A program made the position numbers and the translations under genes. From contig NZ_NSKC01000004.1 of NCBI RefSeq assembly GCF_002286985.1, positions 186,001-250,000 of the forward strand: DNA of 64,000 bases, read 5' to 3'. Shown here piece after piece: positions 1-64,000 of the stretch. Each line of letters opens with the position of its first letter. The first letter of the stretch is position 1. Below the pieces are notes generated by a model. It had not been told where the DNA came from. It saw only the letters and a program-made list of their open reading frames with translations, and did not search any database. Origin of the DNA: Halorubrum salipaludis (GTDB lineage Archaea; Halobacteriota; Halobacteria; Halobacteriales; Haloferacaceae).

Positions 1-70
1 GGACGCGGCCGATCGCCCGGCCCGTCTCGCGTCCCGCGATCGTTTAGTGGCTCGGCGGTCTTCCGTCGGT

Positions 71-670
71 ATGACATCCCTTCGTCGCCGCCTCGTCGGG
101 TCCACGCTGCTCGTCGTCGCCGTCGTCGCGTTCGCGTTCGCGGCCGATATCGCGCCCACGGTCGTCCCCGAGTCGGCGGCCGCGTCGGCCGACGTGGCGC
201 GCATCGCTCCCTCGCCGGTCTCCGGGCTCGCCGCGCCGGCGCTCCTCGCGGTCGGTTCCGTGCTTCTGGTCGCCGGCGGGGCCGCGCTCGCCGGCGCCGA
301 TCTCTCCGCGCGGGCGACCCTCCTCGCGCCCGCCCTCGGAGCGGTCGTCGCCTTCGCGGTCGCGTCCGGAATCGTCGCCGCGCCCGCCGCGGTCCTCCCC
401 GCGTTCGCCGAGGCGGAGGCGCTGGCGGCCGCAGTCGGCGGGTGGCCGGGCACGATCGCGGCCGGCGCCGTCGTCGGAGCGGCGATCGCGCCCGTGGTCC
501 GCGCGGCGACCACGGAGGACACGGTCACCCTGCTCGTCGGTGCGGCGCTGCTGCTCGTCGCGGTCGCCGCCGCGTCCGACTCGCCGCTCGCGCTCGTCGG
601 CGGCGGCGTCGCCGGCGCCCTCGCAGTAGGCGCGCTCTGGGCGATCGATCCGGCGACGTGGCGCCCGTGA
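71..670 (+). CDS. Alanine-rich multi-pass membrane protein of unknown function
   Basis: I do not recognise this family. The protein is about 199 aa, extremely rich in Ala, Val, Gly and Leu, with roughly five to six hydrophobic stretches that look like transmembrane helices. No catalytic motif or metal-binding cluster is visible. The ATG at 71 is chosen because it is followed by a short basic segment (TSLRRRL) and then the first hydrophobic helix, a normal membrane-protein start. A GTG at 47 in the same frame would add eight residues. The 3' end is unusual: a 21-bp unit is tandemly duplicated across the stop codon (see the repeat at 657-705). It converges on the SPFH gene. The left neighbour lies outside the window, so operon context is unknown. 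Confidence 0.6.
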   Translation: MTSLRRRLVGSTLLVVAVVAFAFAADIAPTVVPESAAASADVARIAPSPVSGLAAPALLAVGSVLLVAGGAALAGADLSARATLLAPALGAVVAFAVASGIVAAPAAVLPAFAEAEALAAAVGGWPGTIAAGAVVGAAIAPVVRAATTEDTVTLLVGAALLLVAVAAASDSPLALVGGGVAGALAVGALWAIDPATWRP

Positions 671-705
671 ATCGGCCCGTGGCGCCCGTGAATCAGCCCG
701 TGGCG
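657..705. repeat. 21-bp tandem duplication overlapping a stop codon
   Basis: Two 21-bp copies (657-677 and 678-698, one mismatch) are followed by a 7-bp start of a third. The unit begins CGTGGCGCCCGTGAATC and contains the TGA (668-670) of the upstream gene, so the terminal codons and stop are repeated immediately downstream. Confidence 0.85.
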
Positions 706-734
706 TCGGGTCAGAAAGAGGAAGCGGTCGGCGC

Positions 735-1964
735 TCAGTCGCTCGGCCGCTCGCTTTCGGCCTCCAGTTCGATGTCGCGGTCGGCCTCCCGCGTCTCCCC
801 CTCCTGACGGGCGAGGTCGACATCGCGGGCCGCGTCCGCGTCGCGCGTCTCGTCGGTGCGGAGGTCGCTGTCGGCCACCGTGTCGAGCTGTTCGAGGGCG
901 CTCTCGATGTCCTCCAGCCCGAGCAGCTTCTCCGTCTCCTCGTCGAACTCCTTCCCCTCTAACCCCTCCATCTGTTGCACGTCGGAGCCGGACAGCGCCT
1001 TGCCGTAGCGGCCGACCAGACTCGTCAGTTCCTGCGGGAGCACGAAGGTCGTGGACTCGCCCTTGCCGATCTCTTCTAAGGTCTCCATGCCGCGCTCGAT
1101 GATGGCGCGTTCGCCCATCGACTCGGCCGAGCGGGCCCGCAAGACCGTCGAGATCGCGTCCCCCTGCGCTTCGAGGATCTGGCTCTGCTTTTCCCCCTGC
1201 GCGCGGATGATGTTCGACTGCTTGTCACCCTCCGCCTGCTCGATCGCCGAGCGGCGTTCCCCCTGCGCTTCGAGGATCATCGCGCGGCGGCGACGCTCCG
1301 CGCCCGTCTGTTGCTCCATCGCGCGCTGGACCTCCTGTGAGGGGCTCACCTCGCGGACCTCGACCGCCTCGACGCGGATCCCCCACTCGTCGGTCGGCTC
1401 GTCCAACTCCTCGTTGATGCGGTCGTTGATCTGGTCGCGCCGGGAGAGCGTGTCGTCGAGCTCCATGTCGCCGAGGACGGCGCGGAGGGTCGTCTGCGCG
1501 AGGTTCGAGACGGCGTTTTTGTAGTCGTCCACTTCGAGGAAGGCCTTCTTGGCGTCCATCACCTTGATGTAGACGACCGCGTCCGCCGTCACCGGCGAGT
1601 TGTCCCGCGTGATCGCCGACTGGCTCGGCACGTCGATCGTCTGCGTCCGCATGTCGAACGCGTACGTGCGGGAGACGAACGGCGGGATGAGGTGGACGCC
1701 CGGCTCGAGCAGCTTGCGGAACTCGCCGAACACCGTGAGCGCCTCCTTGTCGTAGGCGTCGACGATCTCGACCGCGCTGACGACCGTGACCGCCGCCACC
1801 AACACCGCGAGCGCCGCGACCCCGTAGACGAGGCTCTGACTGAGGAGGGCGAAGCCGACGAGGAGCGCGCCCGCGAGCGCCGTGTACTGCCAGACGCCCT
1901 CGGGGATTGAGCTCGTCGCCTCCCCCATCTTGAAGGCGGTACTGCGCGGACCTTGTGTTCCCAT
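735..1964 (-). CDS. SPFH/Band 7 (stomatin-like) membrane protein
   Basis: This 409-aa protein has two hydrophobic segments at about residues 28-64 followed by a Band 7 domain from about residue 66 (EGPxLL-type start EFRKLLEPGVHLIPP, then the strand pattern DMRTQTIDVPSQSAITRDNS). A Glu/Gln/Ala-rich helical stretch at about 205-290 (repeats of AQGEKQS/EAQGE) is typical of stomatin/prohibitin oligomers. The last 100 residues are a strongly acidic tail. Such proteins organise membrane microdomains and often control a partner protease; no NfeD-type protease gene is visible next to it. The start at 1964 is favoured because a CGTTAAC box (1986-1995, read on minus) lies 25-30 nt upstream, fitting leaderless transcription. 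An internal ATG at 1928 is the alternative. It is divergent from the sulfhydrylase gene. Confidence 0.9.
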   Translation of the reverse strand: MGTQGPRSTAFKMGEATSSIPEGVWQYTALAGALLVGFALLSQSLVYGVAALAVLVAAVTVVSAVEIVDAYDKEALTVFGEFRKLLEPGVHLIPPFVSRTYAFDMRTQTIDVPSQSAITRDNSPVTADAVVYIKVMDAKKAFLEVDDYKNAVSNLAQTTLRAVLGDMELDDTLSRRDQINDRINEELDEPTDEWGIRVEAVEVREVSPSQEVQRAMEQQTGAERRRRAMILEAQGERRSAIEQAEGDKQSNIIRAQGEKQSQILEAQGDAISTVLRARSAESMGERAIIERGMETLEEIGKGESTTFVLPQELTSLVGRYGKALSGSDVQQMEGLEGKEFDEETEKLLGLEDIESALEQLDTVADSDLRTDETRDADAARDVDLARQEGETREADRDIELEAESERPSD

Positions 1965-2100
1965 GGCCTCAGTTACGGCCCGACGCTGTTAACGGTTGGC
2001 ACGAGCCCCTCGTTTCCGGTGGAGATCGGACGGAGTTCGCGGAGTTCCGCCCCGAAATCTGCCTCCAAGATACCGGAAACGCCCGCAACGTCCGGGCGGC

Positions 2101-2131
2101 TTTAAGCGCACGGCGCGCGCATGCCGAGCCA
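2101..2131 (+). promoter_or_regulatory. Leaderless TATA-type promoter of the sulfhydrylase gene
   Basis: TTTAAG at 2101-2106 lies 25-30 nt upstream of the ATG at 2131, the spacing expected when archaeal transcription begins at the start codon. An out-of-frame ATG at 2121 sits between them. Confidence 0.6.
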
Positions 2132-3435
2132 TGCCAACAGACGAGGACGACGGCGACCACGAGTTCGACACGCGAAGCGTCCACGCGGGATCGAGCGCGG
2201 ACCCGGCGACCGGCGCCCGCGCGACGCCCATCTACCAGACGACCTCCTACGAGTTCGAGGACGCCGACCACGCCGCCCGGCTGTTCGGGTTGGAAGAGGC
2301 CGGAAACGTCTACTCCCGGCTGATGAACCCGACCAACGCCGCCCTCGAAGAGCGGATCGCCTCGCTGGAGGGCGGCGTCGGCGCGGTCGCGACCGCCTCC
2401 GGGATGGCCGCGCTCGACGTGACGACGTTCCTGCTCGCGTCCGCCGGGGACAACATCGTCTCGTCGTCGGCGCTGTACGGCGGCACCTACACCTACCTCA
2501 CCCACTCCGTCGAGCGGCGCGGGATCACGACGCGGTTCGTCGACCCGCTCGACTACGAGGGGTACGCCGACGCGATCGACGAGGACACCGCCTACGTCCA
2601 CCTCGAAACCATCGGCAACCCGGCCTTGGTCACGCCCGACATCGAGCGGATCGCCGACATCGCCCACGACCACGGCGTCCCGCTGTTCGTCGACAACACG
2701 TTCGCGACGCCCTACCTCTGCCGGCCGCTGGAGCACGGCGCGGACCTCGTCTGGGAGTCGACGACGAAGTGGCTCACCGGCAACGGAACCACCGTCGGCG
2801 GGGTCGTCGTCGACGGCGGCTCGTTCCCCTGGGGAGAACACGCCGAGAAGTACCCCGAGATCGCGCAGGACAACCCCGCGTACCACGGGATCAACTTCGT
2901 CGACGCGTTCGGCGACGCCGCGTTCACCTTCGCGGCGGTCACCCGCGGGCTCCGCGACCTGGGCGACCAGCAGTCGCCGTTCGACGCCTGGAACACCCTC
3001 CAGCAGACCGAGTCGCTCCCGCTTCGGATGGACCGTCACTGCGAGAACGCCGGCATCGTCGCAGAGTACCTCGAGGAGCACGAGGACGTGGCGTGGGTGA
3101 ACTACCCCGGTCTGGAGAGCCACGAGACCCACGAGGAGGCCAGCGAGTACCTGGAGGGCGGCTACGGCGGCATGATCACCTTCGGGCTGGAGGGCGGCTA
3201 CGAGGCCGCGAAGGGGACGGTCGAGGAGGCCGACCTCGCCTCCCTGCTCGCGAACGTCGGCGACGCCAAGACGCTCATCATCCACCCGGCGTCGACGACC
3301 CACCAGCAGCTCACCGAGGAGGAACAGGAGTCGGCCGGCGTCACGGGCGACATGGTGCGGCTCTCCGTCGGCATCGAGGACCCGGCCGACATCGTCGCCG
3401 ACCTCGAAGCGGCGATCGAGCGCGCGTCGGCGTAG
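2131..3435 (+). CDS. O-acetylhomoserine sulfhydrylase-type PLP enzyme (MetY/MetB family)
   Basis: This 434-aa cytoplasmic enzyme belongs to the Cys/Met-metabolism PLP-dependent family. It shows the family signature YSRLMNPTNAALEERIASLE early on, a VDNTFATP motif carrying the PLP-binding Asp, and the Schiff-base lysine in ESTTKWLTGNGTTVGG. The NGT after the lysine, and the overall length, fit O-acetylhomoserine aminocarboxypropyltransferase (methionine or homocysteine synthesis from O-acetylhomoserine and sulfide) better than cystathionine gamma-synthase. Substrate specificity cannot be fixed from sequence alone. The longer reading frame upstream (from 1996) is rejected because the TTTAAG box places the transcript start at the ATG at 2131. 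It is divergent from the SPFH gene; no other methionine gene is adjacent. Confidence 0.9.
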   Translation: MPTDEDDGDHEFDTRSVHAGSSADPATGARATPIYQTTSYEFEDADHAARLFGLEEAGNVYSRLMNPTNAALEERIASLEGGVGAVATASGMAALDVTTFLLASAGDNIVSSSALYGGTYTYLTHSVERRGITTRFVDPLDYEGYADAIDEDTAYVHLETIGNPALVTPDIERIADIAHDHGVPLFVDNTFATPYLCRPLEHGADLVWESTTKWLTGNGTTVGGVVVDGGSFPWGEHAEKYPEIAQDNPAYHGINFVDAFGDAAFTFAAVTRGLRDLGDQQSPFDAWNTLQQTESLPLRMDRHCENAGIVAEYLEEHEDVAWVNYPGLESHETHEEASEYLEGGYGGMITFGLEGGYEAAKGTVEEADLASLLANVGDAKTLIIHPASTTHQQLTEEEQESAGVTGDMVRLSVGIEDPADIVADLEAAIERASA

Positions 3436-3462
3436 TCCGACGCGGAGAGCGGCCGTCGGCTC

Positions 3463-4293
3463 TTATAAGTCGTCGCCGTCGAACTTCCAGAGCCCGGCAA
3501 GCGGCGGCGCGATCGTCCAGAACACGAGCATCGACACCGCCGAGATCTGTCGGTTGACGGTCTCGCCCGAGAATAGCTGCTCCCCGAGGAACGCGCTGGA
3601 AAGCAGTTCGACACCGGAGATCGGGTTCGCGACCCGCAGGAACACGCGGACCTGTCGTTGGGAGACCGGAAGCGGGTCGATCAGCCCGCTCGCGGCGTCG
3701 AGAAGCTGCCCGGTGACGAAGCCCCACAGCACCACGAACAGGACGAAGATAGCGACCCCGCCGATCAGCGCGCGGCGCTGCGTCGTCGCGGCCGCCGAAC
3801 AGCCGACCGTGATGGCGACGAAGACGATCCCGAGGACCGCGGCGAAAACGGTGTAGCCGAGGAACGCGCCGACGTTGAACGTCGCGAGCGCCCCGGTCTG
3901 TGCGAGCGCGAACAGCACGAGCCCCGGCAGCAGAAATCCGGCGAGAACCGCGAGCGCGAGCGCGCCGCCCCGTCCGATCACCTTCCCGAAGACCACGTCG
4001 GCCCTGGAGTGCGGCAGCGACAGGAGCAGCTTCAGCGAGCCGGACTCGCGCTCGCCGCTGACGGCGTTGTACCCGACGACGACGCCGACGAGCGGGACGA
4101 GCGTCGTCACGAGGAAGGGGCCGACGGCGAAGCTCAAGAGGGCCTCGGTCGCGAACTGTTCGCCCTGGCCGGTCGGCCTGACGACGTACGCGAAGATCGC
4201 GACGAGAAGCGAGAACAGCGCCACGAGGATCAGCATTCCACGGGACCGCACCGCCTCCTGGAAGTCCTTCTCCGCGATGGCGACGAGGCTCAT
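3463..4293 (-). CDS. ABC-2 type transporter permease
   Basis: This 276-aa membrane protein opens with an N-terminal amphipathic segment (MSLVAIAEKDFQEAVRSRG) and has about six transmembrane helices, the usual layout of NosY/ABC-2 permeases. The conserved stretch GYNAVSGERESGSLKLLLSL is the family's hallmark between helices 2 and 3. Its ATG overlaps the TGA of the ATPase gene by four bases (4290-4293, ATGA), so the two are translationally coupled and form one two-component exporter. The exported substrate is unknown. The reading ends at 3463, converging on the sulfhydrylase gene with a short gap. Confidence 0.9.
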   Translation of the reverse strand: MSLVAIAEKDFQEAVRSRGMLILVALFSLLVAIFAYVVRPTGQGEQFATEALLSFAVGPFLVTTLVPLVGVVVGYNAVSGERESGSLKLLLSLPHSRADVVFGKVIGRGGALALAVLAGFLLPGLVLFALAQTGALATFNVGAFLGYTVFAAVLGIVFVAITVGCSAAATTQRRALIGGVAIFVLFVVLWGFVTGQLLDAASGLIDPLPVSQRQVRVFLRVANPISGVELLSSAFLGEQLFSGETVNRQISAVSMLVFWTIAPPLAGLWKFDGDDL

Positions 4294-5243
4294 CGGCTCA
4301 CCTCCTCGGGCGCCTCGCCGGCGCGTTCACTCGGCGCGTCGCCCTCGGTGTACGCTAAGAAGAGGTCCTCCAGCGACGCCTCTCGCGTGTGGAAGTCGGC
4401 GACGGCGACCCCGGCGTCCTCCAGGGCGCCGATGACTCGCGTCTTCGCCCCGTCGGCGCAGCTCACGACGAGGACGTCGCCGTCGCGGTCGACGCGGCTC
4501 ACGCCGTCGACGTCGCGGACCGCGTCGGTCGCGCTCTCGTCGCCGTCGCCCTCGATCGCGATCTCAAGCGTCTCCTCGCCGCCGACGGCCTCGCGGAGCC
4601 CCTCCACGGAGTCCTCGGCGACGAGTTCGCCGTCGCGCAAGATTCCGACGCGGTCGCAGACGGCCTCGACCTGTTCGAGGATGTGCGAGGAGAAGAAGAC
4701 CGTCGCGCCGCGGTCGGCCTCGGCGCGGACGATCTCCCGCATCTCCTTCGCGCCAGCCGGGTCCAGCCCGGAGGAAGGCTCGTCGAGGATGAGGAGGTCG
4801 GGGTCGCCCGCGAGCGCCATCGCGAGCGCGAGTCGCTGGCGCATCCCCTTCGAGTAGCCGCCGGCCTTGCGGTCGGCGTCGCCGAGGAGCCCCACGCGGT
4901 CGAGGAGGGCGTCCGGGTCGTCGTCCGCCTCCTTCGATCGGACCGCGAACTCGACGTGTTTGCGCCCCGAGAGCCGGTCGTACACCGCGAACCCGTCGGG
5001 AAGCACGCCGGTGCGTCGGCGGATCGCGACGCCCTCGGCGGTGGCGTCCCGTCCGAGCACGCGCACCGTCCCCTCGGTCGGCCGGACGAGGTCGAGCACC
5101 ATGTCGATGGTCGTCGACTTGCCGGCGCCGTTCGGGCCGAGGAATCCGTACACCTCGCCCTCCTCGACGGAGAGATCGAGGCCGCGAACGGCCGTGACGT
5201 CGGCGAACTCCTTCGTCACGCCCCGCAGTTCGATGGCGGTCAT
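4290..5243 (-). CDS. ABC transporter ATP-binding protein
   Basis: This 317-aa ATPase is the partner of the downstream permease. It has Walker A (GPNGAGKSTTID), a Q-loop region, the signature GGYSKGMRQRLALA, Walker B (LLILDEPSSGLDP) and an H-loop (FFSSHILEQVE). The C-terminal ~90 residues form the extra domain seen in CcmA/NosF-like exporter ATPases. The start at 5243 (MTAIELRGVTKEF) matches the family's normal N-terminus. The frame extends upstream to 5396 without family similarity, and a TTTATC box (about 5267-5272 on minus) lies about 25-30 nt before 5243. The gene precedes the permease with a 4-bp overlap. Confidence 0.92.
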   Translation of the reverse strand: MTAIELRGVTKEFADVTAVRGLDLSVEEGEVYGFLGPNGAGKSTTIDMVLDLVRPTEGTVRVLGRDATAEGVAIRRRTGVLPDGFAVYDRLSGRKHVEFAVRSKEADDDPDALLDRVGLLGDADRKAGGYSKGMRQRLALAMALAGDPDLLILDEPSSGLDPAGAKEMREIVRAEADRGATVFFSSHILEQVEAVCDRVGILRDGELVAEDSVEGLREAVGGEETLEIAIEGDGDESATDAVRDVDGVSRVDRDGDVLVVSCADGAKTRVIGALEDAGVAVADFHTREASLEDLFLAYTEGDAPSERAGEAPEEVSR

Positions 5244-5566
5244 ACCGCCCCGTTGCCGCGTCGTCAGATAAAGGGTTGTGGGTCGTGACTGCGAGTCGCG
5301 ACGGGAGTGGCGGCGTGTCGGAGGCGACAGCAGCGCACGCCGGGCGAGAGCGACACGCGTCACCGAGCGGGACAGGAGATCGAGAGAAACCATCATAAAA
5401 TTGATTATAAATAATAATTATCGCATATTTGACTGTACTCTCGGCTCACGGCACGTACACGCCGGCAAAAGCGGAGATCCGCTTCGGCACTCGCAAATCA
5501 GGAGACTACGGAGCTATTTCTCGGCTTCGAAAATTTTAATTATTTATCTAGGGGATGTTCGGCGGG
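5244..5566. promoter_or_regulatory. AT-rich divergent intergenic region upstream of the GntP gene
   Basis: This 323-bp gap holds the minus-strand ATPase promoter at its left end. It also has two strongly AT-rich patches unlike the surrounding DNA, 5395-5430 and 5530-5550. The second patch (TTTTAATTATTTAT, 5534-5547) is the likely TATA region for the GntP gene. ATAAATAAT (5407-5415) and ATTATTTAT (5539-5547) form a 9-bp inverted pair 123 bp apart, possibly an operator pair or just AT-rich coincidence. I see no credible gene here. Confidence 0.5.
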
Positions 5567-6982
5567 ATGATACCGACACCGTTGCAAGCAACTGTTCATT
5601 TCTCGCACAGTCCACTACTAACATTCATAATCGGGCTGATACTCGTCGTCGCGATGCTCGTGTGGCTGGATCTCCCGGCGTTTATCGGGCTGATCATCTC
5701 GGCGTTCCTCGTCGGCGTGGTGAACACGATCTTCGTCGCGGACTTCGCCGCCGCCGACGCCGGCAGCCAGGTAGCGACCGCGTTCGGGGACGGCATGGCG
5801 GGGATCGGGATACCCATCCTGATGGCCGCGATCATCGGCAAAGGAATGTTGGAAAGCGGTGCGGCCCAGCGGATCGTTCGCGGGTTCCAAGGGGTGCTCG
5901 GCGAGAGCAACTCCGACATCTCGCTGCTCGGGAGCAGTTCGGTGCTCGCGGTTCCCGTGTTCTTCGACAGCGTGTTCTACCTCATGGCGCCGCTCGCCCG
6001 GTCGATGCGGGCCCGCGTCGGCCGCGACTACACGCTGTTCATCGTCGTCGTCGGCGCGGGGGCCGCGACGACGCACGTGTTCGTCCCGCCCACGCCCGGC
6101 CCGCTCGCGGTCGCCGACCAGATCGGAAGCAACCTGTTCATGACGATCGTCATCGGGCTGGTGACTGCCATTCCGGCGGCGATCGTGTCCGGGCTCGTCT
6201 ACGGTCGCTGGATCAACAGCCGGCTCGACATCCCGCTGCGGGACACGATGGCGACCTCGACGGAGGAGCTACAGGAGGTCGCCGACCGGCCGACCAGCGA
6301 GCTGCCGGGCGTGCTCGAGTCGCTGGCGCCGATCCTGCTCGCAGTCCTGCTGATCGGGTCGTCGACGTTCGTCAACACGTTCCAGGAACTGTACCCGTTC
6401 CTCGCCTCGCTGCAGCCGATCACCGACTTCCTCGGGAACAAGAACGTCGCGCTGACGATCGCCGCGCTCGCGGCCGCGTACACGTTCTACCGCTACGACG
6501 ATATGAGCCAGAGCGAGTGGAGCGATGAACTCACCGAGGCCCTGAAAAGCGGCGGGAACATCGCCGCGATCACGGCGGCCGGGGGGGCGTTCGGCGCGCT
6601 GCTCGCGGCCTCCGGAATCGGTGACTACCTGGCTAACGCGCTCCAGGAAGTGGGCATCGGCCTGCTCGTCACGGCGTGGCTCATCGCCGCGATCGTCCGC
6701 ATCGCGCAGGGGTCCGCCACGGCCGCGATGTTGACCGCCGCCGGGATCATGGCGCCGCTCACCGGGCAGTTGACCGTCAACCCGGCCTACCTCGTGATGG
6801 TCATCGGCGCGGGCGGGAACATCTTCTCGTGGTTCAACGACTCCGGCTTCTGGCTCGTCAGCGAGATCGGAGGGCTCACCAAGACGGAGACGCTGAAGAC
6901 GTGGACCGCCCTCACGACGATCATCTCGGTGACGGGACTCGTGACGGTGCTGATCGTCTCGACGATCTTCCCGCTCGTCTGA
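5567..6982 (+). CDS. GntP-family gluconate/organic acid permease
   Basis: This protein of about 471 aa has 12 or more hydrophobic helices and GntP-family landmarks: DLPAFIGLIISAFLVGV near the N-terminus, GIGIPILMAAIIGKGMLESGAA, the VPVFFDSVFYLMAPLARSM segment, HVFVPPTPGPLAVADQIG and a late RIAQGSATAAMLTAAGIM. The family imports gluconate or related sugar acids with protons. The ATG at 5567 is preferred because the upstream TTTTAATTATTTAT lies 20-33 nt before it, the normal archaeal spacing; an in-frame ATG at 5555 adds four residues. No sugar-acid catabolic gene is adjacent, so the substrate is open. A T-rich tract follows the stop. Confidence 0.88.
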   Translation: MIPTPLQATVHFSHSPLLTFIIGLILVVAMLVWLDLPAFIGLIISAFLVGVVNTIFVADFAAADAGSQVATAFGDGMAGIGIPILMAAIIGKGMLESGAAQRIVRGFQGVLGESNSDISLLGSSSVLAVPVFFDSVFYLMAPLARSMRARVGRDYTLFIVVVGAGAATTHVFVPPTPGPLAVADQIGSNLFMTIVIGLVTAIPAAIVSGLVYGRWINSRLDIPLRDTMATSTEELQEVADRPTSELPGVLESLAPILLAVLLIGSSTFVNTFQELYPFLASLQPITDFLGNKNVALTIAALAAAYTFYRYDDMSQSEWSDELTEALKSGGNIAAITAAGGAFGALLAASGIGDYLANALQEVGIGLLVTAWLIAAIVRIAQGSATAAMLTAAGIMAPLTGQLTVNPAYLVMVIGAGGNIFSWFNDSGFWLVSEIGGLTKTETLKTWTALTTIISVTGLVTVLIVSTIFPLV

Positions 6983-6990
6983 CGCGAGCG

Positions 6991-7007
6991 GTTCGGTTTT
7001 TCTTTTA
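6991..7007 (+). terminator. T-rich terminator after the GntP gene
   Basis: A run reading GGTTTTTCTTTTAAG about ten bases after the stop codon is the kind of U-rich stretch archaeal polymerase terminates on. It lies between two convergent genes. Confidence 0.45.
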
Positions 7008-7048
7008 AGACGCCGAGGGAGATTCCGCCGCTACTCGTCGCTACCGGT

Positions 7049-9289
<2,241 letters not shown>

Positions 9290-9352
9290 TCAGTTCGCCG
9301 TCGGTTCGAGATCGAGACTCTCGGCCCCGTCGCGGGGTTTTAATTCGGCCCG

Positions 9353-9532
9353 ATGCGAACCGAGCGCGTGTTCCGAACGCCCTCCTGTCCGAACTGCGGG
9401 AGCGCGTATCTCGTTATCGAGAGGCGGCTGCACGGCTCCCCTCGACGGACGAGCGGGAGGATCGAGAAGAAGTACCGCTGTTTCCGGTGTTTTCACGGGT
9501 TCTCGGAGGACGACGTGGAGCCGCCGGCGTAG
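9353..9532 (+). CDS. Small zinc-ribbon protein (59 aa)
   Basis: A 59-codon frame from the ATG at 9353 to the TAG at 9530-9532. The product has two CxxC knuckles, CPNC at about residues 12-15 and CFRC at about 43-46, separated by a basic linker (ERRLHGSPRRTSGRIEKK), a standard small zinc-ribbon layout. It ends in an acidic tail (SEDDVEPPA). The four correctly spaced cysteines, a codon usage like its neighbours and an upstream TTTTAAT box (9338-9344) support a real gene, although the box lies only about 12 bases before the ATG, closer than usual. Similar tiny CxxC proteins are common in haloarchaea and are usually uncharacterised; nucleic-acid or protein binding is the plausible role. It is divergent from ligA. 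Confidence 0.7.
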   Translation: MRTERVFRTPSCPNCGSAYLVIERRLHGSPRRTSGRIEKKYRCFRCFHGFSEDDVEPPA

Positions 9533-9563
9533 GCTGCGTCGACGCCGATCCCTACCGTGGAAC

Positions 9564-10271
9564 TCAGCCGTCCCATTCACACGGCGCGTAGTCGATCACT
9601 CCCTGCGAGACGTGTACCTCGTCGTCGGTTATCGTGACTTCCGCTTCCGTCCGAAAGTCGTCGACGACGAAGTCGAACCGACGCGTCTCCTCGGAACCGG
9701 TCAGCGTCTCGACGGTTAGCTCGTAGCTCCCGAACTCGTCGGTCGGGTGGTACTTCCGAAAGTCGTGGGACTCGATCGTGACGGTCTCGTCGACGAGGGG
9801 CTCCTCGCCCGCCAACTCGATACGCACCTCGTGTTCGCGGTCGGCGGTGTTTCTGACCGTGAAACTCGGCGGATCCGGTTTCCTGACCGAATCGACCTCG
9901 GTGAGCATGAGGGTCTTCGCCTCGCTGTCGACGTCCTCAACACGGGGGTCGTAGGGGGTGTCGTCGATAACGACGTACGAGTACGAAGCGTCGACCGCGT
10001 CGTCGAAGCGCAGCGACTCCGATCGGTAGTCCCCGTTTTCGAGGGCGGCGTCGATTTCGGTCCGAACGTCTCCTGGGAGCCGGTGATACTCGATTCTGAC
10101 CAAGTGACACTGATCGTAGCCGGGCTCCGAGGCCTCCGAATCACCCGGAGGTTCCGATCGCTCCGAATCCTCCGAAGCCACCGGATCGGCGGTCGACAGA
10201 CAGCCAGCCGACGGGATTCCGAGCAGACACGCACCGGCCAGTCGCAGCGCGCGCCGCCGATCGGGCGCCAT
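9564..10271 (-). CDS. Tat-exported lipoprotein of unknown function
   Basis: This 235-aa protein begins with a twin-arginine signal (DRRRALRLAGACLLGIP) ending in a lipobox-like SAGC. It should therefore be exported folded by the Tat system and anchored by a lipid on the cysteine, the usual haloarchaeal route. After a Ser/Glu/Pro-rich spacer the mature part contains a region with PGDVRTEIDAALENGDY and later Ig/FN3-like strand patterns (REHEVRIELAGEEPLVDETV). I do not recognise a named family. The ATG at 10271 is selected because it opens the Tat signal; the frame runs 21 codons further upstream with no support. It lies downstream of the amidohydrolase on the same strand, separated by a short gap. 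Confidence 0.75.
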   Translation of the reverse strand: MAPDRRRALRLAGACLLGIPSAGCLSTADPVASEDSERSEPPGDSEASEPGYDQCHLVRIEYHRLPGDVRTEIDAALENGDYRSESLRFDDAVDASYSYVVIDDTPYDPRVEDVDSEAKTLMLTEVDSVRKPDPPSFTVRNTADREHEVRIELAGEEPLVDETVTIESHDFRKYHPTDEFGSYELTVETLTGSEETRRFDFVVDDFRTEAEVTITDDEVHVSQGVIDYAPCEWDG

Positions 10272-10326
10272 ACACCGACAGTGCAAAGCGGCGGGTGAAT
10301 GCTTTGTGGCGGCTCGGGGTCGCGCC

Positions 10327-11502
10327 CTACGCAACCCGCTCGCCCGCGGCGAACACCGCCTCGGGCTCTTGCCACGCCGTCACGTCCTCGGTGGGGTCGG
10401 CGTCGAGGACGACGAGGTCGGCGCGGTACCTCTCCTCGATCCGACCCACGTCGTCGAGCCCGAGCAGGTCGGCGGCGTTGACGGTGGCGGCCGCCAGCGC
10501 GCCCTCCGGCGAGAGCCCGTAATCGACCATGTACTCCAGCTCCCGCGGAATGTCCGCGAAGAAGTTGAACGGGGTGCCGGCGTCGGTCCCCATCGCGATC
10601 GGGACGCCCGCGTCGAGCGCGCGGTCCCACGCGTCGTCGAAGCGGTCGGCCGCGTCCTCGGCCTTGTCGACGGCGTCTTCCGGGATCCCGGCCTCGGTCC
10701 CGTGGTCGACGATCCCGCGGAGCGCGCTCGCGGTCGGCACCCAGTAGGTCCCGCGCTCGGCCATCATCTCGGCGGCCTCGCGGTCCATGAAGGTGCCGTG
10801 CTCGATGCTCGTGATCCCGGCCTCGACCGCGTTCTTGATCCCCTCCTCGCCGTGGGCGTGGGCCGCGGTGGGCGTGTCGGTCGGCGCGGCGGCGTCGGTA
10901 AAGGCCGCCAGCTCCTCGGGGGTGAGCTCCGGGGCGCCCGTCACTGCGCCCTCGGTGAGCACGCCGCCGGTCGCCATGCACTTGAGCACGTCCGCGCCGG
11001 CCTGCAGCTGTTCGCGGGCCGCCTTTCGGACCTCGCTTGACCCGTCAGCTTCGCGCCCGAACCAGTTGCCGTGGCCGCCGGTCATGATCACGTTGCGGCC
11101 GCACGCGAGGACGCGCGGGCCGGTGATGTCGCCGTTCGCGACCGCGTCCGCGGCGTCGAGCGCGAGCGTCCCGCGGCTCCCCAGGTCGCGGACCGTCGTG
11201 ACCCCCGCTTCGAGGGCGTCTCGGAGGTTACCGGTCGCCCGGTAGCTCGCGGTGTAGTCGCTGTCGGAGACCGCGGTGGCCACGTCGGGCCGCCCGTCCA
11301 TCATCACGTGGACGTGCGCGTCGATCAGGCCCGGCGCGACCGCCGAACCGCTCGCGTTCGTCTCGGAGTCCACTTCGTCTTCGCCGCCGATCGCCTCGAC
11401 CGCGTCGGGCCCGGCAGCGACGATCTCGCCGTCGGCGACCGCGACGTCGGCCTCGCGGACCCCGTCGGCGTCGACGACTCGTCCGCCTCGGATCACGTGC
11501 AT
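10327..11502 (-). CDS. Metal-dependent amidohydrolase (imidazolonepropionase/prolidase-like)
   Basis: A 391-aa amidohydrolase-superfamily enzyme. It shows the N-terminal beta-sandwich (IRGGRVVDADGVREADVAV), the metal-binding HVHV in APGLIDAHVHVMMDG, a lysine in ADVLKCMATGG that would be the carbamylated metal bridge, HAHGEEGIKNAVEAGITSIEH with the histidine ligands, and the catalytic Asp in IAMGTDAGTPFNF. It most resembles the Xaa-Pro dipeptidase/imidazolonepropionase-related group. The substrate is unknown; no histidine-degradation gene is nearby. The ATG at 11502 directly opens the first beta strand. The downstream lipoprotein gene may be cotranscribed. Confidence 0.9.
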   Translation of the reverse strand: MHVIRGGRVVDADGVREADVAVADGEIVAAGPDAVEAIGGEDEVDSETNASGSAVAPGLIDAHVHVMMDGRPDVATAVSDSDYTASYRATGNLRDALEAGVTTVRDLGSRGTLALDAADAVANGDITGPRVLACGRNVIMTGGHGNWFGREADGSSEVRKAAREQLQAGADVLKCMATGGVLTEGAVTGAPELTPEELAAFTDAAAPTDTPTAAHAHGEEGIKNAVEAGITSIEHGTFMDREAAEMMAERGTYWVPTASALRGIVDHGTEAGIPEDAVDKAEDAADRFDDAWDRALDAGVPIAMGTDAGTPFNFFADIPRELEYMVDYGLSPEGALAAATVNAADLLGLDDVGRIEERYRADLVVLDADPTEDVTAWQEPEAVFAAGERVA

Positions 11503-11614
11503 ACCCCCACGAGAGAGCGTTCGGCCCGTAAACGCTCGGGTCGCGGTAGTCCGTCGCGGGAGAATTAGGGGACCGGTACCGCGTCACGGACCGGTTCGTG
11601 TCACGCACCCATAC

Positions 11615-11646
11615 CTATAATTAACAGGGCGTCGACTTCCCGGCCA
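11615..11646 (+). promoter_or_regulatory. Leaderless promoter of the DUF1508-repeat gene
   Basis: An AT-rich box CTATAATTAA (11615-11624) lies about 25 nt before the ATG at 11646 in otherwise GC-rich DNA. Confidence 0.6.
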
Positions 11647-13331
11647 TGGCAAGCGACAGACAATCCGGGTCACCCGGCGGACTGTACGCGCGGCGAATCG
11701 GGACTCCGACGACCAACGACGAGGTAAACGGGTTCTGGCTGTTCGGGTTCGGCGTGTTGCTCGGACTGGCCGGAGTCGTCCTGTTTTTCCTCACCGAATC
11801 GGCGACGACCACCCGCGGGCTCGCGTACGCGCTCGCGGCGCTGGCTCCGCCGTTCGTCATGCTCGGCGCGGTGATTCGCTTCCCGCTCCGCAAAGCGGGG
11901 ACGTACCTCGGCTACCTCGGGACGGCGGTCAGCGTCCTCGGCGTGGTCTGGTTCGTGAACATCTTCCCGGACGGCTGGTTCACCGCCTCCGGCGATGCGA
12001 CCGTGATCGCCGTGTACGGGGTCGGTCTCGGGCTCATCGGGCTCGCCGGGACGGTCGTGCCGCTCATCACCGATCCGGTCCGCGAGGACTACGAGCGGAT
12101 GCAGACCGAGACGGCGGCCGCGACCGCCGAGCGCGACGAGACGAGCGCGGAGCTGGAGTCGACCCGCGAGGAGTTGGCGGCGGCCGAGTCGGAGCTGGAG
12201 TCGACGGAATCCGATCTCGCGGCGGCCAACGAGGAGCTGTCGGAGACGGAGTCGGCGCTCGACGCGGCCCGCGCGGAGACCGCGGCGCTGCGGGAGAGCA
12301 AGGCGCGGTTCGAGCTGTTCGAGGACGCGGGCGGCAAGCCGCGCTGGCGGCTCCGCCACCGCAACGGCAACGTGATCGCGACCGCCGGACAGGGGTACAG
12401 CAGCCGGGGCAAGGCCCAGAAGGGACTCCACAGCGTCCGGCGGAACGCGCTCGGCGCGGGGATCCTCCGGATCGAGACCCCGGTCGACGAGGCCGAGGCG
12501 ATCGCCGACGACGACGGTCCTGAGCCCGAGGACGCCGCGGACCCGGAGGTCGCCGTCCCGAGCGAGGACGAGGAGATCGCGAGCAAGGCGACCTTCGAGC
12601 TGTACGAGGACGCGGGCGCCGAGTGGCGCTGGCGGCTCCGCCACGACAACGGGAACGTGCTCGGCGACTCCGGGGAGGGCTACTCCTCCAAGTCGAACGC
12701 GAAGCGCGCGCTCGGCCGCGTCCGCGAGCACGTCGCCGCCGCGGACTACCTCCGCGTCGACCCGGCCGCCTTCGAGGTGTTCCGCGACGCGGGCGGCGAG
12801 TGGCGCTGGCGGCTCATCCACGAGAACGGGAACGTGCTCGCCGACTCCGGCGAGGGGTACTCCTCCCGGTCGAAAGCCCGGCAGGGGCTCGACAGCGTGC
12901 GGTCGAACGCCGCCGAGGCGGGTCTCGACGCCGACGGCGAGGAGAGCGAGGGCGGGAGCAAGGCGACCTTCGAGATCTACGAGGACGCCGCCGACGAGCA
13001 CCGCTGGCGGCTCCGCCACGACAACGGGAACATCATCGCCGACTCCGGCGAGGGGTACGCCTCCGAGTCGAACGCGCGGGACGCGGTCGAGCGCGTCCGC
13101 GAGTACGGTCCCGACGCCGACGTGTTAGAGGTCGGCAGCGCCGCCTTCGAGATCTACGAGGACGCCGGCGAGGAGTGGCGCTGGCGGCTCCGCCACCGCA
13201 ACGGCAACATCGTCGCCGACTCCGGGCAGGGGTACGCCTCCCGGTCGAACGCGGTCGAGGGCGTCACGACGGTGAAGCGGAACGCGCCCGGCGCGGAAGC
13301 GGAGACGGTCTCGGGCGAATCGGGCGAGTAA
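11646..13331 (+). CDS. Membrane protein with coiled coil and five DUF1508/YegP-like repeats
   Basis: This 561-aa protein has three parts. Residues 1-145 contain four hydrophobic helices. Residues 150-220 are an Ala/Glu/Ser/Thr heptad-rich region (ELESTREELAAAESELE) that should form a coiled coil. Residues about 220-550 hold five tandem copies of a ~55-residue unit whose core reads F-E-(L/I/V)-(Y/F)-E-D-A-G-x-x-W-R-W-R-L-R-H-x-N-G-N-(V/I) then (D)SG(E/Q)GY(S/A)S+S(N/K)A. That core is the YegP/DUF1508 fold, normally present as one or two copies. The repeats are separated by short acidic linkers. Function is not known; proteins of this family are small stand-alone domains in many microbes. Membrane anchoring and five copies are unusual. 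TATA box at 11615. Confidence 0.85.
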   Translation: MASDRQSGSPGGLYARRIGTPTTNDEVNGFWLFGFGVLLGLAGVVLFFLTESATTTRGLAYALAALAPPFVMLGAVIRFPLRKAGTYLGYLGTAVSVLGVVWFVNIFPDGWFTASGDATVIAVYGVGLGLIGLAGTVVPLITDPVREDYERMQTETAAATAERDETSAELESTREELAAAESELESTESDLAAANEELSETESALDAARAETAALRESKARFELFEDAGGKPRWRLRHRNGNVIATAGQGYSSRGKAQKGLHSVRRNALGAGILRIETPVDEAEAIADDDGPEPEDAADPEVAVPSEDEEIASKATFELYEDAGAEWRWRLRHDNGNVLGDSGEGYSSKSNAKRALGRVREHVAAADYLRVDPAAFEVFRDAGGEWRWRLIHENGNVLADSGEGYSSRSKARQGLDSVRSNAAEAGLDADGEESEGGSKATFEIYEDAADEHRWRLRHDNGNIIADSGEGYASESNARDAVERVREYGPDADVLEVGSAAFEIYEDAGEEWRWRLRHRNGNIVADSGQGYASRSNAVEGVTTVKRNAPGAEAETVSGESGE

Positions 13332-13354
13332 GTCGACGCTTGCCGGGGTCGCCG

Positions 13355-13380
13355 GCGCGGTTTTCGCGTTCTTTTAAAAG
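13355..13380 (+). terminator. T-rich terminator after the repeat protein
   Basis: GGTTTTCGCGTTCTTTTAAAAG about 25 bases after the stop codon; U-rich stretches of this kind end archaeal transcripts. Confidence 0.35.
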
Positions 13381-13405
13381 TCGATCAGGATGTTTTAACA
13401 GGCGA

Positions 13406-13678
13406 TCAGGACGCCGCCAAGAGCTTCAGCCGCAGATCCCGCTCGTCGACCTCGTACTTGAACGCCGGGTGACCGTCTATCAGCACGTAGGGGACGCGCT
13501 CACCGTACTCCTCGGCCAGTTCGGGGTCCTCGTCGACGTCGACCATGTCGAGGTCGATCGCCACGTCGAGGTCGGCGGCGGTCGACTCGATGGTCTCGCG
13601 GGCGACCTCGCACAGCGAACAGTCCTCGCGGGTGTACACCGTGACGGGGACGGCCTCCGAGGCGTCCGTGTCGCTCAT
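13406..13678 (-). CDS. Glutaredoxin/thioredoxin-fold small protein
   Basis: A 90-aa protein with the N-terminal strand VPVTVYTREDCSLC, where CSLC is a CxxC redox pair, followed by helix VARETIESTAADL, the strand DVAIDLDMVDVDEDPEL and the cis-Pro region GERVPYVLIDG. This is the minimal thioredoxin fold of the glutaredoxin-like (DUF836) group, so a cytoplasmic thiol-disulfide role is likely, with the partner unknown. The ATG at 13678 (MSDTDASEAVP) is chosen because the frame upstream to 13720 adds residues with no fold relevance. It is convergent with the repeat protein gene and followed upstream by the first dispersed repeat. Confidence 0.85.
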   Translation of the reverse strand: MSDTDASEAVPVTVYTREDCSLCEVARETIESTAADLDVAIDLDMVDVDEDPELAEEYGERVPYVLIDGHPAFKYEVDERDLRLKLLAAS

Positions 13679-13751
13679 AAATGGGGGTTGGATCGGGAGC
13701 GTCGAGTCGCTTTCGATCAATCGGATTCGTGGGTGTTGCTGGTGGTGTGGG

Positions 13752-14088
13752 GAACGCTTCCAAAGCTCTAGTCGCTCGCTTATAAGTCGGCGCTGGCGGC
13801 GGATCGGCGGTGAACGCCTCCAAAGCCCCAGCCGCGACGGCTCGGTACGCTCGCTGCGGTCCTCAGTCGGTCACTCCGTTCGCTCCTTGCGGTCCTTACG
13901 TCGCGCGCCTTCGTCCTCGCGGCTGCCCCTTTGAGTCCCACCCCGCTACAGCGACCGCACCTCACACCTCCCCAACCTCGTCGCTGGCGCCCTCCGCTTC
14001 GCTCCGGGAGCCAGCGACTCCCTCGCGCGTGCTCCTCGGCCGCGAGGCGGCCTCGGAGGCACGCGCCACCGCACATCGGCTTATAAAT
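13752..14088 (+). repeat. Dispersed intergenic repeat, copy 1
   Basis: About 337 bp between the glutaredoxin-like gene and mdh. Blocks shared with copies at 44199-44657 and 52177-52500 (the last inverted), in order: CTCCAAAGCCCCAG (13818-13831), TGCCCCTTTGAGTCCCACCC, CACACCTCCCCAACCTCG, CTCGCGCGTGCT, and GGCACGCGCCACCGC ending in TTATAAA (14081-14087). A TTATAA box (13780) lies about 25 nt before a conserved GATCGGCGGTGA. The left block (TTCCAAAGCTCTAG) is itself present a second time, about 60 bp upstream. One- to three-base indels between copies break any shared reading frame, so it is non-coding; RNA or mobile origin is open. Confidence 0.85.
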
Positions 14089-14189
14089 GGTTTACTCACC
14101 GCTGTCACGGATCTCGGCCGGCGTCACGGAAAAATCGGAGGTGTTGCGATCGCGGTGCCGTCGACGACCGGAGATCGCCGATCTGCCTT

Positions 14190-15104
14190 TTAAGCGATCT
14201 TGTCGTACTGCTCGGAGAGCTTCTCTGCGGCCTCGTCGAGCAGTTCCGACTCGTACTCGTCGAGGTCCCACTCGACGACCTCCTCGACGCCGTCGGATCC
14301 GAGCTTCGCCGGGACGCCGAGCGCGGTGTCCTCGTAGCCGAACTCGCCGTCGAGCACGACCGAGCAGGGGAGCACCTCGCCGGTGTCGTTCAGGATGGCC
14401 TCGACGGTGTGCGCGACCCCGGTGGCCGGCCCCCACTGCGTGGCGCCCTTGCGGCTGATCACGTCCATCGCGGACTCCTGGAGGTCCTCGAGGATCGCCT
14501 CCTTCTCGTCGGCGTCGAAGCTCGGGTCGCGGCCGTTCACGCGCACCTTCGAGAAGACGGGGGCCTGCGCGTCGCCGTGCTCGCCGAGGATCGTCGCCTC
14601 GACGTTCTTCACGGGCGCGTCGAAGCGCTGCGAGAGGACGTAGCGGAAGCGCGCGGAGTCGAGCCGCCCGCCGAACCCGACCACCTTGTGGCGGTCGCGG
14701 TCGCCCGCCTCGTACAGGTGGCGGTTGAGGAGGTCCACCGGGTTCGAGGTGGTGACGGTGACGAAGTCGTCGTTGTGCTCGGCGAGCGAGGCGCCGATGT
14801 CCTCCATGATCGGCGCGTTGTCGCCGGCCAGGTCGATCCGGGTCTGGCCCTCCTTGCGCGGGATCCCGGCCGTGATCACGACCACGTCGGAGCCGGCGGT
14901 GTCCGCGTACTCGCCCTGCCGGACGGTCGTGTTCGAGTCGTAGGCGACGCCGTGGTTCGCGTCGGCCGCCTGCCCGATCGTCGTCTCGCGCTGGTCCGGG
15001 ATGTCGACGAAGACGAGCTCGTCGACCACGTCGCGCAGCGCGAGGTTGTACCCGGCCGCGGCGCCGACGGTCCCCGCCGCACCGATAACGCTGACCTTTG
15101 TCAT
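14190..15104 (-). CDS. mdh: Malate dehydrogenase (LDH-like, halophilic)
   Basis: A 304-aa NAD-dependent dehydrogenase converting malate and oxaloacetate in the citric acid cycle. It shows the Rossmann dinucleotide motif [16 protein letters not shown] (residues 8-23), VFVDIP ending the second strand, [16 protein letters not shown] with substrate-binding Arg83 and Arg89, [21 protein letters not shown] with Asp149 and Arg152, and catalytic His176 in GEHGD. Arg83 in the loop fits malate rather than lactate specificity. Length and sequence agree with the well-studied tetrameric haloarchaeal enzyme. A GTTTACT box (about 15132-15140 on minus) about 30 nt upstream suggests leaderless transcription from the ATG at 15104. 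Its 3' end is about 100 bp from repeat copy 1. Confidence 0.95.
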
Positions 15105-15223
15105 ACCGTGTGAAGTCGGGGCGGGGCGGCGAGTAAACGTTTCGGAACCTCACGAACCTACACGCCCGTGCGGCGGAGCGCGTCGCGAAAACCCTAACTC
15201 CGGCGGCCGCGCACACCCACTCA

Positions 15224-15817
15224 GTGCCGACGTTCCGCTACCCGTGTCCCGGCTGTCGAACGACCAACAGCCTCCACGACGCCGACTGCGACTTCGAGGG
15301 CGTGAGCTGGCCGACCATCGAGAAGGCGTACACGGACCTGTTGACCGTCCTCACCGCCGAGCCGGACGGGATGGCCGAGTCGACGCTCCGCGAGGCGGTC
15401 CACGGCGAGTGGAGCGGCCTCCACAAGGCCGCGCTCGGCGCCTTGGAACGCGAACAACGCGTCGTCGAGGACGGCGACCGGCTCCGCCTGCTCACCGCGG
15501 CGGAGTTCAAGGAGCGCGTCTCCGAGCCCACCCGCGACCCGATGCGGACCGTCTACGAGCACGGCTCCGTCCCCGGCTGCCACGACAACGCCGTCTTCGC
15601 GATGGTCGCGTGGTACGAGATGGTCGGGCTCTCGTGGCCCGAGACCCGCGAGAACGTGATCGACTGGCTCCGCGAATCCGGCGCGTGGGACCGCGGCGGC
15701 TTCGAGGAGTCGACGCCCGAGGAGCTCGTCGACGCCAAGCGCCACGTGTACGACGAGGGCTACGGCTGGAAGGAGAAGGGACAGGCCGCGAAGCGCGTGA
15801 TCGAGCGCCACCTGTAG
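15224..15817 (+). CDS. Conserved haloarchaeal protein with N-terminal Cys motif
   Basis: This 197-aa soluble protein starts PTFRYPCPGCRTTNSLHDADC, where three or four cysteines could hold a zinc ion. The remainder looks helical: LLTVLTAEPDGMAESTLREAVHG suggests a winged-helix-like segment (about 40-80). The second half carries GCHDNAVFAMVAWYEMVGLSWPE and a C-terminal KEKGQAAKRVIERHL helix. I cannot assign a named family. The start is the GTG at 15224, since the Cys motif begins right after it and there is no in-frame ATG before. A nucleic-acid-associated or regulatory role is only a guess from the helix-turn-helix-like region. Confidence 0.7.
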   Translation: MPTFRYPCPGCRTTNSLHDADCDFEGVSWPTIEKAYTDLLTVLTAEPDGMAESTLREAVHGEWSGLHKAALGALEREQRVVEDGDRLRLLTAAEFKERVSEPTRDPMRTVYEHGSVPGCHDNAVFAMVAWYEMVGLSWPETRENVIDWLRESGAWDRGGFEESTPEELVDAKRHVYDEGYGWKEKGQAAKRVIERHL

Positions 15818-15891
15818 GCCGCGCCCGCTCCCGTCTCGACCGCGGCGCTCGCGCGACCGCCTTTTAAGTTCCCGCGCGGCGACTCACCGGC

Positions 15892-17364
15892 GTGACGCAT
15901 CCGGAGGCCGGCGCCGCGTCGATCGGGGACGGGACCGAGGCCGTCGCCGAGATCCCGACAGGGGACAGCGACGGCGCGGGCGACGACGGCGAGAGCGGCG
16001 ACCCGCCGCGGTCCCCGACCGTGGCCAACCCGAGACGGGCGCTCGCCGTGGTGATCGGCGTCGTCTTCATCGATCTGGTCGGCTTCGGAATCGTGATCCC
16101 GATCCTCCCCTTCTACGTGCGGTCGTTCGGCGTCAGCGACGCCTTCATCGGGCTGCTCGCGGCGTCGTACTCGCTCGCGCAGTTCCTCGCGGCGCCCACG
16201 CTCGGCCGGCTCTCGGACCGGATCGGCCGCCGTCCCGTGCTGCTCGCGTCGCTCGCGGCCGCCGGCGTCGCGTGGGTCGCCTTCGGCTACGCCGGCGAGG
16301 CGGGCGCGCGCCTCGGGACCGTCGCCGCGCTGGCGGCGCTGTTCGGCTCCCGGACCCTCGCCGGAGCGATGGGCGGGAACATCGCCGCCGCGCAGGCGTA
16401 CGTCGCCGACATCACCCCGCGGGACCGGCGGGCGGGCGCACTCGGGCTGGTCGGGGCCGCGTTCGGGCTCGGCTTCGTCTTCGGCCCGGCGATCGGCGGC
16501 CTGCTCGCCGCCGACCCCGTGGTCGCCCGCGCCGACGCCCTCCTCCCGGCGTTCGTCCCCGCCACCGCCTACTCGCTCCCGAGCTTCGCGGCGGCGGGGA
16601 TGAGCTTCCTCGCCGTCGCCGTCGGGTTCGCCTTCCTCGAAGAGCCGACGCGGACGCGTCCGGCGGAGGGAACGGCGGGGAACCGGGCGGGTCGCACCAC
16701 CGCGATCGGGCAGTTCCGCGACGCGCTCACCTCGGTGACGCTCCGTCCCCTGACGGTCACGTACTTCGTCGTCGCCGTCGCGTTCGCGGGCGTGCAGGTG
16801 ATGTTCATCCCGTACGTCGCCGACGCGTTCGGCTACGACGCGACCGCGGCAGCGTTCCTGCTCACCTACGTCGGCGTCCTCGGCGCGGTGAACCAGGGCG
16901 TGCTCGTCGGCCGGCTCTCGCGGGTCGTCCCCTCGCGGACGCTCGTCGCGGCCGGGTCGGTCGTCCTCGCGGCCGCGCTCGTCGCGATCCCCGCGACCGG
17001 GCTCGTCGACCGGACGGCCGGCGGCGTCGCCCTCGGCGGCCCGGCGTGGCTCACGCTCCCGCTCGTCGCGCTGCTCGTCGCGCTCGCCGCGCTCTCGCTG
17101 GGGAACGCCCTCGTGAACGTCTCGCTGGCGACGCTCGTCTCGACCTCCGCCGGCGACGCGGAACAGGGGGCCGCCTTCGGGGTGACGCAGGGCGCCTCGA
17201 GCCTCGGGCGGACCGTCGGCCCGCCGCTGATGGCCGTCCTCTACACCGTCGCCGTCGCGTCCCCGTTCCTGATCGGCGCGCTCCTCCTCGTCCCCGTGGC
17301 CGTCGCGTTCGGCCGGTCGGCGGGGCTCGGACGGGCGGCGGACTCCGAGCGGTCGGCGGAGTGA
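15892..17364 (+). CDS. MFS efflux transporter (DHA1/TetA-like)
   Basis: A 490-aa major facilitator with 12 predicted helices after a ~45-residue acidic leader. Motif A between helices 2 and 3 is clear (LGRLSDRIGRRPVLL) and the helix-1 sequence VVFIDLVGFGIVIPILPFY is characteristic of TetA-like drug:proton antiporters. Motif C-like glycines follow in helix 5 (GAAFGLGFVFGPAIGG). Likely an exporter in the cell membrane; substrate unknown. The start is the GTG at 15892, with TTTTAAG (15862-15868) about 25 nt before it. An 18-bp tandem duplication overlaps the stop codon (17352-17387). The histidine kinase follows on the same strand about 80 bp later. Confidence 0.88.
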   Translation: MTHPEAGAASIGDGTEAVAEIPTGDSDGAGDDGESGDPPRSPTVANPRRALAVVIGVVFIDLVGFGIVIPILPFYVRSFGVSDAFIGLLAASYSLAQFLAAPTLGRLSDRIGRRPVLLASLAAAGVAWVAFGYAGEAGARLGTVAALAALFGSRTLAGAMGGNIAAAQAYVADITPRDRRAGALGLVGAAFGLGFVFGPAIGGLLAADPVVARADALLPAFVPATAYSLPSFAAAGMSFLAVAVGFAFLEEPTRTRPAEGTAGNRAGRTTAIGQFRDALTSVTLRPLTVTYFVVAVAFAGVQVMFIPYVADAFGYDATAAAFLLTYVGVLGAVNQGVLVGRLSRVVPSRTLVAAGSVVLAAALVAIPATGLVDRTAGGVALGGPAWLTLPLVALLVALAALSLGNALVNVSLATLVSTSAGDAEQGAAFGVTQGASSLGRTVGPPLMAVLYTVAVASPFLIGALLLVPVAVAFGRSAGLGRAADSERSAE

Positions 17365-17387
17365 GCGCAGTCGGCGGAGTGAACGCG
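17352..17387. repeat. 18-bp tandem duplication overlapping the MFS stop codon
   Basis: GTCGGCGGAGTGAGCGCA (17352-17369) is followed directly by a second copy with two changes (17370-17387). The TGA stop of the transporter is at 17362-17364 and the second copy contains another TGA in the same register. Confidence 0.8.
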
Positions 17388-17444
17388 GACAGCGCCGCCG
17401 CAGCGCGATAGTTTTACCTCGCGGCTCGCCCTCCTGACCGACAC

Positions 17445-19373
17445 ATGCTCGACGCCGTCCCCGCGTGGCCCGCCGTCGGCTCGCTCGCCGGCGGGGCGGG
17501 GGCGATCGGCCTCGCGCTGGCGATCCGCGAACACCGGGGTCGCCCCGGCGTCGACTGGTTCCTCGGCGTGTTCGCCGCGCAGGCGACGTGGTGTTGCTCC
17601 TACGGGGTCGGACTGCTCGTCGACGACCTCGCCGTCCGAAGGGCGTTAGAGGCGACGATGTGGCTCGGGATCGTCTGGACCGGGATCGCCTTCCTCGGCT
17701 TCGCGCTGGCGTACACCGGGCGCAGCGACGTGGTTCGCAGCCGGCTGTTCGCGGGTATCGTCGGCTTCGGCGCCCTCTCGACCGCGGTCATCGTCACCAA
17801 TCCGATCCACGGCGGGTTCTGGACCGGGCTCGGCTTCGATCCGGTCTTCGGCGTCGCGACCGTGTCGTACGCGCTCGGCCCGTGGGCGTACCTCGTCGTG
17901 GCCGTCGAGACCGTGCTCGTCGCCAGCGCCGTCTTCCTGCTGGTCGACACCCTGCTCAGCTACGGCCCCCTCTACCGGCGAGAGAGCGCCGCGGTCGCGC
18001 TGAGCTCGCTGCCGCCGGGGTTCGCCCTGGTCGCGTGGACGCTGGAGCTCGGACCGGTCCCGCAGCTCCAGCTCGCGCCGCTGATGTTCGTCCCGCACAT
18101 GCTGCTGGACGCGTACGCGTTCGACCGCGCGGAGATGTTCGACCGCAATCCGACGACCAGCCGCGCCGCCGAGCGCACCGCGATCGACGACCTGACGGAC
18201 CCCATCGTCGCGCTCGCGCTCGACCGACGAGTCGTCCGGCTCAACCCGGCGGCCGAGGCGGTTCTGGGCGTCGACGCCGAGACCGCCCGCGACCGTCCCC
18301 TCGCGGAGTTCCTTGACCTGCCGGTCCGCGTCGGGAGCGGCTCCGGTGGCGACAACTCGGAGGACGGTGCCGACGGCGATGGTCCCGATCTCGACGACGA
18401 CGCCGAACCCGACGACGACGCCGAACCCGACGACGACGCCGAATCCGACGGCGACACCGAACCCGACGGCGGCTCCCGCGAGACGGTCGAGATCGACGCC
18501 GCGACCGGGGCCGGTCGGCGCACCTACGCGGTGTCGACCTCGCGGCTGACCGACCCGAACGGGACCCACGTCGGGTACACGGTCGTCCTCTCGGACATCA
18601 CCGAGCGCGAGCGCCGCCGCCAGCAGCTGGAGGTACTCAACCGCATCCTGCGCCACAACCTCCGCAACGACGCCGGGGTCGTCCGCGGCTACGGCGAGAT
18701 CCTCCGCGACCGCCTCGAGGACGACGAGCTGGTCCGAATGGCGGACGCGATCGAGCGTCGCGCGGGCGCGCTGGCCGCGCTCGGCGAGAAGGCCGGCACC
18801 GTCGAACGCCTCGTCTCCGACGCCGACGCGAGCCCGGTCGCGGTCGACGAGCTCGTCGCGTCCGCGGTCCGCGACGCCCGCGACCGCGCGCCCGACGCGA
18901 CCGTCGAGTCGGCGCTCGGCGAGGGGGACTGGACCACGCGCGTCAGGGAGGACGCGCTCCGGGCGATCGTCGAGAACACCGTTGAGAACGCGCTCGACCA
19001 CCACGACGGCGAGGGGACCGAACGCGGGGACGGCGGCCCGTGGATACGGGTGTCGCTGCGTCGGGGGGTCGGCGGAGGAGGGGGCGGCGACGGCGGCGAA
19101 GACAAAAACGAAGGCGACGGCGACAGCGGCGACGGCGAGGGGGGCGACGACCGGTTCGTCCTCGTCGTCGAGGACGACGGTCCCGGCATCCCCGACCACG
19201 AGGTCGAGGCGGTCGAGTCCGGTCGGGAGACCGCGCTCGAACACGGCTCGGGGCTCGGCCTCTGGGTCGTCGAGTGGGGCGCCGCGGCGATCGGCTCCGA
19301 GGTCGACTACGCCGACCGCGAGCCGCGCGGAACGCGCGTGACGGTGTCGATCCCGGTCGTAGACGACGACTGA
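17445..19373 (+). CDS. Membrane sensor histidine kinase (7TM-type N-terminus, PAS)
   Basis: A 642-aa signalling kinase. Residues 1-230 hold about seven helices resembling the histidine-kinase 7TM sensor module (AYTGR, TNPIHGGFW, LPPGF). A PAS-like domain starts near IDDLTDPIVALALDRRVVRLN. The H-box is EVLNRILRHNLRND, with the phosphoacceptor His in LRHNLRN, as in haloarchaeal kinases. The ATPase domain has the N-box (IVENTVENALDH), G1 (VVEDDGPGIP) and G2 (GSGLGLWVVEWG). Two low-complexity insertions are notable: an acidic linker encoded by 18-bp tandem repeats between PAS strands (18403-18474), and a Gly/Asp-rich insertion of about 30 residues inside the ATPase domain. No response regulator gene is adjacent. 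The signal is unknown. Confidence 0.88.
   Translation: MLDAVPAWPAVGSLAGGAGAIGLALAIREHRGRPGVDWFLGVFAAQATWCCSYGVGLLVDDLAVRRALEATMWLGIVWTGIAFLGFALAYTGRSDVVRSRLFAGIVGFGALSTAVIVTNPIHGGFWTGLGFDPVFGVATVSYALGPWAYLVVAVETVLVASAVFLLVDTLLSYGPLYRRESAAVALSSLPPGFALVAWTLELGPVPQLQLAPLMFVPHMLLDAYAFDRAEMFDRNPTTSRAAERTAIDDLTDPIVALALDRRVVRLNPAAEAVLGVDAETARDRPLAEFLDLPVRVGSGSGGDNSEDGADGDGPDLDDDAEPDDDAEPDDDAESDGDTEPDGGSRETVEIDAATGAGRRTYAVSTSRLTDPNGTHVGYTVVLSDITERERRRQQLEVLNRILRHNLRNDAGVVRGYGEILRDRLEDDELVRMADAIERRAGALAALGEKAGTVERLVSDADASPVAVDELVASAVRDARDRAPDATVESALGEGDWTTRVREDALRAIVENTVENALDHHDGEGTERGDGGPWIRVSLRRGVGGGGGGDGGEDKNEGDGDSGDGEGGDDRFVLVVEDDGPGIPDHEVEAVESGRETALEHGSGLGLWVVEWGAAAIGSEVDYADREPRGTRVTVSIPVVDDD
18403..18474. 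repeat. 18-bp in-frame tandem repeat in the kinase gene
   Basis: About four imperfect copies of GACGACGACGCCGAACCC encode repeated D-D-D-A-E-P in the PAS-region linker. Copy number can change without breaking the frame. Confidence 0.8.
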
Positions 19374-19400
19374 CGCCGAGCCGGCCACGGCGGAACCGGC

Positions 19401-20207
19401 TCAGTACAGGTCGTCGAGGTCGGACTCGACGTGCGAGTGCTCCTCGGCCGGGAACTCGCCGCTCGCCACCGCCTCCTTGTACCGCTCGACCGCGTCGAGC
19501 ATCTCGCCGCGGACGTCGCCGAACTGCCGGGAGAAGGGCGGCGACCACTGGCCGAGCCCGACCGCGTCGTTGATCACGAGCACCTGCCCGTCGCAGTCGG
19601 GGCCGGCGCCGATGCCGATCGTCGGAATGTCGAGCGCCTCCGTCACCGCGCCCGCGAGGTTGGCGGGGACGTGCTCCAACACGAGCGCGAACGCGCCGGC
19701 CTCGGCGTGTGCTCCCGCCAGCTCGACGATCTCCTCGGCGGCGTCCTGATCGGTCCCCTGCCGGGCGTAGCCGCCGAGGCGGTTGACGTGCTGGGGGGTC
19801 AAGCCGAGGTGCGCCATCACCGGGATGCCGATGTCCGTCATTCGACGCGTCATCTCGACCGTGTGGGGGCCGCTCTCGATCTTCACCGCGTCGGCGTTCG
19901 CCTCCTTCAGGAGTTCGCCGGCGTTGCGCACCGACTCCGCCTCGTCGACGCCGAACGAGAGGAACGGCATGTCGGCGACGACCAGCGCGTCCTCGGTCGC
20001 GCGGGCGACCGCCGCGGTCCGGCTCTCGACCTCCGCCATCGTCACCGGGAGCGTCGAGTCGTACCCGAGGACCGCGTTGCCCATGCTGTCGCCGACGAGG
20101 ATGACGTCGATCCCCGCCTCGTCGACGACCGCCGCGGTCGGGGCGTCGTAGGCGGTCAGCATCGTGATCGGCTCGTCGCGGTCCCGGAGTCCCCGCGTCG
20201 TGGTCAT
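19401..20207 (-). CDS. panB: 3-methyl-2-oxobutanoate hydroxymethyltransferase
   Basis: A 268-aa cytoplasmic enzyme that transfers a hydroxymethyl group from methylene-THF (or the archaeal equivalent) to ketoisovalerate, the first step to pantoate and coenzyme A. Family signatures: TMLTAYDAPTAAVVDEAGID, VGDSMGNAVLGYDSTLPVTM with the metal-binding Asp, a VADMPFLSFG strand, AVKIESGPHTVE, PVMAHLGLTPQHVNRLGGY and IGIGAGPDCDGQVLVINDAVGL. The start at 20207 (MTTTRGLRDRDEPIT) is selected over the frame start at 20318 because a TTTTAAC box (about 20229-20238 on minus) lies 25-30 nt upstream. It is tail-to-tail with the kinase gene. No other pantothenate gene is in view. Confidence 0.95.
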   Translation of the reverse strand: MTTTRGLRDRDEPITMLTAYDAPTAAVVDEAGIDVILVGDSMGNAVLGYDSTLPVTMAEVESRTAAVARATEDALVVADMPFLSFGVDEAESVRNAGELLKEANADAVKIESGPHTVEMTRRMTDIGIPVMAHLGLTPQHVNRLGGYARQGTDQDAAEEIVELAGAHAEAGAFALVLEHVPANLAGAVTEALDIPTIGIGAGPDCDGQVLVINDAVGLGQWSPPFSRQFGDVRGEMLDAVERYKEAVASGEFPAEEHSHVESDLDDLY

Positions 20208-20383
20208 ACCTCGAACACGCCCGTGCGACCGGTTAAAATCGCCGGAATCCGGAAGATCGGAACCCGACGGATCGGCCCTTCCCCTTCGACGGATCGACCC
20301 TCCGCTCTCCCGGACCACCAGCTCCGTTCGCTCCGCCCGCGCGGACCGTCACCGATTTGCACGTCCGCCACCGACGACCGGTC

Positions 20384-20764
20384 GTGCAACCCGTCGAACG
20401 CGCCGAGTACGAGGGGATCGACTACGGCTGGGTGATGCAGACGACGTTCGTCGTCACCATTCTGGTGGGCGCGCCGGTCGTCGCGGTCCTCTCCGCGTTC
20501 GTCACCCTCGACTCGTGGGGGGCCCGCGCGGCCTTCGCCGTCCGGGTCGGCGCCCCCATCTGGTTCGTCACCGCCGTCGCCGTCGCGGTGTACGCGCGGC
20601 GCACCGACGCGGGAGACGGGGGAGTGGAGAAATCGGGAGACGACAGCGGCGGTTCCGAGAGCGCCGACGCCGGAGACGACTACGACGATGCCGGCGAGAC
20701 CGACGACGACCCCGAGGCTGTCAAGTCGGAAGACGCCGACGAGATCGGTCCGCGGGACGCCTGA
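20384..20764 (+). CDS. Small two-helix membrane protein with acidic tail
   Basis: This 126-aa protein starts QPVERAEYEGIDYGWVMQTT after a GTG at 20384, then has two transmembrane helices (TFVVTILVGAPVVAVLSAFV and VGAPIWFVTAVAVAVYA) and a Ser/Asp/Glu-rich cytoplasmic tail of about 55 residues. It resembles a short conserved haloarchaeal membrane family of unknown function, but I cannot give a family name with confidence. The reading frame continues upstream to an ATG at 20357, which is less likely because those extra residues are basic and unlike the rest. It lies between panB (divergent) and the HAD phosphatase (convergent). Confidence 0.65.
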   Translation: MQPVERAEYEGIDYGWVMQTTFVVTILVGAPVVAVLSAFVTLDSWGARAAFAVRVGAPIWFVTAVAVAVYARRTDAGDGGVEKSGDDSGGSESADAGDDYDDAGETDDDPEAVKSEDADEIGPRDA

Positions 20765-20782
20765 GCGCTCGGTCCTCCCTCT

Positions 20783-21442
20783 TTACTGGTCGAGCAGGTC
20801 CGCGGCCCACGCGAAGGGGACGCCCGCGCGCTCCGCCGCCACGGCGTCGCGCCGCGAGTCGCCGACGAACAGCGCGCGCGCCGGCTCGGCGCCGAGCCGC
20901 TCGACCGCCGCGAGCACCGACTCCGGAGCCGGTTTGTACGTCTCGACCGTGTCCCGCCCGACGATCGCGTCCGGGTCGAGCGCGTCCCCGAGCCCGTGGG
21001 TCTCCACGGCGACCCGGCAGGCCTCCTCGCAGTTGAGCGAGCAGACGCCCGCGGGCGGCCCGGCGTTCCCGCCGTCGAGGGCCTCGATCAGTCGCCCGCC
21101 GAGCGGGAGCAGCGCCGAGTCGCGCGCGCCGGCCCGCTCGTGGGCCGCGATGGCCTCCTCGACCTCGTCGCGGATCCCGTAGTCGTCGGCGGCCCCGAGC
21201 AGGCCCCACAGCTCCTCCGTCGGCGGTATCATCGCGTTCGCGGCGTACACGTCGAGGACCGACTCCGCGACCGCGGCCCAGTCGACCGCGAGCTCGACGA
21301 GCGTCCCGTCGAGGTCGTAGACGACGGCGTCGTACGCGGCGAGGTCGACGGGTCGGTCGACGCTCGGGACGGGGCCGCCGTCGGCCGCGGCGGATCGGCG
21401 GCGGTCGTCGGCGACACCGGATCGCCCGTCTCCGCCCGTCAC
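20783..21442 (-). CDS. HAD-superfamily phosphatase
   Basis: A 219-aa hydrolase with HAD motif I YDLDGTLVEL (nucleophile Asp), a helical cap region (residues about 60-130), motif III in TYKPAPESVLAAV and motif IV FVGDSRRDAVAA, followed by AGVPFAWA. This is a phosphoglycolate-phosphatase-like member; substrate unknown. An unusual feature is the ~35-residue flexible leader before motif I. The start is a GTG at 21442, because GTGA overlaps the stop of the acyl-CoA dehydrogenase gene by four bases (21439-21442), so translation is coupled. The frame runs further upstream inside the dehydrogenase gene, which is not credible coding. It is convergent with the small membrane protein. Confidence 0.85.
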   Translation of the reverse strand: MTGGDGRSGVADDRRRSAAADGGPVPSVDRPVDLAAYDAVVYDLDGTLVELAVDWAAVAESVLDVYAANAMIPPTEELWGLLGAADDYGIRDEVEEAIAAHERAGARDSALLPLGGRLIEALDGGNAGPPAGVCSLNCEEACRVAVETHGLGDALDPDAIVGRDTVETYKPAPESVLAAVERLGAEPARALFVGDSRRDAVAAERAGVPFAWAADLLDQ

Positions 21443-22599
21443 TCGCCCAACACCCCCCGCGCGATGATCGTCTTCTGGATCTCCGTCGTCCCCTCGTAGA
21501 TCTCCGTGATCTTCGCGTCGCGGTAGAACCGCTCCACGTCGAACTCGGTCGTGTAGCCGTACCCGCCGTGGATCTGGACGGCCTCGTTGGTCACCGACAT
21601 CGCGGTCTCGCTGGCGCGGTACTTCGCCTGCGAGGCCGCGACGCGGTTGTCCTCGCCGGCCTCCGCCTGCCGGCACGCCTCGCGGACCAGCAGGCGGGCC
21701 GCCGAGATGTCGGTCGCCATCTCCGCGAACTTGTGGCGGATCGTCTGGATGTCGTCGATCGGGCCGCCGAACTGCTCGCGCTCCGCGGCGTACGCCTTCG
21801 CCTCGTCGAAGGCCGCCTGCGCCAGCCCGACCGCCTGCGACGCGATCCCGATCCGACCGCCAGTGAGCGTGCGGAAGGCGGCCGAGAGCCCCTTCCCCTC
21901 CTCCGTGAGCCGGTTTTCCGCCGGGATCCGGCAGTCGTCGAAGCTGATGCCGGTCGTGTCCGAGGCGCGGAGCCCGAGCTTCTCCTCCTTCTTCCCGACC
22001 TCGAACCCCTCGGTATCGGCAGGGACGAGGAACTGGGTGATCGATCGCTCATCATCGCTGTCAGTCTTCGCGAAGACGATCGCCACGCCCCCGCGCTTCC
22101 CGTTCGTGATCCACTGCTTCTCGCCGTTCAGGACGTACTCGTCCGTCTCCGGGTCGTACTCGGCGGTGGTCGACATCTCCGCCGGGTTCGAGCCGGCGTG
22201 CGGCTCGGAGAGACAGAACATCCCCACGGGCCGGCCCGACTCCGCCATCTCCGGGAGCCAGCGCTCCCGCTGGGCCTCCGTGCCGAACTCGGCGATACAC
22301 GAGGTGGCGAGACAGTGGACGGAGAGGGCCGTCGCCACCGCGAGGTGGCCGTACGCGAGCTCCTCGTTGACGATCGCGTAGGTCGTCTCGTCGGCGCCGA
22401 AGCCGCCGTACTCCTCGGGGACCGTCAGCCCGGTCAGGCCGAGTTCGGCGAGCCCGTCCCACACGTCCTCCGGGAACGACTCGGCCTCGTCGGCCTCGCC
22501 GGCCCCCGGTCGGACCTCCTCGGCCGCGAACTCTCGGACGAGGTCGCGGATCGCCTCCTGTTCGTCGGTGAGCGACGAGCCGACGCGTGCGCCAGTCAT
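21439..22599 (-). CDS. Acyl-CoA dehydrogenase
   Basis: A 386-aa FAD flavoenzyme that oxidises acyl-CoA to enoyl-CoA. It contains GMFCLSEPHAGSNPAEM (first ACADH signature), VLNGEKQWITNGKRGG, QFGGPIDDIQTIRHKFAEMA and the C-terminal QIHGGYGYTTEFDVERFYRD. The catalytic base is the Glu of YEGTTE (about residue 369), intact. Fatty-acid or branched-chain acid oxidation is likely; the chain-length preference is not readable. The start at 22599 precedes the family's N-terminal helix (LTDEQEAIRDLVREFAAEEV) by about ten residues. Its TGA overlaps the GTG of the HAD phosphatase gene, indicating one operon. Confidence 0.95.
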   Translation of the reverse strand: MTGARVGSSLTDEQEAIRDLVREFAAEEVRPGAGEADEAESFPEDVWDGLAELGLTGLTVPEEYGGFGADETTYAIVNEELAYGHLAVATALSVHCLATSCIAEFGTEAQRERWLPEMAESGRPVGMFCLSEPHAGSNPAEMSTTAEYDPETDEYVLNGEKQWITNGKRGGVAIVFAKTDSDDERSITQFLVPADTEGFEVGKKEEKLGLRASDTTGISFDDCRIPAENRLTEEGKGLSAAFRTLTGGRIGIASQAVGLAQAAFDEAKAYAAEREQFGGPIDDIQTIRHKFAEMATDISAARLLVREACRQAEAGEDNRVAASQAKYRASETAMSVTNEAVQIHGGYGYTTEFDVERFYRDAKITEIYEGTTEIQKTIIARGVLGE

Positions 22600-22686
22600 A
22601 CCGTTCGGTTCGATCTCACGCTCAAAAAGGTGGGCGATCGGGGGGTCGTGTCGCTCGCGCGCCGCGGCCTCCTCGCGTGCCGCCCG

Positions 22687-23688
22687 CTACTCCCATAACG
22701 GGTACAGTTCGTCGCGCGGCGCCTCGTCGATCCGGTCGCCGTCGAGGAGGACGGTCCCGGCGCCGGGGTCGGAACCGCTTCCGTCGTCCCCTGCCGCCCG
22801 CACCTCCCCAATCTCGCCGACCGCGATCCCGACGGCCGCCAGCGCGTCGGTCGCCTCGGCGACGCGCTCGGGAGGCACCGCCGCGAGCAGCGCGCCGGAG
22901 CCGAACGTCGCCAGCGGGTCGACCCCGAGGGCGTCACAGCAGGCCTCCGTTTCGGGTCGAACCGGGACCCGGTCGCGCTCGACGGACACGACCGTCCCGC
23001 TGGCCGACGCCGTCTCGGCCAGCGCGGTCAGCAGGCCGCCCTCGGTGGGGTCGTGCATCGCGCTCGCGGCGTCGCGGACGGCCGCGGCGTCCGGGACGAC
23101 GCTCACCTCGTCGAGGAACCCAGCGGCTGCGTCGAGGGTCGCCTCGGGAACGCCGGCCTCGGCGCACGCCTCCCGGAAGTCGGTCGCGAGGATCGCCGTC
23201 GCCTCGATCCCGGCGCCCTTCGTGAGCAGGAGCCGGTCGCCCGGCTCGGCCCCGCCGCTCGACACGAACCGGTCCGTGGTGCCGAGCGCGGTCATCGAGC
23301 AGAGCGGACGCTCCAGCGACGGCAGCACCTCGGTGTGGCCGCCGACGATCGCGACGCCCAGCTCCCGGGCGGTCGCGTCGACCTGATCCGTGACGGTCCG
23401 CCGGCGATCCGGGTCGTCGTCGGGGAGGAAGAGCGTGTGGGTGAGCCACCGCGGGTCCGCGCCGCTCGCGGCCACGTCGTTGCAGGCGACGTGGACCGCC
23501 AGCTCGCCGACCGCGTCCGCCGCGAGCGACAGCGGGTCCGCGGCGACGACGAGGGTGGAGTCGGCGCCGTCGAGGTCGATCGCGGCCGCGTCCTCGCCGT
23601 AGGCGGGGCCCGCGTCGACCGCGGCGTCGTCGGCGCCGGTCGCCGCGAGCACCTCGGCGAGCGCCTCGGGCCCGAGCTTGCCGGTCAT
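22687..23688 (-). CDS. AIR-synthase-related (PurM/HypE-like) protein
   Basis: A 333-aa protein of the PurM-like ATP-binding superfamily. The N-terminal AIRS domain has PAYGEDAAAIDLDG, the AADPLSLA segment and AVHVACNDVAASGADPRWLT. The linker and second domain carry IVGGHTEVLPSLERPLCSMTALG, LLLTKGAGIEATAIL and HDPTEGGLLTALAE (glycine-rich phosphate loop). This is the arrangement of HypE and related enzymes, but the HypE C-terminal Cys is absent (the sequence ends YPLWE), so hydrogenase maturation is unlikely and the real substrate is unknown. The start at 23688 overlaps the TGA of the AlaX-like gene by four bases (ATGA), so the two are coupled. Confidence 0.85.
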   Translation of the reverse strand: MTGKLGPEALAEVLAATGADDAAVDAGPAYGEDAAAIDLDGADSTLVVAADPLSLAADAVGELAVHVACNDVAASGADPRWLTHTLFLPDDDPDRRRTVTDQVDATARELGVAIVGGHTEVLPSLERPLCSMTALGTTDRFVSSGGAEPGDRLLLTKGAGIEATAILATDFREACAEAGVPEATLDAAAGFLDEVSVVPDAAAVRDAASAMHDPTEGGLLTALAETASASGTVVSVERDRVPVRPETEACCDALGVDPLATFGSGALLAAVPPERVAEATDALAAVGIAVGEIGEVRAAGDDGSGSDPGAGTVLLDGDRIDEAPRDELYPLWE

Positions 23689-24977
23689 CGGTCGCGGAGC
23701 CACGCGACAACGGCCTCGGGGTCGGCGTCGAGCCCGCCGCCCTGCGCGAAGGTCGGACCGCCGCCGCCCCCGCCGCCGAACTCGTCGGTGACGGCAGCCA
23801 CGACATCGCCGGCGTCGGGGGAGCCGTCGTCGTCTTCCTCGCCGATCGCCTCGTCCGCGACCGCGACGACCACGAACGGCGCGTCGCCGGTCCCGACCGC
23901 GGCGATCGCGTCCGGCGAGCCATCGGCGGCGAGGACGCGCTGGGCCGGCTCGCGCAGGTCGTTCGGGTCGGCGTCGTCGACGGTTCCGACCGCCCACGTC
24001 GCGCCGTCCGCGTCGGCCTCGCCCGTCGGGAACTCCCGCAGGCGCGCGGCGAGCAGGTCGGCGGTGGCGGCCTGCAGGTCGGCCTCCAGCCGGTCGGCGC
24101 GCTCGCGGAGCCGGTCGACCGCGTCCGGGAGCTCGCCGACCCGCGCGTCGAGGGCGGTCGCCGCGTCGAGCGCGGCGGCGTGGACCGCGGCCTCGTGGTC
24201 GATCGCGGTCGGTCCCACCGCGAACTCCACGCGCGTCACGCCCTCGCCGGGGTTCGACCGGTCGAGCACGGAGACGGGGCCGATCTCGCTCGTGTTCCGG
24301 ACGTGGGTCCCGCCGCAGGCGGCCACGTCCCACGTCGGCGCGGCCGAACCGTCCGAGCCGTCACCGTCGCGCTCCCCGCCGCGCTCGCCGACCGTCACGA
24401 CGCGAACGGCCTCGCTCCCGCTCATCGCGCCCTCCTCGGTCTTCGTGTTGAACGCGATCCCGTCGAGCGCGCGGGCCTCGTCCTCGGGCAGCGTCTCCCA
24501 CGACACCGGCAGCGAGTCCCAGACGGCGCGGTTGGCGAGCCGCTCCAACTCGACGAGGTCCCCGTCGTCGAGGGGCTCCGCGGTCGTCAGGTCGACGCGC
24601 ACCTTCGTCTCCGAGATGTCGAAGCCGGCGTAGCCGAGCTCCTCGCAGGTCCGGCGCGCCGCGCCGTAGAGCACGTGCGAGGCGGTGTGTGCGCGCGCGC
24701 AGTAGGTCCGGAACGCGTCGTCGACGACCGCCGAGACGGTCTCGCCGGCCTCGGGGAGCGCCTCGGCGTCCGCGTCGAGGACGTGGACCACGTCGCCGTC
24801 GCGCTCGACCACGTCCGCGACGAGAATCCCGTCGATCGTCCCCCGGTCCGCCGGCTGGCCACCCGACTCGGCGTAGAAGTACGTCTCGCTCAGCACGACC
24901 TCCCGGCCGTCGACCGATTCGACCGTCGCCTCGAACTCCCGGACGTCGGGCTCCGCCGGCGCGCGTGACGCAGTCAT
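23685..24977 (-). CDS. AlaX-like alanyl-tRNA editing protein with DHHA1 domain
   Basis: This 430-aa protein resembles the editing half of alanyl-tRNA synthetase and likely hydrolyses mischarged Ser- or Gly-tRNA-Ala in trans. The N-terminal beta barrel includes VVLSETYFYAESGGQPADRG. Zinc ligands are His97 and His101 in AHTASHVLYGA plus Cys and His of ACGGTHVRNTSEIG (about 220-224). A coiled-coil-like helix precedes the C-terminal DHHA1 domain ending in a Gly-rich FGGGGGGGPTFAQGGG. Its length fits the long AlaX class. The ATG at 24977 is supported by a CTATTTATC box (about 25001-25008 on minus). It overlaps the AIR-synthase-like gene by four bases. No alanyl synthetase catalytic domain is present. 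Confidence 0.9.
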   Translation of the reverse strand: MTASRAPAEPDVREFEATVESVDGREVVLSETYFYAESGGQPADRGTIDGILVADVVERDGDVVHVLDADAEALPEAGETVSAVVDDAFRTYCARAHTASHVLYGAARRTCEELGYAGFDISETKVRVDLTTAEPLDDGDLVELERLANRAVWDSLPVSWETLPEDEARALDGIAFNTKTEEGAMSGSEAVRVVTVGERGGERDGDGSDGSAAPTWDVAACGGTHVRNTSEIGPVSVLDRSNPGEGVTRVEFAVGPTAIDHEAAVHAAALDAATALDARVGELPDAVDRLRERADRLEADLQAATADLLAARLREFPTGEADADGATWAVGTVDDADPNDLREPAQRVLAADGSPDAIAAVGTGDAPFVVVAVADEAIGEEDDDGSPDAGDVVAAVTDEFGGGGGGGPTFAQGGGLDADPEAVVAWLRDR

Positions 24978-25058
24978 TGACGGTGCGTGGAGGCGGTCGG
25001 ATAAATAGGTGGGCGCCTCGTCGCCCCGACGGACCCGACCCCCGGACCGGCGCGCCGG

Positions 25059-26795
25059 TCAGATCGAGAGGATCGCGTTGACCAGCGTCCGCGTCGCGAC
25101 CGCGGTCGCCGCGCCGAGCCACGTCAGCAGGACGAAGTGAATGTAGCCGTTCGCGGGGTTGCCGCCGTCGATCCGGCGGATCATCTGCGAGGAGAGGGCC
25201 GCGTTGAACAGCACGACCGTGAGCAGCAGGTACTCGATCAGCGGGATGTCGTACGCCCCGGGGTAGACGATCTGCCCGATGTCCATCTGGTCGAGCTGGA
25301 AGTCGGACGTGAGCTCGGCGAGGATGGCGACGATCTCCAGCCCGATGAAGAAGGCGAACGTCGCCGCCGCCGTGATCCCGTACAGCAGGCCGATGAAGGT
25401 CATCGCCGCCTGCCGCCGCTGCTCGCGGAGCTGGTTGACGGCGTTCATGTTCTTCGAGATCAGCTCGCCGAGCATCTTCGGGTCCCCGCCCATCTGCCGG
25501 CCGACGAGGTACATCTCCGAGAACTTCTGGATGAGGTACGACCGCGTGTCGTAGGTGAACGCCTTCCACGCCCCCTCGGTGCTGATCCGCATGTTGAGCC
25601 GGCGGTAGAGCCGCTCTATCGACGGCGAGAGGTCCCCGAAGTTCTTGTCGCGCAGCGTGGTCAACACGTCGGTGGTCGTCGACTGCTTGGCGCTCTCGGT
25701 CGCGCCGAGCGCCCGGATGAACGAGGGGAACTCCCCGTCGCGGGCCGTGATCGCCTGCTCCTCCTGCCGCAGGATCACGCCGGTGATGAAGAGCGGCGAG
25801 ATGGGCACCGCGAGGTACAGCGGGAGCCGCACGTCGTCCATGAAAAAGAGGAGCCCGGGGAGCCCCGGGCCGTACCCGAACATCCCGGCGGCCGTGATCC
25901 CGATGATGAGGAAGGAGAGGCCGCCCCCGATTCCGAGGGACGCCCACAGCTTCAGGTCGCCGGGGGCGCGCTCGTCCGGGTGGAACCAGATCGGGTCGTA
26001 CGGGGAGGTCGCCCGGATCATCGCGTAGAAGCCGAGCTGGACGAAGACGAAGAGGACGATGACCGCCGCCACGGTCGCGGTCGGGTCGTTCCCGGTCAGG
26101 ATGGGGAGGACGATCGCGAAGACCAGCGCGAACGTCATCGAGAGGATCATCGACATGTACAGGTCCTTCATCACCTCCAGGTTCGACAGTGAGGACTCGT
26201 ACACCGTCTCGTACTTCGCGAGCATGACGTCCTGCTCCGAGACGAGGAACTCCTCCAGCGACTGACCCGCGCCCATCGTGTAGCCGAGCCGGTCGAAGAA
26301 GTCGGCCATCGCGTCCGAGGGGACCTCCTCGGCCCGCCGGCGACACGCGTCGTCGAGGCTCTGGTTCCAGGTGTCGACGAGGTGGACGACCCGGTTTATC
26401 TCCTCGGCGGCGACGCCGTACTCCTCCTCTTTCGCCAGCGTCCGGAACACCTCCATGCGGTCGATGTTCGTCGTCGACAGCACGGTCATGTGCGTCATCA
26501 CGAGGTGCAGCTGGTTGTCGATCTTGGTCTCCAGACTGGAGAGGTAGATCTTCGGGTAGATCACCGCCGCGACTAACACGAGCCCGCCGAACATCGGGAC
26601 GGGGACCCGCGCGGCGAACGGGAGCGGGAGGACGAACAGCCCGACGACGCTCGCGAGGAAGACGAGGACAGCCGGGATCAACACGAGCCCGACGTACTTG
26701 CGCTTCGAGATGTCGAGCTTCTCGTACGACTCCAGCACGTCCGAGGTCAGCTGCGCGGCCGTCGCGAGCCCGTTTCCGACCTCCTTCACCGCCAT
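25059..26795 (-). CDS. arlJ: Archaellum membrane platform protein ArlJ (FlaJ)
   Basis: A 578-aa polytopic membrane protein, the TadC/GspF-related platform of the archaellum motor on which the ArlI ATPase acts. Hydrophobic helices appear at about residues 35-60 and 65-80, a second pair at about 215-260, further ones at about 295-345, and three at the C-terminus. The large cytoplasmic loops carry the conserved GYTMGAGQSLEEFL and RQMGGDPKMLGELISKN regions. The C-terminus ends in FVLLTWLGAATAVATRTLVNAI. It follows arlI by two bases and is the last gene of the minus-strand arl operon. A homologous type IV pilus protein (PilC) is the main alternative, but the neighbouring arlCE-F-G-H set makes ArlJ firm. 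Confidence 0.95.
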   Translation of the reverse strand: MAVKEVGNGLATAAQLTSDVLESYEKLDISKRKYVGLVLIPAVLVFLASVVGLFVLPLPFAARVPVPMFGGLVLVAAVIYPKIYLSSLETKIDNQLHLVMTHMTVLSTTNIDRMEVFRTLAKEEEYGVAAEEINRVVHLVDTWNQSLDDACRRRAEEVPSDAMADFFDRLGYTMGAGQSLEEFLVSEQDVMLAKYETVYESSLSNLEVMKDLYMSMILSMTFALVFAIVLPILTGNDPTATVAAVIVLFVFVQLGFYAMIRATSPYDPIWFHPDERAPGDLKLWASLGIGGGLSFLIIGITAAGMFGYGPGLPGLLFFMDDVRLPLYLAVPISPLFITGVILRQEEQAITARDGEFPSFIRALGATESAKQSTTTDVLTTLRDKNFGDLSPSIERLYRRLNMRISTEGAWKAFTYDTRSYLIQKFSEMYLVGRQMGGDPKMLGELISKNMNAVNQLREQRRQAAMTFIGLLYGITAAATFAFFIGLEIVAILAELTSDFQLDQMDIGQIVYPGAYDIPLIEYLLLTVVLFNAALSSQMIRRIDGGNPANGYIHFVLLTWLGAATAVATRTLVNAILSI

Positions 26796-26797
26796 GG

Positions 26798-28471
26798 CTA
26801 TCTGACGTTCCGGTGCATGTCGAAGGGGAGCCCCTCGACGCCGTCGCGCTGGAAGGAGTTGATCGCGTCGTTCACCTCGTGGTAGCCCAGGATGTCCTCC
26901 TGGATCATCCGCTCGATCAGCTCGGCGCGGAACTCCAGGTCGTCGTAGATGTCACGGGTGTCGGCGTACCCCAGCAGCGTCGCGATCTGCTCTTCGAGCA
27001 CGTAGGAGTTGTTCATCCCCTGGAAGACGATCTCGTCTTCGACGGGGTCCCAGCTGAACACCTCGCGGGTGACGACCCCCTCCATCTCCTTGGAGTACCC
27101 CTCGATCTCCTGGACGCTCGTCACCCGACGGAGGACCTTATCGCCCTGCTTCACCCGGTTCTGGAACAGCGCCACGTCGGCGTTGTCCATGAACGTCTCC
27201 GGGACGTTGATCGGCTCGGAGGTGAACCGCTGGATCATCGAGACGATGTCCGAGGCGTGGAACGTCAGCATGACCGGGTGGCCCGTCTGGGCCGCCTGGA
27301 ACGCCATGCGCCCCTCGGCGCCACGGACCTCCCCCACGATGATGTAGTCGGGGCGCGACCGCAGCGCGGCGGCGACCAGGTCGAACATGTCCACGTCGGA
27401 GGAGCCCTCGCCGCCGCCCTCGCGGGTCAACAGCTGCTGCCAGGTGTTGTGCGGCGGGATGACCTCGGCGGTGTCCTCCGCGGTGTAGATCTTCGAGTCG
27501 TCCGGGATGTACGAGAGGATGGCGTTCAGCGTCGTCGTCTTCCCGGACGCCGTCTCCCCGACCACGAACACGGTCTGTTCGTTCTCCAGACAGAGCCAGA
27601 GGTACGCCGCGAGCTGCGGGGACAGCGTCCCCCAGTTGGTGATCTGGTTGATCGACAGCGGCACCTCCTCGCCCTGCCGGATCGTGAGCGAGGAGCCCTT
27701 CAGCGACACGTCGTCGGAGTAGATGATGTTGATACGCGACCCGTCGGGCAGCGTGGAGTCGACGATGGGGTCGGAGTCGGAGAGGGGGTCGCCGATCCGC
27801 TCGCCCATGTTGCGCAGCCAGTTGTCGAACTCCTGGGGCGTCCCGAAGTCGACGGTCGTCTCGAGCATCCCGTAGGTGCCGTGGTCGACGTGGCACTCCT
27901 TGGGGCCGATGACGTGAATGTCCTCGTTGGCCGGGTCGCGCATCACCGGCTCCAGCGGTCCGAGCCCGACGATGTCGCGGTTGAGCCGGTACCGGATGTT
28001 CTCGTAGGTCTCCTCGGTGACCGACAGCTTCCCCATGTTGAGCACCTTCGAGAGGCTGCCGCGGAACCCCTGGTTCTGCTCGTCGATGTGGGTGACCTCC
28101 TCTAACAGCTCCTCGATGAGGTCGTCGTACTCGGCCTCCGAGTCGGGGGCGCTGTGCTGGCCGCTCACCGTGAGGAGCCGGCTCTTCACCTCGTTGAGGA
28201 CCTCCGCCTGCGGGCCGGAGACCTCCGGTTCGATGGCGTAGTACTTGGTGTCCTGCCCGAGGTCGCCGTAGATGTGGCTGTAGATCGGCCCGCCCACGGG
28301 ATAGATGACGTTGGGGCGGTTCGACTCGTACTCGTCTTTCGGCTCCTCGATAAACTGCGGGAACTCCCCGGTGATCTGTTTGAACTCCCGCAGGTGCTCG
28401 CGGAGGTGCGGGCGCCGCATCGCGGCCTTCCGGAGCTCTTCCGACGGTTTCGCTGTGCCGTGTTCGGTCAT
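26798..28471 (-). CDS. arlI: Archaellum motor ATPase ArlI (FlaI)
   Basis: A 557-aa secretion-superfamily ATPase powering archaellum assembly and rotation. Walker A is GETASGKTTTLNAIL (about 302-316), followed by the Asp box (YTAEDTAEVIPPHNTW), Walker B (RPDYIIVGEVRGAEG) and the His box (QTGHPVMLTFHAS). The N-terminal half holds the GPIYSHIYGDLGQDTKYYAIEP region typical of FlaI. It lies two bases before arlJ and just after a 22-codon mini-ORF (28475-28543) whose TAG stop is one codon upstream of this ATG in the same frame. The start could therefore have been further upstream in an ancestor. Confidence 0.95.
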   Translation of the reverse strand: MTEHGTAKPSEELRKAAMRRPHLREHLREFKQITGEFPQFIEEPKDEYESNRPNVIYPVGGPIYSHIYGDLGQDTKYYAIEPEVSGPQAEVLNEVKSRLLTVSGQHSAPDSEAEYDDLIEELLEEVTHIDEQNQGFRGSLSKVLNMGKLSVTEETYENIRYRLNRDIVGLGPLEPVMRDPANEDIHVIGPKECHVDHGTYGMLETTVDFGTPQEFDNWLRNMGERIGDPLSDSDPIVDSTLPDGSRINIIYSDDVSLKGSSLTIRQGEEVPLSINQITNWGTLSPQLAAYLWLCLENEQTVFVVGETASGKTTTLNAILSYIPDDSKIYTAEDTAEVIPPHNTWQQLLTREGGGEGSSDVDMFDLVAAALRSRPDYIIVGEVRGAEGRMAFQAAQTGHPVMLTFHASDIVSMIQRFTSEPINVPETFMDNADVALFQNRVKQGDKVLRRVTSVQEIEGYSKEMEGVVTREVFSWDPVEDEIVFQGMNNSYVLEEQIATLLGYADTRDIYDDLEFRAELIERMIQEDILGYHEVNDAINSFQRDGVEGLPFDMHRNVR

Positions 28472-28474
28472 GGT

Positions 28475-28543
28475 CTACTCCGTGTCTCCTGTCTGATCGG
28501 TCGCGTCCCGGTCGGCGGGACGGCTGTGCGTCGGCTCGCTCAT
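28475..28543 (-). CDS. 22-aa mini-ORF in frame with and just upstream of arlI
   Basis: An ATG at 28543 opens 22 codons (MSEPTHSRPADRDAT...) ending in TAG at 28475-28477. After one more codon comes the arlI ATG (28471) in the same frame. The peptide is hydrophilic and resembles the low-complexity N-terminal tails of haloarchaeal ArlI. It could be a coupling leader between arlH (four bases away) and arlI, or an N-terminal extension cut off by a nonsense change. No homology could be checked. Confidence 0.35.
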   Translation of the reverse strand: MSEPTHSRPADRDATDQTGDTE

Positions 28544-28547
28544 GTGT

Positions 28548-29297
28548 TCAGGCGACGCTCCGGCTCTCGATGACGATTCCGGTTCCCGACCGGACGGAGA
28601 ACCCGATCGTGTCGCCGACCTGTTCGCCCATCCCCGCGAAGCGCTTCACGTTGATCTGGCGGCGGATGTCGTTGCCGACCTCGATCATCTCCAGCTCGAG
28701 GAACACGTCGGCGATCGACCGGAACGGACCGATCGCGTCGTCGTCGACGGCCGAGGGGTCGACGGTGAGCACCACCACCTTCCCCTGCGAGATGATCTCG
28801 CGGAAGAAGGAGATGATCTCCAGGGCCGCCTGTCGCTCCTCGTTCTTCCGGACGAGCGCCTCGAAGGTGGGGTCGTTCCGGAAGATGGCGTCGAACGTGT
28901 CGAGGAACACCACGTCGGAGTTCCACATCGCCTCCGCGTTCATCAGGCGCTTGAGCAGCTCCTTGCGCTCCCCGTCGTCGTCGGAGAACGCCCCGCCGGA
29001 GTCGAAGTCGGCGTGGAGGAAGAGCAGTTCCTCCTGTAAGAGGGGCTTCACCATGTCGTACTCCAGCGAGTGCATCTGGTCGATGAACCCGCGGACGGTG
29101 AGCTCGGTCGACATCATCGTCACCGACGCGCCCTCCTCGACGAGCCCGTAGGCGAACCGCTGGGAGATGGCGCTTTTCCCGGCGCCGTAGTCGCCCTCCA
29201 TGAGGACGATGCTACCGCGGGGGATCCCGCCGCCGAGCTCCTTGTTCAGCCGGTCGCGCTCGCCGAGGCCGAGGGAGAGGAGGTTGTCGCGGGGCAT
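28548..29297 (-). CDS. arlH: Archaellum KaiC-like ATP-binding protein ArlH (FlaH)
   Basis: A 249-aa RecA/KaiC-fold protein that docks on ArlI and forms the cytoplasmic motor ring. Walker A is GDYGAGKSAISQ (about residues 35-46) and the Walker B-like strand is NSDVVFLDTFDAIF. As in other FlaH proteins, the region around REIISQGKVVVLTVDPSAVDD would carry the switch loop. ArlH typically binds but hardly hydrolyses ATP. The gene sits one base downstream of arlG and four bases upstream of the mini-ORF before arlI. The start at 29297 (MPRDNLLSLGLGERDRLN) fits the family. Confidence 0.95.
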   Translation of the reverse strand: MPRDNLLSLGLGERDRLNKELGGGIPRGSIVLMEGDYGAGKSAISQRFAYGLVEEGASVTMMSTELTVRGFIDQMHSLEYDMVKPLLQEELLFLHADFDSGGAFSDDDGERKELLKRLMNAEAMWNSDVVFLDTFDAIFRNDPTFEALVRKNEERQAALEIISFFREIISQGKVVVLTVDPSAVDDDAIGPFRSIADVFLELEMIEVGNDIRRQINVKRFAGMGEQVGDTIGFSVRSGTGIVIESRSVA

Positions 29298-29298
29298 C

Positions 29299-29796
29299 TC
29301 AGTTACCCCCCTCCACGCGGAACTGGAACAGCTCCTCGTCGCCGCTGGCGGTGACGAACACGCGGTGGTCGCCGTCGTCGAGCCCGTCGTTCGTGTCGCC
29401 GAGCGCGTTCGTGTCGATCGTGAGCCGCAACACGTCGCCGCGGCTCCACGCGGTCGCGCCGTCGGCGGAGACGAGCTCGCCGTCGATCGCGTCCGGCCGG
29501 ACGTACTGGCCGTCGAAGACGACGTCGAGGCCCGAGCCGTCGGGCGCGAGCCGATAGGTGCCGGTGTTCTTTATCAAGAGGGTCACGTTCTGGTCGCCGC
29601 TCGCGTTGTACACCCCCGCGTTCGCGTCGGAGATGATCGTCACGTCGGTCCGGAGCTGCTCGGTCGCGTCGAGCCCGGCGTCGTCGACGGCGGAGCTCAC
29701 GCGGTCGACCCCCGTGGTGATCGTGCCGACCACGCCGGCGGCGATCACGAGGCTCGCGATGAACAGGATGAGGTGCGAGACGGGGACGCTGGCCAT
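29299..29796 (-). CDS. arlG: Archaellum stator protein ArlG (FlaG)
   Basis: A 165-aa protein with one N-terminal transmembrane helix (SHLILFIASLVIAAGVVGTI) and an extracytoplasmic beta-sandwich domain containing VTLLIKNTGTYRLAPDGSGLDVVFDG, as in FlaG. With ArlF it anchors the archaellum motor to the S-layer. The N-terminus resembles a class III (archaellin-like) hydrophobic stretch without an obvious peptidase site. It is encoded immediately downstream of arlF (adjacent at 29796/29797) and one base before arlH. Confidence 0.92.
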   Translation of the reverse strand: MASVPVSHLILFIASLVIAAGVVGTITTGVDRVSSAVDDAGLDATEQLRTDVTIISDANAGVYNASGDQNVTLLIKNTGTYRLAPDGSGLDVVFDGQYVRPDAIDGELVSADGATAWSRGDVLRLTIDTNALGDTNDGLDDGDHRVFVTASGDEELFQFRVEGGN

Positions 29797-30255
29797 CTAC
29801 GCGCTCACCTCCGCGGCGTCGCGGACGCCGGACTCGACGACGAGGACGACGCGGGTCTCGCCCGTGACCTCGGTCGAGAGGTCGGTCTCGTCGACCTCGA
29901 TGGTGAGCGTCTCGCCGCCGAGCCACAGCTCGGTGTCGCCGTCGCCGTCGACGGTCGTGGTCGCGTTCGGCCCGCCCACGTCGACGTATTCGTTGTCGAC
30001 GACCAGCGTCGCGTCGCCGGCGACGAGCCCGAGGGAGCCGTCGTTGGTGGCGTTGACGGTGAGGGTCGTCCCGTCGAACGTCGCGTTCGTCACGGCGAAC
30101 TCGGTGTTCTGTCGCTCGAGCGCGCGCTCGTTCATCCCGTGTTGCGCGTCGCCGACGCGGTCGAAGCCGTTGGCCGCGACGGGGTAGAACGTCGTGAACG
30201 CGAAGAACAGCCCCGCGACGATGATGGCCGTCGACGCGGAGACGCTAACGCCCAT
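29797..30255 (-). CDS. arlF: Archaellum stator protein ArlF (FlaF)
   Basis: A 152-aa protein with a single N-terminal helix (SASTAIIVAGLFFAFTTFYPVA) followed by a soluble beta-rich domain (FAVTNATFDGTTLTVNATNDGS, then EVDETDLSTEVTGETRVVLVV), the FlaF layout. FlaF domains bind S-layer glycoprotein outside the membrane and hold the motor in place. Its start at 30255 overlaps the end of arlCE by 11 bases, and its stop abuts arlG, so the three are one translation-coupled unit. Confidence 0.92.
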   Translation of the reverse strand: MGVSVSASTAIIVAGLFFAFTTFYPVAANGFDRVGDAQHGMNERALERQNTEFAVTNATFDGTTLTVNATNDGSLGLVAGDATLVVDNEYVDVGGPNATTTVDGDGDTELWLGGETLTIEVDETDLSTEVTGETRVVLVVESGVRDAAEVSA

Positions 30256-32074
30256 CGCCCCACCCTCCGTCGGCCGGGTCGGCGCGGTCGGAACGCGGGT
30301 TCGGGTCGTTCATCGGCCGCGGGGAGCCGCCGTTGCGCTCGCGGCCCTCGGAGCCCCGGCGGTCTTCGCGGCCGCCCCGGCGCTCCGCCTGCCCGTCGCG
30401 CTCCGCGCCGCCGTCGTGTCCGTTCTCGCTCGCGCGCCGCTCGCGGTGGCCGTTGCGGCGGTCGTCGGAGCGGTCGGGCGCGCGGCGGTCGCGGCCGCCC
30501 TCGCGTCGCCCGTAGCCGCCGCGACCGCCGGACCCGGCCCGCGGCGGACCGCCGCCGACCAGCGATCCGCCGGCCAGGTCGTCCCAGCGGTCGAGCAGCA
30601 GGAGGTGGCCGCTCGTCCCGTTGAGCTGGGTCACGTACCGGAGGCTGCGGGTGTGGTGCTCGCGGACCAGCCGGTCGGTCCCCGGCCGGTCGACGAGGTT
30701 GCGGTCGATCGTACCGAACCCGGAGAGGAAGTCGCGGAGCCGCGCGGCCGCCTCGGGACCGACCCACTCGATGCGCTCGTAGTAGTTGATCGCCCGCACC
30801 GCGTCGGTGACGTCGCTCTCGGAGACGAGGAACTCCAGCCACTCCATCACGAGGAGGTCACCCACGTAGTCGCCGGGCAGCTCCGTGAGGTACGGCTTGC
30901 CGCGGGTCCCCGAGAGGTCGTCCTGCTGGACGTACTCGAAGCCGCCGCCGTTCGCCTCGGCGGGGTCGCCGCCGGGCTGCTGGCCGCGCGAGCGGTCGGG
31001 TTCCGGTTCGGGTTCCGGCTCCGGCTCGGGCTCCGGCTCCGGCGCGTGGCCGTTCGTCGCCGGCCCGTCGTCGACGGGCTCGTCGTCGAACGAGTCCATC
31101 CCGTCGTCGAAGTCGACGCCGTCGTCGGCGCCGTCGTCGAACGGGTCCGGCTCGTCGCCGAGCTCCTCCTCGAAGGAGTCACCTCCGTCGTCGAACGGGT
31201 CCTCCTCCGCGCCCGCGTCCGTTTCGGCGCCGTCCTCGTCGGCCCAGTCGGCCTCCCCGGCGTCGTACTCCTCTTTCAGCTCGCTGAAACTCTTTCCATC
31301 GTCGTTCATGTCGTCTCCGTCGTCCGCCGCCGCGGTCTCGGACGCGGCGTCGGCGGGGTCGCCGTCGTCCGTGTGCTCGTCGCCCGGTTCCTCGTCCAGC
31401 TCGGCGAGCTCGTCGTCGTCATCGTCCTCGAAGTCGTCGTCGAGCAGGTCGTCGTCGAAGAACCCGTCGGCGTCCGCGTTCGCGACGTCTTCGTCGAGGT
31501 CGTCGTCGCCCGCGTCCTCCCCCTCGTCGTCGTCGAAGAGGCCGAACGAGCCCTCGCCGCCGCCGTCGACCCCGTCGAAGCCGCTGGAGTCGTCGACGAA
31601 CGGGTTGATGCCGCGGGTGACCATCTCGTAGATGTCGAGGAGGTTCCGCACGTCCTCCTCGATGTCGTCGACGGCGGCCGAGATCTCCTCGTTCTCCGAT
31701 CGGACGGTCGAGACGGTCGAAGAGAGCGAGGCGACCTCGTTCTCCAGGTCGTCGAGCCGCTTTTCGAGTTCGTCGGTGTTCGCTCCGCCGCCGCCACCGC
31801 CGCCGTCGTCGAACTCGTCGTCCCACTCGTCCATCCCGTCGAAGTCGTCGAAGTCGTCGCCGCCGCCCATCCCGCCGCCCATTCCGCCACCGCCGCCGCC
31901 GCCCATCCCTCCGCCGCCGAAGGGGTCGTCGTCGCCGCCCATGCCCCCGGAATCGTCGTCGTCGGAGCCGTCATCGTCGAGGAATCTGTCGAGGACGCTC
32001 GCACCGACGAGCCCCAGCGTGGCGACTATCCATGCGGCCGTTGGAGCTCCCCACACCGGTAGTTCGAGGCCCAT
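30245..32074 (-). CDS. arlCE: Fused archaellum switch-complex protein ArlC/E with N-terminal hydrophobic helix
   Basis: This protein of about 609 aa links the chemotaxis output to the archaellum motor. A central helical region (ELEKRLDDLENEVASL... to NLLDIYEMVTRGINPF) is the ArlC part. The C-terminal domain (YLTELPGDYVGDLLVMEWLE ... INYYERIEWVGPEAAARLRDFL) is the FlaD/E fold. Between them lies a very long Asp/Glu-rich disordered linker with an (EP)n run. Unusually, the N-terminus carries a hydrophobic helix (AAWIVATLGLVGASVL) and then a Gly/Met/Asp low-complexity stretch. The ATG at 32074 is chosen because GGGGGTGG lies just upstream as a ribosome site; a GTG at 32098 is in frame. The C-terminal tail is Arg/Gly-rich, another unusual feature. 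Confidence 0.85.
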   Translation of the reverse strand: MGLELPVWGAPTAAWIVATLGLVGASVLDRFLDDDGSDDDDSGGMGGDDDPFGGGGMGGGGGGGMGGGMGGGDDFDDFDGMDEWDDEFDDGGGGGGGANTDELEKRLDDLENEVASLSSTVSTVRSENEEISAAVDDIEEDVRNLLDIYEMVTRGINPFVDDSSGFDGVDGGGEGSFGLFDDDEGEDAGDDDLDEDVANADADGFFDDDLLDDDFEDDDDDELAELDEEPGDEHTDDGDPADAASETAAADDGDDMNDDGKSFSELKEEYDAGEADWADEDGAETDAGAEEDPFDDGGDSFEEELGDEPDPFDDGADDGVDFDDGMDSFDDEPVDDGPATNGHAPEPEPEPEPEPEPEPDRSRGQQPGGDPAEANGGGFEYVQQDDLSGTRGKPYLTELPGDYVGDLLVMEWLEFLVSESDVTDAVRAINYYERIEWVGPEAAARLRDFLSGFGTIDRNLVDRPGTDRLVREHHTRSLRYVTQLNGTSGHLLLLDRWDDLAGGSLVGGGPPRAGSGGRGGYGRREGGRDRRAPDRSDDRRNGHRERRASENGHDGGAERDGQAERRGGREDRRGSEGRERNGGSPRPMNDPNPRSDRADPADGGWGDGR

Positions 32075-32081
32075 TACCGTG

Positions 32082-32125
32082 TACCACCCCCAGAACACAC
32101 TTCAATTCACCCCTCAAAATATCAG
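32082..32125 (-). promoter_or_regulatory. Promoter and ribosome-binding site of the arl operon
   Basis: Read on the minus strand, GATATTTTGAGG (32114-32125) is an AT-rich TATA-like box in the gap between cheD and arlCE. GGGGGTGG, a match to the anti-Shine-Dalgarno of archaeal 16S rRNA, lies about eight bases before the ATG at 32074. Together they suggest a leadered transcript starting near 32095, separate from the cheYCD unit. Confidence 0.5.
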
Positions 32126-32189
32126 CCGTGAGAAGGCATCCGGTCGCCGGAGATCCGGCGACGGTGCGGCCGCTTTCGAGCGAGACGGG

Positions 32190-32708
32190 TCAGAGGGTCC
32201 GCTCGAACCCGTCAGCGGCGCGGACGACCAGTCGGCCGTCCGCCCTGAACCGGACGGTCCGCCCGACGCCGTCGCCGACGGCGCGCTCGACCACCGGGAT
32301 CCCGGCCGCGTCGAGGCACTGCTCGGCGCGCGCGACGTTTCGGGGCCCGACCGCGTCCGTGAGATCGAGCATCTCCGCGCCGCCGGCGACGCGCGCTTCG
32401 AGCCGGCCGGCGGACGCGCCGGCGTCCTCCAGCTCGGCGATCAGCGTCTCGATCCCGGTGTCGACGTACTTCCCCGGTCGCTCGATGCCGGTGTCGCTCC
32501 CGGTTCCGTTCGGCAACATCGCGTGTAACAGCCCGCGGACGCCGGCCGACCGATCGACGAGCGCCACGGCGACGCACGAGCCGAGACCGCTCGTCGTCAG
32601 GGTCTCACCGCCGGTCGCGACCGACAGGTCGCTGACCCCGACCTTGATCCGGCCGGCGTCGGGGGCGGGAGAGTGCGTTCGCTCGCGAGACGACGGCGGG
32701 TGACTCAC
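32190..32708 (-). CDS. cheD: Chemoreceptor glutamine deamidase CheD
   Basis: A 172-aa CheD protein that deamidates receptor glutamines and interacts with CheC. The catalytic Cys45 lies in TTSGLGSCVAVALVD and His62 in GVRGLLHAMLPNG, both intact. The ~20-residue N-terminal leader is extra. The start is GTG at 32708, which overlaps the cheC stop by four bases (GTGA, 32705-32708), so cheC and cheD are coupled. No CheB, CheR or MCP gene is in the window. Confidence 0.92.
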   Translation of the reverse strand: MSHPPSSRERTHSPAPDAGRIKVGVSDLSVATGGETLTTSGLGSCVAVALVDRSAGVRGLLHAMLPNGTGSDTGIERPGKYVDTGIETLIAELEDAGASAGRLEARVAGGAEMLDLTDAVGPRNVARAEQCLDAAGIPVVERAVGDGVGRTVRFRADGRLVVRAADGFERTL

Positions 32709-33904
32709 GGCTCCGAGAGCCGTTCGAGCGCCCGCGCCAGTTCGCGCTCGTCCGGGAGCGCGTACACGTCACACCGCGTCTGGATCCCCTCGGTCTGGAT
32801 CGCGGCGTCGATCACGAACCCGTAGTCCTGCCGCCGGCTCAGCTTCGCGACCAGCGGGCTGATCGTGGCCGAGCCGATGTCGTGGACGAACTCCGGGGGC
32901 GAGTGGGTGATCGAGGTGCCGAGCACGTTCGCCCAGCCGTCGATGAATCCGCTCGTCATCACGTTGCCGAGCTCGCAGAGCGCGTTCTCGGCCATCCCGC
33001 CGAGCGGCTCGTCCGGCTCGCTGGGGAGCATCGAGGCCGCGATCTTCGCCGCGGACTCCTCCTCGAAGAGGATCGCGAGGTAGCCGCTCGGCTCCCCCTG
33101 CAGCTCGAAGACGGTCCCGGCGTGCGGCTCGACGCCCACCTCTGCGGGCACGTCGGCGAGCGGGACGAACCGCAGCCGGCTCACGTCGACGCTCGTGTCG
33201 AGCCCCGTCATCATCGCGATGTTGTCGGCGGCGTTCGCGGAGCCCCGCTTCGCCAGCGACGCGAACGTCGACAGCGACTCGTAGGGGACCGCGGTGCTGT
33301 CGGCGCCGTCGTTGCCCGCCTCGCCGTCCGCGCCCGGCGCGGCGGCCGGTGCGGTCTTGCCGACGACGAGGTCGCGGAACTGCCCGGAGTCGGGGAGCAT
33401 GTAGATCGAGAAGTCCAAGTCCGTCGTCGTCGCGTCGAGCCGGCTCTCGAAGAGGAACACGCCGTCACCGGCGAGCGCCCCGTCGGGGAGGACGGCGGCG
33501 CCGTCGGCCTCGAAGTACCGGGGCGGCGTCATGTCGATCGCCTTCCCGAGGTAGTTCGCCCAACCGTCGAGGAAGCCGCCGAGCGCGATGTTGCCGACCT
33601 CCGTCACCGCGCTGCGGCCCATCGACGACCCGCCGGGGAGAAGCGAGAGCAGGGCGTCGACGTTGTCCGCGTCGAACGCGAGGACCGCCTCGCCCTCCAG
33701 CCCGCCGCGGAGCCCGACGCTCACGCCGATCGACTCCCGGCCGGCGAACGCCTCGGCGAGGTCCTCGCCGCTGGCGACGCTGGCGCCCGTGACCTCCACG
33801 GAGAGGTCGGTGCCCGTCAGGTCGGTGAGCGCGCCGGCGGCCTGTCCGGCCCCCCGCTCAGCCAACCGGTTGCAGGCGCCGAGCGCCCGGACGTCGACGC
33901 GCAT
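32705..33904 (-). CDS. cheC: CheC-type CheY-P phosphatase with two CheC domains
   Basis: This 399-aa protein is a tandem CheC. The first phosphatase motif has Glu102 and Asn105 in SAVTEVGNIALGGFLDGWAN. The second (about residues 305-330) has the same Glu and Asn in ALCELGNVMTSGFIDGWAN. Both are followed by the family Pro-Pro (DMTPP, HSPP). A single CheC is usually about 200 aa, so this is a duplicated protein with both sites retained. It should dephosphorylate CheY-P and bind CheD. The ATG at 33904 overlaps the cheY stop by one base (TAATG). A Gly/Ala/Asp-rich linker separates the halves. Confidence 0.92.
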   Translation of the reverse strand: MRVDVRALGACNRLAERGAGQAAGALTDLTGTDLSVEVTGASVASGEDLAEAFAGRESIGVSVGLRGGLEGEAVLAFDADNVDALLSLLPGGSSMGRSAVTEVGNIALGGFLDGWANYLGKAIDMTPPRYFEADGAAVLPDGALAGDGVFLFESRLDATTTDLDFSIYMLPDSGQFRDLVVGKTAPAAAPGADGEAGNDGADSTAVPYESLSTFASLAKRGSANAADNIAMMTGLDTSVDVSRLRFVPLADVPAEVGVEPHAGTVFELQGEPSGYLAILFEEESAAKIAASMLPSEPDEPLGGMAENALCELGNVMTSGFIDGWANVLGTSITHSPPEFVHDIGSATISPLVAKLSRRQDYGFVIDAAIQTEGIQTRCDVYALPDERELARALERLSEP

Positions 33905-34260
33905 TATACCGCCGATCCGATGGCGTCGAGCACGTTCGGCTTCTGGAACGGCTTCGTGATGTACCCCTCGGCGCCGGCCTTGATGGCCGCCTTCATCTTC
34001 TCCTCCTGCCCGACGCTGGTGCACATGATCACCGTCGCCTCCGGGTTCTCCTCGAGGATCTCCGTCGTCGCCTCGATGCCGTCTCGGATCGGCATCACGA
34101 TGTCCATCATCACGAGGTCCGGCCCGTGTTCTTCGTACATGTTGACCGCCTCCACGCCGTTTTCGGCCTCGCCGACGATCTCGAACTCCCCTTCGAGGAT
34201 CTCCCGGAGGAGGTTCCGCATAAACTCCGAATCGTCCGCGATAAGCACGCGCGTTGCCAT
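33904..34260 (-). CDS. cheY: Chemotaxis response regulator CheY
   Basis: A 118-aa single receiver domain. Acid pocket Asp9-Asp10, phosphoacceptor Asp53 (LVMMDIVMP), Thr81/Ser82 (IMCTSVG) and Lys103 (YITKPF) are all present. Phosphorylated CheY signals to the archaellum switch, in archaea through ArlCE and CheF. It heads the cheY-cheC-cheD set. Upstream, CGTTAAGTGA (about 34289-34295 on minus) is a plausible TATA box about 30 nt before the ATG, with a perfect 20-bp palindrome immediately farther upstream. Confidence 0.95.
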   Translation of the reverse strand: MATRVLIADDSEFMRNLLREILEGEFEIVGEAENGVEAVNMYEEHGPDLVMMDIVMPIRDGIEATTEILEENPEATVIMCTSVGQEEKMKAAIKAGAEGYITKPFQKPNVLDAIGSAV

Positions 34261-34305
34261 GGTTATCTGGAAGGCGGGACAGCGGTCACTTAACGACTCC
34301 CCCGC

Positions 34306-34325
34306 GGTTCTCAGCGCTGAGAACC
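34306..34325. promoter_or_regulatory. Perfect 20-bp palindrome upstream of cheY
   Basis: GGTTCTCAGC/GCTGAGAACC has no spacer. It lies 46-65 bp upstream of the cheY ATG and just beyond its TATA-like box, the position of an archaeal activator or repressor site. It could alternatively act as a hairpin after the surface-protein gene, whose stop is about 60 bp away on the same strand. Confidence 0.55.
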
Positions 34326-34362
34326 GATACGGCGGAACGAGTCACCGAGGACTCGAGCCCGC

Positions 34363-34401
34363 CAGACCCAGTGGCCGAGGGGCTCAGACCCAGTGGCCGA
34401 G
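34363..34401. repeat. 17-bp direct repeat at the 3' end of the surface-protein gene
   Basis: CAGACCCAGTGGCCGAG at 34363-34379 and 34385-34401 (22-bp period). Read on minus, it encodes the terminal L-G-H-W-V-stop; the second copy lies just beyond the real stop. Confidence 0.8.
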
Positions 34402-36651
34402 CAGATACGTCGCGCCCACGAGGACCGTCCCGCCGAACGTCTCCCGCGTCCCGATTCCGAAGGGGAGCAGCGTCGCCGGCTCGCCGTCGGGCGCCTCGTC
34501 GTCGCCCCCCGTCTCGGAAGGCCCGCCTTCCGACCCGCCGTCGTCCGACTCGTCGCCGCTCGCCTCGCCGTCCCCTTCATCGCTTTCCCCGTCTCCGGCC
34601 GCTCCGTCGGCCGCCGCCGACCCCTCCTCCTCGGCGCCGGGCTCGTCGACGCGCGTCACCGACGGGTCCGCCTCCACGGTCAGCGTTCCCTCCACGCGCT
34701 GGCCGTCGATCGCGAGCACGTACGGGTACTCGCCCGGCTCCAGGTCGGCGTCGATTTCGCCGAACGTCTCCTCGTTCGGGGCCCCCGGATCGACCGTGAC
34801 GTGGCGCTCCTCGACGATCTCCCCGTCGGCGACGTCGAGCGACAGCCGCTCCCGGGTCCGGAGCTGCCCGACGTTTCGCACCGTCGCGGAGAGGTTCGAC
34901 AGCGAGTCGCCCCGGGTCACCGTGAGGTTCGTCGTCGTCTCCGCTCCCAGCCGCAGGCGGGCGGGGTTTTCCGCGTCGTCGACGACGACGATCGTCCGGC
35001 TGTCCTGCAGCGACTGTCCCCGATAGAGCCGGTAGGTCGCTCGCGTCCCCGGCGTCACGTTCGTGAGCCCGCTGTCGACCGAGAAGTTCCCATCCGCGAT
35101 CGCCAGCTCCGACTCGGTCCGCGACGGCGAGCCGTCGTCGTCCCTGACGATCGTCGCCGACAGGTCGGTCACGGGGAGGATCGAGGTCGTCCCGGCGATG
35201 GTCCCGTTGTCGGCCTCGACGAGGAGGTCGCCGTCGGCGGTGGCGTGGTCGTACCGGAGATAGCGCTCGCGGACGCTGAACGACGCCTCGGCGCTCACGC
35301 GACCGTCGGCGCTCTCGTGGTACGGGTACTGCTCGGACAGCCGGTCGTCCGCGATCGACTTCGGCTCGAACGCGTCGGGCGCTCCCTCGCCGTCGCGGAA
35401 CCCGTACTGATCGCCCTCGGTTCCCTCCAGCGCGAACTCGACCGCGAACTCGTCGCCCGGCTCGGGGTCGTCGGTGAACGGTCCCCCGTCGCTCGTGTCG
35501 ATCACGAGGTAGAACCGGCCGGGCGCCCGATCGCTGTCGCCGCGTTCGAGCGACTCGGCCTCCGCGAGGTAGAGCGAGACGTCGTCCGGGTCGGCGTTCG
35601 CGAGGTCGAGCTCCGCCGCGCGCTCGTTTCGGCCGGGGTTCGTCTGCCGGACTCGTAGCGAGACCCCCTCCTCCGCTTCGAGGAGGGCGGCGAGAGCGGT
35701 GTGATTGATCTGGGTTCCGGACTCGATCGACTCGCCCGACCGCCGCTCGGCGAAGTGCGACAGGGCGCCCCAGATCCCGGTCGACTCGAAGCCGAGCACG
35801 ACCCGGTCGCCCTTCGTCACCGCCGCGCGGTCCAGCCCGTTGTCCCTGAGCGCGCCGAGCGACTCGGTCCCGCCCTCGCCGTCGGTTGTCACCTCGCTGT
35901 CCGCGGTCGTGAAGGCCTCGACGCTGTCGTTGAACGTCGGCTTCCGTAACACGAGGTCGGACTCCGAGGACACTTCGAATGGGTCCACGGCGCCGGAGTC
36001 GCGGACGACGAACGTCCCGTTCGTGATCGCGAGCCGGTACCGCTGCGGGACGAGCGGGCGGGCGAGCCCGCCGGCGCCGGTCGCCCCGGGCAGCTCCGAG
36101 AGGTTCTTCGCGATCACATCGCCGTCCTCGTTTTCGAACCGGAGGTCGCAGTCGACATCGGGAGCGCCACAGCTCTCGACATTGCTCTGGTTCGTCCCGA
36201 GGAGGCGCGTGTTGATCGTCGTCGATCCCGTGCCGCTCACCCTAACCACGTCGACGAACCCGACCGTCTCCCCGGAGTCGGTGAGGCGGTTGCCACCGAT
36301 CAACAGGTACGCGCTGTCGTCGACGTTACTGTACCTGATCTCGACCGGATCTCCCGCAGTTCCGGTGTACGTCGGTCGGACGAACGAGCCGTCGATCTCC
36401 CTACTCACGACCCCGTCCGATTCGGTCGCGATCGCCGGGGAAACCTCGTCCCCGCCGGCCGACGCCGGGTCACCGATCCCCGTCGCGTCCCCTCCCGCGA
36501 GCGTCGCCGCGGCGGGACCCGTGGCCCCCGCGCCGAGAAACGAGAGGAGCACCGCGAGCGCGACGAACACGACGCGGAGATCCGAGAGTCGAGCGCGGGG
36601 CGTCCCCGCCGTGTCCGTCTCCGCGTCGTCCGGTGAAAGTCTGGAGGTCAT
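34384..36651 (-). CDS. Secreted surface glycoprotein with BGTF-type domain and hydrophobic tail
   Basis: A 755-aa exported protein. The N-terminus has a basic region and a hydrophobic signal (LRVVFVALAVLLSFLGAGA). A BGTF-like strand pattern follows (VRPTYTGTAGDPVEIRYSNV ... STTINTRLLGTNQS), as in haloarchaeal S-layer-type proteins. The middle is beta-rich with many N-x-S/T glycosylation sites. Near the C-terminus a CARDB/Ig-like segment precedes a Glu/Asp/Gly/Ser-rich spacer and the tail PFGIGTRETFGGTVLVGATY then LLGHWV. The tail lacks the PGF-CTERM motif and terminal arginines of archaeosortase substrates. The ATG at 36651 opens a 25-residue hydrophilic region before the signal; a later start is possible. 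It lies upstream of cheY on the same strand but is probably a separate unit. Confidence 0.75.
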   Translation of the reverse strand: MTSRLSPDDAETDTAGTPRARLSDLRVVFVALAVLLSFLGAGATGPAAATLAGGDATGIGDPASAGGDEVSPAIATESDGVVSREIDGSFVRPTYTGTAGDPVEIRYSNVDDSAYLLIGGNRLTDSGETVGFVDVVRVSGTGSTTINTRLLGTNQSNVESCGAPDVDCDLRFENEDGDVIAKNLSELPGATGAGGLARPLVPQRYRLAITNGTFVVRDSGAVDPFEVSSESDLVLRKPTFNDSVEAFTTADSEVTTDGEGGTESLGALRDNGLDRAAVTKGDRVVLGFESTGIWGALSHFAERRSGESIESGTQINHTALAALLEAEEGVSLRVRQTNPGRNERAAELDLANADPDDVSLYLAEAESLERGDSDRAPGRFYLVIDTSDGGPFTDDPEPGDEFAVEFALEGTEGDQYGFRDGEGAPDAFEPKSIADDRLSEQYPYHESADGRVSAEASFSVRERYLRYDHATADGDLLVEADNGTIAGTTSILPVTDLSATIVRDDDGSPSRTESELAIADGNFSVDSGLTNVTPGTRATYRLYRGQSLQDSRTIVVVDDAENPARLRLGAETTTNLTVTRGDSLSNLSATVRNVGQLRTRERLSLDVADGEIVEERHVTVDPGAPNEETFGEIDADLEPGEYPYVLAIDGQRVEGTLTVEADPSVTRVDEPGAEEEGSAAADGAAGDGESDEGDGEASGDESDDGGSEGGPSETGGDDEAPDGEPATLLPFGIGTRETFGGTVLVGATYLLGHWV

Positions 36652-36874
36652 CGTGGTGTTCGTGTCGTCGTGACGGACCGAATCGCGCGGACGGTCCGCC
36701 GTCAGTTGGTACGTCCTCGGGATCTCAGCGACTAAAGCGTACCCTCCCGATTATCGCGTCGGAGAACCGGAACGTCCCGTCACGGGCGGACCGCGGAACG
36801 AATCGGCTGACGGAGTCGGGGTCGGGCCGTCGGGAAAGCTCCGAAGAGTTAAGTCCGCCCGCGGTGCCGTTCCG

Positions 36875-37330
36875 ATGGAGATGAAGACCTGCCCCCGGTG
36901 TGACTCGTCGCTCGACGACGAGGCCCGCTACTGCGTCGAGTGCGGCGCCCCGCAGACGGAAGACGCCGCCGAGGAACTCGACGAGTACGTGCGGCGGCAG
37001 GCCCAGCAGACAGGGGGCGGCTCGGGCGGCGGCGACAACGCCGGGGACGACGGCGGCGGATCCGGATTCGTCCCGACAGAAGAGCTCACCGACCGCGAGC
37101 AGCTCTGGCGCCGGGGGTGTTACGTCGCCGGGTACGGGACCACCGTCGTCGCGCTCACGCTGATCCCGGAGATCGGGGCCTTCCTCCTCGTCCTCGCCGG
37201 AATCGCGATCTTACCGCCCGTCCGTCGGCTGACCGCGGAACCGCTCGGGAGCCCGTTGAAACGCGAGGTGATGGCCGGGCTGTACGCGGTCTTGGCGCTC
37301 CTCGGCGTCGCGCTGCTCGTGCTGTTGTGA
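36875..37330 (+). CDS. Zinc-ribbon membrane protein
   Basis: This 151-aa protein begins with a double CxxC zinc ribbon, CPRC and CVEC (MKTCPRCDSSLDDEARYCVE), then a Gly/Asp-rich linker, and ends with a hydrophobic region of about three helices (VAGYGTTVVALTLIPEIGAF, LLVLAGIAILPPV, LYAVLALLGVALLVLL). Function unknown; such ribbon-plus-membrane proteins are common in haloarchaea. Two ATGs (36875 and 36881) are possible; GAGTTAAGT (about 36846-36853) lies about 26 nt upstream, favouring the first. It is convergent with pcn. Confidence 0.75.
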   Translation: MEMKTCPRCDSSLDDEARYCVECGAPQTEDAAEELDEYVRRQAQQTGGGSGGGDNAGDDGGGSGFVPTEELTDREQLWRRGCYVAGYGTTVVALTLIPEIGAFLLVLAGIAILPPVRRLTAEPLGSPLKREVMAGLYAVLALLGVALLVLL

Positions 37331-37416
37331 GGTTCGTCGGGCAGGAGGGTCGGCGAATTGTGACGTTCTGCGACCGGTTCAGCCCGTAACGGTTCCAAAA
37401 CTCGGAGTTCGACGTT

Positions 37417-38160
37417 TCAGTCGCTCTGGATGCGCGGGGCGAGCATGAAGGTCACATGGCCGAGCCCCTCGGCGAACCCGTAGTGGAGCTTGACGGGGAA
37501 CTCCTCACCGAGCTCGACGGTGACCTCGGCGTCGGAGGGGATCGCCTTGTTCATGTCCTTGAGGTAGTCGAGGCTGAACAGCGAGTCGGCGGGGCCGGCG
37601 GTGAGCGCGATGAGGTCCTCGCGGTCGAGCCGCAGGTCGACGTCGTCGGTGTCGCCCTCCGCCTCGATGAAGAACGCCTCGTCGGTCTCGTCGACGCGCA
37701 GGCGGATGTGGTCCGAGACCATGTCGGCGGCCTTGATCCCGCGGTCGATCTGCGCGCCCTCGACGACGATCTCGGAGGCGAGGTCGAGGTCGGGGATGTC
37801 CGGCTCCTGGCGGATGGAGTCGGGGTCGATGAGCGCGAGGGTGTACGAGAGCCCGTCGATCTCGATGTGGAGCTTGCGGGTCTCCTCGTCGAGCTCGAGG
37901 TGGATCAGGTCGCCGGAGTTGGCCATGCCGGCGATGTCTTCGAGGCGGGCGAGGTTGACGCCGATGACGCCGCCGTCGGCCTCGTAGGACTCGAACGCCG
38001 CGGCTTCGAGGGTGAGGTCGACCATGCCGACGTTGGCGGGGTCGACGGCGCGGATGGAGAGCTCCTCCTCGTTGAGGCGGATCTTGCACTCGTCGACCAA
38101 CACGCTCACCGAATCGAGCGCGTCCTGTAGCGTCGACGCGCCCACGATGGCCTTGAACAT
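37417..38160 (-). CDS. pcn: DNA polymerase sliding clamp (PCNA)
   Basis: A 247-aa clamp that tethers replicative polymerases and other factors to DNA. It begins [24 protein letters not shown], contains the interdomain connecting loop near [19 protein letters not shown], and ends with the polymerase-contacting [14 protein letters not shown]. Length and domain duplication are normal and complete. A TTTTTAGG box (38185-38193 read on minus) lies about 25 nt before the ATG, so the transcript should be leaderless. This promoter segment belongs to a 71-bp direct repeat present again at 39078-39148. Confidence 0.97.
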
Positions 38161-38180
38161 ATACGTTCGGCTAGGGCGGT

Positions 38181-38251
38181 ATCACCTAAAAAGGCACCCG
38201 ATCGGACCGGCACGGAAACGCTCAAAGCGACCGGATCAGCCGGGCGACGAC
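38181..38251. repeat. 71-bp direct repeat, copy 1 (pcn promoter)
   Basis: Identical to 39078-39148 except one base. The copy starts ATCACCTAAAAAGGCACCCG and includes the pcn TATA box plus the last codons and stop of a gene ending V-A-R-L-I-R-S-(L). That gene is intact only beside copy 2. Confidence 0.9.
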
Positions 38252-38331
38252 CGCCGAGTCGTTTCCGACGACGAGATCACAAGATCGGGAGATCAGACCC
38301 GATGACATCAGTGTACGGCCCGATATCTCGG

Positions 38332-38346
38332 ATCCGCCTTGCGGAT
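38332..38346 (-). terminator. Small hairpin after the cassette
   Basis: ATCCGC/CTT/GCGGAT, a 6-bp stem with a three-base loop three bases beyond the stop codon of the 67-aa gene; a possible transcription end or RNA-stabilising element. Confidence 0.35.
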
Positions 38347-38349
38347 GAG

Positions 38350-38553
38350 TTATTTGAACGCCGGCCAGCTCATCCACGCGAGCGAGAGGAACGCGAACAG
38401 GAGTGCGGCGTACCCGATCAGGTTGAAAATGCCGCTTCCTGAGATTGCGGCCGCCACCAGGAGAAACATCCCGACGCCGAGGCTGATGATGGCTGCGGTG
38501 ACGCCTTTGAACAGCCGATCGACATCCTGTCTATTCAGGGCTCTCGTTGCCAT
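38350..38553 (-). CDS. Small two-helix membrane protein (67 aa) in the promoter-flanked cassette
   Basis: I do not recognise this protein. It has a hydrophilic N-terminus (MATRALNRQDVDRLFKG) followed by two hydrophobic helices (VTAAIISLGVGMFLLVAAAI and IFNLIGYAALLFAFLSLAWM) and ends MSWPAFK. The base composition is visibly less GC-rich and the codons less biased than in the flanks. It lies 29 bp downstream of the 147-aa membrane protein gene on the same strand, so the two are probably cotranscribed. Its start at 38553 is the only good ATG. A role with the neighbouring protein in one membrane complex is a guess. Confidence 0.6.
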   Translation of the reverse strand: MATRALNRQDVDRLFKGVTAAIISLGVGMFLLVAAAISGSGIFNLIGYAALLFAFLSLAWMSWPAFK

Positions 38554-38582
38554 GGTCTCTCGAACTCGTCGAGCGGAAACCG

Positions 38583-39026
38583 CTACGTTTCGTCGTTTGG
38601 TTCCCGTTCGGGGTCGTTCTCGTCTGTTAACTCCTTCCGCTGGGCTCCTAAATCTTCCTCTGTCTTATCGGAGCTGGTGGCCGTATCCGAGAGAGTCTGT
38701 TGTCCCCCGTCCTTCCTCGTGATCGCCAGCAGGTTCATCGGTAGTACGAGCACAGAGACGGTGAGAGCAGACAGCCCAAACGACAGTGTGGTGACGGCGA
38801 TGAACGCGGGATCGGAGAGCGAGAGGCCCAATGCCCATCGAAGCGCTGCCACGATACTGATCAGAAACAGGAATCCGGTTCCGATGAGGAGTTGAGCGAC
38901 GTACTCCAAGACGTCGTCTTGCATCTGGTCGGCTAGGTCGGAATTGAAAAGCTGATAGACGACGATCGCGATCAGCGGGACCGAGATCGCGGCGATTTCG
39001 AGGACGGTAAGAGCAAGGGCTGCCAT
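38583..39026 (-). CDS. Three-helix membrane protein with charged tail (147 aa)
   Basis: Unrecognised protein with three to four hydrophobic stretches (LALTVLEIAAISVPLIAIVV, VAQLLIGTGFLFLISIVAAL, AVTTLSFGLSALTVSVLVLP) and a ~40-residue tail rich in Asp, Glu, Lys and Ser (TLSDTATSSDKTEEDLGAQ). Codon usage is more AT-tolerant than in the flanks, suggesting transfer. The ATG at 39026 overlaps no gene, but a 10-codon ORF ends directly before it (TGA then ATG, same frame), indicating reinitiation. It sits with the 67-aa gene inside the segment bounded by the 71-bp direct repeats. Confidence 0.6.
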   Translation of the reverse strand: MAALALTVLEIAAISVPLIAIVVYQLFNSDLADQMQDDVLEYVAQLLIGTGFLFLISIVAALRWALGLSLSDPAFIAVTTLSFGLSALTVSVLVLPMNLLAITRKDGGQQTLSDTATSSDKTEEDLGAQRKELTDENDPEREPNDET

Positions 39027-39059
39027 TCAGCCGCTCACCTCCACAGCCCTGTCTGACAT
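39027..39059 (-). CDS. 10-aa leader ORF driven by the duplicated pcn promoter
   Basis: ATG at 39059, peptide MSDRAVEVSG, then TGA immediately followed by the ATG of the 147-aa gene. The TATA box of repeat copy 2 (39082-39090) is about 23 nt upstream of this ATG, almost the spacing seen at pcn (25 nt), so this ORF occupies the position of a leaderless start. Probably a coupling device; evidence is positional only. Confidence 0.4.
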   Translation of the reverse strand: MSDRAVEVSG

Positions 39060-39077
39060 GGCATTGGATAACGGCGA

Positions 39078-39148
39078 ATCACCTAAAAAGGCACCCGATC
39101 GGACCGGCACGGAAACGCTCAAAACGACCGGATCAGCCGGGCGACGAC
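39078..39148. repeat. 71-bp direct repeat, copy 2 (duplicated promoter)
   Basis: Matches 38181-38251 with one mismatch at an 897-bp offset. It covers a TTTTTAGG TATA box (39082-39090, minus strand) and the true 3' end of the 123-aa gene (stop at 39119). Confidence 0.9.
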
Positions 39149-39490
39149 GACCGCGAGCGTGACCACGATCCGCAACAGTCGGAGGCGCTCGATCCGGTAT
39201 TCGACCGACTCGGGGTCGCACTCGTCGTCGGTCTCGGACGGGTCGGTCTTGGCCCGGTCGCGTTCCGACCGATCGGGGCCCGACCGATCGCGCTCCCCCT
39301 CCTCGGGAGGGTCGACGCCGTCGCGGGGGCGGTCGTCGTCTCGGCCGCTCTCGTCTCGGCCGTTCTCGTCTCGATCGCTGTTGTCTCGTGGGTTCCGAGG
39401 CGAGTTCGCTCCGCGGGTCGCGCTCGGCTCGTCGATCGGTGCACCGGTCGGTTCGTTGAGCGTCGGGGGTGCGGGGATCTCGTCGGACAT
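39119..39490 (-). CDS. Hydrophilic Asp/Arg-rich protein with C-terminal amphipathic helix
   Basis: This 123-aa protein has a low-complexity region of Arg-Asp repeats (DRDENGRDESGRDDDRP) preceded by a Pro-rich stretch. It ends in a hydrophobic-basic helix (RIERLRLLRIVVTLAVVVAR, then LIRSF) that could attach to the membrane. I do not recognise a family. The start at 39490 (MSDEIPAPPTLNE) is a standard ATG; a TTATGAATTAA box (about 39534-39546) lies upstream. Its final codons are included in the 71-bp repeat, so a truncated copy of its 3' end exists beside pcn. In an ancestral layout this gene probably lay immediately upstream of pcn. Confidence 0.6.
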   Translation of the reverse strand: MSDEIPAPPTLNEPTGAPIDEPSATRGANSPRNPRDNSDRDENGRDESGRDDDRPRDGVDPPEEGERDRSGPDRSERDRAKTDPSETDDECDPESVEYRIERLRLLRIVVTLAVVVARLIRSF

Positions 39491-39627
39491 GGAACGACTG
39501 CGGCCGACTCGGCGACCGCACGCGACGATACGGAGTTAATTCATAAGTATTCGAGCCGAATGCAAGGCGGAACTGAAAGTCGTCGAGCGGTCGGTCTCCC
39601 GGACGCCGCCCGGTGCTCCGAAACCGC

Positions 39628-41028
39628 TCAGATCAGCGGGTCGACGATCTCGCGGCCCTCGGCGAGCAGGTCGTCGACCGCCGCCTCCGAGTCGGCCTCG
39701 GCGTACACCCGGAGCTTCGGCTCCGTTCCCGAGGGACGGACGAGCAGCCACGAGCCGTTCTCCAAGAGGAGCTTGAAGCCGTCGAGGGTGACCACCTTCG
39801 CGACGCCGTGCCCGGCGACCGACTCGGGGATGTGGTCCTCCAGGTCGTCGAGGACGGCCGCCTTGCGGTCGTCGGGGCAGTCGAGCGACACCCGCCCGGA
39901 GGCGATCGCCCCGTGCTCGTCCAGCAGGCGGTCGACGCGGTCGTCGAACGGCTCCGCGGCGTGGGTGTTCGCGGCCAAAAGCGCCATCAGCACGCCGTCC
40001 TTCTCGCGGACGTGGCCGCGGAGGGTGAACCCCCCCGACTCCTCGCCGCCGAACAGCGCGTCGCGCTCGCCCATCGCCTCGGCGACCCACTTGAACCCGA
40101 CGGGGGTCTCGTACACCTCCTCGCCGTGCGCCTCCGCGATGCGGTCGACGAGGAACGTCGTGGAGACGGTTCGGACCGCGGGCCCGGAGTCGTGCTCCAG
40201 GAGCCGGTCGTAGCAGGCGGCGTAGAAGAGGTTCGCGTTGAGCACGCCGCGCTCGGGCGTGACGACCGCGATCCGGTCCGCGTCGCCGTCGTTGGCGATC
40301 CCCAGGTCCACGTCGCTGTCGGGATCGGTGACGCGAGCGGTGAGTTCGCCGAGGTGCTCGGCCGACGGCTCCGGGGAGTCGCCGCCGAAGGTCACGTCGC
40401 GCTCGCAGCGCAGCCGGACGACCTCGGCGCCGGCCGACTCGAGGAGCGCGTCGGTGACCCCCCGTCCGCTCCCGTGCATCGCGTCGTACGCGACCGTGAC
40501 GCCGTCGAGGTCGATCCCCGCCCCTCCGGTCGCGGCGCCGACGACCGCGCGGGCCGCGTCGGCGTGGTCGCTCACGAGGTCGACCCGCGACACCTCGCCG
40601 CGCTCGGCCGCGGGCAGCAGGTCGGGCTCCGCGAGCCGCTCCTCGATGTCCTCGGTGACCTCGGGGAGCGCGGGCGCGCCGTCGTCAGGGATGAACTTCA
40701 CGCCGTTGTACTCGGGCGGGTTGTGCGAGGCGGTGATCATGCAGGCGCCGGCGAGCCCGCGGTCGACGATGGCGTGCGCGATGACGGGCGTCGGCGCATC
40801 GCGCTCGGGGAGGAGCACGTCGAAGCCGTTGCCGGAGATGACCTCCGCGAGGCTCTCCGCGAACCCCTCCGAGGTCTCCCGGGCGTCGTAACCGACCGCG
40901 ACCGGCTCGTCGCGGCCGGCCGTCTCAAGGTGGTCGGCGACCGCCTGCCCCACGATCCGCACGCGCTCGTCGGTGAACGTGTCGAGGGTGGCCCGCCAGC
41001 CGTCCGTGCCGAAGGCAATCTGATCCAT
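39628..41028 (-). CDS. Phosphohexomutase (phosphoglucomutase/phosphomannomutase)
   Basis: A 466-aa alpha-D-phosphohexomutase interconverting hexose 1- and 6-phosphates. The active-site phosphoserine is Ser101 in MITASHNPPEYNGVK, the metal loop is IANDGDADRIAV, the sugar loop is FGGEESGGFTLRGHV and the phosphate-binding loop is LVRPSGTEPKLRVY. All four are intact. Glucose versus mannose preference cannot be read. The start at 41028 (MDQIAFGTDGWRA) is chosen because FGTDG is the first conserved motif and a CATTATTG box (41050-41057 on minus) sits about 25 nt upstream; the frame continues to 41208 without family sequence. Divergent from the FMN reductase gene. Confidence 0.93.
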   Translation of the reverse strand: MDQIAFGTDGWRATLDTFTDERVRIVGQAVADHLETAGRDEPVAVGYDARETSEGFAESLAEVISGNGFDVLLPERDAPTPVIAHAIVDRGLAGACMITASHNPPEYNGVKFIPDDGAPALPEVTEDIEERLAEPDLLPAAERGEVSRVDLVSDHADAARAVVGAATGGAGIDLDGVTVAYDAMHGSGRGVTDALLESAGAEVVRLRCERDVTFGGDSPEPSAEHLGELTARVTDPDSDVDLGIANDGDADRIAVVTPERGVLNANLFYAACYDRLLEHDSGPAVRTVSTTFLVDRIAEAHGEEVYETPVGFKWVAEAMGERDALFGGEESGGFTLRGHVREKDGVLMALLAANTHAAEPFDDRVDRLLDEHGAIASGRVSLDCPDDRKAAVLDDLEDHIPESVAGHGVAKVVTLDGFKLLLENGSWLLVRPSGTEPKLRVYAEADSEAAVDDLLAEGREIVDPLI

Positions 41029-41158
41029 GTCGACCACGTCGGCGGCGAGGACAATAATGACCGGTGTCCTCCTCGGACGGAGTCGGTTGTCGGCTCCCGT
41101 CGGCTCCGGCCGTCGCCGGACTCGCCGCGCTTTTGCGCCCGGCACGCGAAGCGGAGGC

Positions 41159-41707
41159 ATGACCCGAATCGTGGCGGTGTCCGGCAGCCGCCGAACGGCG
41201 AGCACCACGCGGGCGGCGCTCAGCGTCGCGCTCGACGCCGCGGCGGACGCCGGCGCCGAGACCGACCTGATCGATCTGGGCGCGGTCGACCTCCCGCTGT
41301 ATCACCCGGACGAGGACGGACAGGGCGACAGCGAGGCGCTGACACGGCGCGTCCGCGAGGCCGACGGCGTGCTCGCCGGCACCCCCGTCTACCGCGGCTC
41401 GTACTCCTCGACGTTCAAGAACTTCCACGACTTCTGCGGCTCCGACGAGTACGCGAACACCGCCGTCGGACTGCTCGCGACCGCGGGCGGGGGGTCGTAC
41501 GGCGGGACGCTCGAACACCTCCGGTCGACGTTCCGGAACGTCCACGCGTGGACGGTCCCGCACGAGGTCGGGATCCGGGGCGCCTCGTCGGTCGTCGAGA
41601 CGGGCGACGCCGACGCCGGACCGCGGATCACCGACGACGACATCCGGCGGCGCACGGAGACGCTGGGGCGGGTCGTCGTCGAGCACGCGGAGCGGCTGCG
41701 GGAGTGA
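41159..41707 (+). CDS. NADPH-dependent FMN reductase family protein
   Basis: A 182-aa flavodoxin-fold protein. It has the phosphate-binding GSRRTASTTRAALSVAL loop near the N-terminus, the LPLYHPDED segment, GTPVYRGSYSSTFKNFHDF (flavin-binding PxYxxSY signature) and GGGSYGGTLEHLRS. It should bind FMN and reduce flavin or a quinone/azo substrate with NAD(P)H; the real acceptor is unknown. The ATG at 41159 opens the first beta strand. The last codon and TGA are part of a six-copy 19-bp tandem repeat that continues past the gene. Confidence 0.88.
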   Translation: MTRIVAVSGSRRTASTTRAALSVALDAAADAGAETDLIDLGAVDLPLYHPDEDGQGDSEALTRRVREADGVLAGTPVYRGSYSSTFKNFHDFCGSDEYANTAVGLLATAGGGSYGGTLEHLRSTFRNVHAWTVPHEVGIRGASSVVETGDADAGPRITDDDIRRRTETLGRVVVEHAERLRE

Positions 41708-41815
41708 GGCGGTCCCGGGCGAGTGAGGCGGCCCCGGGCGAGTGAGGCGGCCCCGGGCGAGTGAGGCGGTCCCGGGCGAGTGAGGAGGCCTCCGGCGAGT
41801 GAGGCGGCCCCAGGC
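41702..41815. repeat. Six-copy 19-bp minisatellite starting at a stop codon
   Basis: Six copies of GAGTGAGGCGGCCCCGGGC-like units at 41702, 41721, 41740, 41759, 41778 and 41797. The first copy contains the Glu-TGA end of the FMN reductase gene. Copy 5 is the most diverged. Confidence 0.9.
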
Positions 41816-41874
41816 CACGGATCGGGGGCCGCGCGACCCGCCGGGCTTTTGAACGCCTCACGCCTACGGCGTCC

Positions 41875-41910
41875 ATGACCGAACCGGGTGACGACGACCG
41901 TGTCCGCTAA
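41875..41910 (+). CDS. 11-aa mini-ORF overlapping the hjc start
   Basis: ATG at 41875, peptide [14 protein letters not shown] at 41908-41910. It overlaps the hjc GTG start (41900) in another frame. A CTTTTGAA box (41846-41853) lies about 25 nt before this ATG, so a leaderless transcript would begin here rather than at hjc. Possible coupling ORF or an N-terminal frame slip; weak evidence. Confidence 0.25.
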
Positions 41911-42439
41911 CCGGAAGGGGGACCGCCGCGAGCGCGAGCTGGTGAACGCCTTGGACGAGGCGGGGTTCGCCGTGATGCGCGCCCCGGCCAGCGGCGCCGC
42001 GACGGAGCGGGAGCTGCCAGACGTGCTCGCGGGCGACGGCGAGACGTTCTACGCGATCGAGGCGAAGTCGAGCGCGGGCGACCCCATCTACCTCACCGGC
42101 GAGGAGGTGGAGGCGCTCCTCTTCTTCGCGCGGAACTTCGGCGCGAAGGCCCGGATCGCGGTGCGGTTCGACCGCGAGGACTGGTACTTCTTCCACCCCG
42201 GCGACCTGTACACCACCGACGCCGGGTCGTACCGGGTGAAAAAGGAGACGGCGCTCGCGGACGGCACCGACTTCCCCGAGTTCGTCGGCGAGACCGAGAA
42301 GGTGACGCTCGGCGAGGTCGGGGAAGAGGGTGACAGCGGCGAGGATCCGATCGATCCCGAGACGGAGGAGCGCCGAGGGATTCTGGAGGCGGTCCGGGAC
42401 GGCCACATGCCGGTCGAAGACGCGCTCGACGTGCTGTGA
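41900..42439 (+). CDS. hjc: Archaeal Holliday junction resolvase
   Basis: A 179-aa protein that cleaves four-way DNA junctions in recombination. The PD-(D/E)XK active site is Asp41, Glu54 and Lys56 in [20 protein letters not shown], with an upstream Glu in [25 protein letters not shown] is the family signature. The C-terminus is extended by a ~50-residue acidic region absent from the minimal Hjc. The start is the GTG at 41900 ([15 protein letters not shown]), matching the family N-terminus; a GTG at 41888 adds four residues. The gene is followed by rio1. Confidence 0.93.
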
Positions 42440-42536
42440 GGACGACGACCGCGGTCCCGGCAGCCGCGGTCCGCGGCGGTCGGCGGGAACCGCGGACCCC
42501 CTCGCTTATCCCTCGTCGCGTCGAACATCGACGCGA

Positions 42537-43487
42537 ATGAGCGAGGAGTTCGTCCTGCTCGAACCCGACGATCAGCCCGGTGACGAGTGGGAACAGCTGG
42601 ACGTCTCCGACACGGAGGCGGACCGGATCGCCCGCCGACAGGACCGGGAGTTCGACGAGTTCCGCAAGCGGATCAAAGACACCGAGCAGTTCAAACTCCA
42701 GGAGTCGGTGTTCGACGACGCGACGCTGGCGGCCATCTACAAGCTCGTGCAGGACGGCTACGTCGACGCCTTCGGTGGGCCGGTGTCGACCGGGAAAGAG
42801 GCGAGCGTCTTCGAGGCGCTCGGCGGGCAGGCGGGCGAGCGTCCCGAGCCGGGGTCGGCGGCCGCGGGCGGCGGCCCCGAGGGGGTCACGCCCGAGCGCG
42901 AGGTCGCGGTGAAGGTGTACCGGATCAATTCCTCGAACTTCCGGCACATGCGCGAGTACCTCGAGGGCGACCCCCGCTTCGAGGGGATCGCGAGCGACAA
43001 GAAGGCGGTCGTGCTGGCGTGGACGCGCAAGGAGTTCGCGAACCTCGAACGCGCGCGCAAGGCGGGCGTGCGGGTGCCCGAACCGATCGCGGTCCAGCGG
43101 AACGTCCTCGTGATGGAGCTCGTCGGGCACGCCGAGGACCGGGCGCGACGGCTGAACGAGGTCGACGTGGAGAACCCCGAGACCGCCTACGAGGTCGTCC
43201 GCGAGTACATGCGCCGGCTCTACCGCGCCGGGCTGATCCACGGCGACCTCTCCGAGTACAACATGATCATCCACGACGGCGAGCTGGTGATCATCGACCT
43301 GGGCCAGGCCGTGACGGTCCACCACCCGAACGCCGGGGAGTTCTTAGCGCGCGACTGCGAGAACGTGGCGGCCTTCTTCACGCGGGAGGGGATCGACGTC
43401 GACCCCGACGACCTCCGCGCGTACGTGACGGAGCCGGAACCGGACCCGAGCGGAGAGGCACCCGACGGCTCTCCCGACGAGACGTGA
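42537..43487 (+). CDS. rio1: RIO1-type serine/threonine protein kinase
   Basis: A 316-aa RIO kinase needed for small-subunit ribosome maturation. The N-terminal winged-helix-like region precedes the phosphate loop STGKEAS (84-90), Lys126 (VAVKVYR), catalytic Asp237 and Asn242 in LIHGDLSEYNMII, and the metal Asp254 in VIIDLGQAV. A Pro/Gly-rich insertion (about 98-118) interrupts the N-lobe and is unusual. The ATG at 42537 starts MSEEFVLLEPD; a CTTATC box (42504-42509) is upstream. The next gene, a Pno1-like KH protein, acts in the same ribosome pathway. Confidence 0.94.
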   Translation: MSEEFVLLEPDDQPGDEWEQLDVSDTEADRIARRQDREFDEFRKRIKDTEQFKLQESVFDDATLAAIYKLVQDGYVDAFGGPVSTGKEASVFEALGGQAGERPEPGSAAAGGGPEGVTPEREVAVKVYRINSSNFRHMREYLEGDPRFEGIASDKKAVVLAWTRKEFANLERARKAGVRVPEPIAVQRNVLVMELVGHAEDRARRLNEVDVENPETAYEVVREYMRRLYRAGLIHGDLSEYNMIIHDGELVIIDLGQAVTVHHPNAGEFLARDCENVAAFFTREGIDVDPDDLRAYVTEPEPDPSGEAPDGSPDET

Positions 43488-43587
43488 GGGGCGGAACCCC
43501 CGCGAGCAGGCCGCAACCGCCCGGTACTGAGGCGCACACCGCCGACGGCGGAACACGCTTAAAAGGCTCGGGCGGGTAGTTCGGCGT

Positions 43588-44130
43588 ATGCAACACGTGA
43601 CGGTTCCGCAGGACCGTATCGGCGTCGTCATCGGCGCCGGCGGCGAGACGATGCGGGAGATCGAAGAGCGGGCGAACGTGCGGCTCGACATCGACTCGGA
43701 GTCGGGCAGCGTCGCCATCGAGGAGCGCGACGACCCGGTGGCCGCGATGGTGGCGCCGGACATCATTAAGGCGATCGGGCGCGGCTTCAAGCCGGAGACG
43801 GCGCTTTCGATCCTCGACCACGACCTCCGGACGCTCGATTTGATCGACCTGTCCGAGCACACCCGCAACGACAACGACCTCCAGCGCAAGAAGGGCCGGA
43901 TCATCGGCGAGAACGGGCGCACGCGGGAGCTCATCGAGGAGCTGTCGGGCGCGAACGTCGTTGTCTACGGTTCCACCGTGGGCGCCGTCGGTCAGCCGGA
44001 GGAGATCGAGGTCGTTCGGCGGGCCGTCGGGATGCTGCTGGACGGGGCCCCCCACGGCGCGGTGTACTCGTACCTAGAGCGCATGTCGAACGAGCTCGAC
44101 GACGACGTGAGCTTCAACGCGCCGCAGTAA
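43588..44130 (+). CDS. KH-domain RNA-binding protein (Pno1/Dim2-like)
   Basis: A 180-aa protein with two KH modules. The first carries QDRIGVVIGAGGETMREIEE (GxxG loop GAGG) and the second RKKGRIIGENGRTRELIEEL (loop GENG). This is the archaeal counterpart of the ribosome-assembly factor Pno1/Dim2, which binds 16S rRNA near the 3' end. It follows rio1, a common archaeal pairing that links kinase and RNA chaperone in small-subunit maturation. CTTAAAAGG (43558-43566) about 25 nt before the ATG indicates leaderless transcription. The C-terminal SNELDDDVSFNAPQ is acidic and disordered. Confidence 0.92.
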   Translation: MQHVTVPQDRIGVVIGAGGETMREIEERANVRLDIDSESGSVAIEERDDPVAAMVAPDIIKAIGRGFKPETALSILDHDLRTLDLIDLSEHTRNDNDLQRKKGRIIGENGRTRELIEELSGANVVVYGSTVGAVGQPEEIEVVRRAVGMLLDGAPHGAVYSYLERMSNELDDDVSFNAPQ

Positions 44131-44198
44131 TCGGCAGAGTTTCTCGGTCTTGCGGGCGGCGTCGCTTTTTGTTTATATTGCTTTTATTTGTGATGTAG

Positions 44199-44657
44199 AG
44201 AACTCCTCCAAAGCCCCAGGCGCTCACTTATAAACACCTGACCACAGATCGACGGCGAACTCCCCAAAGCCCCAGTCACGAGGCGGGCGCACGCTCGCTG
44301 TCGTTCGAAAGGCGCGAAGCGCCTTTCGTGATGTCGTCAGAACGCGAAGCGTTCTGACTGCTAGCCAGAAATCTCCGATTTCTGGCGATGACGAGACGCC
44401 GGAGGCGTCTCGAACCACGCTCCTCACTCGGTCGCTACCGCTCCTTCGCTGCGGTGCTTGCGTCGCCTGCGCCCGCCTCGCGACTGCCCCTTCGAGTCCC
44501 ACCCCGCACAGCAACCGCACCTCACACCTCCCCAGCCTCGCCGCTCGCTCGGGGCTCCCTCCGGTCGCCCGCGTCGCTCGCGGCGTCCCTCGCGCGTGCT
44601 GTCTCGCGGCGCTTCGCGCCGCTCGCAGGCACGCGCCACCGCGGTCCGTTTATAAGC
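44199..44657 (+). repeat. Dispersed intergenic repeat, copy 2 (with hairpin insertion)
   Basis: Same block order as copy 1: CTCCAAAGCCCCAG (twice, with TTATAA between), GATCGACGGCGAA, CTGCCCCTTCGAGTCCCACCC, CACACCTCCCCAGCCTCG, CTCGCGCGTGCT, and GGCACGCGCCACCGC ending in TTTATAAG. It is about 120 bp longer than copies 1 and 3 because of a hairpin array inserted near 44306-44412. Confidence 0.85.
44306..44412. repeat. Array of four perfect hairpins with three-base loops
   Basis: Stems of 10, 10, 10 and 9 bp: CGAAAGGCGC/GAA (44306-44328), GTCAGAACGC/GAA (44336-44358), GCCAGAAATC/TCC (44364-44386) and CGAGACGCC/GGA (44392-44412), each followed by the exact reverse complement of its arm. Spacers are 7, 5 and 5 bases. 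Confidence 0.9.
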
Positions 44658-44770
44658 ATCTTGCGTCCAGCAGTTGATCTAGAGTTCTATAAAAAGGGCT
44701 ATGTGAACGCACCGCATACCGTCCGATACTCCCCCACCGTGTTGCGGTTTCGCACGAACTGAACGACACA

Positions 44771-44794
44771 TTTATATAGAATCACAATCAATCA

Positions 44795-44795
<1 letters not shown>
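44771..44795 (+). promoter_or_regulatory. Strong TATA promoter of the thermosome gene
   Basis: TTTATATAG (44771-44779) is a near-consensus archaeal TATA box about 20-25 bp before the ATG at 44795, followed by an unusually AT-rich initiator region (ATCACAATCAATCA). Confidence 0.7.
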
Positions 44796-46486
<1,691 letters not shown>

Positions 46487-46487
46487 G

Positions 46488-46508
46488 CGAGGTTCTGAAA
46501 GAACCTCG
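46488..46508 (+). terminator. Tri-loop hairpin directly after the thermosome stop
   Basis: CGAGGTTCT/GAA/AGAACCTCG, a perfect 9-bp stem with a GAA loop starting two bases after the stop codon. The loop is identical to two hairpins in the array upstream of the same gene. Likely a 3' end or RNA-stability element. Confidence 0.6.
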
Positions 46509-46836
46509 ATACCGAGCGGGGAGCGCACGCGACCCGCGAGGTGTGAAGTTCGGCGAGAACTCACACGCCCCCTGATCCCGACCGCAGCCGCTTCACCGAA
46601 CCGCCTTCCGACCGACCGTCGCGCGCCCCTTCGGGCCCCGACGACACGCGATTTTTATCGACGACTCGACCGGAGAGCGACGCGCTCGTCGATCGACCGC
46701 GATCATCGGTATCGACCCGCACATTCGTCGGCGGCGACACGAGGGTAACACCCGCGTAACCACCGGACAGCGGTGTCCGCGAGCGATTAAGTGGCTCCCG
46801 GCCCTCCGATCGGTAGACGAGGTTCTCACGTTCACC
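46509..46836. other. Intergenic region between thermosome and LUD genes
   Basis: About 330 bp. It contains a second imperfect hairpin (GTGTGAAGTTC / GAACTCACAC, 46540-46565) and an isolated GATTTTTATCG box (46649-46660) with no ATG at leaderless distance. GATTAAGTG (46784-46792) is the likely promoter for the LUD gene with a short leader. I see no gene. Confidence 0.5.
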
Positions 46837-47493
46837 ATGCCACAGCAGAAAGCCGACTACGCAGACGACGCCGAGATCGACGCGGAACTAGACGAGCTTC
46901 CGGACGAGGAGACGGTCGAGGCGACGGTCGAAAGCCTCGAGGAGCGCGGCTTCGACGTGGTCGTCGTCGACGACGCCGACGAGGCGTTGGAGGCGGTCCA
47001 GTCGCAGATTCCGGCGGGCGTCTCCGTGATGAACGGGCACTCGACGACGCTCGAGGAGATCGGGTTCGACGACCTGCTCGGCGAGGGCGACCACGAATGG
47101 GAGAGCCTCCCCGACCAGATCTGGAGCATCGACGACGACGACGAGCGACAGACCGCGCGACGGGAGTCACAGACGGCCGACTACTTCCTCGGCGGCATCA
47201 ACGCGATCGCGCAGACCGGCGAGCTCGTCGCCGCCGACCTCTCGGGCAGCCGGATCGGCGCGTACCCGTTCGCCGCGGGCAACGTCGTCATCGTCTCCGG
47301 GACGAACAAGATCGTCCCCTCGCTCGACGACGCGCTCGACCGCCTCGAGTCCGTCGCGTACCCGCTCGAGAACGAGCGCGCGCAGGAGGCGTACGGCGTC
47401 GAGTCGGCGATCGCCAAGCAGCTCATCTACCGCCGCGAGACCGAGGAGGGCCGGACGACGGTCGTCCTCGTGCGCGAACAGCTCGGGTACTGA
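46837..47493 (+). CDS. LUD-domain protein (LutC-like)
   Basis: A 218-aa protein of the LUD/DUF162 family. After an acidic helical region (about 1-45) come the family features: GVSVMNGHSTTLEEIGFDDLL, SQTADYFLGGINAIAQTGELVAAD and AAGNVVIVSGTNKIVPSLDDAL. LUD proteins include LutB/LutC of lactate utilisation, but many stand-alone members have no known role; no lutA/lutB gene is next to this one. The ATG at 46837 gives a full-length family protein with about a 20-nt leader after the promoter at 46784. It is followed by a separate alpha/beta hydrolase gene on the same strand. Confidence 0.85.
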   Translation: MPQQKADYADDAEIDAELDELPDEETVEATVESLEERGFDVVVVDDADEALEAVQSQIPAGVSVMNGHSTTLEEIGFDDLLGEGDHEWESLPDQIWSIDDDDERQTARRESQTADYFLGGINAIAQTGELVAADLSGSRIGAYPFAAGNVVIVSGTNKIVPSLDDALDRLESVAYPLENERAQEAYGVESAIAKQLIYRRETEEGRTTVVLVREQLGY

Positions 47494-47637
47494 AACACGA
47501 ATACGCCGTCGGTCGACGGCGACACGCTCCCCTTTCCCCCGGTTTTCACCGCCGTGAGCGCCGCGGTTCGCGGCGTCGAGGCCGCGAGACCGCAACCCGT
47601 TTGCCGCCCCTCCGAGAAGCGGCGCGTAGGTCCCATC

Positions 47638-48459
47638 ATGACGCCCCGCCCAACCGATCTCCGGACGGACGCGTGTACCCTCTCCGACGGACGTACCCTC
47701 TCGTACGCGACCGGCGGCGACCCGGACGGTCACCCGGTCGTCGTTCACCACGGCACGCCGGGGTCGCGGCTGTTCGGAGCGCTGTTGTCGGCGCCCGCGA
47801 CCGAGGCCGGCGTCCGGCTCCTCGTCCCCGATCGGCCGGGATACGGTCGGTCGTCGCCGCCACCGAGCGAGTGGTCGAGAGAAGAGTGGGCGGCGGACGT
47901 GACCGAGCTCCTCGACGCGGAATCGATCGACCTGGCCGGCGCGCTCGGCTTCTCCGGCGGCGGTCCGTTCGCGCTCGCGGCCGCGGCCGACGATCGAGTG
48001 ACCCGAGTCGGCCTGATCAGCACCGTCGTCCCCCCGGCCGAGAACGCCCTCGCCACGCTGGCGTCGGTCCCGTTCGCGCTGCGCGCGATGTTCCGCCTCT
48101 CGAAGGCGTTCGCGTCGGTCTCCGGGCCGAACGCGGTCGTCTCGCAGTACACGGGCCGGACCGTATCCGACGCGGTCGCCGAGGCGGTCGCGGCCGACTT
48201 TCACGAGGCCCTCGACCGCGGCGCCCGCGCGGTCGAGCGCGAAAACCGGTCGTTCGCGAGCGCGACGCTCGATCCCAACCCGTCGGGCGTCCCCCTCCGC
48301 GCCTGGCACGGCACGGGCGACGAGAACACGCCGCTTCCGCCGGTTCGGTCGCTCGTCCAGGAAAGCGGCGGGACGCTGGAGACCGTCGACGCCGATCACC
48401 TCGGGACGCTGCTCGACCGCCGGCGGGCGGCGTTGGAGTGGGTCGGCGAGACGCGGTGA
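47638..48459 (+). CDS. Alpha/beta-fold hydrolase
   Basis: A 273-aa hydrolase. The oxyanion-hole segment VVHHGTPGSRLFGALL precedes the nucleophile elbow GFSGGGP (Ser); the acid is Asp in WHGTGDENTPLPP and the base His in DADHLGTLLDR. The catalytic triad is complete, so it should be active on an ester, epoxide or similar substrate; specificity is not readable. The ATG at 47638 opens MTPRPTDLRTDACTLSDGRT, the expected cap strand. No signal peptide, so cytoplasmic. Downstream lies the tRNA-Lys region on the opposite strand. Confidence 0.88.
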   Translation: MTPRPTDLRTDACTLSDGRTLSYATGGDPDGHPVVVHHGTPGSRLFGALLSAPATEAGVRLLVPDRPGYGRSSPPPSEWSREEWAADVTELLDAESIDLAGALGFSGGGPFALAAAADDRVTRVGLISTVVPPAENALATLASVPFALRAMFRLSKAFASVSGPNAVVSQYTGRTVSDAVAEAVAADFHEALDRGARAVERENRSFASATLDPNPSGVPLRAWHGTGDENTPLPPVRSLVQESGGTLETVDADHLGTLLDRRRAALEWVGETR

Positions 48460-48517
48460 CCGCGGCCTCGACGCGGTCGGCGGCCTCGCGGCTCACAGTT
48501 TGCTCGCGGCGGTACAG

Positions 48518-48541
48518 CGGGCCGGGAGGGATTCGAACCCC
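48518..48541. repeat. Duplicate of the tRNA-Lys 3' end (att-like site)
   Basis: A 24-bp exact copy of the T-arm/acceptor end of the tRNA-Lys gene (48634-48657), 116 bp away. GAGGGATTCGAACC (48526-48539) and GGTTCGAATCCCTC (48585-48598) also form a 14-bp inverted repeat, the latter looking like the T-arm of a lost plus-strand tRNA. Confidence 0.85.
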
Positions 48542-48633
48542 ACTCGCACGGTCGCCTCGCTCCGCTCGGCGCTGCGTGCTCCCTGGTTCGAATCCCTCTG
48601 GCGTTTTCACTGCTCCCGTTGGTCGCAGGAAAA

Positions 48634-48707
48634 CGGGCCGGGAGGGATTCGAACCCCCGACCGTCCGGTTAAAAGCCGGACGCTCTCCCTAACTGAGCTA
48701 CCGGCCC
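48634..48707 (-). tRNA. tRNA-Lys (anticodon TTT)
   Basis: Seventy-four bases on the minus strand. Acceptor stem GGGCCGG pairs with CCGGCCC and the discriminator is G; CCA is not encoded. The D-arm is GCTCAGTTAGGGAGAGC, the anticodon stem is GTCCGGC/ACCGGAC with loop TTTTA and anticodon TTT (reads AAA/AAG), and the T-arm is GGGGGTTCGAATCCC. No intron. Its 3' end is duplicated 116 bp downstream, suggesting use as an integration site. Confidence 0.93.
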
Positions 48708-48818
48708 AGACAGGAATCCGTACGGCGAGACCACGGATAAACGTTTAGAAACCGCGTGCGGCGGGGCGATCGCCCGTCGATCCGAAACGGTTTCCGAGCC
48801 CCCGCCGTCGCCGACGGC

Positions 48819-50210
48819 ATGGACTTCGACATGCGCGCGTTCGCCGCCGACCTCTGCCGGTTCGCCTCCACGGCCGGCGAGGAGGCGGCCGCCGCCGACT
48901 TCGTCGAAGGCGAGCTCGACGCGCTCGGCTTCGAGACGTACGCGTGGGACGCCGACCCGGACCTGCTCGCCGACCACCCCTCCTTCCCGGACGACCTCGA
49001 CGAGTCCGACGTGGCGGGCCGCCGGAGCGTCGCCGGCGTGCTCGAACTCGGCGGGACCGAGGAAGGAGGAGGCGACGGCGAGGACGCGACCGACGACGCC
49101 CCCACGGTCGTCCTGAACGGTCACATCGACGTGGTGCCGGCCGAGCCCGCCGAGTGGTCGATCGATCCGTTCGAACCGGCGTGGGGAGAGGCCGAGGAGG
49201 GGATCGCAGGCGACGAGCGCGGCGAGACCCTCACGGCCCGCGGCGCGGCGGACATGAAGTCGGGGGTCGCGGCGTGCGTCGGCGCGGCCGTCGACGTGCG
49301 AGAGGCGGTCGCGGCCGGCGCGATCGACCTCCCGGACGCGGGGCTCCGGGTCGTCGTCGAGGCGGTCGCCGGCGAGGAGGACGGCGGGTACGGGGCCGCG
49401 ACCGCGGCGCTCGCGAACCCCTACCCCTTCGAGCGCGACGCCGCGATCGTCGCGGAGCCGACCGAGCTGCGTCCCGTGGTCGCCTGCGAGGGGTCGCTGA
49501 TGGCGCGGCTGGAGCTGACCGGGCGGAGCGCGCACGCCGCCACGCGCTGGCGCGGCGAGGACGTGCTCCCGCGGTTCGAGGCGATCCGGGAGGCGTTCAC
49601 GGAGCTGGAGACGGAGCGCGGCGAGGCGGTCGACCATCCCCTGTACGGCGAGTTCCCGGTCCCGTGGCCCGTCGTCTGCGGGACGGTCGAGGCCGGCTCG
49701 TGGGCGTCGACGGTGCCGGCGACGCTCTCCGCGGAGTTCCGGATCGGCGTGGCGCCCGGCGAGACGGTCGACGAGGTGGAGGAGACGTTCCGCGAGCGAC
49801 TCGCAGAGGTGGCCGACGACGACCCGTGGCTCCGCGAGCACCCGCCGTCGTTCGAGCGGTTCTCGGTGCAGTTCGAGCCCGCGGAGATCGCCGTCGACGA
49901 GCCGATCGTCGAGGCGGTCCGCGCCGGGATCGCCGACGCCGGCCTCCCCGACGCGGAGCCGACCGGCGCGACCTACGGCGCCGACTCCAGACACTACGTC
50001 GCGGCGGGGATCCCGACGGTCCTGTTCGGTCCCGGCACGATCACGGAGGCGCACTACCCGGACGAGACGATCGCGTGGGAGGAGGTCGAACGGGGGCGCG
50101 AGGCGATCGCGGCCGCGGTCGGCCGGTTCGCGGCGGGGTACGCGGCCGGACCGGAGGGACACTCCGCGGCCAGATCGGGAGATTACGCCGCGTCAGACTC
50201 GGAGAAGTAG
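48819..50210 (+). CDS. M20-family metallopeptidase (ArgE/DapE-like)
   Basis: A 463-aa di-zinc amidohydrolase of the M20 family. Metal and catalytic features: NGHIDVVPAEP (His and catalytic Asp), ARGAADMKSGVAA (bridging Asp), VEAVAGEEDGGYG (catalytic and ligand Glu), VAEPTELRPVVACEG and, near the C-terminus, GPGTITEAHYPDETIAWEE (His ligand). A dimerisation domain (about 240-345) sits between the two catalytic parts. Acetylornithine, succinyl-diaminopimelate or peptide substrates are possible; context gives no clue. The ATG at 48819 is chosen because the upstream frame overlaps the tRNA region. Its 3' end overlaps the convergent ParB-like gene by 28 bp. Confidence 0.9.
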   Translation: MDFDMRAFAADLCRFASTAGEEAAAADFVEGELDALGFETYAWDADPDLLADHPSFPDDLDESDVAGRRSVAGVLELGGTEEGGGDGEDATDDAPTVVLNGHIDVVPAEPAEWSIDPFEPAWGEAEEGIAGDERGETLTARGAADMKSGVAACVGAAVDVREAVAAGAIDLPDAGLRVVVEAVAGEEDGGYGAATAALANPYPFERDAAIVAEPTELRPVVACEGSLMARLELTGRSAHAATRWRGEDVLPRFEAIREAFTELETERGEAVDHPLYGEFPVPWPVVCGTVEAGSWASTVPATLSAEFRIGVAPGETVDEVEETFRERLAEVADDDPWLREHPPSFERFSVQFEPAEIAVDEPIVEAVRAGIADAGLPDAEPTGATYGADSRHYVAAGIPTVLFGPGTITEAHYPDETIAWEEVERGREAIAAAVGRFAAGYAAGPEGHSAARSGDYAASDSEK

Positions 50211-50851
50211 TCGGCGAGCGCCTCCGCGACGAGGTCGCCGGGGTCGACGTTCCGGTTCGAGGCGCGGCGCCTGAGCTCCACGTAGGCGTCGAGCGGGAGC
50301 CCGATCTCGACGCGGCCGAGCTCGACGCCCGCCTCGCGGACCGCGGCCTCGACGTCCTCGCCGTCGTTGACGGCGGAGGCGATGGAGCGCACCTCCCGGA
50401 CCGTGAGGTCGCCGTCGATCGTCGCCCAGGCCAGCAGGTAGCGGTCGGTCCCGCCGAGGCGCGCGACGTGTTTCGCCGCGCTCGGTGCAATCTGCCCGCT
50501 CGCGACCTGCCGGCGGATCGCCTGCGGGAGGTCGTGGACGCGGGCCCACTTGCGGATGAACGCCACCGAGACGCCGTCGCCGGCGCGCTCGGCGGCCGCC
50601 TTGTACGAGCCGACGCCGCGGACCAGCGCGGCGCAGGCGGCCGCCCCCCGGAGCATCAGCACGTGGTCGTCGTCGCCAACGTCGCCGGCCGCGAAGCGGG
50701 CGACCGTCTCGGCCGCTTCGGCGACGCTCTCGGGGTCGTCGGGGTCGAACCCCACCGCCTCGGCGGCGCGCTCGCCCGTGACCTCCGGGTCCGCCCGGAC
50801 GACGGGCTCGCCGACGGGAGAGCGTCTGTCCGCGGGTGACTCCTCGTTCAT
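50183..50851 (-). CDS. ParB/KorB-like helix-turn-helix protein
   Basis: This 222-aa protein contains a central region, GSYKAAAERAGDGVSVAFIR then KWARVHDLPQAIRRQVASGQ, resembling the HTH of ParB/KorB proteins, followed by IAPSAAKHVARLGG. The N-terminal ~45 residues are acidic. The C-terminus is helical with RVEIGLPLDAYVELRRRASNR, like a ribbon or dimerisation region. No N-terminal ParB CTPase motif is visible, so it is not a full ParB; a haloarchaeal DNA-binding regulator is the best guess. It ends inside the M20 gene on the opposite strand (28-bp convergent overlap). Confidence 0.65.
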   Translation of the reverse strand: MNEESPADRRSPVGEPVVRADPEVTGERAAEAVGFDPDDPESVAEAAETVARFAAGDVGDDDHVLMLRGAAACAALVRGVGSYKAAAERAGDGVSVAFIRKWARVHDLPQAIRRQVASGQIAPSAAKHVARLGGTDRYLLAWATIDGDLTVREVRSIASAVNDGEDVEAAVREAGVELGRVEIGLPLDAYVELRRRASNRNVDPGDLVAEALADYFSESDAA

Positions 50852-51015
50852 GTCCTACCACTTCGGGTGCGCGCACATAAGCGGCCGGCACCGGGGCAGG
50901 TTTCGCTGACGACGGCGACGGCCGAGACGGCCGGTTCGGCGGGCGGTCGGGACCGCGTCCCGGCGCGTGCGGCCGACGAGGAGGGATTTTTACCGGGGGA
51001 CCGACACCTCACGGC

Positions 51016-52149
51016 ATGGACGAACGCGTACGCGAACACGCGGAAGTGCTCGTCGACTGGAGCGCGCGGGTCGAGGCCGGCGACGACGTGGTCGTGAGCG
51101 TCGCCGAGGACGCCCACGACCTCGGCGTCGCGGTCGCTGAGGCGCTCGGCGAGCGAGGGGCCAACGTCACGACGCTGTACGGGTCGGCGGAGCTGTCGCG
51201 GGCGTACCTGAAAGGCGCCGAGGCGGGGGCCGACGGCGACGTCCCCTCCTTCGACGACGACCCGGCCGTCGAGCGCGCGCTGTTCGAGGCCGCGGACGCC
51301 TACCTCCGGATCGGCGGCGGGCGCAACACCACCGCGACCGCGGACGTGGAAAGCGAGACGCGGCAGGCGTACGCGAAAGCGCGGCGGGGCGTGCGCGAGG
51401 CGCGGATGGACACCGACTGGGTGTCGACGGTCCATCCCACGCGCTCGCTCGCCCAGCAGGCCGGGATGGCCTACGAGGAGTACCAAGAGTTCGTCTACGA
51501 CGCGGTGCTCCGCGACTGGGAGGCGCTCGCCGACGAGATGGCGGCGATGAAAGACGCCCTCGATCGGGGCGACGAGGTACGGATCGTCACCGAGCGCGAC
51601 GACGCGCCCGACACGGACATCACGATGTCGATCGCGGGCCGCACCGCGGTCAACTCCGCCGCCTCCGTGGCGTACGACTCCCACAACCTCCCCTCCGGCG
51701 AGGTGTTCACCGCGCCCTACGACACCGAGGGGGAGGCGTTCTTCGACGTGCCGATGACGATCGACGCGACCCGCGTCCGGGACGTGCACCTCGTCTTCGA
51801 GGACGGCGAGGTCGTCGACTTCTCGGCCGGCGCCGGCGAGGACGCGCTCGCGAGCGTGCTCGACACCGACGCCGGCGCCCGGCGGCTCGGCGAGCTCGGC
51901 ATCGGGATGAACCGCGGGATCGACCGGTTCACCGACTCGATCCTCTTCGACGAGAAGATGGGCGACACGATCCACCTCGCGGTCGGCCGCGCCTACGACG
52001 CCTGCCTGCCGGAGGGCGAGTCCGGCAACGACAGCGCGGTCCACGTCGACATGATCAGCGACGTGAGCGCGGACTCCCGGCTGGAGATCGACGGTGAGGT
52101 CGTCCAGCGGAACGGGACGTTCCGGTGGGAGGACGGCTTCGAGGGCTGA
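51016..52149 (+). CDS. M29-family aminopeptidase
   Basis: A 377-aa metallo-aminopeptidase of the AmpS/aminopeptidase T type, acting on N-terminal residues in the cytoplasm. It shows NLPSGEVFTAPYDTEGEAFF with a ligand Glu, the EFSAG-like DFSAGAGEDAL region, and the late motif DTIHLAVGRAYDACLPEGES followed by HVDMISDV, supplying His and Asp ligands for two cobalt or zinc ions. Length matches the family (about 370-410). TTTTTACC (50986-50993) about 25 nt before the ATG at 51016 indicates leaderless transcription. Repeat copy 3 follows in inverse orientation. Confidence 0.9.
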   Translation: MDERVREHAEVLVDWSARVEAGDDVVVSVAEDAHDLGVAVAEALGERGANVTTLYGSAELSRAYLKGAEAGADGDVPSFDDDPAVERALFEAADAYLRIGGGRNTTATADVESETRQAYAKARRGVREARMDTDWVSTVHPTRSLAQQAGMAYEEYQEFVYDAVLRDWEALADEMAAMKDALDRGDEVRIVTERDDAPDTDITMSIAGRTAVNSAASVAYDSHNLPSGEVFTAPYDTEGEAFFDVPMTIDATRVRDVHLVFEDGEVVDFSAGAGEDALASVLDTDAGARRLGELGIGMNRGIDRFTDSILFDEKMGDTIHLAVGRAYDACLPEGESGNDSAVHVDMISDVSADSRLEIDGEVVQRNGTFRWEDGFEG

Positions 52150-52529
52150 TCGGGGAGGCTCGGCGGCGGAGAGACGGTATATAAACGACAAACGGTGCGG
52201 TGGCGCGTGCCTTCGAGGCCGCCCCGCGGCCGAGAAGCACGCGCGAGGGAGTCGCGACGCGAGGGGGCGACCGAAGGGAGCCCCGAGCGAGCGACGAGGC
52301 TGGGGAGGCCTGAGGCTGCGGTGCCGTGCGGTCGGGTGGGACTCAAAGGGGCAGTCGCGCTCGGCGAACCCCAGCGACGTAAGCACCGCAAGGAGCGAGC
52401 AACGCGAGCGACTGAGGAGCACAGCGAGCTGTGGGAGCCGAGCGCGACTGGGGCTTTGGAGATCCTCACCGTCGATCTGGAGTCAACGCCGTATAAACGC
52501 CTGACGGCAGTGTAAAGACCGACTCCGAA
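52150..52529. other. Non-coding interval between aminopeptidase and pheT
   Basis: 380 bp occupied almost entirely by repeat copy 3 (52177-52500). Nothing else credible is seen. Confidence 0.7.
52177..52500 (-). repeat. Dispersed intergenic repeat, copy 3 (inverted)
   Basis: Reverse-complement copy of the family, 324 bp. Read on the minus strand: TTTATAC (52492-52497), GATCGACGGTGA, CTCCAAAGCCCCAG, CTGCCCCTTTGAGTCCCACCC, CCTCCCCAGCCTCG, CTCGCGCGTGCTTCTCGGCC, and GGCACGCGCCACCGC followed by GTTTATATACC. It lacks the hairpin array of copy 2 and the upstream second CCAAAGC block. Confidence 0.85.
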
Positions 52530-54266
52530 TTACTGCAGCGCGTTAAGGTGGAACTCGAAGGCGGCGACGGGCACCTCCAGGTCGTGTTCGACGAGCACGG
52601 CGGGATGGATCTCACCGATCACGCCGACTTCCTCGCCGTCGATCACGACCGCGGCGGTCCGGCCGTCGATGAACGAGGGGTGCTCCGTGCGCGGCGTCTC
52701 CAGCTCGGCGCCGAAGTCGTCGCACAGCGCCTGTAAGCGGCCCTTGGCGGCCTCGTAGGAGGCGTCGCGCCGGGCGACCGCGCCGGCGACGTGGCGGCGC
52801 TCGGCGACGTTGGTGTCCTCGGTCTCGTCGCGCTCGGCCGCGAAGCCGACCTCCGCGACGTCCTGCGGGTAGGCGTTGTGGGTGTTCCGCTCCAGCAGCA
52901 TCAGCAGCGAGGGAGTCGCCCACGTGCGGAGCTGGGTGTACTCCTCGCTGTACGGCTCCGTGATCTCGACGGGGTCGCCGCCGCCGAAGGCGTCGCTTCC
53001 GGACCCCAGGTTCATCCGGTCGTAGTTCTCGGTCCCGCTCGTCATGTGGAAGTTCAGGAGATCCTCGAAGCCGAGGCCGACGAGGCTCGTCCGGACCGCG
53101 TCCTCCAGCCGGGAGCGCTCGTGGCGCCCGCCGACCGTCCCCACGTCGGGGTAGCGCGGCTCCAGGTTGTCGAAGCCGTACGCGCGGCCCACGTCGTCGA
53201 CCAGGTCGAGGGGGTGGAGCACGTCGACGCGGTACGGGGGAATTTCGACCTCGTAGGTCACGTCCTCGTCGAGGGTGTAGGAGGCGTCGAGGCCGGCGCG
53301 CTCGAAGCAGTCGACGACCTCCTCGGGCTCGAAGTCGACGCCGAGGAGCGTCTCGATCCGGTCGTGGCCGACCGCCTTCTCGTCGGTGTCGAAGTTCGGA
53401 CGGACCAGCTCCGCGCCGTACTCGCTCGGGTGCGTCGCGCCGTCGGCGTAGTTCACCTCGACCTCCTCGATCGTCGCGCCGCGGGCCGAGAGGGCGTAAC
53501 AGATGATGTTGCACATCCGGTCGATCGTCCATTGGTCGGTGCCGGTGAGCTCGACGAACAGCTCGCGGGAGCCCGTCGTCACCTCGGTCCGCTTCCCGTT
53601 GATGACGGGCGGGAACGAGAAGAGGCCGAGCTCGTCGTAGATCGCGGGGTACCGGTCGAGGTCCTCGACGAGGTCGGCGTACGTCTCTCCGGTGGCGTGC
53701 TCGTCGAGCACCTCGTTCGGCGTCAGCTCGTCGTTCGAATCGAGCGGGACGAACGTGTCGCCGTCGGGGTCGACGCCGCGGTAGGTGATCGACGGCTCCG
53801 CGCCCTCCTGTAAGGGCGCGCCCTTGACCATCGCGAGGTCGTGGATGCCGATCGCGCCCTTCGCGCGGCCGCGCCCCATCGTCGCGTGGAGCTTCTCCTG
53901 CAGCTGGATCAGCGACTCCAAGGCCCCCTCGTCGAGGTCGACACCGCGGACCACGGCACCAGTGACGTACGGGCGCTCGTCGGGGACCGACTCGTCGACC
54001 TCGATCGTCCACTCGGGGTCGTTCGTGTCGGGCACGTAGACGCCGCGGTCGTCGCCGTAGTGGTAGCGCAGCGAGCGCGCGACGCCCTCGACCGAGAGCC
54101 GGTCGAGCCGGTCGGGCGCGAACTCGAACTGGAGGAGGCCGTCGTCGGTCTCCCCCTCGAACTCTAAGCCGAGCCCGAACAGGTCCTCCTTGAACTCCTC
54201 GTCGCTCGTGTCGGTGCGACCCGTCAATCCGCGCAGCTCGTCGGTGTCGATGTCGACGACGGGCAT
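52530..54266 (-). CDS. pheT: Phenylalanyl-tRNA synthetase beta subunit
   Basis: A 578-aa archaeal-type beta subunit. Domain order: N-terminal B1-like region (MPVVDIDTDELRGLTGR), a B3/B4 region with RGRAKGAIGIHDLAMVKGAP and FSFPPVINGKRTEVTTGSRE (editing-domain strands), B5 (CFERAGLDASYTLDEDVTYE VEIPPYRVDVLHP) and the catalytic-like B6/B7 fold with DVAEVGFAAERDET. It lacks the OB fold of bacterial PheT, as expected. The ATG at 54266 overlaps the pheS TGA by one base (TGATG), so both subunits are coupled and made in equal amounts. Charges tRNA-Phe as an alpha2-beta2 enzyme. Confidence 0.96.
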   Translation of the reverse strand: MPVVDIDTDELRGLTGRTDTSDEEFKEDLFGLGLEFEGETDDGLLQFEFAPDRLDRLSVEGVARSLRYHYGDDRGVYVPDTNDPEWTIEVDESVPDERPYVTGAVVRGVDLDEGALESLIQLQEKLHATMGRGRAKGAIGIHDLAMVKGAPLQEGAEPSITYRGVDPDGDTFVPLDSNDELTPNEVLDEHATGETYADLVEDLDRYPAIYDELGLFSFPPVINGKRTEVTTGSRELFVELTGTDQWTIDRMCNIICYALSARGATIEEVEVNYADGATHPSEYGAELVRPNFDTDEKAVGHDRIETLLGVDFEPEEVVDCFERAGLDASYTLDEDVTYEVEIPPYRVDVLHPLDLVDDVGRAYGFDNLEPRYPDVGTVGGRHERSRLEDAVRTSLVGLGFEDLLNFHMTSGTENYDRMNLGSGSDAFGGGDPVEITEPYSEEYTQLRTWATPSLLMLLERNTHNAYPQDVAEVGFAAERDETEDTNVAERRHVAGAVARRDASYEAAKGRLQALCDDFGAELETPRTEHPSFIDGRTAAVVIDGEEVGVIGEIHPAVLVEHDLEVPVAAFEFHLNALQ

Positions 54267-55774
54267 CAGTAGCTCACCTCCGCGTCGCGCAGGAACTCGA
54301 TGTCTGCCAGCGTCCCGTGGAGGTCGCGGATGTCCTCCGCGCCCGTCGTGAGCATCGCGAGCCGCTCCAAGGCGAGCCCCCACGCCATCACGTCGCAGTC
54401 GACGCCGAGCGGGCCGGTGACCTCCTCGCGGAAGACGCCGGAGTTCCCGATCTCGATCTCCTCGCCCGTCTCCGGGTGTTCGCCGAACAGCTCGAAGGAG
54501 GGCTCCGTGTACGGGTTGTAGTGCGGCTTAAAGCGGATGTCCGTGATCCCGAACTGCCGGTAGAACTCCTCGAAGGTGCCCATCAGGTCGCGCACCGAGA
54601 GGTCCTCGGCCATCACCCACCCCTCGATCTGGAAGAACTCCAGTAAGTGCGTCGGGTCGAGCGTGTCGTTGCGGTACACCTTCTCGACGGAGAAGTAGCG
54701 CTGCGGCGGTTCGAGCTCGGCGCCCGCGATCCCGGAGAGGTACCGCATCGACAGCGAGGTGGTGTGTCCGCGGAGGGCGACCTCGCGGGCGAAGTCCTTG
54801 GACCACGGCGAGTGGTAGCCGTCGCCGTCGATCCCCCAGCCGTCGCGGTGGGCCGCCTCGACGCGGGCCATCAGCTCGTCCGGGATCCCCTCCATCGGCG
54901 GCACGTCCAGCGCGAACCGGTCCCAGTGGGTCCGCGCCGGATGGTCCTGCGGCATGAACAGGCAGTCGTTGATCCAGAAGTCGCTGTCGGCGTGGGGGCC
55001 CTCCATCTCCTGGAACCCCATGCCGACTAAAACGTCCTTCACGCGGTCGGCGGTGCGGCGGAGGACGTGTTTCCGGCCGCCCTGCGCCGTCGGCGCGTCG
55101 GCCTCGACGTTGTACTCGGAGAACTCCACGTCGCGCCACTCGCCGCTGGCGAGCAGCTCCGGGGTGAGCTCCGAGACGGTCTCGGTCGCCTCAACGCCCG
55201 TCATCAGGGCGTCGACGCCGTCGTCGGTGAGCGTCACCGACCGGGTGACCGACTCGCCGCGGTCCACGAGCCCGCGGGAGTCGAGCTGGTCGAGGACCGC
55301 GTCGTCGACCGCCGGGTCGTCGCCGTCGGCGAGCGCCGCGAGCGCGGCCGCCTCCCGGTCGGCGTCCGGGTCGGCGTCGGCGGCGATCCGGAGCTCGCCC
55401 GAGTCGATCGAGCCGAGTCCCTTGCGCGCGAAGTTCGAGAGCGCGATGTCGACCTCGGGCCCGTCGAGGTCGGCCTCGCCGATGACCCGCCCCATCGAGA
55501 CCGCGGCCTCGTCGGCGCCGAGCGCGAGCCCGGCGCGGTAGAGCCGCGTCTCGGGGAGGTCGTCGTCGACGTACCGCCGGCCCTCGTCGGTGAGGCCGAG
55601 CGTCTCGGCGGCGGTCTCGACGACGGAGAGGAGTCCCTCGTCGCGAAGGTCGAAGGCCGCGCCGGTGACCGTCTCGGGCTTCAGTCCGGTCTCCGCCGCG
55701 ATCTCGTCTATCGTCCGTTCGTCCGTCGCGCTCGCGGCCTCGAGGACCGCGAGCTGTCGTTCCGGGAGTCGCAT
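54266..55774 (-). CDS. pheS: Phenylalanyl-tRNA synthetase alpha subunit
   Basis: A 502-aa class II synthetase subunit. The N-terminal ~200 residues form winged-helix domains (MRLPERQLAVLEAASATDER, then EIAAETGLKPETV) used to bind tRNA. Catalytic motif 2 is RYFSVEKVYRNDTLDPTHLLEF, followed by FEEFYRQFGITDIRFKPHYN and motif 3 (GCDVMAWGLALERLAML, here VDCDVMAWGLALERL). Complete and probably active. The ATG at 55774 is favoured over the frame start at 55822, since residues MRLPERQLAVLEA begin the first helix; GTATAC is close upstream. The stop overlaps pheT. Confidence 0.96.
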   Translation of the reverse strand: MRLPERQLAVLEAASATDERTIDEIAAETGLKPETVTGAAFDLRDEGLLSVVETAAETLGLTDEGRRYVDDDLPETRLYRAGLALGADEAAVSMGRVIGEADLDGPEVDIALSNFARKGLGSIDSGELRIAADADPDADREAAALAALADGDDPAVDDAVLDQLDSRGLVDRGESVTRSVTLTDDGVDALMTGVEATETVSELTPELLASGEWRDVEFSEYNVEADAPTAQGGRKHVLRRTADRVKDVLVGMGFQEMEGPHADSDFWINDCLFMPQDHPARTHWDRFALDVPPMEGIPDELMARVEAAHRDGWGIDGDGYHSPWSKDFAREVALRGHTTSLSMRYLSGIAGAELEPPQRYFSVEKVYRNDTLDPTHLLEFFQIEGWVMAEDLSVRDLMGTFEEFYRQFGITDIRFKPHYNPYTEPSFELFGEHPETGEEIEIGNSGVFREEVTGPLGVDCDVMAWGLALERLAMLTTGAEDIRDLHGTLADIEFLRDAEVSY

Positions 55775-55882
55775 TCGAGTTGTCTGTATACGCGTCTGGC
55801 TGGTTGGTAACGGTTCCGGCACGTCGCCGCCGATCCGCCCGGTTTCACCGCCCCGCCGCGGGGCGGATCCGCCGCGCGCGGA

Positions 55883-55957
55883 TCAGGCGAAAAAGAACCC
55901 GAACGCGTCGCCGTCGGCTCCGGTGGCGATGCCCGCTCCGGCGCGTTCGAGTGCCAT
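55883..55957 (-). CDS. Candidate 24-aa protein with its own leaderless promoter
   Basis: ATG at 55957, stop TGA at 55883-55885. The peptide begins MALERAGAGIATGADGDAF and ends in a hydrophobic GFFFA. ACTATTACC (55980-55989 on minus) lies about 25 nt upstream, the archaeal promoter spacing, in a gap that would otherwise be empty. No family is recognised; whether it is translated needs proteomic evidence. Confidence 0.35.
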   Translation of the reverse strand: MALERAGAGIATGADGDAFGFFFA

Positions 55958-56062
55958 GGTGTCGCGTGGCAAGCGAACGGTAATAGTCGTTTCGCCCGGC
56001 CAAATTTCAGCGACGATAAACGAGCCCGGAGAGTTATATGTGAGTTCGACGCCGAAACGAGC

Positions 56063-56380
56063 ATGAGCAGCGCACCGGCGGGATCGCGGGGGCACGGAGC
56101 GGACTCGGGAACGGTCTCGGAGACGGTCCGCGTCGAGCACGGCGACGACGGTCCGGCGCCGAGCCGCGCCGTCGTCGAGGCCGTCGCCGGCGCCGCCGGC
56201 GTCGAGCCGGTCGATCTGGCCGACGAGGCGGGGATCGTCCTCTACGATCACGTGGATTTGGACGCACTGGACGCGCTCGTGGCCAGCCGTCACGGAGGCG
56301 ACATCGACGTCACCCTCTCCGTCGCCGGCTACGAGGTCACCGTCGACGCGACGGCGGTCGTCGCCGAGCGCGCGCGATAG
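56063..56380 (+). CDS. HalOD1-type output domain protein
   Basis: A 105-aa protein that is essentially one HalOD1 domain: SRAVVEAVAGAAGVEPVDLA, an LYDHVDLDALDALV segment and the strands IDVTLSVAGYEVTVDA. HalOD1 is found at the ends of haloarchaeal two-component regulators or alone; its biochemical role is unknown, though a regulatory function is assumed. A TTATATG box (56034-56040) about 25 nt before the ATG at 56063 fits leaderless transcription. The N-terminal ~25 residues are a Ser/Gly/Asp leader. Confidence 0.85.
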   Translation: MSSAPAGSRGHGADSGTVSETVRVEHGDDGPAPSRAVVEAVAGAAGVEPVDLADEAGIVLYDHVDLDALDALVASRHGGDIDVTLSVAGYEVTVDATAVVAERAR

Positions 56381-56413
56381 CGATACCGACCCCGGGCTCG
56401 TCGAGAGGCGGAC

Positions 56414-57133
56414 TTACGAAGCGTCCTCCGACGCGTTCTCCGCCCCGTCGCGCTCCCGCAGCGCCGCGATCCGATCGCCGAGCGGGGGCTGTACCTCGAA
56501 CCACGTCGACCAGTCGCCGGTCGCCGGCTCGACCCCGCGGAGCGCCGCCGCGCGCTCGAACGCGTCGGCGACCCGGTCCGCGCCGACCGCGTCCGCGGCC
56601 CGGTCGTCGGCCGCGTACTGCACCCGCCGGCCGACCCAGAACGCGGCGAGCCCGACGGCGACGAGCGACGCGAACCCCGCGTCGAACGGGACCGTCGCGG
56701 TGACGATCGCGGCCAGCACGCCGACGACCGCCGCGACCGCGACGGCCCGGAACTCCCCGTAGTACGTCTCGACGCGGCCGGCCTCGGCGGCGAGAAGGCC
56801 GATCGCGACGTCGTCGTCCAGGTCGTCGAGCACCGCCTCGGAGAGGAACAGCACGCGCCGGCGGGGCGGCCCGCGGACCGCGACCTCGATGGATCCGGCG
56901 TTCTCGCCGGCGTCGTCGCCGGTTTCCCCTTCGGCCCCGTCCGCGCTGCGGCGCTCGATCGCGACCCGATCCACGTCAAGCCCGGCCGTCTCGCGAAGGT
57001 AGTCGAGGCGGCCGCGCTCGGCGTCGGTCGGCTCCCGGAGGTCGCGGAACCGGTCGACCGCGTACAGGGGCCCGATCTCGACGGCGAGAAACGCCACGGC
57101 GGCGACGCCGACGAGGAAGACGGGCGTGAGCAT
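56414..57133 (-). CDS. Degenerate M48 (HtpX-like) membrane protein
   Basis: A 239-aa membrane protein with hydrophobic segments at about residues 5-25 and 130-170 and the architecture of an M48 peptidase: VLFLSEAVLDDLDDDVAIGL leading into LAAEAGRVETYYGEF, where the zinc motif HExxH should be, and later VQYAADDRAADAVGADRVAD, where the third ligand helix lies. The first His is replaced by Ala116 and the second by Arg120, while the Glu is kept, so zinc binding should be lost. It is probably a non-catalytic relative. It precedes nothing on its strand except the polypurine gap before the MinD-like gene. Confidence 0.65.
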   Translation of the reverse strand: MLTPVFLVGVAAVAFLAVEIGPLYAVDRFRDLREPTDAERGRLDYLRETAGLDVDRVAIERRSADGAEGETGDDAGENAGSIEVAVRGPPRRRVLFLSEAVLDDLDDDVAIGLLAAEAGRVETYYGEFRAVAVAAVVGVLAAIVTATVPFDAGFASLVAVGLAAFWVGRRVQYAADDRAADAVGADRVADAFERAAALRGVEPATGDWSTWFEVQPPLGDRIAALRERDGAENASEDAS

Positions 57134-57185
57134 CGTCCGCGGGTCCGTCCCCGAGCGGTAAAAAGGCGGGAGTTCGCGGGTCGCC

Positions 57186-57222
57186 GGGGAGGGGAAGGGA
57201 AAGAAAGGAAAGGAAGGGAGGG
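57186..57222. repeat. 37-nt uninterrupted purine tract with near-mirror symmetry
   Basis: Only A and G from 57186 to 57222 on the plus strand (GGGGAGGGGAAGGGAAAGAA then GGAAAGG...). The sequence is nearly the same read backwards, a pattern that can form intramolecular triplex DNA. It sits between the MinD-like gene end and the M48-like gene start, so in the MinD transcript it is a pyrimidine-rich 3' tract. Confidence 0.8.
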
Positions 57223-57241
57223 CGCCGCGGGCCCGCCCCCG

Positions 57242-57892
57242 TCAGCGGGGAACCCGCCGAGCGAGTTCGCGGACCGCCTCCGCCGCGGCGCTGTCCGGCG
57301 CGGCGTCGACGACCGGTCGCTCCTCGGCGACCGAGCGACCGACCCGCGGGTCCGCGGGGACGACGGACGCCGGCGCGCCGAGCGCGTCGGCGATCGCGTC
57401 GGTCGGCGGCTCCTCCGTCACCCGGTTGACCGCGCAGCCGACGAGCCCGGCGTCGAGTTCGCGGGCGAGCGCCCGCGTCCGGATCGCGTCGGCCAGCGCG
57501 AACGCCCGCGGCGACACGACGAGCAGGCAGGCGTCCGCGACCGCGAGCGGGACGCCGGCGTCCGCGCGACGCCCCGCGGGACAGTCGAGCACGACGGTGC
57601 CGCGCTCCCGCTCGATCGCCGCCACCGCGGACTCGAGCCGGCGGAGGTCTGCCGCCCGCGCGCCGGCGAGGGTCCGGCCGCAGGGGACGACGTCGACCGG
57701 GCCGGCCCGCAGCGTCTCGCGCGGGTCGGCCGCGCCCGCGAGCGCGTCGTGGAGGTCCGGGCCGCGCCCGCCGGGGAGGTCCGCCATCCCGAGGTCGGCG
57801 TCGACGACGACCGCGTCGAGCGCGGCGGCGACGTTGTACGCGAGCGTCGTCTTCCCGACGCCGCCCTTTCCGCCGGCGACCGCGAGGATCAC
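57242..57892 (-). CDS. MinD/ParA-family ATPase
   Basis: A 216-aa SIMIBI ATPase. Deviant Walker A GGKGGVGKTT with signature Lys9 and Lys14, then VVDADLGMADL (switch), GTVVLDCPAGRRADAGV and a CAVNRVTEE segment complete the family's core, but the C-terminal membrane-targeting helix of bacterial MinD is not obvious. Archaeal MinD homologues position various structures and do not act with MinC/E. The start is GTG at 57892, overlapping the stop of the next gene upstream by four bases (GTGA), so they are coupled. Confidence 0.85.
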   Translation of the reverse strand: MILAVAGGKGGVGKTTLAYNVAAALDAVVVDADLGMADLPGGRGPDLHDALAGAADPRETLRAGPVDVVPCGRTLAGARAADLRRLESAVAAIERERGTVVLDCPAGRRADAGVPLAVADACLLVVSPRAFALADAIRTRALARELDAGLVGCAVNRVTEEPPTDAIADALGAPASVVPADPRVGRSVAEERPVVDAAPDSAAAEAVRELARRVPR

Positions 57893-58695
57893 GCGAGTTG
57901 CTCCAGCGCCTCGATCGGCGCGTCGGTCGCCTCCGCGCGCGCCGCGAGCGCCGACGCGCGGTCGCTCAGCTCGCGGAGCCGGTCGGCGTCCGCGGCGACA
58001 CTCTCGTCGAGCCCGGAAAGCCCGTCGACGCCGTCGGCCTCCGCGACCGCCTCCGTTGCGGTCGCCAGGTCGGCGTCGGTCAGCCGCTCCGCCCGGTCGA
58101 TCCGTTCCTCGACCGCGTTCAGTCGGGCGTCGACCGCGTCGAACCACTCCGTCGTCGCTCCCGGCGGCGCGGGAGCGGTGGGGTCGGGCTCCGGTTCGGC
58201 CCCGTCAGCGACGGCGGGTCCGGGCTCTGGCTCCCCGCCGCCGTCGCCGGCGGATCCGGTCGCCACCACCGGATCCGCGTCGGCGAGGCGGTCAGAGCCG
58301 TCTGCGACCGCGTCCCTCGGCGGACGGTGGTCTCCGAGCCGCCGAAGGGCGGCGGCCGTCGCCGACGCGGTCGATTCGTCGCCCTCGCCGGGGTCCGTGT
58401 CCCCAGACCGCTCCGTCGGATCGACCGCCGCCACCTCGGCGATCTCGACCGGCGGCTCGGTCGGGGGAGCCCGGGCCGCGAAGCCGAGCGCCCGCCGTTC
58501 GCCGGGATCGAGACGAAGCGTCGCGCCCGACTCGTCCCACCCGTCCTCCGGGACGCCGCCCCGCCGAGGCGGGAGCACGGGCGCGTCGAGCCGGCTCTCG
58601 ACCCGGACGCGCCGCGGGACGGCGTCGTCGTTGCGCACGCGACACCGGACGAGCGACACGTCCCCTTCCCGATCGACGTCCCACGCGAAGTCCAT
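57889..58695 (-). CDS. Partner protein of the MinD-like ATPase, unknown function
   Basis: A 268-aa protein with an N-terminal beta-rich domain (DFAWDVDREGDVSLVRCRVR, then APVLPPRRGG and LDPGERRALGFAARAP), a long Pro/Glu/Ala-rich disordered middle, and a C-terminal helical region with coiled-coil character (LNAVEERIDRAERLTDADLA, LRELSDRASALAARAEATDA). I do not recognise the family. Because its TGA overlaps the MinD-like start by four bases it is presumably a dedicated partner, perhaps the cargo or adaptor. The start at 58695 (MDFAWDVD) is chosen over 58719 because GTTTAAGTGC (58718-58727) lies about 25-30 nt upstream. Confidence 0.6.
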   Translation of the reverse strand: MDFAWDVDREGDVSLVRCRVRNDDAVPRRVRVESRLDAPVLPPRRGGVPEDGWDESGATLRLDPGERRALGFAARAPPTEPPVEIAEVAAVDPTERSGDTDPGEGDESTASATAAALRRLGDHRPPRDAVADGSDRLADADPVVATGSAGDGGGEPEPGPAVADGAEPEPDPTAPAPPGATTEWFDAVDARLNAVEERIDRAERLTDADLATATEAVAEADGVDGLSGLDESVAADADRLRELSDRASALAARAEATDAPIEALEQLA

Positions 58696-58793
58696 ACGGC
58701 GGGTGCCGCGGTATCGCACTTAAACTGCGGGGCGGAAGACCGGCGGGCGCGACGGGAGAATCGCTTATTAGCTGCGGGCGAGTCGCGTCCGAC

Positions 58794-59963
58794 ATGGACG
58801 AGCCGGCGGTGTTCGACCGGGTGGTGACCGCGCTCGACGAGCGGAACTACGAGCCGCTGGTCCACGTTCCCGAGGCGCATGCCGACGCGTACGCGGACGT
58901 GCTCGACCGCTGTCGCCGTCACCGGATCGCGATCCGCGGGCGGTACCCCGACGTGCTCGGCTTCACCGACGCGAACCGCGTGTTCGCGATCGAGGTGAAG
59001 GGCTCTTCGAACCTCCTGCGGGGAATCGGGCAGGCGCTCACCTACCAGCAGGGCGCGCACGTGTCCTACCTCGCCGGCCACGGCGACGCCGTGCGGCCGC
59101 ACGCCGACCTGCTCCGGTCGAAGGGGATCGGCGTCATCGGCGTCGACGACGACGGCGCGACCGCGTGGCGCTCGCCGCCGAGCGCGGAGTCGACCGCGGA
59201 GGTCACGGACGTGGAGGGGCAGCTCTCCCTGCGGCTCCGCGGGGACGAATTCGGCGGCGACGTTACGACGCTGAGCCTCGCGCAGCCCTTGAACTACTTC
59301 GCGCCGGTCGTCGCGCTCGACCGGGACGGCCCCCGCGCCCGCGACGAGATCGTCGACGCGATCGCCGACGAGTACGGGTTCGGCGCCGGCGGCGAGACCG
59401 TCGCGAGCGCGCAGACGCTCGGACTGGTCACGGCCGGCTCGCCGCACGAGCTGACCGAGCAGGGGGAGCTGGCCGCGACGGTGCTCCGCGGCTACGGGGT
59501 CGAGGACCTCGACGACCTCCGCCTGACGAAGGAGGACGTGGGGCGACGCACGGTCGCCGAGGTCCACCCCCCGCTCGCGGTCCTGCTGAAGAACTCGTTC
59601 GTCAGACACCCCGAGTTCGGGCTGCTGCTCGACGCGCTCCGGAAGGAGGGGCCGCGGGTCCACTTCCTCGATCTCGTCGAGCGGCTGGTCCGCGAGTACC
59701 CGAACGTCTTCCTGAGCGCGTTCTGTACGACCCGCGGCGCGGCCCGCGCCCGGGAGCTGATCGAGCGCGGCGAGACTTCCCGGCTCTACCGGGACCGGGG
59801 CGTCTGGACCGACGTGATACGCACCAACGTCCTGTTCAACTTCGTCCAGCAGCTGAAACACGTCGGCGTCCTCGCCCCCGAGACGCGCAGCCACAGCGGC
59901 GCGATCGCCGACTACGACCCGGACGCGAAGCCGTGGATCGTCGTCGGGGGCGGGGACGACTGA
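58794..59963 (+). CDS. PD-(D/E)XK-like nuclease-fold protein with winged-helix region
   Basis: A 389-aa protein. Residues 40-95 read RCRRHRIAIRGRYPDVLGFT then AIEVKGSSNLLRGIGQALTY: Asp53, Glu67 and Lys69 with Gln80 and Tyr84 fit the PD-(D/E)XK nuclease core (D...ExK...QxxxY). The rest looks like two winged-helix modules (EIVDAIADEYGFGAGGETVASAQTLG, then ELTEQGELAATVLRGYG) and a helical C-terminus. No named family is recognised, and metal-dependent cleavage is only inferred. CTTATTAG (58763-58770) about 25 nt upstream of the ATG supports the start at 58794. Divergent from the MinD-partner gene. Confidence 0.7.
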   Translation: MDEPAVFDRVVTALDERNYEPLVHVPEAHADAYADVLDRCRRHRIAIRGRYPDVLGFTDANRVFAIEVKGSSNLLRGIGQALTYQQGAHVSYLAGHGDAVRPHADLLRSKGIGVIGVDDDGATAWRSPPSAESTAEVTDVEGQLSLRLRGDEFGGDVTTLSLAQPLNYFAPVVALDRDGPRARDEIVDAIADEYGFGAGGETVASAQTLGLVTAGSPHELTEQGELAATVLRGYGVEDLDDLRLTKEDVGRRTVAEVHPPLAVLLKNSFVRHPEFGLLLDALRKEGPRVHFLDLVERLVREYPNVFLSAFCTTRGAARARELIERGETSRLYRDRGVWTDVIRTNVLFNFVQQLKHVGVLAPETRSHSGAIADYDPDAKPWIVVGGGDD

Positions 59964-60017
59964 CGCGGTGAGTCATCGGCTACGGTTAAGTAGCCTGACC
60001 GCTTCCCCTTCGGACAG

Positions 60018-61298
60018 ATGCCCCACGACGCGCGATCCACACTGACCGAACTTCGACGGGCGTTCCACCGCCACCCGGAGCCCGGATGGCGCGAGTTTCG
60101 GACGACCGCCCGCGTCGTCGAGGAGCTGGAGCGGATCGGCGTCGACGAGATCGCGGTCGGCCGCGACGCGCTCGCGACCGGCGAGCGCATGGCCGTCCCG
60201 GACGACGACGAGATCCGGCCGTGGATCGACCGCGCCCGTCGCGCCGGGGTCGACGAGGACCTGCTCGAATGCACCGCGGGCGGGCACACGGGCGTCGTCG
60301 CGACGCTCTCGCAGGGCGACGGCCCGTGCATCGGGCTCCGCGTCGACCTCGACGCGATCTCGATCCGGGAGTCGGACGAGAGCGACCACCGGCCGGCGGC
60401 GGAGGGGTTCCGGTCCGAACACGACGGGTACATGCACGCCTGCGGTCACGACGCGCACCTCGCGATCGCGCTCGGCACGCTGGAGGCGGTCAAAGATAGC
60501 GACTTCGAGGGGACGCTCAAGGTGTTCTTCCAGCCGGCCGAGGAGATCTCTGGCGGCGGCAAGGCGATGGCCGAGAGCGGCCACCTCGACGGCGTCGACT
60601 ACCTGTTCGCGCTCCACGTCGGGCTCGGCCACCCCACCGGCGAGATCGTCGCCGGCGTGGAGAGCCCGCTGGCGATGGCGCACCTGACGGCCACCTTCGA
60701 GGGGGCGAGCGCGCACGCCGGGAAGGCGCCGAACGAGGGGGCGAACGCCATGCAGGCCGCCGCAGTCGCGATCCAGAACGCGTACGGGATCGCCCGCCAC
60801 CGCGACGGCGCGACGCGGGTGAACGTCGGCCGCATCGAGGGCGGCTCCGCAAGCAACGTCATCGCCGAGGAGGTGACGATCGAGGCCGAGGTGCGCGGCG
60901 AGACGACCGCGTTGATGACGTACGCGCGCACCGAGCTCGAACGGGTGCTGTACGCCGCCGCGGAGCTCCACGACTGCGACGTGACGCCGCGCGTGATCAG
61001 CGAGTCGCCGTGCGTCGACAGCCACCCGGCGCTCCGGGAGCTCGTCGGGAACGTGGCGTGGGACGTCGACGGGGTCGAGCGCGTGATCCCGTCCGAGGAG
61101 TTCGGCGTGAGCGAGGACGGCACCTATCTGATGGGGCGGGTGCAGGACGCCGGCGGGCTGGCCTCGTACGTCTTGGTCGGCACGGACCACCCGACGAGCC
61201 ACCACACGCCCACCTTCGACGTCGACGAGGAGAGCCTCGCGATCGGCGTCGGGCTGCTGTCGGACGCGTTCGTCGAGCTGTCGCGACGCCGGCCGTAG
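60018..61298 (+). CDS. M20D-type amidohydrolase (AbgB/IAA-hydrolase-like)
   Basis: A 426-aa metal-dependent amidohydrolase. The N-terminal substrate region FHRHPEPGWREFRTTARVVE, the metal core DGYMHACGHDAHLAIALG (HACGHDAH is the family signature), VFFQPAEEISGGGKAM with catalytic Glu-Glu, and late TDHPTSHHTPTFDVDEES are all intact. A ~35-residue insertion after ALATGERM is unusual. It hydrolyses amino-acid conjugates or aminobenzoyl-glutamate-type amides; the native substrate is unknown. GGTTAAGTAG (59984-59993) is the probable promoter. A 19-bp tandem duplication begins at the last base of its stop codon. Confidence 0.9.
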   Translation: MPHDARSTLTELRRAFHRHPEPGWREFRTTARVVEELERIGVDEIAVGRDALATGERMAVPDDDEIRPWIDRARRAGVDEDLLECTAGGHTGVVATLSQGDGPCIGLRVDLDAISIRESDESDHRPAAEGFRSEHDGYMHACGHDAHLAIALGTLEAVKDSDFEGTLKVFFQPAEEISGGGKAMAESGHLDGVDYLFALHVGLGHPTGEIVAGVESPLAMAHLTATFEGASAHAGKAPNEGANAMQAAAVAIQNAYGIARHRDGATRVNVGRIEGGSASNVIAEEVTIEAEVRGETTALMTYARTELERVLYAAAELHDCDVTPRVISESPCVDSHPALRELVGNVAWDVDGVERVIPSEEFGVSEDGTYLMGRVQDAGGLASYVLVGTDHPTSHHTPTFDVDEESLAIGVGLLSDAFVELSRRRP

Positions 61299-61334
61299 CG
61301 GGAGCGGGGCCGCGAGGCGGGAGCGGGGCCGCGA
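61298..61334. repeat. 19-bp period tandem duplication at the M20D stop codon
   Basis: GCGGGAGCGGGGCCGCGA at 61298-61315 and 61317-61334. The first base is the G of the TAG stop. Confidence 0.75.
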
Positions 61335-61406
61335 AATCCGGCTCGGTCGGCGGCGTCGGTTGGGGCGATCAGTACTGTTAATCCGGTGGCACCCGCTATA
61401 TCGGCC

Positions 61407-62054
61407 ATGAGCCAGAACGACGTGCCGGAGTCGCTGGAGGCGGCTGCCGAGTCGGACCGGCCTCGCGGAATTCTCACGCCCTCCGACCGTGACTTTCTGC
61501 TCGGACGAAAGACGGACTACACGGATCACTCCCGGAAGCAGAAGCGGAACCGGATCCGACGCCGCGTCCGGAACGCGATCTTAGACTTCAGCATCCTCTT
61601 CGAATGCCTGGAAGAGCGCGACCGGGAGACGGTGTTCGACCCGGACGACGAGGACCGCGAGGCGTACACGCAGGGGATCACGGACATGCTCGCGTTCCTC
61701 CACCTCGGCACGATGGGGTACCACACGCCGTTCAAGGACATGCTCTCGGAGGGCGTCGGGAAGGCGGAACAGCGGCTCGCGGGGTCGAACTACCGGATGG
61801 TCAACGTGGAGTTCAACGTCGAGCCGGTCGGCCAGATCGACGTCGACGAGGTGGTCGGGAAGCTCGAAAACGACGAGTTCGCGGAGCTCACCGACGAGGA
61901 GCTCCGCGCGTTCGTCCGCCTGCTGACCATGTCGGAGTCGTTCTCGCCGGAGGAGGCCGGCGAGGAGATCAAAGACCGCGTCGACGAGTTCGCCGAGAAG
62001 CTGACGGAGAGCGCCGCCTCCCACGAGCGCACGCTCGAAGAGCTGACGAACTAG
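61407..62054 (+). CDS. Conserved haloarchaeal protein with basic N-terminal helical domain
   Basis: A 215-aa protein. Residues 20-55 (RGILTPSDRDFLLGRKTDYT, SRKQKRNRIRRRVRNAILDF) form a strongly basic helical region common to several haloarchaeal proteins of unknown role; the rest is mostly helical and acidic, ending EKLTESAASHERTLEELTN. No catalytic motif. The basic helix suggests nucleic-acid contact, but that is a guess. The ATG at 61407 (MSQNDVPESLEAAA) is favoured: TACTGTTAATCC (61373-61384) lies about 30 nt upstream, and the extra residues from 61386 are unrelated. Confidence 0.7.
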   Translation: MSQNDVPESLEAAAESDRPRGILTPSDRDFLLGRKTDYTDHSRKQKRNRIRRRVRNAILDFSILFECLEERDRETVFDPDDEDREAYTQGITDMLAFLHLGTMGYHTPFKDMLSEGVGKAEQRLAGSNYRMVNVEFNVEPVGQIDVDEVVGKLENDEFAELTDEELRAFVRLLTMSESFSPEEAGEEIKDRVDEFAEKLTESAASHERTLEELTN

Positions 62055-62408
62055 CGGACCGGCGGGCCGAAACGGCCGAGGTCGCCGCTCCGCGCGGTAA
62101 CGAATATCGATGACGCGCGGACACGCGGGCGCCGATCCCCCGCGGCGGCGGTGGCGCGGGAGTAGCGCGGAGGCGGATCGAGAACGGTCGGATAGCACGT
62201 CGTTCGGTGGAATGATTGAAGGATTGTCGCTCGTTTCTCGCTGATCGTCTACTACACTGCGGCTATCGGTGTGTATCCCGTCGCATCCGAACCAAGACAC
62301 GAATTGCGTTGATCATCCATACACAATACATAATCCGAGTAGAAACCGGCTCCTTGAGAAACACTTATTGTGTATAATTTCGATCCACCGTGCATGCCAG
62401 CACGTGGC
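62055..62408. other. Intergenic region and control region of the BCCT transporter
   Basis: About 350 bp. The first 150 bp are GC-rich with no gene. From about 62300 the DNA is clearly AT-richer and holds the inverted repeat 62319-62375 and the TATA box GTGTATAATTT (62370-62380). Confidence 0.6.
62319..62375. promoter_or_regulatory. Inverted-repeat operator overlapping the BCCT promoter
   Basis: ATACACAATA (62319-62328) and its exact complement TATTGTGTAT (62366-62375), 37 bp apart. The right arm overlaps the TATA box (TATAATTT). The layout suggests two half-sites for a looping regulator, perhaps osmotic-response linked. Confidence 0.55.
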
Positions 62409-62474
62409 ATGGTACTCGGCGGGCGGAGGCAGCGTGGGTCAAGTAGTCGTCGCCGTCGCGGAGGTGTCACCTGA
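62409..62474 (+). CDS. 21-aa basic mini-ORF coupled to the transporter
   Basis: ATG at 62409, 21 codons rich in Arg, Ser and Gly (MVLGGRRQRGSS...GGVT), ending in TGA whose final A is the first base of the transporter ATG (TGATG, 62472-62476). An in-frame ATG at 62394 adds five residues. Likely a translational coupling leader, not a functional protein on present evidence. Confidence 0.35.
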   Translation: MVLGGRRQRGSSSRRRRGGVT

Positions 62475-64000
62475 TGAGCGGCTCCGAGTCGGGCGTGATC
62501 GCGGAGTTCCGCGAGGAGATCGACCCGATCGTCTTCGCGTTCGGCGCCCTGATAACGCTGGGCGTGATCGCCGCGTTCTTCATCAGCCCGTCGACCGTCG
62601 AGAACGGGATCTCGTCGCTCAACGACCAGCTGCTCGGCGCGTTCAACTGGGCGCTGCTGTTGATCGTCTTCCTGATCGTGCTGTTCCTCCTGTTCCTGAT
62701 CGTGGGGCCGTGGGGCGGGATCAAGCTCGGCGACGAGCCGCCTGAGTACAGCTTCCTCTCCTTCTTCGCGATGCTGTATTCCGCCGGTTTCGCGGCCGGC
62801 GTCGTGTTCTGGGGGCCGACCGAGGCGCTGTTCTACTACGACAACCCCTCGCCGCTGTTCAGCGGCGTCGAAGGGGGAACGGCCGAGGCGATGACGGTCG
62901 CCGTCCAGCAGACGCTGTTCCACTGGGCGCTGCCGCAGCTCGCGGTGTTCACGATCATGGGGATCGCGATCGGCTACTTCGCGTACAACTACGAGGACGT
63001 TCCGCTGCGCGTCTCCTCGGCGCTCACGCCGATCCTCGGCGCCGACAACCTCGACGGTCCGGCCGCGAAGGTCGTCGACATCCTCGCCGTCTTCGCGACG
63101 ATCGGCGGCGTCGCCACGTCGCTCGGGTTCATCGGGAGCCAGTTCGTCACCGGCCTCGACTACCAGTGGGGGATCAACATGGGCGATCTGGGGATCCTGC
63201 TCGTCGTCACCATGATGACCCTGCTGTTCACGACCTCGATGGTGCTCGGGGTCGACAAGGGGATCCGGCGGCTGTCGAACTTCAACATGATCCTGTTCGT
63301 CGCGCTCATGCTCGTGACGTTCGTCGTGGGCCCGACGCTGTTCCTCGTGCTGCTCGGCACGCAGGCGTTCGGCGGGATGATAACCGAGTTCGTCTCGATG
63401 AGCCTCTTCACCGGCGCCGGGCCGATGGGCGGCGGCGACGCCAGCGCGACCGGCTGGATGAACGCGTGGACGGTGTTCTACTGGGCGTGGGCGCTCTCGT
63501 GGTCGCCGTTCGCGGGGCTGTTCATCGCCCGGATCTCGAAGGGACGGACCGTCCGCGAGGTGGCGTTCACGGGGATCGTCGCGACCTCCGGCGCCACCAT
63601 CCCGTGGTTCACCTTCGTCGGCGGCACCGCTGTCTGGGCGCAGCACAACGGGATCGCCGACTTCGGCGCGGTGATGTCGGGCGAGGCCGGAGCGGAGGTG
63701 TCCGGATTCATCCTCTTCGAGGCGCTGAACTTCACGCTGAACCTCGGTGGGGCGTCCGTCAGCCTCCCGGTCGGGTCGGTGTTGATCTACGCGTTCATGA
63801 TCCTCGTGACGACGTTCTTCGTCACGTCGGCGGACTCCTCGACGCTCGCCGTCTCGATGATGACCACCGGCGGGAAGGCGAAGCCGTCGAACATCAATCG
63901 GGTCTTCTGGGGCGTCGTCCTCGGGATGACCGCGGCGATCCTGATGATCCTGGGCGGCAGCGGCAGCGCGAACACGCTCCAGCAGGCGGCGATCATCACC
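62474..64000 (+). CDS. BCCT-family (betaine/choline/carnitine) transporter, 3' end outside window
   Basis: At least 509 residues, open at the window edge. Twelve-helix sodium/proton symporter of the BCCT family with AGFAAGVVFWGPTEALFYY (the conserved Gly-rich helix), WALPQLAVFTIMGIAIGYF, VVDILAVFATIGGVATSLGF, WTVFYWAWALSWSPFAGLFI (the family signature WxxxxWxWWxxWxPF-like) and FFVTSADSSTLAVSM. It imports compatible solutes such as glycine betaine, fitting life in high salt. The ATG at 62474 starts SGSESGVIAEFREEIDPIVF. It overlaps the mini-ORF stop by one base. Controlled by the inverted repeat upstream, as inferred from position. Confidence 0.92.
   Translation, partial: MSGSESGVIAEFREEIDPIVFAFGALITLGVIAAFFISPSTVENGISSLNDQLLGAFNWALLLIVFLIVLFLLFLIVGPWGGIKLGDEPPEYSFLSFFAMLYSAGFAAGVVFWGPTEALFYYDNPSPLFSGVEGGTAEAMTVAVQQTLFHWALPQLAVFTIMGIAIGYFAYNYEDVPLRVSSALTPILGADNLDGPAAKVVDILAVFATIGGVATSLGFIGSQFVTGLDYQWGINMGDLGILLVVTMMTLLFTTSMVLGVDKGIRRLSNFNMILFVALMLVTFVVGPTLFLVLLGTQAFGGMITEFVSMSLFTGAGPMGGGDASATGWMNAWTVFYWAWALSWSPFAGLFIARISKGRTVREVAFTGIVATSGATIPWFTFVGGTAVWAQHNGIADFGAVMSGEAGAEVSGFILFEALNFTLNLGGASVSLPVGSVLIYAFMILVTTFFVTSADSSTLAVSMMTTGGKAKPSNINRVFWGVVLGMTAAILMILGGSGSANTLQQAAIIT

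Follow-up and report, generated by a model that had tools for sequence, protein, structure and literature searches.

A membrane-protein gene pair inserted at pcn in Halorubrum salipaludis between two copies of the pcn promoter

In Halorubrum salipaludis (genome G000), two small membrane-protein genes beside pcn, which encodes the sliding clamp PCNA, are a clean insertion, found at pcn in 1 of 52 Halorubrum genomes. We analysed a 64,000-nucleotide stretch of contig NZ_NSKC01000004.1, hereafter the window (see Table 1 for the features at pcn). A sequence-only reading had proposed insertion with duplication of the pcn promoter; the insertion is borne out by that single occurrence together with empty sites in relatives, while the direction of events needs revision, since homologous pairs elsewhere mostly bring a pcn-type promoter of their own.

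The insertion at pcn

The 71-bp direct repeat, previously described with one mismatch, was recovered (70 of 71 positions identical, copies 897 bp apart), and a longer alignment of the two copies covered 76 bp at 96%. As that reading had it, the pcn TATA box and the 3' end of the neighbouring 123-aa gene were seen within both copies; the 3' end in copy 2 is the genuine one and that in copy 1 a duplicate. The two ORFs assigned to the 897-bp offset were both open, and hydropathy indicated that the helices of the 147-aa and 67-aa proteins are membrane-spanning. The insert was also less GC-biased, as had been noted, with 57.9% GC vs 70.3% for the window (among the lowest 0.16% of 826-bp windows) and GC3 values of 0.70 and 0.78 for its two genes vs 0.98 for pcn. 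No terminal inverted repeats of the transposon or IS kind were reported at the insert ends, where the direct repeat is 71 bp, and the 897-bp unit held two small membrane genes only, with no integrase. No relative of the 93-bp tail was detected outside the insert, and the 123-aa protein had no family match in Pfam, PHROGs or NCBIfam.

Table 1. Features of the pcn region in H. salipaludis, in window coordinates
Feature	Position	Strand	Basis or remark
pcn, sliding clamp (PCNA), 247 aa	37417-38160	-	NCBIfam NF002222 (E = 2.6e-107); leaderless-type start at 38160
Repeat copy 1	38181-38251	-	Native pcn promoter; TATA-like element 38187-38192
Tail, 93 bp, between 67-aa gene and copy 1	38257-38349		
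67-aa two-helix membrane protein gene	38350-38553	-	Open ORF; homologs in five other Halorubrum genomes
147-aa membrane protein gene, three TM helices	38583-39026	-	Open ORF; homologs; AF2; hydropathy
10-codon mini-ORF, MSDRAVEVSG and stop	39027-39059	-	TGA abuts ATG of 147-aa gene
Repeat copy 2	39078-39148	-	Cassette's pcn-type promoter; TATA-like element 39084-39089
Inserted unit, 897 bp (one repeat copy + cassette)	38181-39077, equivalently 38252-39148		29 single-copy relatives
123-aa gene, native pcn neighbour, acidic, C-terminal hydrophobic helix	39119-39490	-	3' end inside repeat

The gene pcn was found in all 52 Halorubrum genomes. In each of the 29 relatives compared, the 71-bp segment was single-copy upstream of pcn and the cassette was absent, with homologous DNA leading without interruption from pcn through that copy to the 123-aa gene or to its neighbour, which refutes genus-wide synteny of the cassette. 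Compared to the empty-site relative G036, positions 38160-38251 were identical at 92 of 92 nucleotides, which identifies copy 1 as the native pcn promoter and shows pcn to have been left undisturbed. Promoter constraint on the segment makes the single difference between the copies unusable for dating the insertion. The 123-aa neighbour was itself absent or replaced in L028, L032, L033 and L041 (L numbers denote loci in relatives), and the pcn upstream region is thus variable in its own right.

The membrane pair, its mini-ORF and its gene company

The AlphaFold model of the 147-aa protein comprised three long helices and a disordered acidic C-terminal tail (pLDDT 71), and that of the 67-aa protein two helices (pLDDT 76). 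The structure prediction and homology search proposed in the sequence-only reading therefore supplied helix models but no meaningful family match: Pfam, PHROGs, PADLOC, NCBIfam and, by sequence, the PDB held nothing meaningful for either protein, and Foldseek of the 147-aa model against viral structures returned none below E = 0.001. Weak matches, among them one to DUF6249 (E = 0.043) and one to a sodium channel (E = 0.56), were discarded. When 391 genomes of the class were searched with a profile, the 147-aa family was confined to Halorubrum, including a weak match in G037, and the phage (INPHARED), plasmid (PLSDB) and IMG/VR sets contained no relatives. Both proteins co-occurred away from pcn in G016, G026, G028, G035 and G049, whose 147-aa homologs were 44-48% identical to that of G000; G022 had a distant homolog with a candidate similar small ORF downstream.

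At all six pair loci a 33-nt mini-ORF (a start ATG plus nine codons, closed by TGA) ran directly up to the 147-aa start codon, and because the same arrangement recurs at every locus the 10-codon ORF is no accident. Its peptides differed among the six loci despite the constant length, and it carried a Shine-Dalgarno sequence of the GAGGT type in four loci and the variant GGGGGAGA in two; the G000 mini-ORF contained the Shine-Dalgarno-like GGAGGTGA at 39035-39042. Its ATG at 39059 lies 19 nt from the repeat edge, vs 21 nt for the pcn ATG at 38160, so that the leader start, said earlier to take the exact position of the pcn start, does so within 2 nt. From this arrangement, the mini-ORF is likely a leaderless ribosome entry point that hands over to the 147-aa gene.

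Gene calls in relatives were made with a simple codon-bias caller written for this analysis. The G016 pair stood alone in a variable slot between fumC and sucC (genes named by reading), a gap of ~1.28 kb in this genome vs ~37-90 bp in G000, G004, G015, G036 and G042. The length of this slot (L080:8903-10244) varied widely among relatives, and it is apparently an insertion hotspot; just downstream of the solitary pair lay a ~200-bp MITE-like dispersed repeat (L080:8992-9207) with many 73-87% matches genus-wide.

The remaining four pairs (G026, G028, G035 and G049) lay in integrative elements. From the tyrosine integrase onward these ran through 102-aa, 199-aa, 159-aa, 132-aa, PadR-like and 80-aa genes to a wHTH gene, which was followed by the pair, a 107-aa gene, variable cargo and, last, an Orc1/Cdc6-type ATPase; the wHTH gene was usually divergent from the integrase-side genes, and some members were without some of the genes. 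In all four, the wHTH gene directly upstream of the pair belonged to PHROG 2440, regulators that we take to be phiH1-repressor-like. In this element family (L079, L081, L082, L083 and L189-L197) the integrase and the ATPase marked opposite ends, with swapped defence-like cargo between them. In G028 this cargo included a type IIG RM-like protein together with GmrSD and a D12 methylase; in G035 it included a PDC-S50-like protein, and in G026 HicAB-like ORFs (by reading). The sister element L197 kept the layout without the pair, its wHTH and 107-aa genes standing ~10 bp apart, which shows that the pair is optional.

Because of this gene company, with four of six pairs in elements that combine a PHROG 2440 wHTH gene and defence-like cargo, virus defence or superinfection exclusion is our leading guess for the function of the pair, ahead of a pore-forming module; we hold it tentatively, at somewhat less than even chances. 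The earlier suggestion of a defence role thus gained support from the company of related elements and none from motifs or families, as PADLOC, Pfam, PHROGs and NCBIfam gave no significant match to a described defence or exclusion protein. The G000 copy had neither defence genes nor a prophage regulator as company. Membrane proteins encoded by prophages for superinfection exclusion or immunity are a known class, which the pair resembles as small membrane proteins beside a prophage-type regulator in integrative elements; unlike that class, it has no sequence or fold match, is restricted to one archaeal genus among the 391 genomes, has a pcn-type promoter and occurs as solitary copies in two chromosomes. 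Haloarchaeal virus regulators of PHROG 2440 are of the same wHTH type as those upstream of the pair, whereas the pair itself has no counterpart in INPHARED phage records. We consider it unlikely that the pair is instead a lysis or pore-forming (holin-like or toxic) provirus module with no protective role: small proteins with two to three TM helices beside a viral-type regulator would suit such a module, but the pair is kept as single insertions in two chromosomes with the promoter type of an essential gene, lacks holin-family matches in Pfam and PHROGs, and had no recognised capsid or terminase gene in the element regions read, where a minority of proteins was scanned.

pcn-type promoters away from pcn

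A promoter matrix built from 24 distinct Halorubrum pcn promoters was used to scan 759,474 positions. Fifteen positions exceeded 12 bits, all of them pcn promoters or dispersed copies scoring 28.6 bits or more, and the background stayed below 12. The pair promoters of G000, G016, G026 and G049 scored 28.6-37 bits (37 bits for copy 2 in G000) and those of G028 and G035 failed the matrix test, giving a pcn-type promoter in four of six pairs. A DNA search with the pcn upstream region likewise returned dispersed copies besides the orthologous pcn promoters, two of them directly upstream of the pair (G026 and G016). Neither the reversed-sequence control nor IMG/VR yielded matches to the promoter pattern.

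The G026 pair promoter was 83% identical to pcn upstream DNA over 75 bp, and the likeness spanned the 3'-end region of the 123-aa gene including its TGA, which argues for copying and against convergence. In G049, the pair promoter and the genome's own pcn promoter shared the 20-mer GATTGGGTGGCTTTTTAGGT, which occurred in none of 49 other tabulated pcn promoters. A general matching of cassette promoters to their hosts was rejected, being clear for G049 only; the copies in G015, G046 and G033 mismatched their own pcn. Since 20 genomes of other genera and families had pcn promoters unlike the Halorubrum type, the pcn-type promoter is a Halorubrum sequence.

An unlikely alternative to copying is a shared regulon, in which one transcription factor binds all of these promoters and makes them alike. 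The strong conservation of pcn promoters within the genus and a core common to eleven non-pcn sites would agree with this, but the likeness extends to non-operator DNA (for instance TGAGCGTTTCCGTGCCG, with the 123-aa gene's stop codon), other genera have different pcn promoters, and the copies were found with mobile genes and not with host replication genes. Regulation may, after copying, have maintained the conservation of the promoter.

Eight other promoters of the window served as controls, and most of the matches listed looked either like split matches or like a single ortholog in each genome. The promoter of a 560-aa gene at 44804 (thermosome-like by reading) had, among the matches listed, extra places of ~45 bp in G016, G018 and G019; these probably belong to paralogous genes, and promoter-sized copies are therefore not wholly unique to pcn.

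Apart from the pair, a pcn-type promoter preceded the gene of a 46-aa acidic protein in seven of nine members of an element with repeated structured-looking motifs. These nine members (proteins of 45-53 aa) came from seven Halorubrum genomes, and their loci include L085:9490-9860, L086:8892-9176, L088:3249-3534, L089:9358-9720, L090:8900-9240, L091:400-727 and L092:9040-9375. The order was pcn-type promoter, leader and protein gene, followed by a second occurrence of the leader's CTCCACCC(G/C)TAGGCA-like motif; in several members the leader also held an inverted repeat of the GGAAAGCC...GGCTTTCC type. The one member searched had no match in Rfam, and two members adjoined pleolipovirus-like gene clusters (by reading). 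Two further copies (L087:9963-10023 and L093:1647-1678) lay near ~915-aa proteins; of these two proteins one was searched, that at L093, which lies ~200 bp downstream of the copy and matched a viral replication protein (PHROG 17376, E = 1e-121). Many Halorubrum genomes also had second PCNA genes (for example G018:C37, G036:C8, G036:C11 and G050:C8), which were divergent (39-72% identity) and may derive from viruses or plasmids. Our literature search, which covered open-access papers and at most a minority of subscription journals, yielded no description of pcn promoter copies in mobile elements of haloarchaea.

Origin of the insertion and its implications

With pcn-type promoters at four of the six pairs and the mini-ORF at all of them, the promoter appears as part of a portable cassette and was not gained only beside pcn. 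Homologous recombination between promoters is consistent with the near-identical copies, with the intact flanks and with the pcn-type promoter that the relatives have. The reading that we favour, at slightly better than even chances, is that a promoter-bearing mobile cassette entered pcn by recombination between its own pcn-like promoter and the native one; its own promoter is probably the reason why it could land there.

The cassette would consist of a pcn-type promoter, the 10-codon mini-ORF and the genes for the 147-aa three-TM and 67-aa two-TM proteins, in that order. Its ancestor would have picked up ~75 bp from upstream of a Halorubrum pcn gene and would have used this DNA for its expression ever since. 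A DNA molecule bearing the cassette would then have entered the pcn locus by homologous recombination within the shared promoter, so that a direct repeat remained and the 123-aa gene and pcn both stayed intact. For a single crossover the donor would be 897 bp, or larger with later deletion; IMG/VR, INPHARED and PLSDB contained no circle or plasmid with the G000 version of the pair. Transcription would start near the mini-ORF ATG, as at pcn; ribosomes would start leaderless on the mini-ORF and stop at the TGA/ATG junction, and the 147-aa gene would be started by coupling and the internal Shine-Dalgarno sequence. Expression of the cassette would in this way be linked to replication and, as the weakest step, the pair proteins may assemble into a membrane complex whose production keeps pace with that of the replication machinery.

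Integration of this sort is like Campbell-type single-crossover integration, in which the shared segment is directly repeated on both sides and the flanking genes are intact, and is unlike it in that the shared segment is only 71 bp, the insert only 0.9 kb and the donor not found. As with integron and other gene cassettes, a compact gene unit was inserted at a promoter; unlike integron cassettes, the unit has no integrase, an unsystematic look noticed no attC-like end, and most of the pair cassettes bring their own promoter.

Site-specific integration, with the 71-bp repeat as attL and attR of a tiny element served by an integrase in trans, would be consistent with a repeat that restores the 3' end of a gene, as typical att sites do, and with the tyrosine recombinase of related elements; attB would in this version be the 3' end of the 123-aa gene plus the pcn promoter. 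We judge it improbable: in related elements (L079 and L081) the pcn-like sequence was internal, at the position of the pair promoter, and not at the ends, the att-site search at the five non-pcn pair loci found neither an adjoining tRNA nor a long flanking direct repeat, and the 897-bp unit is without an integrase. The earlier version of events, in which an unrelated cassette landed at pcn by chance, made a long target duplication and gained its promoter here, is consistent with the G000 locus taken alone; we regard it as very improbable, given that three homologous pairs elsewhere were already pcn-promoted, that the mini-ORF is common to all, and that the divergence of the G000 147-aa protein from its homologs means that G000 is not their recent source.

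The pair defines two new protein families, both within one genus. Mobile elements must time their own genes to the host. A broader and rather doubtful reading is that unrelated element genes (the membrane pair, the 46-aa acidic-protein/RNA element and a viral replication protein) run from pirated pcn promoters, so that their expression follows host replication, with the promoter as a landing site at pcn. If this is true, at least three unrelated mobile gene families would have captured one housekeeping promoter, a concrete archaeal route to such timing, and the landing site would be pcn, an essential locus that cannot be lost. The leaderless mini-ORF would then be a conserved translational adapter in one of those families, and the whole would connect viruses and membrane-bound accessory genes to host replication at the level of regulation.
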